Part shown: one piece after another, positions 1 to 51,455 of the stretch
How positions within the stretch are numbered: position 1 is the first letter of the stretch
Layout of the letters: the number at the start of each line of letters is the position of its first letter
Made by a program: the position numbers and the translations under genes
DNA from: Bdellovibrionales bacterium CG10_big_fil_rev_8_21_14_0_10_45_34
GTDB taxonomy: Bacteria; Bdellovibrionota; Bdellovibrionia; Bdellovibrionales; 1-14-0-10-45-34
Reading direction: 5' to 3'
NCBI GenBank assembly: GCA_002778785.1
Contig: PEZS01000001.1
Coordinates: 415,688-467,142 of the forward strand
Length of the DNA stretch: 51,455 nucleotides
Notes under the pieces: model-generated
Databases searched by the model: none
The model's input: the letters and a program-made list of their open reading frames with translations, nothing else
What the model was told of the DNA's origin: nothing

Positions 1-228
1 ACAGGAAAAGTACCTGTCACGACGTTGTGTAAGCTGAACAATGTGACGCCGTCACTTTATTATGAGTGGCGAGAGAAGTTTTTAGCCTCAGGCAAAGAAG
101 GCATGATGGCTAATGGCGGTAAGACTCAAAGAGAGTCTGATCTTGAAAAGAAGATCAGAATTTTAGAGAGATGCATCGGTGGGCTCACTTTAGAAAAAGA
201 GCTCTTAAAAAAAATCGGCGACGAATAA
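1..228 (+). CDS. IS3-family transposase OrfA, 5'-truncated by window edge
   Basis: The frame is open from base 1 to the stop at 226-228, so the TTG at 25 is only an internal codon. The visible part holds the end of a helix-turn-helix (VTPSLYYEWREKF) followed by a leucine-zipper-like stretch (KKIRILERCIGGLTLEKELL). This is the layout of IS3 OrfA DNA-binding subunits. A run of eight A at 207-214 lies just before the stop, and the orfB frame opens exactly there. OrfA normally binds the terminal repeats and regulates or joins OrfB. The missing N-terminus is about 40 residues if it has the usual family size. Confidence 0.85.
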   Translation, partial: TGKVPVTTLCKLNNVTPSLYYEWREKFLASGKEGMMANGGKTQRESDLEKKIRILERCIGGLTLEKELLKKIGDE

Positions 229-274
229 ACTAACGACCCGAAAAATTATTGAAAAATTTAAAGATAAGTATGAC

Positions 275-1099
275 GTGGGAACCCTGAGCTGCGCTTTGGG
301 CCTCTCACGTCAAAGGGTTTATTTTATTCTGAAAAACGAGATTAATCTAAAGCGGAGAAAAAGAAAAATGGAACAAGACGAAGTTGTGTTAGCAAAGATA
401 GAAGAGATCGCAAGAGAACTGCCGGTCTACGGGTACCGTAGGGTAGCTGCGGTTTTAAGAGCTAAATTGGGTATGGAAATTAATCGAAAGAGAGTTTATC
501 GACTGATGAAAGAGCGTGGACTTTTAATGCCGCCATCGCACTCGAATAAGAAACTATTTAAGGGAGTACCGTTTGCAAATAACGTTAGAGCGGAGGGTTC
601 AAACGAACTTTGGGGCATCGATATGACTTACATATGGTGTGGTCAAGATGCCTGGTGCTACCTTCACGCGGTGATCGATCACTATGATAAAACGTTACTA
701 GGGTACAGCTTTAGTCAGAGTTGCTCCGCACTTGGCGGAGTAGTCGCGCTGGCAGAAGCCGCAGGTCAAAGACCTGTAGAAACTTTAGAACTGCGCTCAG
801 ATAACGGCTGCCACTATGGTGCGAAAATTTTTAAAGAAGAAATCAAGCGCCTTGGCATCAACCATACACGAACGATGGTGAATACCCCTAAGGGCAATGC
901 CGTGGTGGAAAGATTTTTTAGATCCCTAAAAGAAGAGTGCGTTTGGCAGCATCGGTTCAAAAACTTTGCTGAAGCCAAAGCAGCCGTTGATCTTTGGATC
1001 TCAACTTACAACAGCGACCGACCCCATCAAACCCTGAACTATCTAACCCCAGCCCAGTTCTACCAAAAAGGAGGTACAACTATCCAGAAATTAGCTTAA
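275..1099 (+). CDS. IS3-family transposase OrfB (DDE integrase domain)
   Basis: This 274-residue protein has an N-terminal helix-turn-helix region followed by an HTH_21-type segment containing ELPVYGYRRV, as in IS2/IS3 OrfB proteins. The retroviral-integrase-like core shows the three catalytic acidic residues: Asp in LWGIDMTYIW, Asp in LRSDNGCHYG and Glu in GNAVVERFFRSLKEE. The listed start is GTG at 275. The frame is open back to 209, directly after a TAA at 206-208, so the active protein may be an OrfA-OrfB fusion made by slippage on the A8 run. OrfB ends about 30 bases before the proposed IS terminus, the normal spacing. Confidence 0.9.
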   Translation: MGTLSCALGLSRQRVYFILKNEINLKRRKRKMEQDEVVLAKIEEIARELPVYGYRRVAAVLRAKLGMEINRKRVYRLMKERGLLMPPSHSNKKLFKGVPFANNVRAEGSNELWGIDMTYIWCGQDAWCYLHAVIDHYDKTLLGYSFSQSCSALGGVVALAEAAGQRPVETLELRSDNGCHYGAKIFKEEIKRLGINHTRTMVNTPKGNAVVERFFRSLKEECVWQHRFKNFAEAKAAVDLWISTYNSDRPHQTLNYLTPAQFYQKGGTTIQKLA

Positions 1100-1129
1100 T
1101 TTTTGTGTTGAAAACCGGGGAGCACTACA

Positions 1130-1389
1130 CTGACACCCGGAGTACCAATGTTATGATCATAATCTTGCACTCCAAAATTTGTCACATAGGCCACGGTGCC
1201 ATCGCTGTTAAGTGTAACTTCATGAGGATTTAGTTCTACTTTGACGGTTCCAAGGAGCCTGCCGGTCTTAGTTTCGTAGGAGCTTACAGTGCCATTCTCT
1301 TGTTCAACAACAATTAACTTTTTCGATCCAAATGCGACTTGGCCGCAGGTGAGGCCCGATAATAAAAGTGTTTTTAAAACGTTCTTCAT
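1130..1389 (-). pseudogene. Secreted beta-propeller (YncE/lactonase-like) protein, 3' end removed by IS3
   Basis: The preserved N-terminus is a signal peptide (MKNVLKTLLLSGLTCGQVAF) followed by one propeller blade with LIVVEQENGTVSSYETKTG and then HEVTLNSDGTVAYVTNFG. This is the repeat pattern of YVTN/lactonase-like beta-propellers. The start at 1389 is preferred over the upstream ATG at 1401, because the purine-rich GGGGGA that can serve as ribosome binding site lies between them. The frame runs into IS3 after GTPGVSV and ends in IS-derived residues at 1096, so only about 85 native residues remain. The rest of the gene should lie on the far side of the IS, outside the window. Confidence 0.75.
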
Positions 1390-1401
1390 TAAATCCCCCA
1401 T

Positions 1402-1648
1402 CTGTTAAGCGAAAATGAGGATGACACAGAACCTTTGAAAACCAAAATTAAAGATTCTAAAGATTATCTTTAGCTTTACTAAACAATTTAATCATGCCGA
1501 CTAAGAGATTCAGCAGTGAATCCAAAATCAGAAAAGAAAACGGAGTGCTCCTGCGGGTCGAACCATCCTTAGATCTCTAAAGAATCCGAGGTTTTCAGCC
1601 CCGACCTTGGTGCCGTGAACACGTTGGAGGTGAAAGCTCAATTCCCTT
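1402..1648. other. Gap with no confident gene; amber-interrupted frame on + strand
   Basis: This holds the upstream region of the truncated propeller gene. On the plus strand a frame starts at GTG 1516, reads 18 residues including CSCGS, meets TAG at 1570-1572 and stays open to TAG at 1708-1710. It has no convincing ribosome binding site and its second half runs against the minus-strand micro-ORF at 1649-1759. Nothing else recognisable is seen. Confidence 0.3.
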
Positions 1649-1759
1649 CTAGTTATTCAGTAACTCTACAATTTTTAGGACAAGCCAAACAATTGAAAGA
1701 GCAACTTTAGTCACACTCAGAAATTGCCGAATACGAATACAATTGGTTTGTTTTCGCAT
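1649..1759 (-). CDS. 36-residue putative small membrane protein
   Basis: An ATG at 1759 is preceded by a perfect AGGAGG (minus strand, 1771-1766) at a spacing of six bases, one of the best ribosome binding sites in the window. The peptide begins MRKQTNCIRIRQF and continues with a hydrophobic stretch (VALSIVWLVLKIVELL) that could be one membrane helix, with a basic N-terminus. It is not recognised as a known family. It lies about 100 bases downstream of the helicase stop on the same strand, separated by two hairpins, one of which can mask the AGGAGG. No homology check was possible, so it may be fortuitous. Confidence 0.45.
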   Translation of the reverse strand: MRKQTNCIRIRQFLSVTKVALSIVWLVLKIVELLNN

Positions 1760-1762
1760 TTC

Positions 1763-1794
1763 GGACCTCCTCTCGTAAATCGGACAGGAGATCC
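1763..1794 (-). promoter_or_regulatory. Hairpin able to sequester the Shine-Dalgarno of the 36-aa ORF
   Basis: In the minus-strand transcript GGAUCUCCU (1794-1786) can pair with AGGAGGUCC (1771-1763), with one mismatch and a 14-base loop. The second arm contains the whole AGGAGG. Translation of the micro-ORF could therefore be conditional on temperature, a ligand or an antisense RNA. Pairing was found by eye. Confidence 0.45.
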
Positions 1795-1806
1795 TTCGCA
1801 GTTAAG

Positions 1807-1827
1807 ACCCGCTAGGAGCGGGTTTTA
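1807..1827 (+). terminator. Hairpin with short T tract downstream of the helicase
   Basis: ACCCGCT-AGG-AGCGGGT forms a 7-base-pair stem with a 3-base loop, followed by TTTT on the plus strand. In the minus direction (36 bases after the helicase stop) the tail is only TCTTAA, so as a helicase terminator it would be weak. It could act as a partial terminator or attenuator ahead of the micro-ORF, or end an unseen plus-strand transcript. Confidence 0.5.
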
Positions 1828-1862
1828 TCTGTGCAGTTTTTGTACCTTTAAAATTTAAAATT

Positions 1863-3674
1863 TTAATAGCGCTGAGAGTCTCTTGAACTTCGAGAAGATT
1901 GAAACTTATCAGTTCTCCTGCGCGGAGAACTTTTTGACTCCTCAGATCTTCTTGCAGGTGAAAAATCGCGTGAGCTACTTGTGCGGGGGGTGCGAGGAGA
2001 GTCTTCATACGATCGCTTTGTATCGCGAGATCGCGGCTCACTGGATCTTCTTGGTGCAAAGGAGTCACGCGAGCCGCTGGTGCGCGGGGCGCGAGGAGAG
2101 TCTTCATATGATCGCTTTGCATCGCGAGTTCGCGGCTCACTGGATCTTCTTGGTGCAAAGGAGTCACGCGAGCTACTTGTGCGCGGGGTGCGGGGAGAGT
2201 CTTCATATGATCGCTTTGTATCGCGAGTTCGCGGCTCACTAGATCTTCTTGGTGCAAAGGAGTCACGCGAGCTACTTGTGCGCGGGGCGCGAGGCGAATC
2301 TTCAAAACTTCTCTCTGTGAAAGAATCGCGCGAATCTCTTCGCGAAAAACTTTGTGAGTCTTCAGATCTTCGAGGCGATGAAGATCTGCTAAAGTCAGAC
2401 CCACGCGACGGGCGGGGAGAGTCCTCTGATCTTCGAGATGAAGAGAAGTCTCTTGAATCACGCGATGATCGCCTAGAGTCTCTGGATCCGTAAGAAAAAT
2501 CTGAACCTCTTCTTGATCCGCCCCTAAATGATCTGCCTTTGCTAGGTTTACTGGAATCGCCTTTAGCTCCGTTAGCAGTGGCAATTAAACCGTTCGGGAT
2601 GTCATATTTTTTAACCAACCGATTCCAGTCATGGTGTTCATCAGGTGTTACCAGGCTAATTGCCTCACCCTCGGCACCATTACGGGCCGTGCGGCCAACT
2701 CGGTGAACGTAATCTTCATCTTGCATCGGCAGATCAAAATTTATGACGTGCTCGACATGAGGAACGTCTATACCTCTAGCAGCCACATCTGTTGCGCACA
2801 GAATTCGTGTGTGTCCACTTTTAAAGCTCGATATTGCTTTGTTTCTTTGCCCTTGACTACGACCACCATGAATCAAATCAACATTGAAACCATACTCTGA
2901 AAGGTACTTTTTTAAGCGGTCGGTTTTGTGTTTTGTTTTTAAGAAGACAATCACTGAGCCAGTTCTTGCATTTAGTTCGTTCAATATACATTGGTCTTTG
3001 TCTTTGAGCGCAACCAAAACAGCGGACTGTTTTATGCTCGACACTGGCTTTGCCGTATCTAGCATAAGTGAAACAGGGTTAACTAAATACCTTTTAGCAA
3101 GCTCTTGAACCTTACGATCCATTGTTGCTGTAAAAAAGGAAGTCTGTCTCTCTTGAGGCAAGAAGTCTAAAATCTCTCGAAGCTGAGGAGCAAACCCCAT
3201 ATCAATCATGCGATCACCCTCGTCGATCACGAGCTTATTCACCCGATGAATTTGAACGGTGTTTCGCTTAAGGTGATCGATAAGTCTTCCAGGAGTGGCC
3301 ACTATGACTCGGGGTCTTCGCTGAAGTGCTTTAAACTGCTTTCGAATGTCTTGACCGCCTAACAACAATGCAGAATTGAACTGTCGATCGTCAGAGACAA
3401 GCGTTCTTAGGAAATCATAAATCTGTTGAGCGAGTTCGCGTGTTGGCGCCAGTACCATGCCCTGCGACTTCGGATCTTCGAGTAAAGTCTTCAACATTGG
3501 AATCAAATAAGCACCTGTTTTGCCAGAGCCTGTTTGGGCGCAAGCAATAAGGTCTCGTCCTTCTAGCAGCACAGGAATTGCCTGGCTCTGAACTGCAGTA
3601 GGCACTTCAAACTTGATGGCATTAAGAGAATTGATTAATAGTTCAGGGAGACTGATTTCAGCGAATCGTTGCAT
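1863..3674 (-). CDS. DEAD-box-family ATP-dependent RNA helicase with SR-rich repeat tail
   Basis: This 603-residue protein unwinds or remodels RNA in the cytoplasm. Core motifs are AQTGSGKT (46-53), PTRELA (77-82), TPGR (127-130), ATDVAARGID and HRVGRTAR. Motif II reads DEGD (151-154) instead of DEAD, and motif III reads TAT (182-184) instead of SAT. The size and order of the core resemble RhlE/SrmB-type helicases. From about residue 370 the tail is almost only Ser, Arg, Asp, Pro and Glu. It includes three near-identical 33-residue repeats, a likely disordered RNA-binding region. The start at 3674 has AAAAAGGA upstream and follows a good sigma70-like promoter with a roughly 90-base leader, so it is probably transcribed alone. 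Confidence 0.92.
   Translation of the reverse strand: MQRFAEISLPELLINSLNAIKFEVPTAVQSQAIPVLLEGRDLIACAQTGSGKTGAYLIPMLKTLLEDPKSQGMVLAPTRELAQQIYDFLRTLVSDDRQFNSALLLGGQDIRKQFKALQRRPRVIVATPGRLIDHLKRNTVQIHRVNKLVIDEGDRMIDMGFAPQLREILDFLPQERQTSFFTATMDRKVQELAKRYLVNPVSLMLDTAKPVSSIKQSAVLVALKDKDQCILNELNARTGSVIVFLKTKHKTDRLKKYLSEYGFNVDLIHGGRSQGQRNKAISSFKSGHTRILCATDVAARGIDVPHVEHVINFDLPMQDEDYVHRVGRTARNGAEGEAISLVTPDEHHDWNRLVKKYDIPNGLIATANGAKGDSSKPSKGRSFRGGSRRGSDFSYGSRDSRRSSRDSRDFSSSRRSEDSPRPSRGSDFSRSSSPRRSEDSQSFSRRDSRDSFTERSFEDSPRAPRTSSSRDSFAPRRSSEPRTRDTKRSYEDSPRTPRTSSSRDSFAPRRSSEPRTRDAKRSYEDSPRAPRTSGSRDSFAPRRSSEPRSRDTKRSYEDSPRTPRTSSSRDFSPARRSEESKSSPRRRTDKFQSSRSSRDSQRY
1970..2300 (-). repeat. 99-bp tandem repeat (about 3.3 copies) inside the helicase gene
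   Basis: The unit encodes 33 residues running from RTSSSRDSFAPRR through SSEPRTRD to KRSYEDSPRTP. Three copies differ at only a few positions (Thr/Ala/Ser swaps), and a partial fourth follows. The unit is an exact multiple of three, so copy-number change would lengthen or shorten the tail without a frameshift. The same repeats create long but spurious open frames in the other frames of this stretch. Confidence 0.85.
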
Positions 3675-3763
3675 TTAGATAGTTCCTTTTTTAGTGGGGT
3701 CTACTTTTGGACCCGTTCCAATAGAGAACATTGCTAAACACAGATTCCCTGAGAGGATGACAT

Positions 3764-3792
3764 GGATTACAGTCACTTGCGCAATATGTCAA
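3764..3792 (-). promoter_or_regulatory. Sigma70-like promoter of the helicase gene
   Basis: On the minus strand a consensus TTGACA (3792-3787) is followed by 17 bases and then TAATCC (3769-3764). It lies about 90 bases upstream of the helicase start. The resulting leader contains a small GGGTC/GACCC hairpin close to the ribosome binding site. Confidence 0.6.
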
Positions 3793-3917
3793 TGGGTTTC
3801 TTCTTGAAGTACGAAGGTCTTTTTATCCGCAGGAACCGTTTCGAACACAGTAGGTGCCGACGATATCTGGGACTAGTCGCTTTGCCGCCGTGTTAACCAT
3901 ACTTGTTTTTTAGAGGT

Positions 3918-4814
3918 CTATCTTAGCCACGATCTGGCAAGTTGAAACGAAACAATGCGGCCAAGGCTCGTGTTTATCGGTGCTCCAAACCAGGTTTGAT
4001 CGGTGTAGGTGAGAGTGCCTGACCACTCTTCATCTGCCATGAAAGATGCGGTGATAGAAGCATTGGCAAATCTCTCATGAGATCCAGGATTAATTGTGTC
4101 GCGTTCAAGCTGAACTGGATCTTCATAAAACCAGGTGAGGCTAGTGCCTAATCGCAGGTCTTTTACGCTGTAACCAAAGCCGCCGCCCCAATTGGCTCCG
4201 TATCCGGGCTTGAGTGTCCCTTGAAAAGAATCATTCTGAATATTTTTATCAAAACTTCTATGTAGGTCGATCAAGACAAAGGCGTCCCAGGCACCCAATG
4301 TTTTTGTAAGTAGTGAGCCGATGCCGATTGCCCAAAAGCCGTTCCCCCGGCTGTCTACACCGCCAATATCGCTTTCAAAACGTGACTTACCGGTAGGCAA
4401 AGTAACTTGAAGATAAGCGAGGCCTTTTGGTCGGTAAGGGTTGTAGTCCCAGTCAACAAGGTACTCATAACCAACATTGAGTGCCGTGTCGCCGACGCCC
4501 GAATATGTTTCTCCGAGGTAACTTCGACTAATTACGGGGACGGATACTCCCGCTTGCCATCGATCTGCGAAGATGTGGGCACCGCTAAGCTGAAGGGTAT
4601 TTATCTGTTGGTGATCATCTTGAGTTCGCCACACACCACGTGAGTCAACGTTGTCGATCGCTATATTTGTCTGTGACATAGTCGATGAAAATCTCGCCTT
4701 TTCATCGCCAGCAATGAGATTGGGGGCGGCAAAAGCGCTACCACAACAAGCGGCGCCGTAAACTTCGTGACTTAGCAAAAACCAACTAAAGATTATAATC
4801 AACAATAGCTTCAT
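3918..4814 (-). CDS. Outer-membrane beta-barrel protein, transporter-like
   Basis: This protein of about 298 residues has a signal peptide (MKLLLIIIFSWFLLSHEVYG) followed by ACCGS, a short Cys pair at the mature N-terminus. The remainder alternates polar and hydrophobic residues in strand-sized pieces rich in Gly, Tyr and Trp (GVGDTALNVGYEY, LGTSLTWFYED) and ends in an aromatic-containing strand, as outer-membrane barrels do. It resembles the MetA-phenol/transporter-like barrel group in general form only. ATG 4814 is chosen over the GTG at 4826 because GGTGG precedes it. It overlaps the end of the upstream lipoprotein gene by 29 bases, so the two are probably co-translated. Confidence 0.7.
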   Translation of the reverse strand: MKLLLIIIFSWFLLSHEVYGAACCGSAFAAPNLIAGDEKARFSSTMSQTNIAIDNVDSRGVWRTQDDHQQINTLQLSGAHIFADRWQAGVSVPVISRSYLGETYSGVGDTALNVGYEYLVDWDYNPYRPKGLAYLQVTLPTGKSRFESDIGGVDSRGNGFWAIGIGSLLTKTLGAWDAFVLIDLHRSFDKNIQNDSFQGTLKPGYGANWGGGFGYSVKDLRLGTSLTWFYEDPVQLERDTINPGSHERFANASITASFMADEEWSGTLTYTDQTWFGAPINTSLGRIVSFQLARSWLR

Positions 4815-5301
4815 GCATGCCACCACTATCTTGATACTGAAAATGAATCTGCCAAAAACCTCTCATAATAAACATGACATTACTCGCCTCATAGGTTCCA
4901 ACATCAAGTTTTTGCAAGCGCACTTTTGCTGATCCATGGTTCATATCGGGCATCCATAGGTAAACTTTTGCCTCACCAGGAAGATCTTCTAGTACTTTTG
5001 ATTTATCGTACGAGTTTGGTCGTGATGTCTTAAAGATAAGGGCAAGTCTTTCTCCGGGCCGAGTGGGCTCTGTTTTCCACTGGATATCCAAGCAATAGAC
5101 AGAGTTTGAAAAAACTAACATGCACTCTGAAGAATCGGGTTTCGTCTGACCGCCCGAGGAAGGGTCGGTTTGCCGAGTTTCATAAATTGGCCGCGCACAG
5201 CCTAATGCAACGCTACAAATGAATAGAAGTTGCGCGAGAGCGAAGACTTTTTTTTGGGAATCATACGGACGAACTTGATGAAGGCATTCTTTTATATTCA
5301 T
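4786..5301 (-). CDS. Lipoprotein with YtkA/FixH-like domain
   Basis: The N-terminus carries a hydrophobic segment ending in a lipobox (VALGC, lipidated Cys about residue 35). The mature part holds the hallmark of YtkA/FixH-like domains: LWMPDMNHGSAKVRLQ followed by MFIMRGFWQIHFQY. In this family the Met/His-rich MPxMxHG stretch is often linked to copper or cytochrome oxidase maturation; here metal binding is inferred. The gene lies between a redoxin gene upstream and the barrel gene downstream, all on the minus strand. That suggests a three-gene envelope unit for metal or redox handling. GAGG is found about 11 bases before the ATG at 5301. Confidence 0.7.
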   Translation of the reverse strand: MNIKECLHQVRPYDSQKKVFALAQLLFICSVALGCARPIYETRQTDPSSGGQTKPDSSECMLVFSNSVYCLDIQWKTEPTRPGERLALIFKTSRPNSYDKSKVLEDLPGEAKVYLWMPDMNHGSAKVRLQKLDVGTYEASNVMFIMRGFWQIHFQYQDSGGMHEAIVDYNL

Positions 5302-5423
5302 GAATTAACAAACCTCTTTGTCCAGAAACCTATTTGTTTAGACATCCTTAAAATCTGTCTTGGTTGCGAAGACTCCAGCTAGGAGCGACCAAGATCCACT
5401 ATTTAGACTACCACTTGCTGCTT

Positions 5424-5475
5424 GTTCCTTTTATCACGCAGCCGTTTACTGGTGCGTTCTTTTTATCATGCAGCC
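5424..5475. repeat. Short 32-bp-period direct repeat at the 3' end of the redoxin gene
   Basis: GTTCCTTTTATCACGCAGCC (5424-5443) recurs as GTTCTTTTTATCATGCAGCC (5456-5475) with two differences. The right copy encodes the last residues of the redoxin (GCMIKR). The left copy lies just past its stop codon, so the C-terminus was probably altered by a small tandem duplication. Confidence 0.6.
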
Positions 5476-6120
5476 CAAGGTACGCCCCCGTGGGGTTCGC
5501 ACTTTTTGTCCGCTCTTTAGATCAGAAATAGCATCGCGTAAGAAGTGTTTTGTTGAAGTCTGAAAATTATTACTGTTTGAAACGCCGCCCTGATAAACAA
5601 TTTTTCCAGCCGAATTGAGCAAGTAGGCATGAGGGGTCTTGAGCGCTGAAAACTGATTGGCTATTGCAGCAGTATCGTCTTGAATGACAGGAATATTCAG
5701 GTTGAGCGAATTAAAGTAAGATTTTGATTCCTCTAGAGTTTCGTCTGAGTTTGAGTGGACAGCAACGAAGTCAAAACTCGGATTTTCAGACCTGAGTGCT
5801 TTGAGCTCAACCATGTGACTGTGAGAGCAAGGGCATTTTGCTGACAGAAAAACAACGACTGTTGGGTTGTTTTTTTTCGAGAAATTCAGCTCAAGATCTC
5901 CGTCTTCGAGCAGAAGTTTTCCCTTTATAGGGTGAATGAGTGGAGGCGTGGAGGCCACTGATGGAATCGTCATCAGGACTAGCCAAACGCAGGCCGTGGT
6001 AAATTGGAGCAGAGTTTTGAGACAAAGCCACGGAGCGCAGGTGGGATGTAGTAATGGGCGACTCATAGGATTTACGGAACTGGTCACGGGCGAATTTTCT
6101 CCGAGGGAGGAACCTAACAT
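5446..6120 (-). CDS. Redoxin / AhpC-TSA-like thioredoxin-fold protein, envelope-targeted
   Basis: A hydrophobic N-terminal segment (LLQFTTACVWLVLMTIPSVAS) serves as signal peptide or anchor. The thioredoxin-fold part contains TVVVFLSAKCPCSHSHM with a CPCS active-site-like pair, then the strand-turn region with a cis-proline (LKTPHAYLL). It ends in VRTPRGRTLGCMIKR, a tail seen in redoxin-domain proteins that keep a third Cys near the C-terminus. It is the first gene of the redoxin, YtkA-like lipoprotein and barrel set. The start is uncertain: ATG 6120 has no clear ribosome binding site, and a GTG at residue 12 and an ATG at residue 19 are alternatives. Confidence 0.75.
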   Translation of the reverse strand: MLGSSLGENSPVTSSVNPMSRPLLHPTCAPWLCLKTLLQFTTACVWLVLMTIPSVASTPPLIHPIKGKLLLEDGDLELNFSKKNNPTVVVFLSAKCPCSHSHMVELKALRSENPSFDFVAVHSNSDETLEESKSYFNSLNLNIPVIQDDTAAIANQFSALKTPHAYLLNSAGKIVYQGGVSNSNNFQTSTKHFLRDAISDLKSGQKVRTPRGRTLGCMIKRTHQ

Positions 6121-6220
6121 GAAAGCGATTTATTGAGAAGTCCATCAACACTACCTGCAAAAGCTTTTCATTGCCGACCCGCCAACAATAGAAATCGGCA
6201 ATCCGATTTTCTTTTCGGTG

Positions 6221-6496
6221 ATGGGATTCTGTGTTATGAGGCTGAAACAGCTCTTTTTGGCCGTGAAAAGAGGTGGGCATGGAACAAGCGATACTCGGGT
6301 AAATGTCAGGCGAGACGCGCAAGGAAGGCCGCTGGTAGGTCAGTACTTGGTCTCAGAAATTGACTTTGTCATGCCGGGCACTTGGGAGATGCGTATTAGA
6401 TTGGTAGATCCGGCAGGTGGCCATAGTGAAATGAAGTCGTTTCCTGTCAAGGTAAGAGGCGAAAATACTGGCAGCGTTACCCATCACACCCATTAG
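6221..6496 (+). pseudogene. Probable remnant of a second YtkA/FixH-like gene
   Basis: The frame encodes GGHGTSDTRVNV followed by YLVSEIDFVMPGTWEMRIRL and a closing beta strand. This is the C-terminal half of the same fold as the lipoprotein encoded at 4786-5301. No lipobox or signal peptide precedes it: residues before GGHG (MRLKQLFLAVKR) do not resemble the family's first half, and the frame is closed by a stop at 6134. It is probably a 5'-truncated duplicate. A short functional protein starting at the GTG of 6218 or the ATG of 6221 cannot be excluded. Confidence 0.5.
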
Positions 6497-6511
6497 TGCA
6501 CAACTAAATGG
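6485..6511 (+). terminator. Inverted repeat at the end of the YtkA-like remnant
   Basis: ACCCATTAGT and ACTAAATGGGT flank a short loop and overlap the stop codon of the remnant gene. There is no T tract, so termination is only weakly supported. Confidence 0.35.
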
Positions 6512-6638
6512 GTTAATAATGAGATAGAGGCGCTGATATATCTGAGCAAGGCACGAGGGTTTTTGGGAGACGTAGAATCTTCACACTCTCTCTTACTGAA
6601 AGGTCCCGGCATTGAAATCTTTGGCGCCAAGTGTTAAA

Positions 6639-6654
6639 CTCCGGCCAACCGGAG
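6639..6654 (+). promoter_or_regulatory. Hairpin containing the Shine-Dalgarno of the gene at 6663
   Basis: CTCCGG-CCAA-CCGGAG is a perfect 6-base-pair stem with a 4-base loop. The 3' arm contains the GGAG ribosome binding site eight bases before the ATG at 6663. Just upstream is a perfect palindrome, TTGGCGCCAA (6621-6630). Confidence 0.5.
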
Positions 6655-6662
6655 AAAGTTTT

Positions 6663-7541
6663 ATGTCATTTGCCTTAAGAGTAGTCTCAGTTGGTTTGAC
6701 GGCTTCTGTTCTATCGAGTGCAGGTTTTTCTCAAGAAGTTTTGCCCTGGAACTGGGTCGGTCGGGCTCCTATTTCTTCTGCAGGAAGCATCTTTGAGTGT
6801 AGGGAAGACGTACTTGAGAAAGCGACGAATGGTTCCGACCAGATTGTTGATTCAAGGATTTTTGAGATCTCTAAAAACCAACCGGTTATTGCCTACACAC
6901 CAATTAGCAGGACTCAGTTGGAGTATTCGATCGTGAAGAATGATTCCAATAACTTTCCTCCGGGGTACCAGGGAATTCCTCGGTATTACGGCGAGGATTT
7001 CGACATTCTCAGGGTCGTCAGAAAATCGCAAAACAGCCAAAGTGAGCAGTTAGCAGAGGGCGCCCCCGTGAATTCAATAGAAATTAGCGCTAACTTAGAA
7101 AACTCTCTCAGCCATATGTCCTACAGAATCGTGGACCGATCAGTCACAGATAAGAGCCGAAGCCAAGTACTGGAGATTCGCTGTAACTTTGTTGGGAATT
7201 CCCTGGGAACTATCCGTTACAAAGATACATTTGAAGCGCCAGCTAGCGTGAGAGATATCGAGTCGGCACTACAAGCTGGTCGAAAGCTCTGTTACGGTGG
7301 GCATTACTTAGCGGCGCTTGATAACTTTAATCTGTCACAAAGTATACGCTCAGTAGAGTTTATCGAGATGGTGACTGAATTCGATATTGCAAATGGGAGT
7401 AACGGGCAGCAAGTACTTGCCGCTATAGAACCATATAAAATTATTTTCGTAGGAGTAAAAAGTCAAAGCAGCGAAGGCGGTACACGCTTTGTATCTGTTA
7501 CTCCTTGTGGCGTTACTAAAACGATCATCGAAGTCCGCTAG
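6663..7541 (+). CDS. Secreted protein of unknown function
   Basis: The protein of about 292 residues has a signal peptide (MSFALRVVSVGLTASVLSSAGFS). The mature part contains four cysteines (FECRED, EIRCNF, KLCYGG, TPCGV) and a RDIESALQAGRKLCYGGHYL segment. I do not recognise the family. ATG 6663 is chosen because GGAG sits eight bases upstream; the 17 extra codons from 6612 lack a site and would hide the signal peptide. The gene stands alone on the plus strand and converges on the formimidoylglutamase-like gene, overlapping it by 17 bases at the 3' ends. Confidence 0.7.
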   Translation: MSFALRVVSVGLTASVLSSAGFSQEVLPWNWVGRAPISSAGSIFECREDVLEKATNGSDQIVDSRIFEISKNQPVIAYTPISRTQLEYSIVKNDSNNFPPGYQGIPRYYGEDFDILRVVRKSQNSQSEQLAEGAPVNSIEISANLENSLSHMSYRIVDRSVTDKSRSQVLEIRCNFVGNSLGTIRYKDTFEAPASVRDIESALQAGRKLCYGGHYLAALDNFNLSQSIRSVEFIEMVTEFDIANGSNGQQVLAAIEPYKIIFVGVKSQSSEGGTRFVSVTPCGVTKTIIEVR

Positions 7542-8526
7542 AAGACAAAAACATATGAGCTATCTGTGCGGCGAGTTTGCTCGTGCGCGCATCTTGGTCT
7601 AGTGGCGGGGAAACTTCGTATATGCCCATTGAACTAAAGCTCGATCGCGTCATTGCTATTTTCAGCGCAGGCAGCACGCTTTGCGGGCTCAGACCACACG
7701 GAAAACTCTGGCTGCATCCGGGAGCATAGGCCGAGCTAAAGCCGTCAATGTCTACACTTAAAAAGACGGGGCGTTTTTGAGTTAACAAACCAGAGAAAAA
7801 CTGAGTGATGGCAACCTTTGCCGGCTGGTCACCCAAAAGTATTTCATCCAAAGACAAAATCCGGATGCCGTGATCTTGAGCCCACCTAAGATGAGCGCGG
7901 CTATTGCACTGCGATTGAATGCCGACGACCGCCATGTCGCTAAAATCGCCAAACTCTTCGATGATTCTACGAAACGGCGTACCGCTATTGTAATTGTGGC
8001 TGCTTTTATCAACTTCAGAATAGGTGCGAACATCGAGATGGGCGTCTATGTTGATGATCAGCGGCTTTTGAGTTTTCAAATTCTTACAAGCGTCTAAAAA
8101 TCCGGCAACATCAGAGTAGGCGTAGTCGTGACCCCCTCCGAATGTAAGGCATGAAGTATTTTGGGTAACAAGCGAAGAAATGATTTCGCGGGCCACGGCG
8201 TGGCGTTCTTTCTGGCTCGTCTCATGCATAGGTAAATCGCCTAAATCCACTATCTCTGGATTCTCGTTTTGAAAAACATTCGCCGTCATTTTGTAGAGAG
8301 CGCGCCGTATTTCTGTGGGCCCCAAAGAAGCACCTGTTCGGCCTTTATTAAGCTGAACGCCATAGTCGTCTGGGTAACCCATAATTGCGACTGCATTGGC
8401 ACTTATCGCAAGCGAGAGTTCAGTCTTTTTGACCCAACAGGAGACTCGCGGGTCTTCTTCGCTGCTCGGGTAAAGCAATTCTTCATCAATCGGCGTAAGG
8501 TAGTTAAGGTGTTCTTTTCGAAGCAT
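7525..8526 (-). CDS. hutG: Formimidoylglutamase / arginase-family metallohydrolase
   Basis: This 333-residue ureohydrolase-fold enzyme shows the binuclear metal signature: His in LTFGGGHDYAY, the DAHLD triplet in IINIDAHLDVR and the DID of LSVDIDGFSSAYAPG, plus a late Glu (GIYEVSPPLD). The AYAPGCSQSFPCGL version of the third motif resembles formimidoylglutamase (last step of histidine degradation, giving glutamate and formamide) more than arginase or agmatinase. No hutH, hutU or hutI is present nearby, so the substrate is inferred. It starts five bases after the M42 peptidase gene stop, so the two form an operon for amino acid salvage. Confidence 0.8.
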   Translation of the reverse strand: MLRKEHLNYLTPIDEELLYPSSEEDPRVSCWVKKTELSLAISANAVAIMGYPDDYGVQLNKGRTGASLGPTEIRRALYKMTANVFQNENPEIVDLGDLPMHETSQKERHAVAREIISSLVTQNTSCLTFGGGHDYAYSDVAGFLDACKNLKTQKPLIINIDAHLDVRTYSEVDKSSHNYNSGTPFRRIIEEFGDFSDMAVVGIQSQCNSRAHLRWAQDHGIRILSLDEILLGDQPAKVAITQFFSGLLTQKRPVFLSVDIDGFSSAYAPGCSQSFPCGLSPQSVLPALKIAMTRSSFSSMGIYEVSPPLDQDARTSKLAAQIAHMFLSSSGLR

Positions 8527-8530
8527 AATG

Positions 8531-9628
8531 TTAACTCTTCAAGTGTGGTTTAAAGCTTTGGTAATTTTTCTCTAACCCCTTTTTTGCAAGCACACTGAAG
8601 CGGTCGGCATTTTGATATTCTTTGCACCAAAGGTGACAAATTTGAGATCCCCACTTGAGGTCATCAACATGGATTTTTTCAGGTGCCGGCTTACGAGTTA
8701 TATCATGTTCATTGTGATAATTTATAAGAGGTAGCGAAAGCCCAATCACTTTATAACCAAAAAGTGAAAAGGCAGTGGCCTCGCAACTTCCGCCATCCAT
8801 GTGTCGTCTCTGATAGCAAAACTTCTTTTTCTTTTTCTTGTGTTCTTCGGCTAATTGCCAAAAACCAAAGCACAATTCAGGATCAAAAATTGTGTTTCTG
8901 TCGGCAATCCGAATAACTGGGCCTTTGCCCACTTCGGCTCCCGGTAAAAACCTTGATGCTTCTAAAGAAACAATTTTGCAGTGTTTAGGCAATCGATTGC
9001 TTTTCAAAAATGCCCAGCATCCAACAAACCCAACTTCTTCAGCTCTGGTAAACAGGGATACAACATTTTTATACTTTCTTAGGGCCACATCTAAAGCCAG
9101 CACGCAACCTGCCAGATCATCGGCGGCCTTCGTAATTATGAGGTCATCTTTTAACGCATAACCCGGAAAGTCAAAATGACCAAAGTCACCGGGACGAATA
9201 GCAGCGAGCTGAGTCTTCGAATTCGGAACAAGCTCAATGTTGATTCCCTCACGGGAGTATTTCGTAAAGGCAAAGCGGGCAATCTTTGCTTTCACGGGTT
9301 TTCGACTTGAAGCGGAGGAATGAATAACGACCGGTGCGAGAGACATTTTTTTAAAAGGAGCACCGCCAAGCCACTTAGCGTGAACGACGGAGTTTGTAAC
9401 CTTGGTCACATGAAACCCCGGATGATCAGTGTGGGCCGCGAAAAGTAGCTGCGCTTTGGAAAGGTCACGGAGACGTCGAACACCTGCTACCAAGTTTCCG
9501 GTTTCATCGTAGCAATAGGGAATGTGATTTTGTGCGAGAACGGCTTCGATTGCCGAAAGAACAAAGTGTTCGCGGAACGGAGCCGTCGGTTCGCTTAAAA
9601 TCTTCTTTGCAAGTGCCGTCAGTGTCAT
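8531..9628 (-). CDS. M42-family (glutamyl/endo-glucanase-like) aminopeptidase
   Basis: This 365-residue cytoplasmic zinc aminopeptidase has the family motifs in order: AAHTDHPGF (first metal His and Asp), KAADDLAGC (bridging Asp), TRAEEVGFVG (catalytic Glu pair) and YHNEHD near the end for the last metal ligand. A Lys-rich loop (EEHKKKKKKF) interrupts the C-terminal part. M42 enzymes trim N-terminal residues from peptides, fitting degradation of imported or prey-derived peptides. It is first in a two-gene operon with the hutG-like gene and is transcribed away from the START-like gene at 9701. Confidence 0.82.
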   Translation of the reverse strand: MTLTALAKKILSEPTAPFREHFVLSAIEAVLAQNHIPYCYDETGNLVAGVRRLRDLSKAQLLFAAHTDHPGFHVTKVTNSVVHAKWLGGAPFKKMSLAPVVIHSSASSRKPVKAKIARFAFTKYSREGINIELVPNSKTQLAAIRPGDFGHFDFPGYALKDDLIITKAADDLAGCVLALDVALRKYKNVVSLFTRAEEVGFVGCWAFLKSNRLPKHCKIVSLEASRFLPGAEVGKGPVIRIADRNTIFDPELCFGFWQLAEEHKKKKKKFCYQRRHMDGGSCEATAFSLFGYKVIGLSLPLINYHNEHDITRKPAPEKIHVDDLKWGSQICHLWCKEYQNADRFSVLAKKGLEKNYQSFKPHLKS

Positions 9629-9700
9629 AGTATCTTGGATACTGCCATTTTAGAATCCTTGCAAGCTGAGCCAGGGATGAAAAATGATAGGAGAAGTGAC

Positions 9701-10150
9701 GTGAGTCATATCGAAGTGAGCTCGCTGATACCAGCTAAGCAAGAGAAGGTTTTTGAAGTCATTTCAGATTACTCGCTGTTGCCGAGTTTTCTTGATGATC
9801 GAATCCAGTTGAAGGCCAAACAAAAGCCTTTACTTGCTCGTGAGGGAGCTGAATACGAGTTCGAAGCTCAGTTTGCCGGATTGAGTCTGCCATGGTGTGT
9901 GCGACTTGATGAATTTGTACCTCCTCATAAAATAGTTGAAAGAATGACCCTAGGGTTTCTGAAATCTTGGGAGAATACATACCAAGTCATTGCTCACGAT
10001 GAAGAATCAGCGCGACTTGTGAACATCGTCAATTACGAAACCAGTTTTGGACTTATTGGGCAGCTGGCGGATGATTTTGGAGTAAGGACTTTACTCGAAA
10101 AATCAATTGGCAGAGCCCATGAAAAGGTTAAGCAGTATTTTGAGACTTGA
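9701..10150 (+). CDS. START-like / COQ10-type SRPBCC family protein
   Basis: The protein of about 149 residues opens with SHIEVSSLIPAKQEKVFEVI followed by SDYSLLPSFLDD, the typical beginning of polyketide-cyclase/COQ10-like START domains. These form a hydrophobic ligand cavity (RatA, COQ10, cyclases). No catalytic residues can be named. The GTG at 9701 is chosen because AGGAG lies seven bases upstream; longer versions from TTG 9635 or ATG 9677 have no comparable site. The 3' end overlaps the convergent HD-GYP gene by 23 bases. Confidence 0.7.
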   Translation: MSHIEVSSLIPAKQEKVFEVISDYSLLPSFLDDRIQLKAKQKPLLAREGAEYEFEAQFAGLSLPWCVRLDEFVPPHKIVERMTLGFLKSWENTYQVIAHDEESARLVNIVNYETSFGLIGQLADDFGVRTLLEKSIGRAHEKVKQYFET

Positions 10151-11081
10151 TGACCTCTCTGAGCGCATTGAGATGGTCTAAAGGATACTTTCCCATCGCA
10201 TCAACGTAGAAGATCTTTGCAGCTTCTTGGATTGATTTGCCCTCAAAAGCGACAAGTCTATCAAGACCGTTAGCGATGCCGACGATAACCGCTTCGTCTC
10301 TAATTTCGCTTTCTTTAAGCCCCTTAGGGTAGCCTGAGCCATTTGTTTTCTCTTCGTGTTGCATGATAATTTGAACAACAACGGAATCGAAGTGCTTAAG
10401 GCCTTGCACGTGCTCCGCGCCTAGACGGGGATGGCTTTTGTAAAGAGTCATTTCAGTGGGGCCAAAATCCGCTAGTGGTTTGTTGATATCTAGCTTTTGA
10501 ATGGTGTGCCCAAAGTCGTGAAGAAAAGCTCCAAGAGCTAACATTTGAAGAAACTTAGGGTCCTGAAGCCCCAGTTTTGCAGCAACCCCTAGCGCTAGTG
10601 TTGCAACGGTTACGCCATGATGGGCGATGTTGCCATCTAAGTTGGCAATGCGTGTGATAGGGGCCATCGCATTGGGTTCTTCTTGCAAAAATTTAACAAA
10701 CTTCTCGGCACCTTCTTTGGCGATATTATAAAACATTTCATTTTCGGGACTTTCAAGGACGTCTTCTGTTGCGCCTTGATTGGCTCCTTGAATGATATCT
10801 GCTCGTAAATCCAGGGATTTTGGAGAGCTTGGATCATAAGCAGAAGTCAAAAGTGTTTGAACGTACTCTCTGTAATTGGGCTCGTCTTCTTCGACAATGT
10901 AAAGCTTTTTGAGCTTCTTGGCTTTAAGGCGAACAAGTCGCTCGCCTTCAAAATTATCGCCCTTACGAATGTAGAGAACCTGCTTTCCCCGTAGCGGTAG
11001 ATAAACATCGAAGTTTATGCGATCATCTCCGCGTAGAGTACTCATTCGTACTGGTAGAAATTTTTGTTGGAGTTCGGGCAT
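10128..11081 (-). CDS. HD-GYP domain protein (c-di-GMP phosphodiesterase-like)
   Basis: The protein has 317 residues. The N-terminal 100 or so residues form a small beta-rich domain (RKGDNFEGERLVRLKAKKLK) of the type that precedes HD-GYP modules. The HD-GYP part contains HHGVTVATLALG, the metal-binding LHDFGH, HPRLGAEHVQGL and QHEEKTNGSGYPKGL. The usual HHE of HD-GYP enzymes reads QHE here, so catalytic competence is uncertain. ATG 11081 and ATG 11045 are both possible and neither has a clear ribosome binding site. It is divergent from the HPt-like gene with only 21 bases between start codons, so the promoters overlap the neighbouring genes. Confidence 0.82.
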   Translation of the reverse strand: MPELQQKFLPVRMSTLRGDDRINFDVYLPLRGKQVLYIRKGDNFEGERLVRLKAKKLKKLYIVEEDEPNYREYVQTLLTSAYDPSSPKSLDLRADIIQGANQGATEDVLESPENEMFYNIAKEGAEKFVKFLQEEPNAMAPITRIANLDGNIAHHGVTVATLALGVAAKLGLQDPKFLQMLALGAFLHDFGHTIQKLDINKPLADFGPTEMTLYKSHPRLGAEHVQGLKHFDSVVVQIIMQHEEKTNGSGYPKGLKESEIRDEAVIVGIANGLDRLVAFEGKSIQEAAKIFYVDAMGKYPLDHLNALREVIKSQNTA

Positions 11082-11102
11082 TGTTTATCTAGAGTAAATG
11101 GA

Positions 11103-11627
11103 ATGAATGAGCTAGTCACTGAGTTTATAGCTGAGTCTGAAACCGCTTTAGATGAGTGCCTCAAAATTCTCGAAGAAATTGAAGGGAATTTTGAGCAAGT
11201 TAAGCGGTTAGAAGACGTCGGACAAATTATAGATCGTGTGATGGGTGGGGCAAAGAATATGGCGCTTCTCGAGGAAAGCCACGGCCTTTTGTCGTGGATA
11301 GGAGATGCTGCAGAACTTTGTAAGATAGTTGCTTATAGGGGATCGCAAATACGCAGTCACGCGGATCTTTTTAATCTCGTTTCTGCCTTTCTTATAGATA
11401 CAGTAGAAGTCTTGCAGGAACAGTTGCGACTTTTGCCTTCATTTCAGAAGGAAGCTACTGTGGAGATTTCGAGAGCTTTTTTAGATAGACTGAGCTGGGT
11501 AAAAGAAGTTTTTTCGCCAGAATTTCGAAGTAGTGTAAAAGTATCAGACAACCCCTCTCTCGGCGGAGGGAAAACAGTTAACCAAGACGAGATTGATGAA
11601 TTGTTAAAGCGTCTTACAGGCAGTTGA
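11103..11627 (+). CDS. Degenerate HPt-like helical protein with C-terminal FliM-type peptide
   Basis: The protein of about 174 residues begins MNELVTEFIAESETALDE, resembling the start of CheA/HPt-like domains (FIxEAxExLxxLE). The position where HPt domains carry the phospho-histidine (HTLKGSA) reads RVMGGAKNMALL, with no His. Helices follow, then a Gly/Ser linker and a tail NQDEIDELLKRL. That tail matches the FliM N-terminal peptide that docks CheY (SQxEIDALL). It is probably a non-phosphorylatable scaffold or response-regulator-binding protein. The ATG at 11103 is preferred over the TTG at 11064. It is divergent from an HD-GYP gene. Confidence 0.6.
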   Translation: MNELVTEFIAESETALDECLKILEEIEGNFEQVKRLEDVGQIIDRVMGGAKNMALLEESHGLLSWIGDAAELCKIVAYRGSQIRSHADLFNLVSAFLIDTVEVLQEQLRLLPSFQKEATVEISRAFLDRLSWVKEVFSPEFRSSVKVSDNPSLGGGKTVNQDEIDELLKRLTGS

Positions 11628-11802
11628 CCTAGGACCATTCAAAAACAAACAAATTTTACCAAATCTTTTGGCTTAACCTCTCTATGTTGATGCGTTGCCT
11701 AATTCTAAATCAGTTAAACATGAAGAGTTCGCTCAAAAGATCATGCCTTGATCTCGCTTTAAATTGGTTTTCTCGAGGCGCTCGCCCAAAAGTGAATACG
11801 CC

Positions 11803-12792
11803 TTAAGAATTTTCATCTTTCAGTAAATCGCTAAAACCTAAATTGCGAGCTACGTTTCGAGCGTTTCTTCTAAGGCCAAATGGCTTCGCTCGAGAGAGAG
11901 GAGTGCCTTGAAAAGCCGAGCGAAGTTCTTTGTCGGTAGCTGCTAGAAGCCATTTAAGTTCGCTATGAATACCACTCAAACTTTCGTTTGACGTCACCTG
12001 TTCATTTGATAAGGCGTTACTTGAAAATAGGGATTCTTTATTCCAAGGGCAAACTTCTTGGCAGATATCACAACCAAAGAACCAATCGCTAACTGCGGAG
12101 GCTAATTCGCCAGGCATATCCGCTTTAGATTCTATCGTGTGGTAGGAAATGCATTTTCGAGAATCAACTGTGCGATTGTTATTGATCGCATGAGTTGGAC
12201 AAGCCTCAATACATCGACTGCAAGTCCCGCAGCGATCGGGATGCTTTATCGCAGGTTCCTCGAGTTCTAGACTTGTCAGTATCTCTCCGATGAGAAAGAA
12301 ACTCCCTTTTTTTTGTGAAATGAGCATGGAGTTTTTGCCGAACCACCCTAAGCCAGCTCTATATGCAAGATCGCGTTCCAGGATTGGCGACGAGTCGGTA
12401 TGGCAGCTGAACGTGTGTCGCGGAAACTCATTTAGTAGCTTTTGTGTTGTCCCTTTAAGTTTATTGAGGAGCCAATCGTGGTAGTCGTTTCCGCGTGCGT
12501 ACCGAGCGATCTTTAAATGTTTTAATGGTAAGCTAGCTCTCTTCATTTCTGAGGGCTGCCTATCGTAAAGGATGCCGACTACAATTGCTGATTTTGCAAA
12601 ATCATATCTAGATTGAGGATACTCTTTAACGTCTCGATGTTTGAACAAATAAGTCATATCGCCGTGTTGGCCATCACTTAGCCACGTAGAGTAGATATCA
12701 AAGCTAATTGGCCGAGACAGTCGGGCCGTGCCAAAAAGGTCGTAGGATTCTGTTGATAATATGCTTTGGGCAAGTTGTGATTCTGTTTTCAT
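11803..12792 (-). CDS. queG: Epoxyqueuosine reductase QueG
   Basis: QueG performs the last step of queuosine synthesis in tRNA, reducing epoxyqueuosine to queuosine with a cobalamin and two 4Fe-4S clusters. At 329 residues it has normal length. Visible signatures are the substrate/cobalamin region CHTDSSPILERDLAYRAGLG followed by WFGKNSML, the first cluster CGTCSRCIEACP with THAI, and the second cluster CDICQEVCPWN. The C-terminal RRNARNVARNLG is a HEAT-like tail found in the short proteobacterial form. It starts five bases after the stop of the ExbD-like gene upstream, so it is probably transcribed with the gliding motor genes, although its function is unrelated. Confidence 0.95.
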   Translation of the reverse strand: MKTESQLAQSILSTESYDLFGTARLSRPISFDIYSTWLSDGQHGDMTYLFKHRDVKEYPQSRYDFAKSAIVVGILYDRQPSEMKRASLPLKHLKIARYARGNDYHDWLLNKLKGTTQKLLNEFPRHTFSCHTDSSPILERDLAYRAGLGWFGKNSMLISQKKGSFFLIGEILTSLELEEPAIKHPDRCGTCSRCIEACPTHAINNNRTVDSRKCISYHTIESKADMPGELASAVSDWFFGCDICQEVCPWNKESLFSSNALSNEQVTSNESLSGIHSELKWLLAATDKELRSAFQGTPLSRAKPFGLRRNARNVARNLGFSDLLKDENS

Positions 12793-12797
12793 TTACC

Positions 12798-13391
12798 TTA
12801 ATGAGACGCTTCACTCTCGATGGATGCGGGGGATCTCTCAGAGGATTTTACGGCAAAATTGATGCCTGTCCAGCCTTCTTCGATTAAAGCAGTCATCACG
12901 CGTTTGAGATGAACAACCGGAGTTCTTTCGTCAGCCTGCACGTTGACCTGACCCTTGAAGGGAGCATTCGGACGAAGGGTTTGCTCCATAAGTCTCATCT
13001 GCTGAAGCATCTTTCTTAGACGTGGCAAATCGTTTGTATGGTCTTCAACATGAACGTTGCCATTCTCGCCGGCGTCTTGTGCATCAAAGATAATGCGGTC
13101 TTTTGTGATCGATATTAAAGGAGCCGATTTCAACTCTCTAGCGAAGACAGCATTCGGTAGCTTCAGGTTTTGATCGATAAAGAAGATGTCCCCAGAGCTA
13201 GAAAAGTTCATAAGTAGAAAAATGATCAATAGCGAAAACATATCGATCATAGAGACGAGCGGAAGCTCTTCTTCGGCGTGCCCTCTTTTGCCACCCTTGA
13301 GTCGCTTGCGCAGATACTTTAAGTCATACTTTGGGCGAATATGATTTGCTGGCGTTTCAATGATTCTAGGGTAGCTACCTTTAACCTTCAT
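12798..13391 (-). CDS. ExbD/TolR-family protein (AglS/AglQ-like motor subunit)
   Basis: This 197-residue inner-membrane protein has a long basic cytoplasmic N-terminus, then one membrane helix (MIDMFSLLIIFLLMNF) with the conserved proton-carrying Asp at residue 50, then a periplasmic ExbD/TolR-like domain. With its neighbours it forms a TolQR/MotAB-type proton channel. The gene overlaps the preceding ExbD-like gene by four bases (13388-13391), which indicates translational coupling. In myxobacterial gliding motors the equivalents are AglQ and AglS; which of the two this corresponds to cannot be decided here. Confidence 0.85.
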   Translation of the reverse strand: MKVKGSYPRIIETPANHIRPKYDLKYLRKRLKGGKRGHAEEELPLVSMIDMFSLLIIFLLMNFSSSGDIFFIDQNLKLPNAVFARELKSAPLISITKDRIIFDAQDAGENGNVHVEDHTNDLPRLRKMLQQMRLMEQTLRPNAPFKGQVNVQADERTPVVHLKRVMTALIEEGWTGINFAVKSSERSPASIESEASH

Positions 13392-13822
13392 TGCGTATTC
13401 ACACCTACGTCCGGAAAGCCGTTTCCTACCAGCGTGTCGAAAACTTTGATGAGATGGCGATACTGAACATCATTTTGAGTGTTCAAGATAATATCTTTCT
13501 TATCAGGAAATCTTGTTCTCCAGTTTTCAATTCCGAGTAATAGCTTACTGTCGTCTATTTCTCCAGATGGCGAGATTATAGGGTAGGTTTTCTCATCTTC
13601 TGCAAATTCGACACGATCAGGAAATATGGTAATAGAAAGAACGACTTTCTTTTCTTGTGGTTGATTCATTGGGGTGTCTGTCGAGCTGATAGAGTCCACG
13701 TTGGTAGAAAGAGCGTTAATGTGAGTCCAAACAGCTGTTGTAAGTAGAAAAATGACTAACGTCGAAAACAAGTCAATAAAGGGCACTAGGTTAAGGTGAT
13801 AGCTGCCTTTGTGAGCGGACAC
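13388..13822 (-). CDS. ExbD/TolR-family protein (AglQ/AglS-like motor subunit)
   Basis: This 144-residue single-span protein has the membrane segment LVPFIDLFSTLVIFLLTTAV with the channel Asp at residue 17, followed by a periplasmic domain ending in HLIKVFDTLVGNGFPDVGV, typical of ExbD/TolR. It starts with GTG immediately after the TAG of the TolQ-like gene and overlaps the next ExbD-like gene by four bases. The three therefore form a tight unit. The pairing of one TolQ-like with two ExbD-like subunits is the arrangement of AglR-AglQ-AglS, the motor of gliding in Myxococcus. Confidence 0.85.
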   Translation of the reverse strand: MSAHKGSYHLNLVPFIDLFSTLVIFLLTTAVWTHINALSTNVDSISSTDTPMNQPQEKKVVLSITIFPDRVEFAEDEKTYPIISPSGEIDDSKLLLGIENWRTRFPDKKDIILNTQNDVQYRHLIKVFDTLVGNGFPDVGVNTQ

Positions 13823-14473
13823 CTACTTGGCCCCTTGAATTTTTTCTCGGTTAGCGAGGATAAAGTTGAGAGTGCTTACGCTGGCTTCGTGGATATCGTC
13901 GACAACATCTTGGGCCAAAGAGCTAAACCAACCAAATAAAATAAGAAGTGGAATGGCTACAAGCAGACCAAAAGCAGTCGCATTCATCGCTTCAGAGATC
14001 GCGGCACTTAGAAATGCTGCCTTTTCCGCCATGGCCTTGGTTGCCACCGACTTAAAGGCGAGAATCATACCACTCACAGTACCTAGTAGTCCGAGAAGAG
14101 TGGCTGTGTTCGAAAAAAGTGATAGAAGCGGTATGCGTCTTTCAATTCTTGGAATTTCTCTCAAAGCAACAGCATCCATGGCTGTTTGTATCTCTTCTTC
14201 CGATTTTCCGTTCATAACAGCGACAAGGCCGGCTCGGACTATATTTGATATCGGGCTTCGATTTTGCGAAGTCAATGCGATCGCTTTCTCTATGTTGCCC
14301 TGAAGAATGAAGGAGTTGACGTGGTTTAAGAGTTCATCTTTTTTGACGTTGAGAGCCGACGACAAAACGCGATATCTCTCAAAAGCAATGGCAAATCCGA
14401 AAGCGGAAGTTGCCAAAATAAACCACATGACGAGTCCGCCTTCTTCAAAATGTGCAGCCATTGTGCCGAGCAT
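13823..14473 (-). CDS. MotA/TolQ/ExbB-family proton channel protein (AglR-like)
   Basis: This 216-residue protein has three membrane segments: near residues 14-32 (GLVMWFILATSAFGFAIAF), near 118-138 (TLLGLLGTVSGMILAF) and near 165-185 (AFGLLVAIPLLILFGWF). The TolQ-type signature LLGTVSGMI is intact. Together with the two ExbD-like proteins it should form the proton-driven motor in the inner membrane. GGGAGGG lies six bases upstream of the ATG. Unlike the following genes it is separated from the upstream FHA gene by 650 bases, so the motor trio plus queG probably has its own promoter in that gap. Confidence 0.88.
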   Translation of the reverse strand: MLGTMAAHFEEGGLVMWFILATSAFGFAIAFERYRVLSSALNVKKDELLNHVNSFILQGNIEKAIALTSQNRSPISNIVRAGLVAVMNGKSEEEIQTAMDAVALREIPRIERRIPLLSLFSNTATLLGLLGTVSGMILAFKSVATKAMAEKAAFLSAAISEAMNATAFGLLVAIPLLILFGWFSSLAQDVVDDIHEASVSTLNFILANREKIQGAK

Positions 14474-14739
14474 GAGTAACCCTCCCTAATATCTTATTCT
14501 AGCGGTGCAGTTCGCTCCGAGTGAAGCCGTCCTTTCTTTACCAGTCCTAGGTAGGTGCCTCGACCAAGTACCTGCGGCAGCCCTCCTCAAATAAAGGCAT
14601 TGTCTTAGCAGTTATTTCTACTTGGGTTCCTATTCATCTCCTTAGTCGTCTGGCAGCTCGCTTGCCGGAAAGTTTAAAGTAAGCGATGAGGTTTTGACGA
14701 GAGCAAAAAAAACCGCTTCTCAAAGTGCCGACTGCCTTT

Positions 14740-14779
14740 TTCGTATGAACAGACTATCTAAAGCCTCTGTTCATACGAA
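14740..14779. repeat. 13-bp perfect inverted repeat
   Basis: TTCGTATGAACAG (14740-14752) and CTGTTCATACGAA (14767-14779) are exact reverse complements separated by 14 bases. Neither side has a good T tract directly after it. It could be an operator for a dimeric regulator, a recombination site, or a transcript-end hairpin. Confidence 0.7.
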
Positions 14780-14899
14780 CGAGTGAAACATAATATTTCT
14801 TTGAAAATAATATATTCTGACTTTTTGTCTCTTTATTTAGCTTGCGCCTTATAAAATGCTCAATCCATGATAAAATGATGAAGCTGCAAAATTGATGAT

Positions 14900-15047
14900 T
14901 ATGAAGTGTAGGCACCTTTTACTGGTCGGTCTTCTTTAGTGCTACCGACTAGCGGTTTCAATAAGAAAGACATTTTGCCCGTCTTATCGGGCAGACCTTT
15001 GATGGATATTTCTTCCAACCCCAGCAAGGTAGCGTGCTGGGGTTTTT
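14900..15047 (+). ncRNA. Candidate structured small RNA, plus strand
   Basis: Three consecutive stem-loops are seen. The first pairs CTGGTCGGT with ACCGACTAG (14922-14930/14944-14952, nine pairs with one wobble). The second pairs TGCCCG with CGGGCA (14976-14993). The third pairs AACCCCAGCA with TGCTGGGGTT (15017-15044) and is followed by a T tract, giving a textbook intrinsic terminator. A TATAAA at 14850-14855, with TTGTCT 19 bases upstream, could be the promoter. No downstream plus-strand gene exists that it could lead into, so a stand-alone RNA is more likely than a riboswitch. The 5' end is a guess. Confidence 0.5.
15017..15047 (+). terminator. Intrinsic terminator of the candidate small RNA
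   Basis: A 10-base-pair perfect stem (AACCCCAGCA/TGCTGGGGTT) with an 8-base loop runs directly into five T on the plus strand. On the minus strand the hairpin is followed by GGAAGAAAT, so it is not a good terminator for the FHA gene. Confidence 0.75.
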
Positions 15048-15122
15048 ATCAGTATTGAAGGGAAAACCCTTTTTTGGGAGAGCGGAAAGGTCAAGGTCTT
15101 TAAGGCAGCGGAGCAATTAAAT

Positions 15123-17171
15123 CTAGAGGCGCCCGAAAGGGAACCCAATATTAGGAGTCGTGGGCTGACCGTTTTTCGCTGTAGGAAACTTCATCTTAGC
15201 AAAAATTCCCATTACGCAGCCGTTTAGGCTATCTGCACCACTGATATCTGATTTTTTGACACGGGTAGATTTCACATTGCCCTCTGGTGAAATCTCCCAT
15301 TCGTACTCAATTCTGCCAGCCAAATCAGGGTTCGAAAGCAATGACCTTTCATAACAGCCTTGCACTTCGCCAAGGTACTTTTTTACAACCGCCATCACTT
15401 GAGCCCGTGTTAACCCTTCAGATGCTCCGATTGAGACAAGTTTAGGATTCCCGACAACGACGCCTGCGACAGCTCTCTGACCAGCCTTTCCGGAAAGACC
15501 TTGCATGCCATACCCAGCGCCTGAGCCGACGCCCAAACCTTTTGTTTTAACACCCGCCAAACCTCCCGAAGGAAGTTTGCCACCAGAGCTTTTCAGGTTG
15601 CTAATCATCCCCGACGTATTTATCGACGGTGCGGATGCGCCTCCTGCGTTCGGATTTGGGTTAATAGAAACACTTACAGCATCTGTCGGTTTTGTCGAGA
15701 TAGCCCCAAGTGCCGCGAGAGCACCCACTTTGGTCACATCGACGGCCGGCGCTTCGACCACTCTTTGTGGCAGACTCTTAGCGGGTTGATTTACTTTCTC
15801 GAGCGGCTTTGAAGGTTTAATCACGACTTTCTTAGGAGATCGTTGAACTTTCTTTACAATTTCCTTAGGTTTCGGCTTTGGTATTTCTTTTTTTACAACT
15901 GGTGCAGGAGTCGGTGTGGGTGTAGGTGTTGGAATAGCCGGCGGGGGAGGGGCAGGAGGCTTTTCTACAAGAAGTCTAGCAAATCGATCGGGCATCCCAT
16001 CAATTTTTGGAGCATTATGATCAGGAACATTCATTACAAGCATCATCGTTAAGAAAAAATGAAATAGCCCTGATACAAACGACGATTTTCGAAATTCTTC
16101 GTCGGGCTCCATAAATATTTTCTTACCGATTTGCTTAGGGGCGGGAGCATAACGAAAGCAAATTCTAATGTCATTTTTAATCTTAAGAGTGCACAGGTCA
16201 TCGGGATTCAACTTATAAAAATGCCCATGTGAGCGTGCGGTTAGCATTTTTGCACTCAACAAATCAGCCATAGACATCTTGGTGCCAGCTCTTGTCACTT
16301 CAACGTCAGCACCTTTTGGAACAAAACAAATCGTTTCCCTACTTGAAAACTTAGCAAGGTCGATGCTTTGCTTAATAGTGGGAAGCCTTAGGTTCGCCTC
16401 CAGCGAATTACCAACTTTTACTTTCTCACCAACATTGTATTGCTGAATGTCGTAGACTTGATCTTTCCAAATTACGTAACTTTCGAGAACTCTGCGGCCC
16501 ATCGGAAGAGCAAGCGAACCTTCTCGAGGACTTTCATAAAATGATAGGCCATCAGCCATTACTGGTTTGGAGCGGCGCTTGTCACGAGGCTTTTTGAGAT
16601 TTTTTCTTGATACGGATGAAGGAGAAGTTGGCGTTCTGTTTGGAACCGTAGCCCCTAGAGTGGGCATTGTCATGTAACTCAACTCATCACTCCGTCGCTG
16701 ATCGGTGGTGTTTTCTGATGCGGCGGACATCTTTGCCGGAGAAGAGTTAAGAATTGTAGGAGCATTAGAAATAGCTGTGGGTGAACTTGCGACAGTGTCA
16801 GAGTGAGGGGCGGCTTTTGTCTCTAAGACTTTGGTTTTTTCTTCGGCGGGACGGTGATAGACAGAGCAAATGCGCACATTTCCTGCCGCAAACTCCAGCT
16901 CATCAGGAAGGATGCATTCGTTGATTCTCTTTCCGCCTACGAAGAGACCATTGCTACTGTTGAGATCCTTAAGTGTGAGATTGTTTGACCTATCGATGTT
17001 GATCTCTAAGTGACGTCTCGATAGAGTATCGAGGTGAGGAAGGCTCACTTCACATGAAGAATGTCTTCCTAAAAATATAGGAACTTCTTCGAAAAAATAA
17101 CTTTTATAAGCACCATCTGCTGCGATTATTTGCAGTTCGAGTTGGTACGGTAGTCTCTTTTTATCACTCAC
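15123..17171 (-). CDS. FHA-domain gliding motility protein with AgmX/PglI C-terminal domain (GltG/AgnA-like)
   Basis: The protein has 682 residues. The N-terminus (about 30-90) is a canonical FHA phosphothreonine-binding domain: FLGRHSSCEVSL, LSRRHLEI, LKDLNSSNGLFVGG. A low-complexity linker and a second folded region follow, then one membrane helix (about 365-383, FHFFLTMMLVMN). Next come a periplasmic Pro/Lys stretch (PTPTPTPTPAP, KPKPKE) like TonB and a C-terminal AgmX/PglI domain with the paired cysteines VQGCYERSLL and LNGCVMGIF. This is the architecture of the cytoplasm-to-periplasm linker of Glt-type gliding machines. It is encoded between the TPR genes and the motor genes on the same strand. 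Confidence 0.85.
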   Translation of the reverse strand: MSDKKRLPYQLELQIIAADGAYKSYFFEEVPIFLGRHSSCEVSLPHLDTLSRRHLEINIDRSNNLTLKDLNSSNGLFVGGKRINECILPDELEFAAGNVRICSVYHRPAEEKTKVLETKAAPHSDTVASSPTAISNAPTILNSSPAKMSAASENTTDQRRSDELSYMTMPTLGATVPNRTPTSPSSVSRKNLKKPRDKRRSKPVMADGLSFYESPREGSLALPMGRRVLESYVIWKDQVYDIQQYNVGEKVKVGNSLEANLRLPTIKQSIDLAKFSSRETICFVPKGADVEVTRAGTKMSMADLLSAKMLTARSHGHFYKLNPDDLCTLKIKNDIRICFRYAPAPKQIGKKIFMEPDEEFRKSSFVSGLFHFFLTMMLVMNVPDHNAPKIDGMPDRFARLLVEKPPAPPPPAIPTPTPTPTPAPVVKKEIPKPKPKEIVKKVQRSPKKVVIKPSKPLEKVNQPAKSLPQRVVEAPAVDVTKVGALAALGAISTKPTDAVSVSINPNPNAGGASAPSINTSGMISNLKSSGGKLPSGGLAGVKTKGLGVGSGAGYGMQGLSGKAGQRAVAGVVVGNPKLVSIGASEGLTRAQVMAVVKKYLGEVQGCYERSLLSNPDLAGRIEYEWEISPEGNVKSTRVKKSDISGADSLNGCVMGIFAKMKFPTAKNGQPTTPNIGFPFGRL

Positions 17172-17315
17172 AGTCTAGAATTCCTTGATTCCAGTATTCC
17201 AGAAGCTTTGCGTGTGAGCGAGGTGATTCCGCCAAGCCACGACTTACGACAAGCCTTGATTTTGCCATGCGCGGAGAGGTCAAAAATCAGATGGAACCAG
17301 AGCGCTTTGACATGT

Positions 17316-20300
17316 CTACATTGCTGATTGCACCCAGGGGTGTACTGTACCTATAGGCCTACCGGCTCTCTTTGCCTGGACTAAGGTGGATCGAAACTTC
17401 CCTTGAAAACCGAATTCTTTGTAGAGCCCGGTTTTACCCCAAAGTGCCGTTGCATCTCTAGAATTTAATTTGATCGCTTCATTGAAGCTAGCGTACGCAC
17501 TTTCAAGATCATTCATAAAGAGGCTGTTTACCCCTCGTAAAGAAGCTGGTCGGGAGTCCGAAGGGGAAATCTCACTAGCTCTCGCCAATATCACACTGGC
17601 CATAGAGTAATCTTGGTTTTTCGTGTAAATATCAGCGAGTCGAAGAAGCAAATTCACATCACGTGGTTTATCATAAAGTGCTTGCCGTATTGGTTTTGTA
17701 GCCAGTGGTGAAGTTTCACGTGCGCGTGCAAGCACCTGCGATTCAAGAGCTTCATTGACCTCCTCTTGACCCTTAGACTCACACCCTTTGACGAAACGAG
17801 TGAAGATTTCGTATTTTTCTGCGGACTGCATACACTTATTAAAAAAACTATTCGCGCTATCGGCGTACTGTTTAGCTTGCCCACCAAGAGCATTCCTATA
17901 CTCCTGCACTTGTGCTGCCGATAAACCAGCGGGGACTGGAGCATTTTTAAGAAACCTTTCAAACTCCAGGTTTACAAGGCCTAGCATGTAAAGTGAGGCA
18001 ATCGTCCACCTTCCGTTGCCGTAGCTAATAACTTTCTGAAGCTGCGCCGTAAGCGCCTTAAGCATCTTGTCTTTCTCTTGAACAGCCTGAGCCTCTTTAC
18101 CAGCACTCATTTGCACTTGCCTAAAACGATCTAAAGCCCCACGACTTAGCAAAAATAACGAGTGCGCAGCCATAACACTAAAAACTGGATCTTTACCGGA
18201 CCATTGCGCTGCTTTTTGAAATGCTGGCTCGGCCTGATTCACTTGCCCTTGGCGATAAAGAGCAATTCCTTTCCAGTAGTAACCTCTTAAATCTTTGACT
18301 TGTTCGCTTGAGCTAGCAAGAGCCGACCAATTTTGCGCCTTGAAGTGCATTTCAGCAACTTTATCAATTTGCGCAAGATCAGAAAAATCCTCAGCGGCAT
18401 CTTTGAAATCCCCCATGGACTCTCTCATCTCTGCGGCACTACTAAGAAGCTTTTTACTGTCCGCCATTTTGGGGTATTTTCGAGCAAACATCTCGAAGTA
18501 CTTCGCCGCACGCCGAAAATCCGCAGTGATTAGCGACATCTGGCCCATGGCTGTCACTACCTCTTGTGCGTATTTAGAATTGCTATGCTGAAACAAAAGC
18601 TGCTCTCCGACCTCGTAAGCCTTCGGATCTTTCTTCGATCTAAGAGAAGTGAAAGCCTGATAGAGAGCTTGATCGCCGATGGATGAGCCCTTGTATTTTT
18701 GGGCAAACTTTAGAAGATCGGTAGTTGTTGAACTTTTTGAGAAGTCACCAGCTTCTGATTGAATTTTTCTGTATTCCGCCTGCTTAACAATCTCTGTCAT
18801 TTCTGCTCTTATATTTGCAGGCAGCGACCCTATCGCAGCCAATTCTTTGCCCGCCTTGATCAGGCCAGCGTAATCTTCGCGCTGATTGAAGGAGTCTAAG
18901 ATCAGATCTGCAGCCAAGCGCACTTCTTCATGATTAGGGTGGTTTCTGATGTAGTCGAAGAAAGATTTAACGGCCTCGTCAAACTTTCGTTCATCGTAGT
19001 AAGTGCGGCCAATATTGAACCGCACCGTCGGCAAAGCTTTATCTTTTTGATAGTATTTTACAAAAACTTCACCCACAGCGCGAAGTCCCGATCTGGCCTC
19101 AACTAATTCAAGACGACTGAGTGAAAGTGGATTCTTAAGCGCTGTAATATAAGACTGAAGAGCTGAATCGTAGTAGGTCTTTCGCTGCTTGGGGTTTTTC
19201 AGTTTGCTTGCAAGTTCTTCGTAGTAGCGACCAGCCTCAACGGAATTTCTGATCTTAAACGCACTTTCGCCGATATTCAGCCTAATCGCATTTGCAAAAC
19301 GGCTACTGGGAAAAGTCTCAAGATAGGTCTGGTAAGCTTCGATTGCTAAGCGATAGTCAATTTCACCACGACTTTCCTGAGCCCTTTGTTGAAAACGAGT
19401 TGCCACATCCCGCATGAAAATTTCGAAGTTGGTGGAATACTTCTTTTTATCCTCTTCAGAGAAAATGGGGGAGCCTTGAATCCTGTTGAGAGTTTTTTGT
19501 ATCTCCTCTGCAAATCCAACGATCGGCCACTTATTCTGTGAATTCTTCATGGCCTCATAGGTTCTTTCGACTGCCTCAATTTTGTCTTCGACGTTTTCTG
19601 AAATTTTCAAAAGTTCAAAATAAACTCGTGTCGACCAGACGAACTTCTTCTTTAAGTTAAGTCTTCGCCCTAAAGCTCGCAGAACTTTTTGGTAAGAAAT
19701 CTTGTTATTACTTATAGAATAGAAATAAGCGATAGGATCTTTCATGCGAGGGTTCAACCTCTGAATCTCTTGAGCCTTCAGTTCACTGTAGGGCCACACC
19801 ATGGCCAAAAGTGCATCTCTGCGAACATCGGTTTTGCGGTAAATCGCAGGCATATCCTCGACGTTTATGTCAGCGTCTTGAACCAATACAGCTTCAAAAG
19901 ATCTAAACGCATCGACGAATTTGTTCTGGTTGATATGTACCCAGCCGATTTTGTAGCGAGCCAGTGGAGTAAATGGGCCCGGAGGTTTTGATAGAATTTT
20001 CATATAGACTTCTAGGGCAGTTTCTAAATCTTTTTTGTCTTCAAAGAAGAAATTGCCGAGCAATAATTGGCTTTCTGACCAGTGTATCGAGTTAGGAAAG
20101 TCCCGCGTTAACCTACCATACGTTTTTACCATCTCTTCAACTTGCCCCAACTCGCGGTATTCGTGAGCCATAAAGAAAAGCGCTCGGTCGCGCTCAGCTA
20201 TGTTAGGGAATTTATCTAAAATATTCTGGTAGATCTCAATAGCCTGTTGCTTTGGCCTTTTTTCATTTGTGAAGTCGAGCTCTTCAAGGGGGGTCCCTTC

Positions 20301-20567
20301 ATTCTCCGCACGTTTGATGGCATACATGTATCTGGCTTTATCTACATAAAGCTCGGCGAGGGCAAAATACAAGTCGGGCAGAAAACGAGCATCTCGAATT
20401 TCTTGCATTTTACTTCTGGTTTCATCTACAGATTTATTGACTCTCTCCAGATCATGGTAGAGCTGTTGTACGCTCTTAGTGCGCGTCACTTGAGAAAAGG
20501 AAGTATGAGCTATTCCCGAAAGTAAAATCACCACCAAAATCTGTGCAAGAGGCTTAGAAGTAATCAT
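17316..20567 (-). CDS. Large periplasmic TPR protein (AgmU/GltD-like)
   Basis: This 1083-residue protein has a signal peptide (MITSKPLAQILVVILLSGIAHTSFSQ) and no lipobox, followed by tetratricopeptide-like helical repeats along almost its whole length. Examples are ALFFMAHEYRELGQVEEM, LLLGNFFFEDKKDLETALEV, RFNIGRTYYDERKFDEAVKSF and LADIYTKNQDYSMASVIL. Proteins of this size and make-up in motility clusters (GltD/AgmU) lie in the periplasm and link the inner-membrane motor to the outer membrane. The assignment rests on architecture and context. Its ATG overlaps the end of the upstream TPR gene by four bases. Confidence 0.78.
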   Translation of the reverse strand: MITSKPLAQILVVILLSGIAHTSFSQVTRTKSVQQLYHDLERVNKSVDETRSKMQEIRDARFLPDLYFALAELYVDKARYMYAIKRAENEGTPLEELDFTNEKRPKQQAIEIYQNILDKFPNIAERDRALFFMAHEYRELGQVEEMVKTYGRLTRDFPNSIHWSESQLLLGNFFFEDKKDLETALEVYMKILSKPPGPFTPLARYKIGWVHINQNKFVDAFRSFEAVLVQDADINVEDMPAIYRKTDVRRDALLAMVWPYSELKAQEIQRLNPRMKDPIAYFYSISNNKISYQKVLRALGRRLNLKKKFVWSTRVYFELLKISENVEDKIEAVERTYEAMKNSQNKWPIVGFAEEIQKTLNRIQGSPIFSEEDKKKYSTNFEIFMRDVATRFQQRAQESRGEIDYRLAIEAYQTYLETFPSSRFANAIRLNIGESAFKIRNSVEAGRYYEELASKLKNPKQRKTYYDSALQSYITALKNPLSLSRLELVEARSGLRAVGEVFVKYYQKDKALPTVRFNIGRTYYDERKFDEAVKSFFDYIRNHPNHEEVRLAADLILDSFNQREDYAGLIKAGKELAAIGSLPANIRAEMTEIVKQAEYRKIQSEAGDFSKSSTTTDLLKFAQKYKGSSIGDQALYQAFTSLRSKKDPKAYEVGEQLLFQHSNSKYAQEVVTAMGQMSLITADFRRAAKYFEMFARKYPKMADSKKLLSSAAEMRESMGDFKDAAEDFSDLAQIDKVAEMHFKAQNWSALASSSEQVKDLRGYYWKGIALYRQGQVNQAEPAFQKAAQWSGKDPVFSVMAAHSLFLLSRGALDRFRQVQMSAGKEAQAVQEKDKMLKALTAQLQKVISYGNGRWTIASLYMLGLVNLEFERFLKNAPVPAGLSAAQVQEYRNALGGQAKQYADSANSFFNKCMQSAEKYEIFTRFVKGCESKGQEEVNEALESQVLARARETSPLATKPIRQALYDKPRDVNLLLRLADIYTKNQDYSMASVILARASEISPSDSRPASLRGVNSLFMNDLESAYASFNEAIKLNSRDATALWGKTGLYKEFGFQGKFRSTLVQAKRAGRPIGTVHPWVQSAM

Positions 20568-22132
20568 TCAAACTCCTCAAATTCTTCTTCATTGGTCTCA
20601 GGTACGACATTTGGCATAGTATTCTGATCGCATCGACTCGATATCAAAACCTTGAGGTCATCCGCCTCATCAAACCAAAACTCTCCTTCTTGAGGCCAAA
20701 AAATTCGGTCAAACCGAAGGTACGAGATCTTCTCTGACTCATACTTTCTGCCGGAGCCACTTCTAAGTACCCTCAAGGCATCTAGCTTTGCAGAGTAGTC
20801 AATAAAGGCCACTTGCTCTTCTGCATCGAGTAAGCGATTCGCAATTTCTCGTGCATGTGGTTCTGCTCGGGCCTCTATTCTCTGAATCATCTCTTTTTCT
20901 TTTAGATCATAGGAATCCAAAATTTTTTGCATAAATTCAAAATCATCAAAACCAAAGTCGACTAACCACTCTCTTTCAGATCGCAAAAGATTTACAAAAT
21001 CAGCCATCGCCTGAAGTGGGTGCTTGATCAGGGTCATTCTCGCGATTTCATCATCCTTAAAAAGCGATCCTCTGCCGCGAATGGCAGTGAAGGAGCTCGC
21101 ATATCTTTGTGAAAATTCTTTTGCTTGATCTGCAACACTTTCGTAGTGACAAAGATCCCTGTAGATAATCATTCGTAAAATGAATTTTTCGTGATTGGTG
21201 GCGACTCTATAAAAAGGAGCTTCTAACGAGGAGAGCAAGCCTAAGCTTTTAGAGTAGTCTTGCAGGTAGTACTTGGTCCATGCACGCTCAAGTATTACTC
21301 GAGCCATCTCTCGTTGTGGGAGTGTTCGTATAGTGGAATAGAGTGCATCAGCTGCTTCATAGTCTTTCTTTTCAAATATGAGTCTCGCTTTTTGAAGTCG
21401 GGCCCATTCTTTGAGGTTACCTATTTCATCTGCGGTATTAATTATCTTCTCAAATCTTTCTAGCGCTTCATCCGAGCGGTTTCTAGCCACCTCGCCGATT
21501 GCAGAGAGATACTCAAGTTTATGGCCCCAGTAGGTTGTCTTGTTTATTCTTGCCTGCTCCTTAAATCCCCAATCATTGAACCCAAAAATAAAATTCCGCA
21601 TAGACCTATGAAAGGAAACAAATGACTCGAGCTTCAAATCGAGAGGACCAAACTCTGTCTCCCAAAGCAGTTCCTCTGCCAATTCCACTTCGTCGTACGG
21701 GAAGGTCTGCATAATGCTGTCAATTCCCCTAAGGGCTTCAATGCCTATTTCAGTTCCCATTCGTTGCTGGATAAGGGCCAAAAATACTTGAGTTGCCGCA
21801 AAACTTTTGCCGAGCTTCAGAAGCCCTCGGCCCGCAGCCAAAAGACCTTCTGCTCCGTAATCGGTATCGGAGCCTCTTTCGTTCAAGCGATTACCGCCGC
21901 GAACAACCATGGCAGTGAAGTTGCCAGTTGCTTGGTCCTTTTCAATCTCGGCCCAAAATTCAGGATCAACCGGCAAATATTTGATTTTCTCTTCGAGAAT
22001 AGGCCTGAGATCAGGGCGATCTACCTTCTTTTCGGCTTCGTCAACAGCAGGTAAGACGTCTTGCGTCTGCGCTAGAGCTGAAGTGCACAAAAAATTTAGC
22101 AAGACTGTCGTGAAAAATAGTCGTTTTAGCAT
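20564..22132 (-). CDS. Periplasmic TPR-like protein of the gliding cluster (AglT/GltE-like)
   Basis: The 522-residue protein has a signal peptide (MLKRLFFTTVLLNFLCTSALA) and then alpha-helical repeat sequence, with segments such as AEGLLAAGRGLLKLGKSFAA and ALERFEKIINTADEIGNLKE that fit tetratricopeptide repeats. The tail is very acidic (ETNEEEFEEFE). No lipobox is visible, unlike the lipoprotein AglT/GltE, so the equivalence is tentative. It is preceded by the outer-membrane barrel gene (24-base gap) and coupled by a four-base overlap to the larger TPR gene. Confidence 0.7.
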   Translation of the reverse strand: MLKRLFFTTVLLNFLCTSALAQTQDVLPAVDEAEKKVDRPDLRPILEEKIKYLPVDPEFWAEIEKDQATGNFTAMVVRGGNRLNERGSDTDYGAEGLLAAGRGLLKLGKSFAATQVFLALIQQRMGTEIGIEALRGIDSIMQTFPYDEVELAEELLWETEFGPLDLKLESFVSFHRSMRNFIFGFNDWGFKEQARINKTTYWGHKLEYLSAIGEVARNRSDEALERFEKIINTADEIGNLKEWARLQKARLIFEKKDYEAADALYSTIRTLPQREMARVILERAWTKYYLQDYSKSLGLLSSLEAPFYRVATNHEKFILRMIIYRDLCHYESVADQAKEFSQRYASSFTAIRGRGSLFKDDEIARMTLIKHPLQAMADFVNLLRSEREWLVDFGFDDFEFMQKILDSYDLKEKEMIQRIEARAEPHAREIANRLLDAEEQVAFIDYSAKLDALRVLRSGSGRKYESEKISYLRFDRIFWPQEGEFWFDEADDLKVLISSRCDQNTMPNVVPETNEEEFEEFE

Positions 22133-22156
22133 CCTTGCCTCCGGAGTCTATTTGTC

Positions 22157-22888
22157 TTAGTTGGGGGAGGCCTCCTCAACGCGGCTTGCACTGGTTATCA
22201 CTGGCGTACCAGTGTTAAACGCAAAGCCAACTATGAGAGAGAGTATTCCGTTTACACCCGCATCATCGACGTAAATGTGTTCACGAACATCAAACTTCAA
22301 AGAGGTCGATTCGGACAAAAAATATCTACTAATCAAACCCAAACTAACGAGCGGCCTCATGCCGCCAAACTGGAACTGTCCTACGCCGGCACCCACGAGA
22401 AAGCTCGTCTCGCTATGAACGACGCCCTTGTTAAATAAAAGACTCTTATTGTAGAGCGGGGTGTAGATAAAGTTTGTCGTAGCGTACCAATTAATATAAT
22501 CGAGAAAGGAGTTCCTTTCTCCTAAAACCTCCAAATTGGGGACGATGCTTCTGAGATCGCCCTTCAAATCCGTCTCTACGTTGAAGGCATAGTTTGCGTT
22601 AATAATTTCCCACGCAGTAAACTCGCTGAATTGATAAGTGTAACTTAAACCCGTAATAACCGCTTTGTTGAAGGCGTCTATGGGCAAATAGCCAGCTTGG
22701 ACTGTCAAATGATCCGCCGGAAGATAGGCCCTGTTCTGAACGGCAACTAATTTGGGAAGGTCATAAACGTCACTGTTAGCCTCTTGCGCTGAAGCTTCAG
22801 TTTTGAGCAGGGCAACGGAAAAAAATAAGGCCGAACAGACCAAATGAACTAGCAAGTTGCTACACTTATTCAAATTTCCCCCTAACAT
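22157..22888 (-). CDS. Outer-membrane beta-barrel protein of the gliding cluster
   Basis: This 243-residue protein has a signal peptide (LVCSALFFSVALLKTEASA) followed by a small barrel with strands such as DHLTVQAGYLPI, VITGLSYTYQF, AWEIINANYAF and GILSLIVGFAF. It matches in size and pattern the eight-stranded barrel domain family found in myxobacteria and bdellovibrios beside gliding and TPR genes. It is the first gene of the minus-strand set barrel, TPR, TPR, FHA, motor. That gives a complete inner-to-outer membrane series. Its role would be the surface-side end of the machine. Confidence 0.75.
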   Translation of the reverse strand: MLGGNLNKCSNLLVHLVCSALFFSVALLKTEASAQEANSDVYDLPKLVAVQNRAYLPADHLTVQAGYLPIDAFNKAVITGLSYTYQFSEFTAWEIINANYAFNVETDLKGDLRSIVPNLEVLGERNSFLDYINWYATTNFIYTPLYNKSLLFNKGVVHSETSFLVGAGVGQFQFGGMRPLVSLGLISRYFLSESTSLKFDVREHIYVDDAGVNGILSLIVGFAFNTGTPVITSASRVEEASPN

Positions 22889-22954
22889 CTCTAACTCTAT
22901 CCAAGCTAATGGTCTGACGACAACTTAAAAAGTTCACTTGCTGTTGTCGCCGCT

Positions 22955-23494
22955 TTAAATCAAAAACTTTCGAAGTTCACTCTGAGTATAATGGTATTCC
23001 GCATAAATGAGAGTGTTTGAGATGCTGCGATGGCCAAGAGTGTATTGAACCAACCTAAGATCTTTTGTCTTAGCATAAAGCCTGATGGCAAACGTATGCC
23101 TAAGGCTATGGAGTTTCTTTTTCGCGGGTCGGTAGTTACACCAAATCTTCTGAAACCTTTGATAGGTGATGCCGAATATCCGGCCGTCTTTATCGGTCAA
23201 ATAGATTCTCAGCTCTCTGACAAGCCAATCTGCGAGAGGAATTTCCCGATCCTTTCCACCTTTTACGGATCTAATAAATACAGATCCTTCATTGGTATCA
23301 AAGTCTTGCTTTTCAAGGTTGAGAATCTCAGTTGCCCTTGCACCAGTTAAAGCGGCGAGAGCAATGAGCAAGCAGTCTCGGCGACATGTAGGCATGAATC
23401 TCTTAAGAATCGACATGAGGTGTTGGTATTCAACATCACTAAGATATTTCTCTTTTGTGAGCTGATAGGTTGCTGAACTCGATCTTTCTGTCAC
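22955..23494 (-). CDS. Small tyrosine recombinase (catalytic domain only)
   Basis: The 179-residue protein has the full active-site set of the phage-integrase family: Arg in TGARATEI (residue 53), Lys in VKGGKDREIP, HSLRHTFA, His in LGHRS and a Tyr in YAEYHYTQSEL. It lacks the separate N-terminal core-binding domain of XerC/D and phage integrases. Its size is that of FimB/FimE invertases and some integron or gene-cassette enzymes. It lies in its own unit between the gliding barrel gene and the Cys-rich protein gene. No attachment-like repeats were seen right beside it. The start codon is GTG and has no strong ribosome binding site. Confidence 0.85.
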   Translation of the reverse strand: MTERSSSATYQLTKEKYLSDVEYQHLMSILKRFMPTCRRDCLLIALAALTGARATEILNLEKQDFDTNEGSVFIRSVKGGKDREIPLADWLVRELRIYLTDKDGRIFGITYQRFQKIWCNYRPAKKKLHSLRHTFAIRLYAKTKDLRLVQYTLGHRSISNTLIYAEYHYTQSELRKFLI

Positions 23495-23539
23495 GAGTTA
23501 AGCGTCTCTTTATTTTAGTCCAGGTTCAAGAGATTTGGG

Positions 23540-24055
23540 CTAGCGACATTGTGACGGAAACGGCGCTCCCGCTTCGCAGGCGGCACTTCCTTGAGGACAT
23601 TGTGAGGGTTTCGGGCAGCCAGGTGGTTTTGCAGGAGAAGCACCCGACGGACAACGAACCTCCGCGCTACAATCTGATTTAACCTCCCTTTCGCCTTTTA
23701 CCGGAGTCGGACTGGGATAACAGCTCACCGTAGTTTCACGGCAACACGGAACAGAGGCGCCACACTGGGCAATTTTTCTAGGTATTCCTTCTGGTGAGGG
23801 AATCACCTGACAGGTCCAGCTTTTACAAAACGTTGCGGATACGGCGGTTATAACCGTCTCGCGAATGCCTGGAATCCAGCACGTAATCTCTTTTACACTT
23901 GGCGGACAGCTGATTCCGGTAGGCGGGGGGTTAGGACTATTTAAAGTAAAACATTCGGTATTTGTGCCTTCTAATCGAGGACACTTCGTATCTTTATAGA
24001 GAGTTTGTCCGAAAGATAGAGGCGCAAAAAATAAAGTAAAAACAAGATACTTCAT
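23540..24055 (-). CDS. Secreted cysteine-rich protein (16 Cys)
   Basis: The 171-residue protein has a signal peptide (MKYLVFTLFFAPLSFG) and a mature part with 16 cysteines, an even number suited to disulfides. It contains a CC pair (ASVPCCRETTVSC) and Pro-rich tails (SPTPVKGE, PAKPPGCPKPSQCPQG). No known domain is recognised. Its ATG overlaps the stop of the upstream VWA lipoprotein gene by four bases, so it is made together with that protein. It is the last of a three-gene set and is followed by the small recombinase gene. A role as a partner or ligand of the VWA proteins on the cell surface is an inference from context. Confidence 0.7.
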   Translation of the reverse strand: MKYLVFTLFFAPLSFGQTLYKDTKCPRLEGTNTECFTLNSPNPPPTGISCPPSVKEITCWIPGIRETVITAVSATFCKSWTCQVIPSPEGIPRKIAQCGASVPCCRETTVSCYPSPTPVKGEREVKSDCSAEVRCPSGASPAKPPGCPKPSQCPQGSAACEAGAPFPSQCR

Positions 24056-25776
24056 GGATCTACCTCGCCAATCAAACGGAAATCCTTCGGAAAGATGTCC
24101 GGTATGCGAGAGAGATTTCCGCCAAGCGTAGAAACGCTTAATTCATGCGCCCAAAACTGTTCGGGACTTTCGCTATTCTCTGGCGAACTTCGATAAACAA
24201 CAAGGAGTCGGTTTTCGTCGGCACGTTTTCCAAAAATGTTGGGTTTCCCAGACTTTAGTGGCATTCGCTGTAGGTCGAGTTGCCAAGCTTCTTGGTTTTG
24301 AGGGCAATCGTCGGCGCTTTCAATACGGCTCTCTGAGTACAAAATTCTGTCATAATCGGCGCTTTCAGGAAAATCGACGGGAGTACCTTCAGCTATCTCC
24401 TGTTGATTCGTTCTGCCATCGCCATCGAGATCGAAATTCTTGTCATTCAGATTGGCCTGCGTATTTCGAATCACTTCGACGTAGTCAACAATGGAGTCTC
24501 CATCATGATCAACAGAGGTCTCGCCTGGCGCCAAGCCCAATGCTCTCTGATCGCAAGACGTCAGTTTGAACGGTGTCGCTTGCTTGGCCTCTTCTAAACA
24601 CTGAGCTTTATCAAGTCCGCTTAAGCAAATTGATGGCCCGCCGAGGTCATTGCAAATTTTATCGAGAATTCCATGGGTTCGAGGATTTTCAGGAAGATAT
24701 CCCAATGCATCTTCATCTGAATCGGCAAGCCCATCTGAGTCCGAGTCGGGTACTTGACCACCTTTGGTCGGTATAAGATTTAGATTCAAAACAAGGAGAT
24801 TCTGTTTTCTGTAGCGCACAAGAGACGGAGCCGAGGCATACTCACAAAGTTTAACTTCGTTCAGCTTCTGCGCGAAGAGTGGCGCTTCGACTCCTCCGGC
24901 TTGAGAGATGTCCTCTAAAATCCTTGCAGCATCTTCATTTTGCTCTCTAGTATTGCCGTAAAAAATCGGCTGAATTTTTAATGTAGCCTGTGAAAGTTCA
25001 GCTTCTGCGCGAGTTTTTTCTATTTGATTTGTGTAGCACGAACTATCCTTAGGGTCGATAGGTGTGCCAAAGGGGCCGCCCGTGCAATCTGTTCGAGTCG
25101 GCTCGCCATCTGTGACAAAGAAAACCTGGTAATTACGGTTAGTTCCGACATTATTTCGAAGGTCTGCTTTAATAACGCGATCAATACAGCTGAGCGCCCT
25201 AGAGTAATTTGTTTCTCGCATATCGAACTGCTGGTAAGGATTGTCCTTATAACTCTGAAGATTTGCCTCCTGAGCGGAGCGAAGTACCTTAGCCGCCGTT
25301 AGCGCATCTTTTGCATTGTCGATAAATGTTTCGGAGCACGACTCAACCCCGGCGCTTGAGAAAGTAAAATTTGAAAAACCAACAATGGCATAGCGATTTC
25401 GGGTTTGCTGAGAACCGCAAGATTGGATAAATTCTTCGATCGCTTGAAAGCGCTGGCCCTCATTATCAGTACCCGTTGAAGGGTCAAAAGAGTTTTGCCC
25501 GGTCTGCCCATCGACTTTAATGCTTCCAATATTAGACATACTCATGTCGACAACAAAAATAAGATTTAAAGGTGACCCCGCAGCCACACCTGGCTGAGAG
25601 CAGTAAGTTGCTTTAGAAGTTGTTGCCGCACTTACTGGCGCGGCTGTTTCAAGCCTGGCTCGACTACAACCAACGAGCGCCAAACCAATTAGGCAGCCTG
25701 CAAATAGTCGACCGCTTGAAGCAACGTAATGCGTGAAAATACTTTTTGAACCTATGAGAGCCGGATGTTTTCTCAT
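24052..25776 (-). CDS. VWA-domain lipoprotein with calcium (TSP3-like) repeats, second of pair
   Basis: The protein has 574 residues. The N-terminus has a signal segment ending in the lipobox LALVGC. The VWA domain begins with LIFVVDMSMSN, a MIDAS with the first Ser conserved, and contains FFVTDGEP. The second half has Asp-rich calcium-binding repeats of the thrombospondin-3 type (PDSDSDGLADSDEDALGY, VDHDGDSIVDYVEVI, NFDLDGDGRTNQQEI). Such proteins are surface or periplasmic adhesins held rigid by calcium. Start and stop overlap both neighbours by four bases, so translation is coupled on both sides. Confidence 0.82.
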   Translation of the reverse strand: MRKHPALIGSKSIFTHYVASSGRLFAGCLIGLALVGCSRARLETAAPVSAATTSKATYCSQPGVAAGSPLNLIFVVDMSMSNIGSIKVDGQTGQNSFDPSTGTDNEGQRFQAIEEFIQSCGSQQTRNRYAIVGFSNFTFSSAGVESCSETFIDNAKDALTAAKVLRSAQEANLQSYKDNPYQQFDMRETNYSRALSCIDRVIKADLRNNVGTNRNYQVFFVTDGEPTRTDCTGGPFGTPIDPKDSSCYTNQIEKTRAEAELSQATLKIQPIFYGNTREQNEDAARILEDISQAGGVEAPLFAQKLNEVKLCEYASAPSLVRYRKQNLLVLNLNLIPTKGGQVPDSDSDGLADSDEDALGYLPENPRTHGILDKICNDLGGPSICLSGLDKAQCLEEAKQATPFKLTSCDQRALGLAPGETSVDHDGDSIVDYVEVIRNTQANLNDKNFDLDGDGRTNQQEIAEGTPVDFPESADYDRILYSESRIESADDCPQNQEAWQLDLQRMPLKSGKPNIFGKRADENRLLVVYRSSPENSESPEQFWAHELSVSTLGGNLSRIPDIFPKDFRLIGEVDP

Positions 25777-27731
25777 TTGAAACCCCGCTTGAAGGCATCG
25801 ACGCTTTCAATGGGATCTCTAACAGGAATGTATCTTAGCTTGGATATATCGATCTTGAGATTCTGAAACTGGTCATTTGTAGGAGTTGGAATTGTGTGGA
25901 GCGACCAGAGCATCCGGTTGTTACTAGTGGCTTCAGAAATTCGGGCCAGAATAAGTAGTCGGTTGCCTCCGTCGAGCGTGACACCAAGAAGCTGATCACC
26001 ACGAGCAATTAGATCCTCGGCTCCTTTTCTAGAACTTCTGAAAAGTTTTGGTGTCTTAGGCGCGACAGTAAAAAGTAAGTCTTTAACCGGAGCACTATCG
26101 AGAGTCACATCATAGCCTTCAACCTGAACCTGTGTGCCATCATCTCGAGTTTCATTTTTGGTGCCCAATCTTTTTCTTGATAAAACTGTCTTGTATTCTG
26201 GTTTTAAGGCACCAACGTCATGATGGGGCATAAGGTTTTGAGCAAAATTTCTTAAGTTAGACAAGCCATCACTGTTGCTATCTTCTACCGAGTCATCCTT
26301 GCGTAGAAAATGTGAATAAATAACTTCAAGACCATCTGGAATGCCGTCGTTGTCTGTGTCGAAATCAAGCGGACTAAGCCCCAAGATAATTTCTTCGCAT
26401 TGGTTAAGTCCGTCACCATCGACGTCTAGTTCAGGATCACAGTCATTGGGCTGCAAAGGCCGAGCGCAAATCCCCGCATACTCTTGTTTCACGGCTATAA
26501 TGTCTAAGCACTTCCCGTTTCCGCTTCTAGGATTGAGTGGATCTGTACCGAATTTCTCTTCTTGATAGTCAAAAAGTCCGTCAGCGTCGCTATCAATAGA
26601 AAGCCTTTCAAATTCATCAAGTCTTACATGAAGATTAAGCGCATACATTTCTACAAGCTTGACATTTTCAACCCCTGGCTGACTTGAAATGATGTCAAAT
26701 GGCACTTTCTCACTATTGAGCACATAACTTTTAAGCTCTGGCAAACGTCCGCTAAGAGCAGTTAGATAATTCCGATCCGGCAGCAAATCCTCTTGAGGCA
26801 TATTTTCTGGATGTAACTGGATTAGGTCTAGTTGAACCCGTCCTTCACCCAGGATCAAAGGCAGATTCAATAAAGTAGAAAAGCTCTGCGAGATGGCTTC
26901 AATAGTATTTTCGTCAGGCTCTCCCCAATAGTCCTTTAGTTTGTTCAAATCGGCGCTGCAAGCTTTGTTACATGCTGTTGTGTCAGTCAAGCACGTCAAT
27001 GGACACTCTCGAAGTTCAAATGCCGTCTGAAAGTTTTCTTTAATGGGAGTTGGGACGCCATCTGTCAGAGCAACTACCCTGTAGGATGTTGCATGAAGTT
27101 TGCCCTGCGCTTGAATTTCTTTCATATTTTTAAGTAAAAGTTCACTGAGTAGCTGGAGTTTCCTAGCCGGTACAGAGGTACCCATATACTGATTTGCGCC
27201 CGCAGATCGAGAAGCACTCAAATCTTTTTGATGCTCGTCGCGTAGTTTAACAAGCTGGTCTCTCGCCTGCGAAAGATCGACAAAACTAACCGGGGGGTCT
27301 TGAACTTCGCGGCGAGTTTCGTATACACCGCCGGTGAAAGGCACCAAAGCTATCATAACGTCAGCATCGCGCTTAAATTGATTCTCAATTTGATTCAGCC
27401 AAGTTGAGACGGCATCTAAGCGATGTGCCATCGGGTCAACTCCTTTGTCCTGAGCGCAAGGTGCGCCAGGCACGGCGGGCATAATGCCGTCAACATCAGT
27501 TGCACAAGGCTCTGAAACCATTGAGAAAGACATATCGATAAAGAAAACAAAACGGCGCGGGCCCTCTAATGGCTCTGGAGCGGTTAAATAAAACGGACTT
27601 TCGGCAGAGACCGTTTCAACTCTTTGAAATGTCTCAGAAAGGCGAACTTTGGAACAACCAACAAAACCAACAAAGAGTGCCGGAGAAAGTGTGATCATCA
27701 ATGTCTTATTGATTAGATTGAATTGTGCCAT
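25773..27731 (-). CDS. VWA-domain lipoprotein with calcium (TSP3-like) repeats, first of pair
   Basis: The protein has 652 residues. A signal segment ends in the lipobox VGFVGC. The VWA domain starts with FVFFIDMSFSM (MIDAS DxSxS) and contains VVALTDGVP. A Cys-rich insert (RECPLTCLTDTTACNKAC) lies within the domain. Three calcium-repeat stretches follow: IDSDADGLFDYQEEKFGTDP, LDVDGDGLNQCEEIILGL and FDTDNDGIPDGLEV. It is the paralogue of the downstream lipoprotein and is probably the first gene of its operon. No strong ribosome binding site was seen before the ATG at 27731. Confidence 0.82.
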   Translation of the reverse strand: MAQFNLINKTLMITLSPALFVGFVGCSKVRLSETFQRVETVSAESPFYLTAPEPLEGPRRFVFFIDMSFSMVSEPCATDVDGIMPAVPGAPCAQDKGVDPMAHRLDAVSTWLNQIENQFKRDADVMIALVPFTGGVYETRREVQDPPVSFVDLSQARDQLVKLRDEHQKDLSASRSAGANQYMGTSVPARKLQLLSELLLKNMKEIQAQGKLHATSYRVVALTDGVPTPIKENFQTAFELRECPLTCLTDTTACNKACSADLNKLKDYWGEPDENTIEAISQSFSTLLNLPLILGEGRVQLDLIQLHPENMPQEDLLPDRNYLTALSGRLPELKSYVLNSEKVPFDIISSQPGVENVKLVEMYALNLHVRLDEFERLSIDSDADGLFDYQEEKFGTDPLNPRSGNGKCLDIIAVKQEYAGICARPLQPNDCDPELDVDGDGLNQCEEIILGLSPLDFDTDNDGIPDGLEVIYSHFLRKDDSVEDSNSDGLSNLRNFAQNLMPHHDVGALKPEYKTVLSRKRLGTKNETRDDGTQVQVEGYDVTLDSAPVKDLLFTVAPKTPKLFRSSRKGAEDLIARGDQLLGVTLDGGNRLLILARISEATSNNRMLWSLHTIPTPTNDQFQNLKIDISKLRYIPVRDPIESVDAFKRGFK

Positions 27732-27971
27732 TCAAGAGTCTTTCGGAGTTACAGCAAGACAATATAAGTCTGTAGAAAGTTGTCGAAATGCTTAACTGGA
27801 CTCAGCGAAGGTCGCTCAAGATATCGACAAATTATAAAACAAAAATCTCGCGAGAGAAAAATCCGACGGGAAAAGTAAACTGAATTCAGTTTTTTTGTCG
27901 CCTGAATAGCAAGGAAATTTCGTGGGGTTTAATGCACGCATAGTAATACCATGTATTTTCGATGCCTTAGA

Positions 27972-27999
27972 TGTTTCACTTATATCTAAAAGTGAAACA
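27972..27999. repeat. 10-bp perfect inverted repeat, operator-like
   Basis: TGTTTCACTT (27972-27981) and AAGTGAAACA (27990-27999) are exact reverse complements with an 8-base spacer, a geometry usual for dimeric helix-turn-helix regulators. The half-site core AGTGAAACA also occurs once in the gap upstream of the gliding motor genes (14782-14790). Confidence 0.55.
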
Positions 28000-28114
28000 C
28001 GGATTCAAAAAAGGGGGGTCCCAAGGTACCTTTGCTGAATACTACGTTTGCCAGCAGAGAAGAAATAGATGCCTAAAACTATTTAATTCTATTTCACCTC
28101 GCTTAAGATAGTAT

Positions 28115-28143
28115 TTTACATGATGTCTGTCGTATTTCACAAT
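28115..28143 (+). promoter_or_regulatory. Candidate promoter of the tail-anchored HTH gene
   Basis: TTTACA (28115-28120), 17 bases, CACAAT (28138-28143) lies about 78 bases before the chosen start at 28221. Both boxes match sigma70 consensus only in part. Confidence 0.4.
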
Positions 28144-28220
28144 ATTACTTTAGGTTGGCTTACGAGCTTTTCGGTTGAAAGAGCGCCGAAATGAATCGTA
28201 TTTTAAGAATTGGGGGAGAA

Positions 28221-28691
28221 ATGCAAAATAGGGTGGAATATCAGGCTGAAATCGACTGGATAAAAAAGAAACACGGAAACCTCGAAGAAATCCGAGCCAA
28301 GCTGGCAATGAGCAAGCGCCAGGTGTCACGCCTTTTATTGGTCGACCCATCTGCATGGTCGAGATGGGTAAAGGCCGGCGACAATGCTCCACCTCATGTT
28401 TACCGCATGCTAGACTGGTACCTTCGCTTAGAAGAGAAGGATCCCATGCTCACAAAGATGGAGTTTGATCTTCGTAAATACACAGAGTCTTTAAGCCAGC
28501 GGTTTTTTGATCGAAAAAAGCTGGAGTTTCAGGAAGAGCCATCGGCTAGTTTTGATGAAGTTAGTCGATTAAACCGAGAGATCGACGGACTAAAGCGTCG
28601 CACTGAGACTCTTCAAAAGCGAAGCGGCATTCTATTGATACTCATTGGAATTCAACTGGCCTTTGGGATTTATATCCTGATCAACAACTAG
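28221..28691 (+). CDS. HTH protein with coiled coil and C-terminal membrane anchor
   Basis: The protein of about 156 residues starts with a short helix-turn-helix-like region (IRAKLAMSKRQVSRLLLVDP followed by SAWSRWVKAG). Next comes a charged region with a predicted coiled coil (VSRLNREIDGLKRRTETLQK), and the end is a single hydrophobic helix (GILLILIGIQLAFGIYILIN). The topology is therefore tail-anchored, with the DNA-binding-like part in the cytoplasm. ATG 28221 is chosen because GGGGGAG lies just upstream; the listed frame opens at 28191. The target is unknown. It is divergent from the VWA operon, whose regulator it could be. Confidence 0.65.
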   Translation: MQNRVEYQAEIDWIKKKHGNLEEIRAKLAMSKRQVSRLLLVDPSAWSRWVKAGDNAPPHVYRMLDWYLRLEEKDPMLTKMEFDLRKYTESLSQRFFDRKKLEFQEEPSASFDEVSRLNREIDGLKRRTETLQKRSGILLILIGIQLAFGIYILINN

Positions 28692-28723
28692 CTGTGTTTA
28701 CAATGACATCAAAACTAAGCCAC

Positions 28724-28744
28724 CTGCCTAAAATTGTTAGGCAG
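28724..28744 (+). terminator. Hairpin after the HTH gene
   Basis: CTGCCTAA-AATTG-TTAGGCAG is a perfect 8-base-pair stem with a 5-base loop, 33 bases after the stop codon. It lacks a T tract on the plus strand (TCCCTG follows), so termination would be weak or factor-dependent. Confidence 0.5.
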
Positions 28745-28874
28745 TCCCTGAAGCAAATACAATCAAGCAAATGTGGATTTAAATACCATCTTTTGACTGC
28801 TAAAATTCATTGAACGCTGAAGGTCCTATACAACATTTCGGAAACCCGAATGAATATGAGGCTAGTGGCTCTTT

Positions 28875-29671
28875 ATGAATCCCATCACACTTAAGTCTTT
28901 TGTCCTGCTCGCGGTCTATCTATCCTTGGTGGATGCTTACAGCGGCACCGATGAAAAAAAATCTTACTCTTGCCTGGGTGAACATGCCGCGTCCGCCTCG
29001 ACCTTTGATCTTAGCGAGCTTGCTGATCTCAAGGCACTCGGACGTCTTATAAAAGTATCCGCAGACTCGTTTGAGATTCAGTCAGTGGCGAAGTTTGATT
29101 TGCAGGTTTTCGCCTCGGACGATGTGTCTATTACTGCTATTGGTACCCCATCAGAGATCCTTTCTGGAAAAGCAAGAATAGAGAATGATTTGCGAGCCGA
29201 CGATCTGACTCAAATTTGGATCAACTCACAAATAAACGAGTCAATTTTGAAACCACATATCTGCCTCAAAAAGCTTGCAGAGCGATGTCAGAGTTTGAAA
29301 ATCAAGTGTTAATTGACAGTAGCTTTACGGATGACGAGGACGAAATCGACACCGGCTCAGTCACGCTAACCTACAGTCGACCGACGTCAGTTCATCCTGA
29401 TTTTGTCAAAAAATTTGCAGCTGGGTGGCCGCAGTTTTCCTTTACGGGACGTTTGGGATTGCCTTTTGCTTCGCTTTTTTCAACTAAACACAGCAAAGAC
29501 TCTCTGCCGCTGCCAAAAGACTGGAAGAAAACTGTGGAAAGACTTGCCCAACCTGGTAAAAGCCAAGTTGTTAACCTCACCATGAATTCAGAATACGAGT
29601 TTGGCTGCGAAAGTGGTCTTGTAAAAGATTCCGACGTCGAAGAGGATTCTGACGAAGAAATTGAAGACTAA
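28875..29671 (+). pseudogene. Secreted protein gene split by a -1 frameshift (or recoded)
   Basis: The first frame (28875-29312) starts with a signal peptide (MNPITLKSFVLLAVYLSLVDA) and ends after ERCQSLKIKC. The second frame (open across 29216-29671) continues with MSEFENQVLIDSSFTDDEDE and ends in an acidic tail (DSDVEEDSDEEIED), but has no ribosome binding site or signal peptide of its own. Joined, they give one secreted protein of about 265 residues with similar composition in both halves. Inside the overlap lies CAAAAAG (29267-29273), read as AAA-AAG in the first frame, a possible slippery site. A point deletion is the simpler explanation. The family is not recognised. Confidence 0.5.
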
Positions 29672-29773
29672 TCTGCCAATGCTGCACTGTTCACGGTCTT
29701 AAAGCCTGCAATCGCTTTCCAAACCGATGAAATTCTATTAGCATTCTCGGGCACTTAGACGGGAGTTAATAAA

Positions 29774-31771
29774 ATGAATCGATTCGGCTCAGTATTCGCA
29801 ACTCTTCAAAAAGTGGGACAGTCCTTAATGGTCCCAGTATCTGTACTCCCAGCGGCTGGATTGCTAGTTGCTTTAGGTCGCCTTTTAACGGATTTTGCAG
29901 AGTCATCTGGAGCCGAAGCTGGCTCCCTAATCCATGCAATCGGCCAGATTTGCTTTAGTGGCGGTTTGGCAATATTCGAACAGTTGCCAGTCGTTTTTGC
30001 CATAGGCGTAGCCATAGGATTCACCGGAGGCGCGGGCGTAGCAGGTTTAGCCTCCGTCGTCGGATATTTCACGATGGTCAATGTTCTCAAAGTCGTCGGC
30101 ACTGAAAGAGGTCTTGAGCAAGCCATCAACACGGGCGTCTTCGGCGGAATCATCATTGGTCTGCTATCTGCGCGCCTCTATACTAAATACCATCAGACCC
30201 GCCTACACCCTGTATTCGGTTTTTTCGCTGGCAAAAGATTAGTGCCAATCATTACAGCAGCCCTTGCGATAGTCGTGGCGTTAGCGCTAGGATTTGTTTG
30301 GCCTCCTATTCAAGACGCCATCAATTCTTTCGGGCAATTCGTCATGGGCTCAGATTTTGGTCCAGCATTTTATGCGGCGGGCAAGAGGCTGCTAATCCCA
30401 GTTGGGCTTCATCACGTTTACTATCCCCCATTTCTCTATGAATTTGGGGAGTACATGACTCAAGCCGGTCAAATGGTGAAGGGCGAAACAGCTCGCTATT
30501 TTGCTGGCGATCCGACAGCGGGAAGATTTATGGCCAGTGAGTTTCCGATCATGCTTTTTGGTTTGCCTGCCGCGACACTCGCTATGTATTTAAGAGCCAA
30601 ACCAGCACGAAAAAAAGCCGTCGCAGGCGTGATGTTTTCAGCAGCCTTAACCTCTATTATTACGGGCATTACCGAGCCTATTGAGTTCGCATTTATATTT
30701 GTTGCACCCGTTCTTTATCTATTTCACGTTGCTGCAGCATTCGCCTCAGGCTTGCTCACCGCTGCTTTTGATATTCATTTGGGTTACACCTTCTCGGCAT
30801 CACTCATTGATTACGTGATAGGATTTTTTAACCAGCACAACAGTCTTTATCTATGGATAGTTGTCGGCCCGGCTATCTTTGCCCTCTACTTTGGCGTTTT
30901 CTATTGGTTGATCAAAGCGTTGGACCTTAAAACTCCCGGCAGAGAAGACGAGACTTTAACAGAAGACGTCGAAGCCATCGATACTCGAGATCGCTCAGCA
31001 AAAGCTGTAGGAGTTCTCGAGGCGCTTGGAGGGCCTTCAAACCTAAAACACATTGACGCTTGTATCACACGGCTGCGCTTACAAGTGAATAATCCTGCGA
31101 AGGTAAATAAAGAAGCACTTAAAAGCCTTGGAGCAACTGGCACAATGGATGCGGGCGGCGGAAATATTCAAGTGGTTTTTGGCGTCGAGTCGGATCATTT
31201 GAAAGATGAAATTCAGCGGATCATAAGTGATGGACCTCAATTGTCTCAGACTGTTAGCAGCGGTAGTGAGAATAAAACGCAGACTTTCTCTCGGCCCACG
31301 CCAAGTGCAAGACTTGATATAGAAACTATATTTGCACCGATGCGAGGGCGCGTGATTAGAATGTCTGATGTTCCTGACGAGACTTTCTCGCAAAAGATTT
31401 TAGGAGAGGGCATCGCCATAGAGCCAGTTAATGGTGAGGTCTTTGCTCCTGTTACAGGCGTTGTTTCGCAGATGTTTCGCACCGGACATGCCATCGGATT
31501 CACCTCGGAGTCGGGCTTAGAAGTGCTCGTTCACGTCGGAATCGATACCGTAAAGCTCAATGGCGAAGGTTTTAACCCCCTTATCAAAAAGGGAGATGCT
31601 GTCACGGCCGGCGATTTGATTTTGAAGTTCGACCTTGCAAAGATTTCGCAGAAGGCAAAATCGACGATAACGCCCATCGTTATTACCAACATGGGGCTTG
31701 TAAAATCCATCGACTTTACGAAATCTGGCAGCGTTAAAGAAAATGAAAAACTAATGGAAATCCAACTTTAA
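29774..31771 (+). CDS. nagE: PTS enzyme IICBA, N-acetylglucosamine/glucose type
   Basis: This 665-residue fused sugar permease-kinase takes up and phosphorylates a hexose, probably N-acetylglucosamine. The EIIC domain covers about residues 1-390 with many membrane helices (VPVSVLPAAGLLVALGRLL, GITEPIEFAFIFVAPVLY). EIIB follows with the phosphocysteine in IDACITRLRL (Cys430). EIIA of the glucose type ends the protein, with its active His in LEVLVHVGIDTV (His587). Domain order C-B-A is that of NagE; glucose specificity cannot be excluded from sequence alone. GGGAG precedes the ATG. HPr and enzyme I genes follow within 20 and 11 bases, so the operon encodes a complete phosphorelay. Confidence 0.88.
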   Translation: MNRFGSVFATLQKVGQSLMVPVSVLPAAGLLVALGRLLTDFAESSGAEAGSLIHAIGQICFSGGLAIFEQLPVVFAIGVAIGFTGGAGVAGLASVVGYFTMVNVLKVVGTERGLEQAINTGVFGGIIIGLLSARLYTKYHQTRLHPVFGFFAGKRLVPIITAALAIVVALALGFVWPPIQDAINSFGQFVMGSDFGPAFYAAGKRLLIPVGLHHVYYPPFLYEFGEYMTQAGQMVKGETARYFAGDPTAGRFMASEFPIMLFGLPAATLAMYLRAKPARKKAVAGVMFSAALTSIITGITEPIEFAFIFVAPVLYLFHVAAAFASGLLTAAFDIHLGYTFSASLIDYVIGFFNQHNSLYLWIVVGPAIFALYFGVFYWLIKALDLKTPGREDETLTEDVEAIDTRDRSAKAVGVLEALGGPSNLKHIDACITRLRLQVNNPAKVNKEALKSLGATGTMDAGGGNIQVVFGVESDHLKDEIQRIISDGPQLSQTVSSGSENKTQTFSRPTPSARLDIETIFAPMRGRVIRMSDVPDETFSQKILGEGIAIEPVNGEVFAPVTGVVSQMFRTGHAIGFTSESGLEVLVHVGIDTVKLNGEGFNPLIKKGDAVTAGDLILKFDLAKISQKAKSTITPIVITNMGLVKSIDFTKSGSVKENEKLMEIQL

Positions 31772-31790
31772 TCTAACGGGGGCGATAGTA

Positions 31791-32054
31791 TTGATCTCTC
31801 AAACTGTTACGTTAACGAATGAAACGGGTATGCACGCAAGACCAGCTGGAATTTTTGTCAAAGCGGCTTCGCAGTTTCAATCTGATATTAAAATCGAAGC
31901 AGCCGGACAAGTAGCCAATGGCAAGTCGATTATGAACCTCTTAGGACTTGGCCTAGAAAAAGGAATGAATTTTACGATTCAAGTCGATGGAGCCGACGAG
32001 GACGAGGCATTAAGTACCCTTGTCACTCTGATCCAAAAGCAATTCGAGGCATAG
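31791..32054 (+). CDS. ptsH: Phosphocarrier protein HPr
   Basis: This 87-residue cytoplasmic carrier passes phosphate from enzyme I to EIIA. The catalytic His15 lies in TGMHARPAG. The Ser46 region reads NGKSIMNLLGL, the form recognised by HPr kinase in species that have one. Length and fold signature are normal for the family. The start codon is TTG with GGGGG about ten bases upstream; no ATG occurs before residue 14, which would remove the active site. It lies between nagE and ptsI in one operon. Confidence 0.95.
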   Translation: MISQTVTLTNETGMHARPAGIFVKAASQFQSDIKIEAAGQVANGKSIMNLLGLGLEKGMNFTIQVDGADEDEALSTLVTLIQKQFEA

Positions 32055-32064
32055 AGACACTTAG

Positions 32065-33807
32065 ATGGCACCAAGTCGTTCAGAACTACCATTGAGTGGA
32101 ACACCTGGCTCACCCGGATTTTGTGTTGGCAGAGCGCTTGTACTCAAACATGACTCATTAGAAGTTGAACAAGTCGCTGGGGCGGGACCATCCCAAGAGT
32201 TGTCAAGGCTCCAGAATGCCCTTGAACAGTCGAAGATCGAATTGGGTCGAGTCGTCGAAGTTACCCGAAAGTCGATGGGAGATGATAAGGCTCAAATCTT
32301 TGAAGCTCATCTTATGGTTCTTGATGATCCTGAAATCCTTGCTCAGACCGAGAAAATACTTAACTCCGAAAATTCAACGGCTGAATGGGCGTTTTCAAAT
32401 GTGATGGATCATTTTGAAAATGTATTTAGCTCCATGAAAAATGAGTACATGAGAGAGCGAGCCGCTGACGTACGCGACGTGAAATCTCGGGTCTTGCGTC
32501 ATTTGCTTAACAAAGACGTGATCGACTTAGTGAATCTTCAAAATGAAGTGGTCTTGGTGGCGGATGACCTCGCCCCTTCAGATACCGCGACTATGAATCG
32601 ATCGAAGGTGCTCGGGTTTTTAACTAACATTGGTGGCAAGACATCCCATTCAGCGATCATGGCTAGAACCTTAGGGATCCCTGCGGTGGTGGGGCTAAAA
32701 GATGCCACCGAAAAAATCAAAACTGGCGACTGGATTGCTTTTGATGGCTCGCAAGGAGTGGCGTATGTTAACCCCCCAACTGCACTAAAGGATCAGTATT
32801 TAGGACTTCGGGAAGAATTTCTGAACTACAGAAAGTCTCTACTGGATTTGGTCGGCCAGAAGAGTGTCACGTTAGACGATCATTCCGTCGAGCTAGCCGC
32901 AAACATTGGTACAGTCGATGACTTAGAGTTCGTAAAAAAGAACGATGCAGAGGGCGTGGGCCTACTTAGGACGGAGTTCATTTATCTTAATCGTTCGAGC
33001 TTCCCGACAGAAGAAGAGCAGTATCAAAGCTACAAACGAATTGTTGAGGGTTTAAAAGGAAAGCCAGTCGTTATACGAACCTTAGACATAGGCGGCGACA
33101 AGAACCTGAGTTACTTTGACATAGGAAAAGAACAAAATCCCTTTTTAGGCTATCGAGCCATCCGCATTTGTCTACGTGACAAGCCTCTCTTTCATACCCA
33201 GCTGAGAGCACTTCTTCGAGTGGCCCCTCTTGGGGACCTGCGTATCATGTTCCCCATGATTTCTTCTATAGAAGAAGTGGTGCAAGCTAAAAAAGAAGTT
33301 CAAATTGTTAAAGCACAGCTCGAAACCGAAGGCTTTAGAGTTGGGAATTTTCAGATCGGAATCATGATCGAGGTTCCTTCGGCAGCTATAATGGCTGATG
33401 AGCTTGCCGAGCACGTCGACTTCTTTTCTATCGGTACAAACGACCTCATTCAATACACTTGCGCTGTTGATCGAATGAACCAAAAGATTCAGGATCTCTA
33501 TAACCCACACCATCCGGCCATATTTCGTTTGATCAATCAAGTTATCAAAGCCGGACATGCCAAGGGTAAGTGGGTAGGCATGTGCGGGGAGATGGCAGGC
33601 TCTTCGGAGTTTCTGGCCGTACTTGTAGGTCTTGAGCTCGATGAGCTGAGCATGAACCCATCTAACATTCTTGTGGCTCGAAAGTCGCTAAGAAAGTTAA
33701 AATTCAGCGATGCCAAGAATCTTGCCAAACGGATTTTATCTCTTTCTGATTCGAAGCAAATTGAAGAAGAGCTGAGAAAATTCAACAGTTCATTAGAAAA
33801 AGCTTAA
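32065..33807 (+). CDS. ptsI: Phosphoenolpyruvate-protein phosphotransferase (PTS enzyme I)
   Basis: This 580-residue soluble enzyme starts the PTS by taking phosphate from phosphoenolpyruvate. The phosphohistidine is in GGKTSHSAIMAR (His195). The PEP-binding barrel shows GLLRTEFIYL, RTLDIGGDKNL and LGYRAIRICL, and the C-terminal signature is DFFSIGTNDLIQYT followed by CGEMAG. Length and order are those of classical enzyme I. It lies 11 bases after ptsH and completes the nagE-ptsH-ptsI operon. No nagA or nagB is visible in the window. Confidence 0.96.
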   Translation: MAPSRSELPLSGTPGSPGFCVGRALVLKHDSLEVEQVAGAGPSQELSRLQNALEQSKIELGRVVEVTRKSMGDDKAQIFEAHLMVLDDPEILAQTEKILNSENSTAEWAFSNVMDHFENVFSSMKNEYMRERAADVRDVKSRVLRHLLNKDVIDLVNLQNEVVLVADDLAPSDTATMNRSKVLGFLTNIGGKTSHSAIMARTLGIPAVVGLKDATEKIKTGDWIAFDGSQGVAYVNPPTALKDQYLGLREEFLNYRKSLLDLVGQKSVTLDDHSVELAANIGTVDDLEFVKKNDAEGVGLLRTEFIYLNRSSFPTEEEQYQSYKRIVEGLKGKPVVIRTLDIGGDKNLSYFDIGKEQNPFLGYRAIRICLRDKPLFHTQLRALLRVAPLGDLRIMFPMISSIEEVVQAKKEVQIVKAQLETEGFRVGNFQIGIMIEVPSAAIMADELAEHVDFFSIGTNDLIQYTCAVDRMNQKIQDLYNPHHPAIFRLINQVIKAGHAKGKWVGMCGEMAGSSEFLAVLVGLELDELSMNPSNILVARKSLRKLKFSDAKNLAKRILSLSDSKQIEEELRKFNSSLEKA

Positions 33808-33921
33808 ATCCAGTGAATTCAGCGCCAAGCATCGATGTGGATTTTACTTGGCTTCGGAGACAGCTTTTCCTATCGTCATTTGGCAGCCTTCATAGCCATA
33901 AAAGGGTAGAGGAGTTTCACA

Positions 33922-35034
33922 ATGGAAAACTTTGAAATCATCGAAGAGCAAGGATCCCATGAACAGGTTCTTTTTTGCTATAACAAAGATGTGGGTTTAA
34001 GGGCTATCATCGCTATTCACAATACAGCTCTTGGGCCTGCCCTCGGTGGAACCCGGATGTGGAATTATGCCTCTGACAAAGAGGCCCTTATCGATGTGCT
34101 CCGCCTTTCTCGTGGTATGACCTATAAAGCCGCAGCGGCAGGTCTCAACTTGGGTGGCGGCAAGGCAGTCATCATTGGCGATCCTAGAAAGCAAAAGACA
34201 GAGGCTTTATTCAGATGTTTCGGCCAGTATGTTAACTCACTGAACGGGCGATACATAACCGCTGAAGACGTAGGAACTTCTGTTTCTGATATGGAGCACG
34301 TATATGCCGAGACTCCATGGGTAACTGGAATACCCGAAGATCTTGGCGGCTCCGGTGACCCCAGCCCCTTTACTGCACATGGCGTATTGATGGGTATTAA
34401 GGCATCGGTGAGTAAAAAACTGGGAACTGACAGTCTTAAGGGGCTTCGTGTTCTTGTGCAAGGTTTAGGAAACGTGGGATTGAATTTAGTTAGCTATCTT
34501 CATAAGGAAAAAGCTGTCATCACTGTTTCTGATATTGATATTGATAAAGTAAAGCGAACAGAAGAGCAGTTTGGTGTTAAGAGCGTTGCCCCAGATGACA
34601 TTGTAGCTCAAGAGGCAGAGGTCTTTGCACCTTGCGCTTTAGGAAGCGTTATTAACGACCAAACGATCGATAAACTCAAAGTAAAAATTGTCGCTGGTGG
34701 AGCTAACAATCAGTTGGCTGAGGACCGACATGGCGGACTTCTTAAAGAAATGGGCATCTTGTATGCTCCAGATTTCGTGATCAATGCCGGCGGACTCATG
34801 AACGTGTTTGTCGAGCTTGAAGGTTACTCAAAAGAGCGCGCTAAAGCCCATACTTTGAAGATTTACGACAACGTCATGAATTGCTTAGATATTTCTGAAA
34901 AAGAAAACATTCCCACGCAGACCGCGGCTTACAGATTGGCTGAGCGCCGTATTGAAGTGATCGGTAGGTTGAAGCAAAAACACAGTGGGCTTGCTCAAAG
35001 AGTATTCGGGAGCCTCAAGGTCGACGGCAGATAG
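33922..35034 (+). CDS. Leucine dehydrogenase (Glu/Leu/Phe/Val dehydrogenase family)
   Basis: The 370-residue enzyme oxidatively deaminates branched-chain amino acids with NAD, a step in using amino acids as carbon source. Visible motifs are GPALGGTRMWNY, the catalytic Lys region LNLGGGKAVIIGDP, GRYITAEDVGTSVSDM, TAHGVLMGI and the nucleotide-binding LVQGLGNVGLNL. The late NAGGLMNVFVELEGY is typical of leucine dehydrogenases and distinguishes them from the longer glutamate enzymes. GAGGAG lies just upstream of the ATG. It follows the PTS operon after 114 bases and converges on the SDR gene with nine bases between stops. Confidence 0.9.
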   Translation: MENFEIIEEQGSHEQVLFCYNKDVGLRAIIAIHNTALGPALGGTRMWNYASDKEALIDVLRLSRGMTYKAAAAGLNLGGGKAVIIGDPRKQKTEALFRCFGQYVNSLNGRYITAEDVGTSVSDMEHVYAETPWVTGIPEDLGGSGDPSPFTAHGVLMGIKASVSKKLGTDSLKGLRVLVQGLGNVGLNLVSYLHKEKAVITVSDIDIDKVKRTEEQFGVKSVAPDDIVAQEAEVFAPCALGSVINDQTIDKLKVKIVAGGANNQLAEDRHGGLLKEMGILYAPDFVINAGGLMNVFVELEGYSKERAKAHTLKIYDNVMNCLDISEKENIPTQTAAYRLAERRIEVIGRLKQKHSGLAQRVFGSLKVDGR

Positions 35035-35043
35035 GAACTCTCT

Positions 35044-35745
35044 CTAAAGGAGAATCCCACCATCCACAACAACGTTGGTCCCGGTGACCCATTGTGCATT
35101 TATGAGATAATCGACTGCCGGTAGCAAGTCCGAAGGCATGCCCACACGGTTCATTGGCTGCAAATGACCATCTTGAGTTAAATCTCTACCCTGATGGATG
35201 GGCGTTTCAATGATCCCTGGGCTAATGGCATTGACTCTAATATTTGGCGCAAACTCAATGGCTATAGATTTCGTCCAGTTTAACATCGCAGCTTTAGAAG
35301 CCGAGTAAACAGATGTTTCAGCAATAGGACGAATACCAAGCGTTGAAGCAATATTTATAATAGAAGATGGCTTTGCCAAAAAGGGGAGCGCAGCCCGTAC
35401 AACGCGAAAAGAGCCAAACAGGTTAGTTTCAAATTCCCTTGTCCATTGCGCCTCGCTAGAGTCTACGAAGGTGCTTCTTTTTATAATACCGGCGTTGTTA
35501 ACGATCACACTGATCTTACTTTGATAAGCTTCGAAGGCTTTACTCAGTGTCGGCACACAATCGCTCATTGAGACATCACAGGCAACTGGCATAAAGCAAG
35601 GACCTAACTCTTTTTTTACCGACTCCAGTTTTGCTTCAGATCTAGCAATGCCTATTACATTGTATCCTAGGCTACAAAGGTGCTTTGATATAGCAATGCC
35701 GATTCCGCTGGAAGCTCCTGTGACAATAGCTGTTGTGTTTTTCAT
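35044..35745 (-). CDS. Short-chain dehydrogenase/reductase (SDR)
   Basis: This 233-residue classical SDR has the NAD(P)-binding TGASSGIGIAI near the N-terminus, NNAG in VIVNNAGII, the catalytic Ser of INIASTLG and the YSASKAA pair of Tyr and Lys. The C-terminal GTNVVVDGGILL is standard. The substrate cannot be predicted. It is the last gene of a minus-strand set after the HD-GYP and PilZ genes, 22 bases behind PilZ. Confidence 0.88.
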   Translation of the reverse strand: MKNTTAIVTGASSGIGIAISKHLCSLGYNVIGIARSEAKLESVKKELGPCFMPVACDVSMSDCVPTLSKAFEAYQSKISVIVNNAGIIKRSTFVDSSEAQWTREFETNLFGSFRVVRAALPFLAKPSSIINIASTLGIRPIAETSVYSASKAAMLNWTKSIAIEFAPNIRVNAISPGIIETPIHQGRDLTQDGHLQPMNRVGMPSDLLPAVDYLINAQWVTGTNVVVDGGILL

Positions 35746-35767
35746 AAAGTTCTCATCATTCTAGTTT

Positions 35768-36442
35768 TTAAGCCGCAAAATTTGCCGGATTCGAAGAAAG
35801 CGATTCGAGTAGATCACGAATCTCACGTTTTTCAAATGAGCCAGCATCTGGAAAACAAAGACCAACCCCTTTTGAGTTGCGATCAATGCGAACAACCTTG
35901 GCTAGCAACTTGAGGTCTTGATCAAAGTGCTTAACTCTCATAAAAAGTATGAGACCAGGCTCAAGATAAGCATCGACTGTTGCAAAGCAACCGCTCACGC
36001 TCATATCAAGAATTTCACCTTCAAATAGTACGCCATCTATTTGAAACTCCGCTGAAATATGTACTTTTTGGCGCCGAGCTCTTTCCCACCAGCGAAGTCG
36101 GGGGTTGAAGTAGGGTGCCCGAATCTCTTTACCAAGCAACGCTACTGACATAGCAACTAAAACGGGAACTGCCAGCCAACCAAAAATAGAAAGTGGAGTT
36201 GCCATAAACTCCCAATGAGAGATTAAGAACGTAGAAAAAAGCACTGAATGTATCATGAAAAGCCAATAGCCCCACCGAGTCACTCGAACAACTCCGTAGG
36301 CGACAAACAAAGTCGACAGTGAAAGTGCAACGGATGGTGCATCAAACGCTTTGAACATAAAGTGGGTAGTTAATGCAAAGGCAACACCTAAAATTAAATA
36401 GATGGATGCAATGACTTTGACTATTCGTGGCTTAACACTCAT
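35768..36442 (-). CDS. Membrane protein with C-terminal PilZ domain
   Basis: The 224-residue protein has four hydrophobic segments in its first half (VIASIYLILGVAFALTTHF, SLSTLFVAYGVV, YWLFMIHSVLFSTFLI, PLSIFGWLAVPVLVAMSVAL). A cytoplasmic PilZ domain follows. Its c-di-GMP-binding signature is present as the RARRQ region before the first strand (WWERARRQKVHI) and DMSVSGCFA. It should sense c-di-GMP at the inner membrane. It lies 16 bases downstream of an HD-GYP phosphodiesterase gene on the same strand, which supports a linked signalling role. Confidence 0.82.
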   Translation of the reverse strand: MSVKPRIVKVIASIYLILGVAFALTTHFMFKAFDAPSVALSLSTLFVAYGVVRVTRWGYWLFMIHSVLFSTFLISHWEFMATPLSIFGWLAVPVLVAMSVALLGKEIRAPYFNPRLRWWERARRQKVHISAEFQIDGVLFEGEILDMSVSGCFATVDAYLEPGLILFMRVKHFDQDLKLLAKVVRIDRNSKGVGLCFPDAGSFEKREIRDLLESLSSNPANFAA

Positions 36443-36458
36443 TTAGTAGAACACCTTG

Positions 36459-38150
36459 TCAGGCAGCTCGACGCCGAGTAAATGCATCTGACGACTTATA
36501 GATATCTGCCTCAATAAATATAGTTAGTAGTTTTGAATCTAACTTTCCTTCCTTCGCTTCCATTTCTAAAATTTCTAATGCTCTTTGCGGCGAAACAGCC
36601 TTTTTGTATGGACGGTCCATCGCGGTGAGCGCGTCGTATATGTCTGCTATGGTCATCATTCTTGACTGAAGCGGAATATCTCGTGCAATCAAACCTCTTG
36701 GATATCCTGAACCGTCAAGCTTTTCGTGATGTGCATGTGCGATGTCGGGCACATGCGCTAAGTCATCTGTCCAAGCTATTTGCTTTAAAAATTCGAAAGT
36801 ATGTGAAACATGGCTTTGAATTTCATCACGCTCTTTGATACTTAGAGTACCTTTAGCTACCGACAACTTTTGAATTTCATCTTCAGTGAGAATTGTCTGC
36901 CCCAGGTGTTGACTTGTTTCTTTGATCCACGCGACGAGCTGATGAATGTCAAAATCTTGGTCGAGAATCTGAGGTTCATTGGCTGTAAGGATTCCCTTTT
37001 GTATCTCTTCAATTCTTTTATGGAAGTTTTCGATATTCCATGAAGTTTTAGCCAGACGAACAGCACCTTCATCTGTGCGAGATCCAAGAACTTCTTGCGC
37101 TACCTGACGCCACTGAGCCGATTCAAAGCGGGATCGAATATTTGATAGTCTAGAAAGTACAGACTCCAGCTCGTGAGGATACAATTTTTTCGGCTTTAAA
37201 AGAATATTTTCTCGAACCCCTATCTTACCAAAATCATGCAAGAGAGCTGCGTAACGAATCTCGCGTATTTGATCGAGCGTGAACTTAACACCTTGGAAGG
37301 CTCCAAATGAAACCGAATCCAGCTTCTCTGCGAATGAGACTGTTAGTAGTGCCACGCGATCACTATGACCGCTTGTCGACGGGTCTCGAGCTTCGATCGC
37401 TGAAACCGATGCTTGAACAAAACTTTCAAACTGAGAGGCAATATCCCTGGTTAACTTTACATTCTCTAGAGCTATGGCCGCGTATGTGGCAAACGACCCA
37501 ATAAGTCTCTCGTCGTTGTCTGAAAACGCAATGATGTCTTTACGCGGGGCAACCTTAAGGGACGAATCTTTTCTACGCCTTAGCGGCCGAACCTTGTTCA
37601 CTACTTGAACGACTCCAATTACAGCCCCTTTAACTGTTCGAATTGGGGTACATAGCACCGACTTCGTGCGATATCCCACTTTGCTATCGATTTCACGTCG
37701 AAAGTGAAACGGGGCATCCGCGTCGAGATTGTAGCAGTCGCGTATCTTAACTGTTTTTCCGGTAAGAGCCACGTAGCCAGCAATGCTCTTGGTGTTAATA
37801 TCGAGTATCTGGTTAACCATAGATACAATACGCACATTCGAATAGTTGTTACTATTGTAAAAACGCAATATGTGTTTGGATTTCCCCCCGGCTGAACTCG
37901 ATTCCTCTGAAGTTGTGTCCTTGTCTATAAGATAAATGCTTCCACCGTCTGCATTCGTTTGCTCAATGGATTGCTCGAGGATTGTATCAAGTATCTGACG
38001 AGTTCGATCATCAAGTAACTGACTATCTACGACAGCCATATGTGTCGCGTGACTTTGTTTGTTCGATAGCAAATCGTCGCCCGGCTCGGACTTGTCAGTT
38101 TCACCATCGTGAAGCGTTAAATGTTTTCGGGTTTTACCGGTAGACATCAA
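36459..38150 (-). CDS. GAF-HD-GYP c-di-GMP phosphodiesterase
   Basis: The protein has 563 residues. A GAF domain occupies about residues 45-240 (EQTNADGGSIYLID, GYVALTGKTVKI, VGYRTKSVLCTPIRTVKGAV). The HD-GYP domain follows with STSGHSDRVALLT, the metal pair in ALLHDFGKIGVRENIL and AHAHHEKLDGSGYPRGL. All key residues are present, so it should hydrolyse c-di-GMP. The stretch between the HD half (KPKKLYPHELESVL) and the conserved KGTLSIKERDEIQ is about 110 residues longer than usual. It heads the minus-strand set with PilZ and SDR genes. Confidence 0.88.
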   Translation of the reverse strand: MMSTGKTRKHLTLHDGETDKSEPGDDLLSNKQSHATHMAVVDSQLLDDRTRQILDTILEQSIEQTNADGGSIYLIDKDTTSEESSSAGGKSKHILRFYNSNNYSNVRIVSMVNQILDINTKSIAGYVALTGKTVKIRDCYNLDADAPFHFRREIDSKVGYRTKSVLCTPIRTVKGAVIGVVQVVNKVRPLRRRKDSSLKVAPRKDIIAFSDNDERLIGSFATYAAIALENVKLTRDIASQFESFVQASVSAIEARDPSTSGHSDRVALLTVSFAEKLDSVSFGAFQGVKFTLDQIREIRYAALLHDFGKIGVRENILLKPKKLYPHELESVLSRLSNIRSRFESAQWRQVAQEVLGSRTDEGAVRLAKTSWNIENFHKRIEEIQKGILTANEPQILDQDFDIHQLVAWIKETSQHLGQTILTEDEIQKLSVAKGTLSIKERDEIQSHVSHTFEFLKQIAWTDDLAHVPDIAHAHHEKLDGSGYPRGLIARDIPLQSRMMTIADIYDALTAMDRPYKKAVSPQRALEILEMEAKEGKLDSKLLTIFIEADIYKSSDAFTRRRAA

Positions 38151-38215
38151 ATGCTTATCGGATACTGCCGGCCCTGTCCTGAGAATGGAATAGAAACGCT
38201 TCAGAATCTATTACA

Positions 38216-38248
38216 CTAAAGGCGAGTTAAAAAGTAACTCGCCTTTAG
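38216..38248 (-). terminator. Strong hairpin between the HD-GYP and small Cys/His gene
   Basis: CTAAAGGCGAGTTA (38216-38229) and TAACTCGCCTTTAG (38235-38248) are exact complements, giving a 14-base-pair stem with a 5-base loop. It lies about 50 bases beyond the stop of the minus-strand gene at 38299. There is no long T tract, but the stability suggests a transcript end. Confidence 0.7.
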
Positions 38249-38298
38249 GAGAGACTGAGCAATGATGGCATTGCCCGACATCAAATTTTTGCTGTGAA

Positions 38299-38580
38299 CT
38301 ATGCAGCTTGTTTTTGTTTGGCCAAAAACTGTGTGTATTTTCGTTCAAAGTCCTTAGGCTTTTGTCCGTGCTTGCTGATGAGCCCTTCCTTAAACCAGAC
38401 GAAATGTTCAGAGCAAAATTGAGCTCTTTTCTGCTTGGATTTACATCCGTCGGCAACACATCTGTCATTTACAACAAGTGGAAGTACTTTACCTCCCTGT
38501 TGGGGGCTGCCTCCCTCTTTCTTTTTATTACTATGCTCGGGTTGATGAGTACTGGGTTTCTCTTTTGGCGCTTCCGACAT
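38299..38580 (-). CDS. Small Cys/His-containing protein of unknown function
   Basis: The 93-residue protein has a polar, Lys/Gln/Gly-rich first half, then NDRCVADGCKSKQKRAQFCSEH and FVWFKEGLISKHG. The Cys-x4-Cys, Cys and His spacing suggests a single zinc-binding site. I know the general pattern of a CxEHxxWFKxGLI tail from small deltaproteobacterial proteins but no function. It lies 47 bases downstream of the oligopeptide-binding protein gene and is followed by a strong terminator, so it may end that transcript. Confidence 0.7.
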   Translation of the reverse strand: MSEAPKEKPSTHQPEHSNKKKEGGSPQQGGKVLPLVVNDRCVADGCKSKQKRAQFCSEHFVWFKEGLISKHGQKPKDFERKYTQFLAKQKQAA

Positions 38581-38627
38581 GAACTATCCCCCTTTAAAGT
38601 GAGTGGCCACGCAGTTTACGTGACATC

Positions 38628-40157
38628 CTAGTTCTTATCGGACGTAGGGCCAGAAACTTGACTATCGACGGGATGCAGCTGGCTCAAGTCCATTTGATTC
38701 AGCTCATTAATATGCCATCCCTCAAATTCAGCAGAGCGCAGCATAGCAAAATGAATTCTGCCTTGCGGTATAATGCCGGCTCGATTGATTAAAAGTTCGA
38801 CACCTTTACGGCACAAAATTTTTCGTTCAGATTGACGCTTTTCTTTCTGTAAGTTCACTATCAATTTCTCGAAGTCAACATCATCGAACTTCACAAAGTT
38901 GTCTTTGTGACCTCGGGTAAAACCTTCTATGGCAGCTAAACAAGTTGGTCTATCTAACGAAAATCCATAGCGAAAAACATCGGCAGGGCGAGTCTCTAAG
39001 GAGTTTCTATAAACCCCAGGCTCTAGTAGTTGGATTTCTGTTTCAATTCCTAGGTGCTTCTTCCACTGCCCCTGATACCACTCGGCAACTCTTCTGAGAT
39101 CATCACCACCTTGGGCACTAAGAGCAAACGTAAGTTTTTTTTGTTCCCCACTCATTTTCGTTTTCGCAAGCTTAGGATCAAAGTCTATGCAGGGCCATTT
39201 GTCGACAAAGCTCTCTGGGAATCCCGGACACCCTGGCCTTCCTGATGCACTAAAGGCTCTTTTGAATTCTTCGAAATCAGCGGCTCGACTGAGCGCGAAT
39301 TTTAAATCCTTAGACTTAATGCTTGGTGAAAAACCAATGTAATCAAAACGAGAGAGGGGAGTAAGAAAAAATTCTTTTTTTGTTTTGTAAGCAGGTATGA
39401 GGGCCGCCGGCAATCTGCGCAAAAACGAAATCCGCCCAGTTTCAAAAAGATGAAGTGCGGCGGAGTCTTCTGAAACAAAAAATATCTCCAATTTAGGTCG
39501 TTTCGGATTTCCGCCAAAGTAATGGATATTAGGCTCGAGCATCATGCTCTTGCCTCTTTGCCACTGCGACAGCACGTAGGGGCCGCAAAACTTCGAGGGC
39601 GCTGACGGATGATCCTTTGTTGGTACATCGGGCGGGAGCGGAACCAAGGCTGAAGCCGCTAGCTTGTATTCAAGATCCGAATCGGGCACCTCAAGCTCGA
39701 ATCTTAAGATTTCGCTCGTGATAGCCTTGATTCCCAGCTCATTGGGTTTACGCTGTCCAGTCTGAATCTTTTTGGCGTTCTTCAACGTCATCAGCAAGCG
39801 TGCGTGAACGGAAGCAATAGCAGGATCAATGATTCTTGTGAAGCTCCGTACGTAGTCATCGGCTACGACTCTCGTGCCGTCACTCCACTTAAATTGTGGG
39901 TTTAAGTGGCACTCTAAAATCTGAGAGTTCTTCCACTGGCACCTCTTGGCGCCTTCAGGTCGCAAGCGACCTCTTTCATCATACCTGTAGAGGCCACGAA
40001 ATAAGTTGGAAATAACGTAGTTAAGCTCAATCCCGTCTAGCGCGATTGGATCAAGAGTCGCAGGCTCCTCAAAGAGGTGAAACCGAAAAGTTTTGTCGGC
40101 CCCAAAGACTTGTAAGAAAAAAAGGTTCAAGAAAAAGAATAAAAACCAATGCTTCAT
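38628..40157 (-). CDS. Family 5 (peptide-type) extracellular solute-binding protein
   Basis: This 509-residue periplasmic binding protein belongs to the OppA/DppA group. It has a signal peptide (MKHWFLFFFLNLFFLQVFG), then the family opening EEPATLDPIALDGIELNYV, LFRGLYRYDERGRLRPEGA, FKWSDGTRVVADDYVRSF and GPYVLSQWQRGKSM. There is no lipobox. Such proteins feed oligopeptide ABC transporters, but no permease or ATPase gene is next to it. Peptide uptake fits a proteolytic lifestyle. Confidence 0.88.
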   Translation of the reverse strand: MKHWFLFFFLNLFFLQVFGADKTFRFHLFEEPATLDPIALDGIELNYVISNLFRGLYRYDERGRLRPEGAKRCQWKNSQILECHLNPQFKWSDGTRVVADDYVRSFTRIIDPAIASVHARLLMTLKNAKKIQTGQRKPNELGIKAITSEILRFELEVPDSDLEYKLAASALVPLPPDVPTKDHPSAPSKFCGPYVLSQWQRGKSMMLEPNIHYFGGNPKRPKLEIFFVSEDSAALHLFETGRISFLRRLPAALIPAYKTKKEFFLTPLSRFDYIGFSPSIKSKDLKFALSRAADFEEFKRAFSASGRPGCPGFPESFVDKWPCIDFDPKLAKTKMSGEQKKLTFALSAQGGDDLRRVAEWYQGQWKKHLGIETEIQLLEPGVYRNSLETRPADVFRYGFSLDRPTCLAAIEGFTRGHKDNFVKFDDVDFEKLIVNLQKEKRQSERKILCRKGVELLINRAGIIPQGRIHFAMLRSAEFEGWHINELNQMDLSQLHPVDSQVSGPTSDKN

Positions 40158-40269
40158 GCATCAATCTTTATCGGCCCAAGGGCGTTATTGTCAAAATAGA
40201 AAAGCTACTGAATATTTCCGTAGCAAACAGATCTTGCTTTGGTAGTTCGCCCAAACGAAGGGCATGCCT

Positions 40270-40303
40270 TGGTTCCAAAATGTATGTATCTGCTTTGGAA
40301 CCA
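40270..40303 (-). terminator. Inverted repeat between the VWA and solute-binding protein genes
   Basis: TGGTTCCAAA (40270-40279) and TTTGGAACCA (40294-40303) form a 10-base-pair perfect stem with a 14-base loop, 45 bases after the stop of the minus-strand VWA gene. A T tract is absent, so it is a terminator or an operator of the next gene. Confidence 0.5.
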
Positions 40304-40347
40304 CTAAAGAGTTACTTCCAACAAAATAAGAGAGTTGTTCTTTGACG

Positions 40348-41427
40348 TTATTCTTTGATAGTGACTGGGTCAAAGGTCACGCTAATCGTGGCACCTTGTG
40401 CAGGTATGTAGCTTCCATGAAAGAATATACTGTTGGTTTCAGCGTTGTACGACCAACCATTCAATCGATTTTTATCTTCTGGCACAGCCTTACCATCAAC
40501 GATGACAATGATAGTAGCAGGGTCAGGGACACGCGTTAGGTAGAACTGAGTCGACAACTCGGCAATACGATTTTGAATTGCATCAAGAGTCGATGCGAAG
40601 TCATCGCAAATGGAGCCAAGTACCCCGTCTGTTGCTTCTACCATTTCTTTGTAGCGGTAACCAATGTAACCAAAATCGTTACTAGCTTCACAAGCTTCAT
40701 CAAAAATGGCCATGGCCGATACGCTATATCGCTTAATGTAATCGGTGCTGCCGGTTACTCCATCAAGAAATGATGTGTAGTGGCTGATAGGATGAAGATC
40801 TGGATTGTCGTAGTCAGCTAATACGGTTGCACCATCGTGAGAGAAGTCGTCTTCGTCGCTCACAACAATAACAGCTAAGAATGATTTTTCACGCAGAAAG
40901 CCTTGGTTGTAGTTGCTTTCTAAAGAGTATTTCATGCTTTGAAACGCGCGCTCGTCACCAGATCCAAAAATTCCTTGGATAACGTTATCTTGAAAAATTG
41001 CTATCACGTCGTCGAGTCCAGGAAGGATAATCGGATAGGTAGGGTCGCGATCGCCCTCAAAGCCTCGAAACTTGGCACGCTCCGGTTCATTGAGAAAATG
41101 ACCACGATAGGTATCTGTAGGAATTACCGCAATCTGAAAGTCATAGTCTTTTTGCACGAAAGACGAAATAAACGATTCAAAGTTGTCAGCTAAGTTCTGC
41201 TGATCATCTCCCATTGAGCCGGAATTGTCTATAACCCAAAGGATATCAAGTTTGTTTGATATATCAGCGTCGGATTGTTTAAAGACATTTTGATCAGCTA
41301 GCAATGAGTAAGTTGGATTCACCTGCCCGCAACCCGGCAGAAACAAGACAATTAAAGCTGCAAGAAATAGTATAGATACAAATCCAGGCGGAATAATTTT
41401 CTTTAGATTAATGATATTGGGTTTCAT
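40348..41427 (-). CDS. VWA-domain lipoprotein
   Basis: The protein of about 359 residues has a signal segment ending in the lipobox LFLPGCGQ. The VWA domain opens with ILWVIDNSGSMGDDQQNLA, a perfect MIDAS DxSxS, and contains VIVVSDEDDFSHDG. A beta-rich C-terminus follows (YLTRVPDPATIIVIVDGKAV). It has no calcium repeats, unlike the VWA pair at 24052-27731. ATG 41427 is chosen over 41445 because GGGG lies about eight bases before it. It stands alone. The role is probably surface or periplasmic binding, based on the fold only. Confidence 0.82.
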   Translation of the reverse strand: MKPNIINLKKIIPPGFVSILFLAALIVLFLPGCGQVNPTYSLLADQNVFKQSDADISNKLDILWVIDNSGSMGDDQQNLADNFESFISSFVQKDYDFQIAVIPTDTYRGHFLNEPERAKFRGFEGDRDPTYPIILPGLDDVIAIFQDNVIQGIFGSGDERAFQSMKYSLESNYNQGFLREKSFLAVIVVSDEDDFSHDGATVLADYDNPDLHPISHYTSFLDGVTGSTDYIKRYSVSAMAIFDEACEASNDFGYIGYRYKEMVEATDGVLGSICDDFASTLDAIQNRIAELSTQFYLTRVPDPATIIVIVDGKAVPEDKNRLNGWSYNAETNSIFFHGSYIPAQGATISVTFDPVTIKE

Positions 41428-42137
41428 GTTAGCGGCCCCCTTCAAACAACGCGCAAGAGTCTTACCAGTGAGGAATTTCGTCTGAGAGAACGTACCGCTT
41501 TTAAAGGCTCATCGAATAAGCCCTACTAGACTTTTCGACAGTCTAGCTAAGTCCTTGAGATCCAATCTAGTTTCGAAACAATGGTAGGTAACACCCTGAA
41601 TTCACTAATGATGTAGTGGTGGGTCTCATTGAGAGTCGCTGTAAGTATTCGAAACCACTCGACACTCAAAATTTCGACAAAAACAAAAAAATTGCACCCG
41701 ACAAACTCTTTGACGAAATTCTCATACTTTTTTGTCGAACTTTTATTCGTTTTCACGAATTCCATTTAATCAATTCGTTTTCAAGCATCTGGTACGAGGC
41801 TTCATGCTAAAGCAGCTCCCCTCAATATCCAGTATACCAACGACACAGTGATGCTAACTACGTGACGCTAAGCCATTAAGCTTGACTAGTAATTTTGCCT
41901 TTTCCGTTGATGTGACCTTGCGATTTAAACCCGTTGGTTGCTTCCGCATTAACATCTCACAAGGTACCTCTCTCTGATCTTACGAGTTCAACTGTCCCGC
42001 TTGTGACAAACTTTTTCATCGCCCCTTGGCGGCTTCAATAGAGCGAAAAATCAGTGTTTCAAAACCCGGTGTAGAATGCTTCGAAACCAGATACGCAAGC
42101 GAGAAGCGATAAGACCAGAAATGAAAGGGAAGGCTCT
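41428..42137. other. 710-base gap without a supported gene
   Basis: This holds the promoter regions of the VWA gene (minus) and the HNH-like gene (plus). A 7-base-pair hairpin CTAGACT/AGTCTAG lies at 41526-41546. The octamer TTCGAAAC occurs three times (around 41572, 41648 and 42080), once as the palindrome GTTTCGAAAC. Short frames here have no ribosome binding sites and read like random DNA. Confidence 0.5.
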
Positions 42138-43175
42138 ATGAAACCAGACAATATCTTTTTAAGAAAGCTCCACAATAACGCTGTCGAAAAAACCGCACAG
42201 TACCTAACTGCTGAAGCTGAGCTTATTGAGGCGTTAGACATAGTCGAAGAACATAAGGCCTTTCTTCGCCTTGGCTATGGAAGCCTTTGGACTTATTGCA
42301 CAGAAGCTCTGAAACTGTCGGAGTCAGTGGCGGCAAGCTTTATTGGCGTTATGAGAAAATCTCGGGAAGTGCCCGAGCTGAAAGAGGCCATTCGAGCAGG
42401 AGACTTCTCGGTATCGAAAGCCAGAAAAATCGTCAGCGTCATCTCACCGGAAAACAAGCAGATTTGGATTGAGTTATGCAAAACCCTTCCATGTAAAAAA
42501 CTAGAAAAAGAAGTCGTGCTTATTAACCCGAAAGAGACCGTCTATGAAGGTGCGAGACCGGTTCAGGAAAATCGAATCAAGCTAACGATTGGTGTTAGCG
42601 AAGAGCTTTACGAGAAATTTCAAAGGGCTCAGGACATCTTGTGTCAAAGAACTCAAAGGCCACTTAACTACGAAGCGACACTTGAGCAAATCGTGGAGTT
42701 TTTTGTCGAAAAAGCGGATCCAGTAAGAAAGGCCAAAAGGGCTTTTGAAAAAAAAGCCAAAGGTTCAAACGGCGACAGCAGTCGATCGAGGCATTCAGAA
42801 AAGGTCCACAGCACAGGGGCGACAGAAGATCTGAAAGTCGATGCTCCATTTACTAAAACGAGAAAAGCGGAAATCGGAAAGTCGGAAGAATCCCAAAGGG
42901 ATACTAGCAAGCTAGCCACGGTGAAAAACGCGAAATGCGGCGAAAACTCTCATGAATACGCTGAAGTGGGTCTCAAAAGCTTAAACGAAAATGTCACAAA
43001 CCAATTGTTCACAAGAACAGTAAAATTAAGACTGACAAGAAGATCCCTAAACCGTGAGCAGCGAGGTCATCGCAAAAACCTTCCGGCTGAAGTTCGTCAC
43101 ACCGTGATTTTACGCGATGGAAATCGTTATAAGGGAGGCACCTCAATAGAGGCTCTTCGTTTAACTATGATTTAG
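42138..43175 (+). pseudogene. HNH-endonuclease-family protein lacking the HNH core (internal deletion)
   Basis: The protein has 345 residues. The N-terminal half (VEEHKAFLRLGYGSLWTYCT, SFIGVMRKSREVPELKEAI) and the Lys-rich middle match a multi-copy family of HNH proteins common in bdellovibrios. The C-terminus runs normally to the point before the zinc/HNH core (LPAEVRHTVILRDGNR). It then jumps to YKGGTSIEALRLTMI, resembling what normally follows the core (KGGTxxxxNLRLLC), and stops. About 25-35 residues with the catalytic His and Cys are missing, so nuclease activity should be lost. AAGG lies upstream of the ATG. A non-catalytic function is possible. Confidence 0.7.
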
Positions 43176-43227
43176 GCCAGATTTTGGTGACTTAAAAACA
43201 GCAGAGCCCAATGAAAGAGGATGGTAT

Positions 43228-43257
43228 GAGTTTGGTTTGTCGTCTCAAACCAAACTC
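43228..43257 (+). terminator. Intrinsic terminator after the HNH-like gene
   Basis: GAGTTTGGTTTG-TCGTCT-CAAACCAAACTC is a perfect 12-base-pair stem with a 6-base loop, followed by AATCTTTTG on the plus strand. It sits between two convergent genes and may serve guaC as well. Confidence 0.8.
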
Positions 43258-43289
43258 AATCTTTTGTTAGGAATTGCGGTTTAACCTGG

Positions 43290-44333
43290 CTAATAGCTTC
43301 CGTGAGCGGTTGATTCCTTAAAGCCAGAGACGGTCATTTCTATAAATCTGGCTCTTTCGGCAATCTCTTTTAAAGTGACAGCGTTCAAGTAACTCATGCC
43401 TGATCTGATGCCGCCACACAACTCGCTGACGACGTCAGATACATGCCCCTTAATAGCAACAGATGTCGCTTCACCTTCGGCAGCCATACCCTCTGGTAGC
43501 TCGCCTCGCCAAGAGACTTGCGCCGCTTTGGAGGCCATTCCTCTATAGGCTTTTCTGCCGCTCTTAATTTCTCCCGGAGTTTCAATTGTTCCCGACAACA
43601 AACTTCCGAGCATGACGAGATCGGCTCCAGCAGCGAGAGCTTTTACAATATCACCGGAAGTTTTAATCCCTCCATCAGCAATCAAACTGACGCCGCTCTT
43701 TGCACACACCTCCGCACATAGGGCAATCGCTGTTAGCTGCGGAACACCGCAACCCGTGATGATTCTCGTTGTGCACATTGAGCCTGGTCCAATCCCAACC
43801 TTTATGGAGTTGGCGCCGGCTTCGATAAGGTCTTGCGCAGCTTCTTCTGTTGCCACGTTGCCGGCGATTATTTCGACCTCGGGGTACTCGCTTTTAATGT
43901 ACGAGATCGTTTGCATCATGGTTTCGCTATGGCCATGGGCTATGTCGATAGTTATCAGGCTACAGCCACTGTCGATGAGTGCTTTCAATCTTTCTTTGTA
44001 ATCTCCCGAAACGCCGATGCTTGCACCGCAATCAAACCCCGCATCTCGAACACTTTTGTACTGCTCCACTTGATGATCAATTGATAAGAATCTGTGGAGG
44101 ATTCCAAGCCCCCCCAGTTTGGCCATTGCAATGGCCATATTGGTCTCAGTCACTGTATCCATGTTCGCACTTATTAAAGGAGTTTTTAGCCGAAAGCGGG
44201 GAGTTAGCTGTGTTGATAAATCAGGATCTTTTCGCGATCTCACTTCTGAGCGGCAAGGCACAAGCAAAACATCGTCAAACGAATAACCTTTTTCTCTGTC
44301 CGCGAGAGTGCTGGGCTTAAAAAACAAAGACAT
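43290..44333 (-). CDS. guaC: GMP reductase / short IMP dehydrogenase-family enzyme
   Basis: The 347-residue TIM-barrel enzyme lacks the CBS pair of IMP dehydrogenase. Signatures are YSFDDVLLVPCRSEVRSRKD, PLISANMDTVTE, the catalytic Cys loop KVGIGPGSMCTTRIITGCG and the phosphate-binding ADGGIKTSGDIVKAL. The CTTRxxTG form of the loop and the overall length favour GMP reductase (GMP to IMP, NADPH-dependent) over IMP dehydrogenase, but a CBS-less IMP dehydrogenase is not excluded. It starts two bases after the stop of the membrane protein gene. Confidence 0.75.
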   Translation of the reverse strand: MSLFFKPSTLADREKGYSFDDVLLVPCRSEVRSRKDPDLSTQLTPRFRLKTPLISANMDTVTETNMAIAMAKLGGLGILHRFLSIDHQVEQYKSVRDAGFDCGASIGVSGDYKERLKALIDSGCSLITIDIAHGHSETMMQTISYIKSEYPEVEIIAGNVATEEAAQDLIEAGANSIKVGIGPGSMCTTRIITGCGVPQLTAIALCAEVCAKSGVSLIADGGIKTSGDIVKALAAGADLVMLGSLLSGTIETPGEIKSGRKAYRGMASKAAQVSWRGELPEGMAAEGEATSVAIKGHVSDVVSELCGGIRSGMSYLNAVTLKEIAERARFIEMTVSGFKESTAHGSY

Positions 44334-44335
44334 TT

Positions 44336-44977
44336 TTAGCGACTCCTTCGATAGTCATAAAAAGAAGCTAGAAGCATAACTAATACTATTTGTGATAGCA
44401 CAACAACATAAGAAGCCAAGCTCCAGCCAATGATATTTGGAATGCCCAGCACTCGTGAGGCTTGATCAGTCAGCCAGAACTCTCCAAAACTCCATGCCGC
44501 CATGACAGGGGTAAGAAAAAGGGCCCAGTGCCCCATGAGTTTCGCCGAGGATGCCAGAGCGTCAACCTGGCCGTCATCGTAGTTTTTATCTAACTGCACA
44601 ACAAACCCGATAAACGCGTATCTAGTTATTAGATAGAGCCCGGGTAAGACAAATAGCAAAAGACCAATAACGATTCTTAGTAAGGCGCGAGCCGTTTCAA
44701 TGAAGGTTTGTGCGATGTATTTTTTGAAGTGGTCCTTGAGAGGGCCCTTGTGATAGTGAGCCCACACGTAGATGGTGAGAGTGAGCACTGATAAAAAAAG
44801 GTAGGAGATCATTAAGGGTAGTTGAGCGAGAAGCCTTGTAAGACCGCTTAGCGGCTGTGTGGATTCTCGAAGCCAGGAGTTGATGCCTTCAAGAGCGGGC
44901 AGTATGAGGAGCCAGAACGGCCATGCCCTGTAGAGTGTTTGCGGCAAAGCCTTAAAGTGTTTGTTTAACTGCGTCAA
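44336..44977 (-). CDS. Multi-span membrane protein of unknown function
   Basis: The 213-residue protein has about five to six hydrophobic helices (AWPFWLLILPALEGI, LLAQLPLMISYLFLSVLTLT, ALLRIVIGLLLFVLPGLYLI, WALFLTPVMAAWSFGEFWL, YVVVLSQIVLVMLLASF). The arrangement resembles glycerophosphodiester-phosphodiesterase-type or YciC-like integral membrane domains, with no firm assignment. The start is TTG at 44977 with AGGA eight bases upstream. It is coupled to guaC downstream. Confidence 0.65.
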   Translation of the reverse strand: MTQLNKHFKALPQTLYRAWPFWLLILPALEGINSWLRESTQPLSGLTRLLAQLPLMISYLFLSVLTLTIYVWAHYHKGPLKDHFKKYIAQTFIETARALLRIVIGLLLFVLPGLYLITRYAFIGFVVQLDKNYDDGQVDALASSAKLMGHWALFLTPVMAAWSFGEFWLTDQASRVLGIPNIIGWSLASYVVVLSQIVLVMLLASFYDYRRSR

Positions 44978-44987
44978 ATGAAGGATC

Positions 44988-46685
44988 CTACTTATTTAGA
45001 GCCACCAATTTTGATAGGTTCTTTGCTTCATCGTCAAGCCCCGGTGGCGAAATTGGTAGACGCACAGGACTTAAAATCCTGGGTTGGGTTAAACTGACGT
45101 GCCAGTTCGATTCTGGCCCGGGGCACCATTCTTTATTTTCTGTTTTTTCAGCCATTTTTATCAAGACCGCAAAAGGCTTTTTCAATTCAAATCGCACATT
45201 TAGACCATCGAGTGTCGGGTTCGAGAGTATCAAATCTAGGAACTCACGACGTTCTTGAGGCGATTTCGAAATCCACAACGATTTCGCAGAAGTAGCCAGT
45301 TCGAGAACGGTCCTCGCAGTTTCTAATACTACAGAGGTTAAACTCTTTTGGTGCATCTCGAGTTGCTCAACTAAAGAGTCTCGATTGGAGCGCACTCGCT
45401 GAAGTTGTTGGTCGAACAACGCTTTGTCGATCTGTTTGCTGATCATTAAATCGACGAGGGCGTCTCGTTGATTATCGAGCTCTTTCAATTTGTAACTGAA
45501 GCCTTCGATTTGAAGTTCGACAACTTTGTGGGCTTTCTTTTCGGTTTTGTTCAAGGCATCCGCAATGTCCTTTGCGAACTCATCACTAATATTAATTTTG
45601 TCGATTAGATCGCCAAACTGCTCCCAGAGTTTGTCACCTTGGATGTTCTCAAGCTTGGGATGAGACTGTTTCCCGTTCGTGCAATGATAGTAATGGTAGG
45701 TTTTGGTTTCACCCGTGGTTTTTATAAACTTCGTTTTGGGATCATAAATAATTCGACATCCGCATGAACACTTTAACCACCCATCTACTAGGGTAGTATG
45801 CTCATCCGTAAATTCACGTTTAGTATTGCCTCGCAAGCCATTCATCTCATCGACTTTAGCTACCCAAGCTTTCGGCACAAATAATTCGTGCTTCCCTGGG
45901 TAGCGCACTCCGCGCCACTCGTATTCGCCACGATAGAAAAGGTTTTTCAGACGATATTCAATGGAGCTTTTTGAATAAGACAGCGCTTTTTTACTAGAAA
46001 TCAAACCTTCACTTAAAATTGTTTTTCTAATTTCCTCATAAGTGAATCCTTTTGATCTCAGTTCAAATTCTCGAAGAACAATTTTTCTATTGTTCTCAAT
46101 TGGATCAAGACCAATGGTTGTTCCTCGATTCTTAATTCTTCCAGTAGCATTGTCTCGGACTTTTACAGTCACGTATCCAAGTGGAGGTTTGTTGCTGGGA
46201 TACCAACCACTTTTAGCTTTTGATTCCATTGCATCAATAACCTTTTCGCGTGTTATCATAGAATTAGTTTTAGCTACTGCGATTTGGATATCTCTCGTAA
46301 ATAGCTCACTGATTGGTGTATCACGATGAAGGATTCTTCTGTCGTTCACATAATGAATATTGAATTCACCAAGCAATACTAGTCGCTCGTTTTTCTCACC
46401 GTCAGTTGAATTGCGTGTTTCTCTGTCCTGCATATAAAATAGAACATTACCGACTTTTTTCTTCTTAACATACGCCATGGCTTCATTGTATTTCTTCCGA
46501 TGCTGACTATCCTTGGCACTTTCCGCAAATGTAAACACATTGACGAGATTAAGCCCCAGCTCCTCAGCGTACTCTCGGCACTTGCTCTCCTGGACTTGGT
46601 GAGAAACGCCTCCGTCAGTTTGCTTGACGCTACTTACGCGAAGAATTGCCACTGCATTTTTGTTTCTATAATAGATTTCACTCAT
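44988..46685 (-). CDS. Large serine recombinase (integrase) of the tRNA-Leu element
   Basis: The protein has 565 residues. The resolvase-type catalytic domain starts with VAILRVSSVKQTDGG (nucleophilic Ser in RVSS) and contains FYMQDRETRN. The recombinase domain (KSGWYPSNKPPLGYVTV) follows, then a zinc ribbon (LKCSCGCRIIYD, YHYYHCTNG) and a long coiled coil (IEGFSYKLKELDNQRDAL). This is the large serine integrase architecture. The last 50 or so codons, from EWCPGPESNWH, are read antisense through tRNA-Leu and its flank. The native element therefore ends at the tRNA and the current C-terminus is a product of integration. The small acidic gene directly upstream shares its strand. Confidence 0.9.
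   Translation of the reverse strand: MSEIYYRNKNAVAILRVSSVKQTDGGVSHQVQESKCREYAEELGLNLVNVFTFAESAKDSQHRKKYNEAMAYVKKKKVGNVLFYMQDRETRNSTDGEKNERLVLLGEFNIHYVNDRRILHRDTPISELFTRDIQIAVAKTNSMITREKVIDAMESKAKSGWYPSNKPPLGYVTVKVRDNATGRIKNRGTTIGLDPIENNRKIVLREFELRSKGFTYEEIRKTILSEGLISSKKALSYSKSSIEYRLKNLFYRGEYEWRGVRYPGKHELFVPKAWVAKVDEMNGLRGNTKREFTDEHTTLVDGWLKCSCGCRIIYDPKTKFIKTTGETKTYHYYHCTNGKQSHPKLENIQGDKLWEQFGDLIDKINISDEFAKDIADALNKTEKKAHKVVELQIEGFSYKLKELDNQRDALVDLMISKQIDKALFDQQLQRVRSNRDSLVEQLEMHQKSLTSVVLETARTVLELATSAKSLWISKSPQERREFLDLILSNPTLDGLNVRFELKKPFAVLIKMAEKTENKEWCPGPESNWHVSLTQPRILSPVRLPISPPGLDDEAKNLSKLVALNK
45038..45128 (+). tRNA. tRNA-Leu (anticodon TAA)
   Basis: The acceptor stem GCCCCGG (45038-45044) pairs with CCGGGGC (45118-45124), followed by discriminator A and an encoded CCA. 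The anticodon arm is CAGGA-CTTAAAA-TCCTG with anticodon TAA. A long variable arm as in class II tRNAs follows, and the T arm is GCCAG-TTCGATT-CTGGC. It decodes UUA. The serine recombinase gene overlaps it completely in antisense, so the tRNA serves as the integration site of the element on its 3' side. Confidence 0.97.
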
Positions 46686-46688
46686 ATA

Positions 46689-46946
46689 TCACCCGACCTT
46701 CCAATTTACCGGATTGCCATCATTGAGCCCAGTCAATTCCGGTTCGAGTGATTCCGACTGGGTGTCTTTTGAATCCCTCAACTTTCTGAAGTAATCGAAA
46801 ATTTCAACTATTTTAGCGAACTCTTCTTCAGTGACCTGAAATGAATCACCATTAGGTTTCTTGTAGGTCCGCAACTTATTCTTCGCTTCCTGCTCACTCA
46901 TTTCGCTAGAAGCTGGCTGAGTTGTGCCATCTTTGGGGTTGTCCAT
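46689..46946 (-). CDS. Small acidic protein upstream of the recombinase
   Basis: The protein of about 85 residues is acidic and polar, with MSEQEAKNKLRTYKKPNGDS and VTEEEFAKIVEIFDYFRKLR. I do not recognise the family. Small genes of this kind next to serine integrases can be excisionase-like factors, but nothing in the sequence proves it. ATG 46946 is chosen because AGGTGAG precedes it. The stop lies three bases before the recombinase start, so the two are co-transcribed. Confidence 0.6.
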   Translation of the reverse strand: MDNPKDGTTQPASSEMSEQEAKNKLRTYKKPNGDSFQVTEEEFAKIVEIFDYFRKLRDSKDTQSESLEPELTGLNDGNPVNWKVG

Positions 46947-47060
46947 AAAACTCACCTTTAGGGATTTCGTTTATCGGGGTGTCCCTAACCTAAGAAATCG
47001 TCCGATCTCCTAGGACAGGATATTGGATGGGCTAAAGTTTGTGACTTCGACCGCGAGAGG

Positions 47061-47972
47061 ATGGATTGCCTTTCTCTAACGCGAAAAAGCTACCCCAAAT
47101 ATAAAAACGGCTTTAACCTATTGATGATGGGCGTGATCTTAGAATTACCTAGAAGAAGTACAGATCAGGAAGATGAGAATAAGGCTGTAAAGACATTCTC
47201 AGAGCTTCTCGAAAATAGTAGTTTAAGCAAAAAGGCTTATATCTATTATGAGGTCCTCTTTCGCCAACTTATGATGTGTGACGAGGCTAAAACTGGCATT
47301 CGCTACGATCTTGATGAACCCAAAGCACATTTTTTCTGCGGTAAGCTTGATCCTCAAGAACGTATCAAGCGAATAGAAAGCTTTCTATCAAGCCATCGAA
47401 ATAAATCTGTATATGCATTCAATAGATTGACCTTCGACAAAAAAGATAAAGTTCGAGAAATTTCCCTCGATATTAAAAAAGCCCTGGAGAGTGTTGAATT
47501 AATCAGGGAGCGAGCAGAATCCGTAATTCATGAAGAGAACATTCCATTTATTGATTTAAAAAAAGAAGCTGAAGCGCTTCATAAACGTATTGTAAGCCAA
47601 GCCAAGAAAAAGATTTCGCGTCTTAACGGCGGTAGCGCTGGTTTTTTGGCTCTGGATGAGAACAATCGTCTGACAGTTAATATCACTCAGTATGAGTTCT
47701 TCAGGCATTATTGCCGAATTTATTATGGACTTATCGAGGCGCATTTTGCTCTAAACAACGTCAATGACAACTCTGATAGAAATGGCTGTCAGGCGTTTAT
47801 TGCTTCGAAGTTGAATTTTGAATTCGGAAGCCATTTAGGAATGACTTTTAATTCTGAACTTGTACGCAAACGACTTGATCTAAGAACCAAAGATTCAAGT
47901 CATGCATTGGCTTCCAAAATTAAAATCATAGATTCAAAATTTGTAGAATGTCTCATTCCGGGACTCAGCTAG
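47061..47972 (+). CDS. Unknown protein of the integrative element
   Basis: The 303-residue soluble protein is rich in charged helices: KAVKTFSELLENSSLSKKAY, RIKRIESFLSSHRNKSVY and LKKEAEALHKRIVSQAKKKI. There is no signal peptide or membrane segment. No domain is recognised. GAGAGG lies directly before the ATG, which is poor spacing, so the start could be elsewhere. It is divergent from the recombinase pair and heads the plus-strand cargo. Confidence 0.6.
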   Translation: MDCLSLTRKSYPKYKNGFNLLMMGVILELPRRSTDQEDENKAVKTFSELLENSSLSKKAYIYYEVLFRQLMMCDEAKTGIRYDLDEPKAHFFCGKLDPQERIKRIESFLSSHRNKSVYAFNRLTFDKKDKVREISLDIKKALESVELIRERAESVIHEENIPFIDLKKEAEALHKRIVSQAKKKISRLNGGSAGFLALDENNRLTVNITQYEFFRHYCRIYYGLIEAHFALNNVNDNSDRNGCQAFIASKLNFEFGSHLGMTFNSELVRKRLDLRTKDSSHALASKIKIIDSKFVECLIPGLS

Positions 47973-48141
47973 TCTAAGTATTAAATATCATTACAGGCAT
48001 CTGTAACATTAGCTTTTCATCAAATTCGCGATGAGCACCCGGAGCTATGTCCTTCGCGGTCGATGTCACAATTCGGTTCTCAGCCTTCATACTGGTTTCA
48101 AGTTGGACGATGTCCGTTCGGCAAAACCAAAAGGAGGCTAT

Positions 48142-48987
48142 ATGCCTAAAAATAATGTGTCCCCGGTTACTGAAGCTAAAGTTACTCAATCCCAAATTGC
48201 CAAGCGAGAAGCACCGCAAGCGACTCCGAAATTCAAGAGTGTGATCTTGACGCTAGAATTTTGCGATCTGGTGCGGACAACGTCATCTGAGATTATCGAG
48301 AAAATGGCTAATCTTTCAAATGGAGAAAAAGAAGTTGGTGCTATGATTGTCAAACTCAAGAATGAATTTGATAGTCATGCGGATCAGAAAAATATTTCTG
48401 GTTCGGAAATCCGGAAAGCATTTAACGAATATATCCAAGTCGCGTTCGGGATACTTCCCGCAAGAGCTTACGATTACATGACAGTTGCGGGTAAAGAAGG
48501 AGTTTCTAGTCTGCGACTATCAATTTCGTCGCTTGTTGAACTTGCTAGATTATCCCCCGAATCGCTTTCTGCACTTCTAGAAAAAAATGATGAGTCGCAC
48601 CTTCGAACGCTTTCATATCGAGAAATTAAGGCGCTAGTGAAGACTTACAATCGCAGAGCTCAAAAGAAAGAGCGAGCTTCAAATAGAACTACAAGTAAGA
48701 ACTCCGACCTACCGTTCGGGTCTTCCTTCGATGCAAATATGAATAGCTTTTTTAGAGAAATCGACCGCGTAAACATTCCTGACGTTCCTCTGGCTAAGGT
48801 CGTTTCTATGAACAATCAGTTTTCAGAAAGAATGTCTCAAGAGAATCTTGTGGAAGAATTCCGAAAAGCGTTTGAAAAGGTTCGTTCTGCATTTTCAGAT
48901 AAAAGGACTACCTCTGAAATCGACGCTTTGGTTGAGGAAATCGTCGAATGGCAAACGGGAAAGTTTTTAGAAAGAAAGGGGGCTTAA
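48142..48987 (+). CDS. Phage/plasmid-like helical protein, possibly DNA-associated
   Basis: The protein of about 281 residues begins MPKNNVSPVTEAKVTQSQIA. Its middle (IIEKMANLSNGEKEVGAMIV, FGILPARAYDYMTVAGK) resembles phage and plasmid proteins of the DUF3102 or ParB-helix type, in which a host-range or partition role is suspected; the match is weak. The C-terminus is charged (EEIVEWQTGKFLERKG). ATG 48142 is chosen because AAGGAGG lies six bases upstream. The longer frame from 48031 has no such site. One base separates its stop from the methyltransferase gene, so they form an operon. Confidence 0.65.
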   Translation: MPKNNVSPVTEAKVTQSQIAKREAPQATPKFKSVILTLEFCDLVRTTSSEIIEKMANLSNGEKEVGAMIVKLKNEFDSHADQKNISGSEIRKAFNEYIQVAFGILPARAYDYMTVAGKEGVSSLRLSISSLVELARLSPESLSALLEKNDESHLRTLSYREIKALVKTYNRRAQKKERASNRTTSKNSDLPFGSSFDANMNSFFREIDRVNIPDVPLAKVVSMNNQFSERMSQENLVEEFRKAFEKVRSAFSDKRTTSEIDALVEEIVEWQTGKFLERKGA

Positions 48988-48988
48988 T

Positions 48989-49501
48989 ATGAAAGCCTCA
49001 GAAACTCCCGATATGTACGTCGAATTTTGTAATTTTAAGAACGTTAACAATCTTGAATACAGAAAGGCATGGGAGGTTTTATTGGATCTCCTGTGCGCAG
49101 TGTACGCCCATAATGCGACGAAGGAACTGTTGGAATACCAAGCTTCGTCGCTACCATTTTTTCACGCCTATTTTTTTGTCGTTAATAAAAATCCCTTTAT
49201 GGATCACCTGGGTCCAGTTTTCGAGAGAACGACGCGCGAGTTTGGAAAGGTTCAAAAAGCTCAGCATTTTACACCCAACCCGATAGCAAGACTCGTTGGA
49301 GAGCTTTATCAATTAAGAGAAGAAGACTTCAGGGATAGGGACGATGTCTCTGTAAATGATCCTTGCGTTGGCTTCGGTGCTTTGATCCTGGGGTTTATTG
49401 GTTCATACAAACTTGCTAAACCTTTGAATATATTTATAAACGACATTGATCTGATGTGCTGTAAGGCTTCATTTGTGCAAATTTGCATGGCTATGACGTA
49501 A
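48989..49501 (+). pseudogene. N-6 adenine DNA methyltransferase, 3' end removed by IS66
   Basis: The first 170 codons show a helical N-terminus, then KAQHFTPNPIARLVGELY and VSVNDPCVGFGALILGF, which is motif I of N6-adenine methyltransferases (FTP ... DPxxGxG), followed by IFINDIDLMCCKASF, the NDID segment after it. The catalytic NPPF/DPPY motif should follow but the frame meets the IS66 end at 49498 and stops in the first codon of the IS. GGGGG precedes the ATG. The gene would have modified element or host DNA and is probably inactive now. Confidence 0.8.
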
Positions 49502-49533
49502 ACGCTCCATCTCGTCTTATTGAAGCGGTGTAT

Positions 49534-51096
49534 TTAGGGTGCTAAAAGAAGTTCGGTGAGTTTTTCATAGTCTTCGATAGTGTTTGCAAGCGGCAGTTCT
49601 TTTAATAATTGCGTGAGAGCTTTATAAGGATTTACACCATTAACCTTTGCCGTAATAACGAGACTGTAAAGAAGGGCGCTGGCATCGGCCCCTGCCGGTG
49701 TATCAGCAAACAACCAGTTGTTGCGTCCGATGGCAAACTTTCGGATAGCTCGCTCAATCATGCCATTGTCTGGGCCGAGTTGACCATCGCCTAAATACCT
49801 CGTCAGGTAAGAGTGTTCGTTTGTGAAGTACGTAAACGCCTGCCCAAGTTTACTCTTAGAGGGCACTTTGCTTTTGTTCTCATCAACGATGGATTTTATC
49901 TCGTCAAACAAAGGCTTTTGCTCTTTCTCTCTAAGCGCGACTTTTTGCTCAGGCGGCGCGTTGGCAAGGTCCTCCTCAAAGTCGTAGATTTTTTTATAAA
50001 GATCCATCACTTGGCCGGCGATCGACTTTCCTGCCTTTGCACCGTCCTTAGCCGCTTGCTCAAACTTTCGTCTTGAGTGCATATTGCAGCCAAATCTGAT
50101 TAACGTTTCCGACTCAAGTGGACTGTAACTCTGAAGGCCATCGCATAGCAGCCGCCCTTTGTAATCGGCAAAGATATCTTTCATCGTCTGGCCACTTCTA
50201 GAGATAGAGTAGTCAAAAAGAACAACTTTTTTATCCTCAGAAGGGTTCATACGCGCGATCATCCAAGACTTTGTTTGCGCCTCCCTGCCATCCTCTTTAA
50301 GCACCTGCATAGCGGTCTCATCACAAGCAATGGCGTAGGAGTTAAAAAGGCGATCACTCAGCACATTGCGTATCGGTATGAGCTTCTCAGCTACCTGCAC
50401 CATCCAGCGAGCCATGGTGCCGCGGCCAAGGTCGATGTCCTGGCGAGCAAATATCTCCTCAAGCCTGTAGAGGGTTAGTCCATCGGCGTACTTACCTGTG
50501 ATAATGGCAGCTAAAAGCTCTTCTGTGGCAATTCCCTGGGGAATCACCGAAGGTATTGGCGCAGCGGTTTTGACATAATCACCACTATCCACTCCGTACT
50601 TAGCTCTATGATACTCGGTCACGCTCATTTTTGCTGGCTCGTACTTGAGCTTCTCTGAGACTTCCCAGCCAATAATCTTTAACCTCTGACCATCTTCTGA
50701 GAACTGCTCACTCTCTGGAAGTTTTACCTTCACAACTTTGCGCTCTAAATGCTCAGGCAATGCTTTTCGATGGCCACGTGCTTTGCGCTTATGTGAGGCT
50801 ACCGTAGTTGCTGACTCTTTTTCGGCAGCAGTTGCGCTCTGCTCTTTGCCTTCATCGTTCACCGCCTCCAACTCAGCTTCGTTGAACGTCATCTTTAGCT
50901 GCTCTTCGGACTGCCAAGCTTCAGATTTTTTACCGTAATTAGAGCGCTGTAAAGATTTTAGCTGCTCACGAAGCCACGTGTTCTCTTGCTCAAAGTATTT
51001 TAACTTATCAATTTGAAGTATTAAAAGCTGCTCTAGATCTGCAATCCGCTGATCTTTTTGTTGTTCATCTGAAAAAAGTGATGTCGGCTTTATCAT
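49534..51096 (-). CDS. tnpC: IS66-family transposase TnpC
   Basis: The 520-residue transposase starts with a coiled-coil leader (ISBt1/LZ-like, IADLEQLLILQIDKLKYFEQ), a basic region and a zinc-binding-like domain. The DDE core shows Asp in AIACDETAM, Asp in GRLLCDGLQSY and Glu in NGMIERAIRKFAIGRNNW, and the closing FADTPAGADASALLYSLV is typical of IS66. The frame is intact. The start at 51096 is a plausible ATG 41 bases after tnpB. Confidence 0.95.
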   Translation of the reverse strand: MIKPTSLFSDEQQKDQRIADLEQLLILQIDKLKYFEQENTWLREQLKSLQRSNYGKKSEAWQSEEQLKMTFNEAELEAVNDEGKEQSATAAEKESATTVASHKRKARGHRKALPEHLERKVVKVKLPESEQFSEDGQRLKIIGWEVSEKLKYEPAKMSVTEYHRAKYGVDSGDYVKTAAPIPSVIPQGIATEELLAAIITGKYADGLTLYRLEEIFARQDIDLGRGTMARWMVQVAEKLIPIRNVLSDRLFNSYAIACDETAMQVLKEDGREAQTKSWMIARMNPSEDKKVVLFDYSISRSGQTMKDIFADYKGRLLCDGLQSYSPLESETLIRFGCNMHSRRKFEQAAKDGAKAGKSIAGQVMDLYKKIYDFEEDLANAPPEQKVALREKEQKPLFDEIKSIVDENKSKVPSKSKLGQAFTYFTNEHSYLTRYLGDGQLGPDNGMIERAIRKFAIGRNNWLFADTPAGADASALLYSLVITAKVNGVNPYKALTQLLKELPLANTIEDYEKLTELLLAP

Positions 51097-51137
51097 ATAT
51101 AGATGACTACAAACATCACTTCAATTGCTAAAGAATT

Positions 51138-51455
51138 TCAACAAACTTTTTCAAATTTTAATTCTGCGTGCGCTCGCATCTTCCAAATGTCATATCCCGT
51201 CAATAACCACTGAAGCTGCTCTGTGGATATGTGGATAACTTCGCTTGGATCTTTCTTCGGCCATACAAATTTAGCTCTCTCTAGACGCTTTTGCCATAGA
51301 CAAAATCCGCTTCGATCAAAGTAAAGGATTTTAATTAAATTGCGCCTCTTGCCGGAAAATACGTAAATCGTAGAAGTACCCCGTATTTTCAAATTCAAAA
51401 AAGTTGTTAGCTTAGATTCAAAGACACAGGGAGGTGTTTGTGGATTTAGGGATTT
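51138..51455 (-). CDS. tnpB: IS66 Orf2-like protein TnpB, 5'-truncated by window edge
   Basis: The frame is open to the window's right edge; the TTG at 51398 is only internal. The visible 105 residues contain STIYVFSGKRRNLIKILYFD followed by RSGFCLWQKRLERAKFVWP, the core of IS66 Orf2 (TnpB) proteins, whose role in transposition is accessory. About ten N-terminal residues and tnpA are missing from the window. Confidence 0.9.
   Translation of the reverse strand, partial: KSLNPQTPPCVFESKLTTFLNLKIRGTSTIYVFSGKRRNLIKILYFDRSGFCLWQKRLERAKFVWPKKDPSEVIHISTEQLQWLLTGYDIWKMRAHAELKFEKVC

Follow-up and report, generated by a model that had tools for sequence, protein, structure and literature searches.

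A candidate lineage-specific small RNA in the enlarged gltG-aglR spacer of a Bdellovibrionales bacterium

Introduction

Small RNAs are known from the Bdellovibrio-related lineage and most of them are unexplained. It was reported for Bdellovibrio bacteriovorus that APsRNA1-7, which span 98-655 nt, have no homologues outside this species, and that merRNA is not conserved outside Bdellovibrio (PMC3627812). Moreover, a gltD/E/G and aglRQS core is known from Myxococcus and Bdellovibrio (PMC3169522), and the locus described here fits this core; by homology, "gliding cluster" appears to be a fair label for it, homology not being a proof of function.

The locus belongs to Bdellovibrionales bacterium CG10_big_fil_rev_8_21_14_0_10_45_34, which has a genome of 3.06 Mb. 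It lies in a stretch of 51,455 nt (the window; contig PEZS01000001.1, positions 415,688 to 467,142), to which all coordinates given below without a locus or contig name refer. In an initial annotation an undescribed structured RNA was proposed for the spacer between the gltG-like and the aglR-like gene. Our analysis suggests, tentatively and rated just short of an even chance, that this spacer may give rise to a short, lineage-specific non-coding RNA of the plus strand, from roughly 14862 to 15048.

Genomic context and conservation

The spacer comprises 649 nt (14474..15122) and is flanked by a gltG-like gene with an FHA domain (15123..17171, minus strand; assigned by Pfam FHA, 3.3e-13, and gene-order comparison) and by an aglR-like gene of the MotA/TolQ/ExbB type (13823..14473, minus strand; Pfam MotA_ExbB, 2.1e-27). 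Two ExbD-type genes come after the aglR-like channel gene and a large TPR gene is located upstream. Both flanking genes have minus-strand orientation and the spacer contains no noteworthy plus-strand gene, confirming that the proposed element lies on the strand opposite to its flanks. A small protein as product was discarded, as none of nine reading frames gave a worthwhile Pfam match. The spacer is present as a single copy in the genome, with no repeat or mobile-element copies.

The nearest relatives used for comparison belong to other families of the same order; two GTDB contig scans for a close relative yielded other families only, and the named matches are metagenome assemblies of Bdellovibrionales or Bdellovibrionota. 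In most relatives the same junction measures 27-212 nt and contains nothing similar; the homologous gaps in which the initial annotation would have looked for covariation thus lack the element. The exceptions are two genomes of one related family, in which the junction is occupied by 2.3 kb (G019; L045 2849-5179) and 6.2 kb (G007; L046 2997-9238) of unrelated genes, and therefore this spot seems to tolerate insertions. These insertions, together with an enlarged spacer that is unique among the genomes compared, are consistent with the possibility that the hairpins described below arose by chance in unconstrained DNA and that only the promoter and leader of aglR are functional, a serious alternative that we consider unlikely.

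A search with the spacer DNA against 60 relatives, 369 genomes of the phylum, plasmids and phages returned nothing but its own copy and short chance matches, most of them AT-rich. A covariance model search had been suggested by the initial annotation as a check; the model, built from the single sequence, gave weak matches only in 99 relatives and 144 genomes of the class, the best of them being terminator look-alikes, and thus revealed no conservation. Applied around the junction at 17 loci with the neighbouring genes, the model likewise detected no convincing homologue. As a single sequence underlies the model and stricter filters were applied in the large searches, a very diverged homologue could be missed. 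With regard to a conserved structured RNA family, neither the DNA search nor the covariance model provided a homologue and hence no alignment was obtained in which compensatory changes could be sought.

Hairpins and folding

All three stem-loops of 9, 6 and 10 pairs contained in the initial annotation can be drawn at their sites, and the second and third of them proved to be robust, while the first did not. Stem 1 (14922..14952, plus strand; arms 14922-14930/14944-14952) has 9 pairs, one of them G-U, and a 13-nt loop; its ensemble probability amounts to only 0.02, because a GUCUU...AAGAC pairing competes with it. This disfavoured stem adds to the points for a chance origin of the hairpins. Stem 2 (14974..14995, plus strand; arms 14976-14981/14988-14993) has 6 pairs extendable to 8, with probabilities of 0.66 to 1.0. 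Stem 3 (15017..15047, plus strand; arms 15017-15026/15035-15044) is formed by 10 perfect pairs closing an 8-nt loop; a TTTTT run at 15043-15047, of which the initial two T still belong to the stem, gives it the appearance of an intrinsic terminator of the plus strand. In the ensemble of 14840-15053 the majority of pairs in stems 2 and 3 reach probabilities near 1, and both stems are predicted to be stable. A second small hairpin with a U-run follows in the same orientation (about 15057-15073, plus strand), consisting of AAGGG-AAAA-CCCTT plus TTTT, with -6.4 kcal/mol for 15056-15075; the relaxed scan described below flags it as 15040-15069.

The 237-nt piece folds better than most of its shuffled versions, with z = -3.8 for the plus strand and z = -3.5 for the minus strand. 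Upon removal of the last hairpin these values change to -2.4 (plus) and -1.3 (minus), and therefore the terminator-like stem supplies much of the folding signal. For comparison, 108 intergenic windows drawn at random from this genome gave a z of -3.07 at the 5% quantile; the region, with -3.37, ranks only in about the top 5%, and thus its stability alone is not exceptional. That about 5% of the intergenic windows fold equally well is again what a chance origin of the hairpins would lead one to expect.

In the middle of the spacer lies an inverted repeat (TTCGTATGAACAGA; 14740..14779) whose 14-bp arms match perfectly around a 12-nt loop; it lacks a U-run and is possibly an operator or a message-end hairpin. 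Furthermore, a very long perfect palindrome (GGTACCTGCTTCCCTTTGGTAGCGC...; L066, about 1830-1895) was observed a short distance upstream of the 6S RNA gene, and is the probable reason for the extreme folding score (z = -13) of the intergenic window there.

Direction of the U-tailed hairpins

The hairpin scans covered about 1.24 Mb of the genome, read as stretches, of which about 1.1 Mb are coding. The tandem U-tailed hairpins at 15017-15047 and 15057-15073 are both oriented for the plus strand and no plus-strand gene precedes them, confirming the final U tract of the initial annotation as a terminator-like plus-strand end. In the strict scan for perfect hairpins (1.24 Mb) a U-run pointing away from the adjacent gene was found only here and at C11:216836, where the hairpin overlaps the end of a short gene; these counts are built on simple ORF calls that misplace some genes, such as one encoding an HU-like protein. 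A third apparent orphan was rejected for this very reason, as it sits behind that HU-like gene, recognised by eye and missed by the simple ORF caller. Because wrong-way hairpins of this kind are rare in the 1.24 Mb scanned, transcription of some 190 nt from the plus strand is plausible, and the direction of the U-tailed hairpins is the best support for it. As a side observation, another strong plus-strand U-tailed hairpin (L129 16836-16859) overlaps the end of a short gene, which is on the minus strand and by eye resembles the antitoxin of a toxin-antitoxin system; this hairpin is either a second antisense RNA candidate or a chance case.

The relaxed scan of 1.24 Mb detected 33 U-tailed hairpins between genes, among which stem 3 ranks sixth in strength, and only one of 114 such hairpins in coding sequence (about 1.1 Mb) is stronger. 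A U-tailed hairpin of this strength rarely arises by chance and a second one in the same orientation lies next to it, both of which argue against a chance origin. In terms of the features expected of a small RNA gene, both U-tailed plus-strand hairpins are predicted intrinsic terminators on the putative RNA's own strand. The 6S RNA and the SRP RNA of the genome have a U-run at or just beyond their 3' ends. The tmRNA has no U-run directly past its 3' end in the stretch examined, and therefore not every RNA gene of this genome is marked by a U-run.

The main hairpin can also be read from the other strand, as the 3'-end structure of the gltG message, either Rho-ended or end-protecting, with the remaining spacer representing the gltG 3' UTR and the aglR promoter and leader. 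The hairpin starts about 80 nt past the gltG stop codon, the minus strand folds almost equally well, and strong non-genic hairpins gather at gene ends in this genome. Since 13 of 14 single-ended gene-end hairpins, stem 3 included, have no U-run on the expected side, hairpins of this type are common there and stem 3 may mark the 3' end of gltG. Against this, the U-runs of stem 3 and of the next hairpin are on the plus-strand side, and we regard this serious alternative as rather unlikely, to a lesser degree than a chance origin.

Comparison with known RNA families

No Rfam family matched in the region, and at a permissive threshold only chance-level matches were obtained. For the c-di-GMP-I riboswitch (RF01051) no match was found in the region, in agreement with the initial annotation, nor anywhere in the genome with an E-value limit of 0.1; for 6S RNA (RF00013) there was no match in the region. 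The element belongs to none of the known RNA families tested.

A diverged RNA of a known family, such as a c-di-GMP-binding replacement of merRNA or a second 6S RNA, would be attractive in so far as this genome has no recognisable c-di-GMP-I riboswitch, whereas 25 of 40 genomes searched, from several families, have one match over the cut-off (L087-L091 and other genomes of the order). However, even permissive Rfam matching yielded nothing beyond chance level, and the 6S RNA (contig C11), the tmRNA and the SRP RNA are located elsewhere in the genome, making this explanation very improbable. The c-di-GMP-I matches in 25 of 40 genomes contrast with the reported non-conservation of merRNA beyond Bdellovibrio (PMC3627812). 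In at least four of the five c-di-GMP-I loci examined the next large downstream reading frame runs convergently, an arrangement expected of a stand-alone RNA.

The proposed transcript and its possible action

For the preferred reading, a short plus-strand transcript (14862..15048), both ends are guessed, the start from TATAAA at 14850 and the end from the U-run. RNA polymerase would initiate within the AT-rich sequence near 14800-14860, pass through the folded region and be released at the tandem hairpins, before running antisense into the convergent gltG end. The simplest action would be cis-antisense, as the RNA would be a full-length complement of any message reading through from gltG to aglR and could in this way decouple one half of the cluster from the other; action in trans by base pairing is equally possible. 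We infer the existence of the transcript, its start site and its regulatory action.

A promoter scan yielded one weak site, compared to 0.7 expected by chance, which is not above chance. The aglR start was rejected as a target, ranking about 89th of 1108 start regions, and target prediction is therefore unspecific. When the aglR leader was taken at greater length, 4 of 300 shuffles were equally good. The 8-mer CTAGCGGT is present at both 14949-14956 and 14499-14506, and therefore the putative RNA would be complementary to the aglR leader at 14499-14506; this 8-base complementarity is weak evidence. A more elaborate proposal, in which a family-specific stand-alone regulatory RNA switches between the 14922-14952 stem and the GUCUU/AAGAC pairing ahead of the terminator and controls the aglR motor genes in a genome without recognisable merRNA, has hardly any probability.

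As a summary, the plus strand of the region folds better than most shuffles, an excess that without the last hairpin is larger than on the minus strand, while the promoter is at chance level, the folding is at about the top 5%, no search gave a homologue and the tmRNA has no U-run directly past its 3' end in the stretch examined. The element is thus best described as an unproven, possibly lineage-specific small-RNA candidate, i.e., an ordinary candidate for annotation.

Comparison with described small RNAs

APsRNA1-7, the attack-phase small RNAs of B. bacteriovorus HD100, are also intergenic and structured (PMC3627812). They were discovered via RNA-seq (PMC3627812), whereas the candidate is known from its sequence alone. 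Similarly, merRNA of strain HD100 stands alone without its own downstream gene, but contains a c-di-GMP-I riboswitch (PMC3627812), which the spacer region does not. The small RNA between bd0103 and bd0108 of B. bacteriovorus is intergenic as well, is about 260 nt in length and adjoins a type IVa pili surface-behaviour locus (PMC3818213); it was demonstrated by RNA-seq and RT-PCR at a different locus (PMC3818213), compared to a prediction from the DNA here. The suggested tie of the candidate to motility is positional only. Should it be transcribed, the Bdellovibrio-related lineage would gain a further small RNA restricted to one species, encoded inside a motor-type gene cluster.
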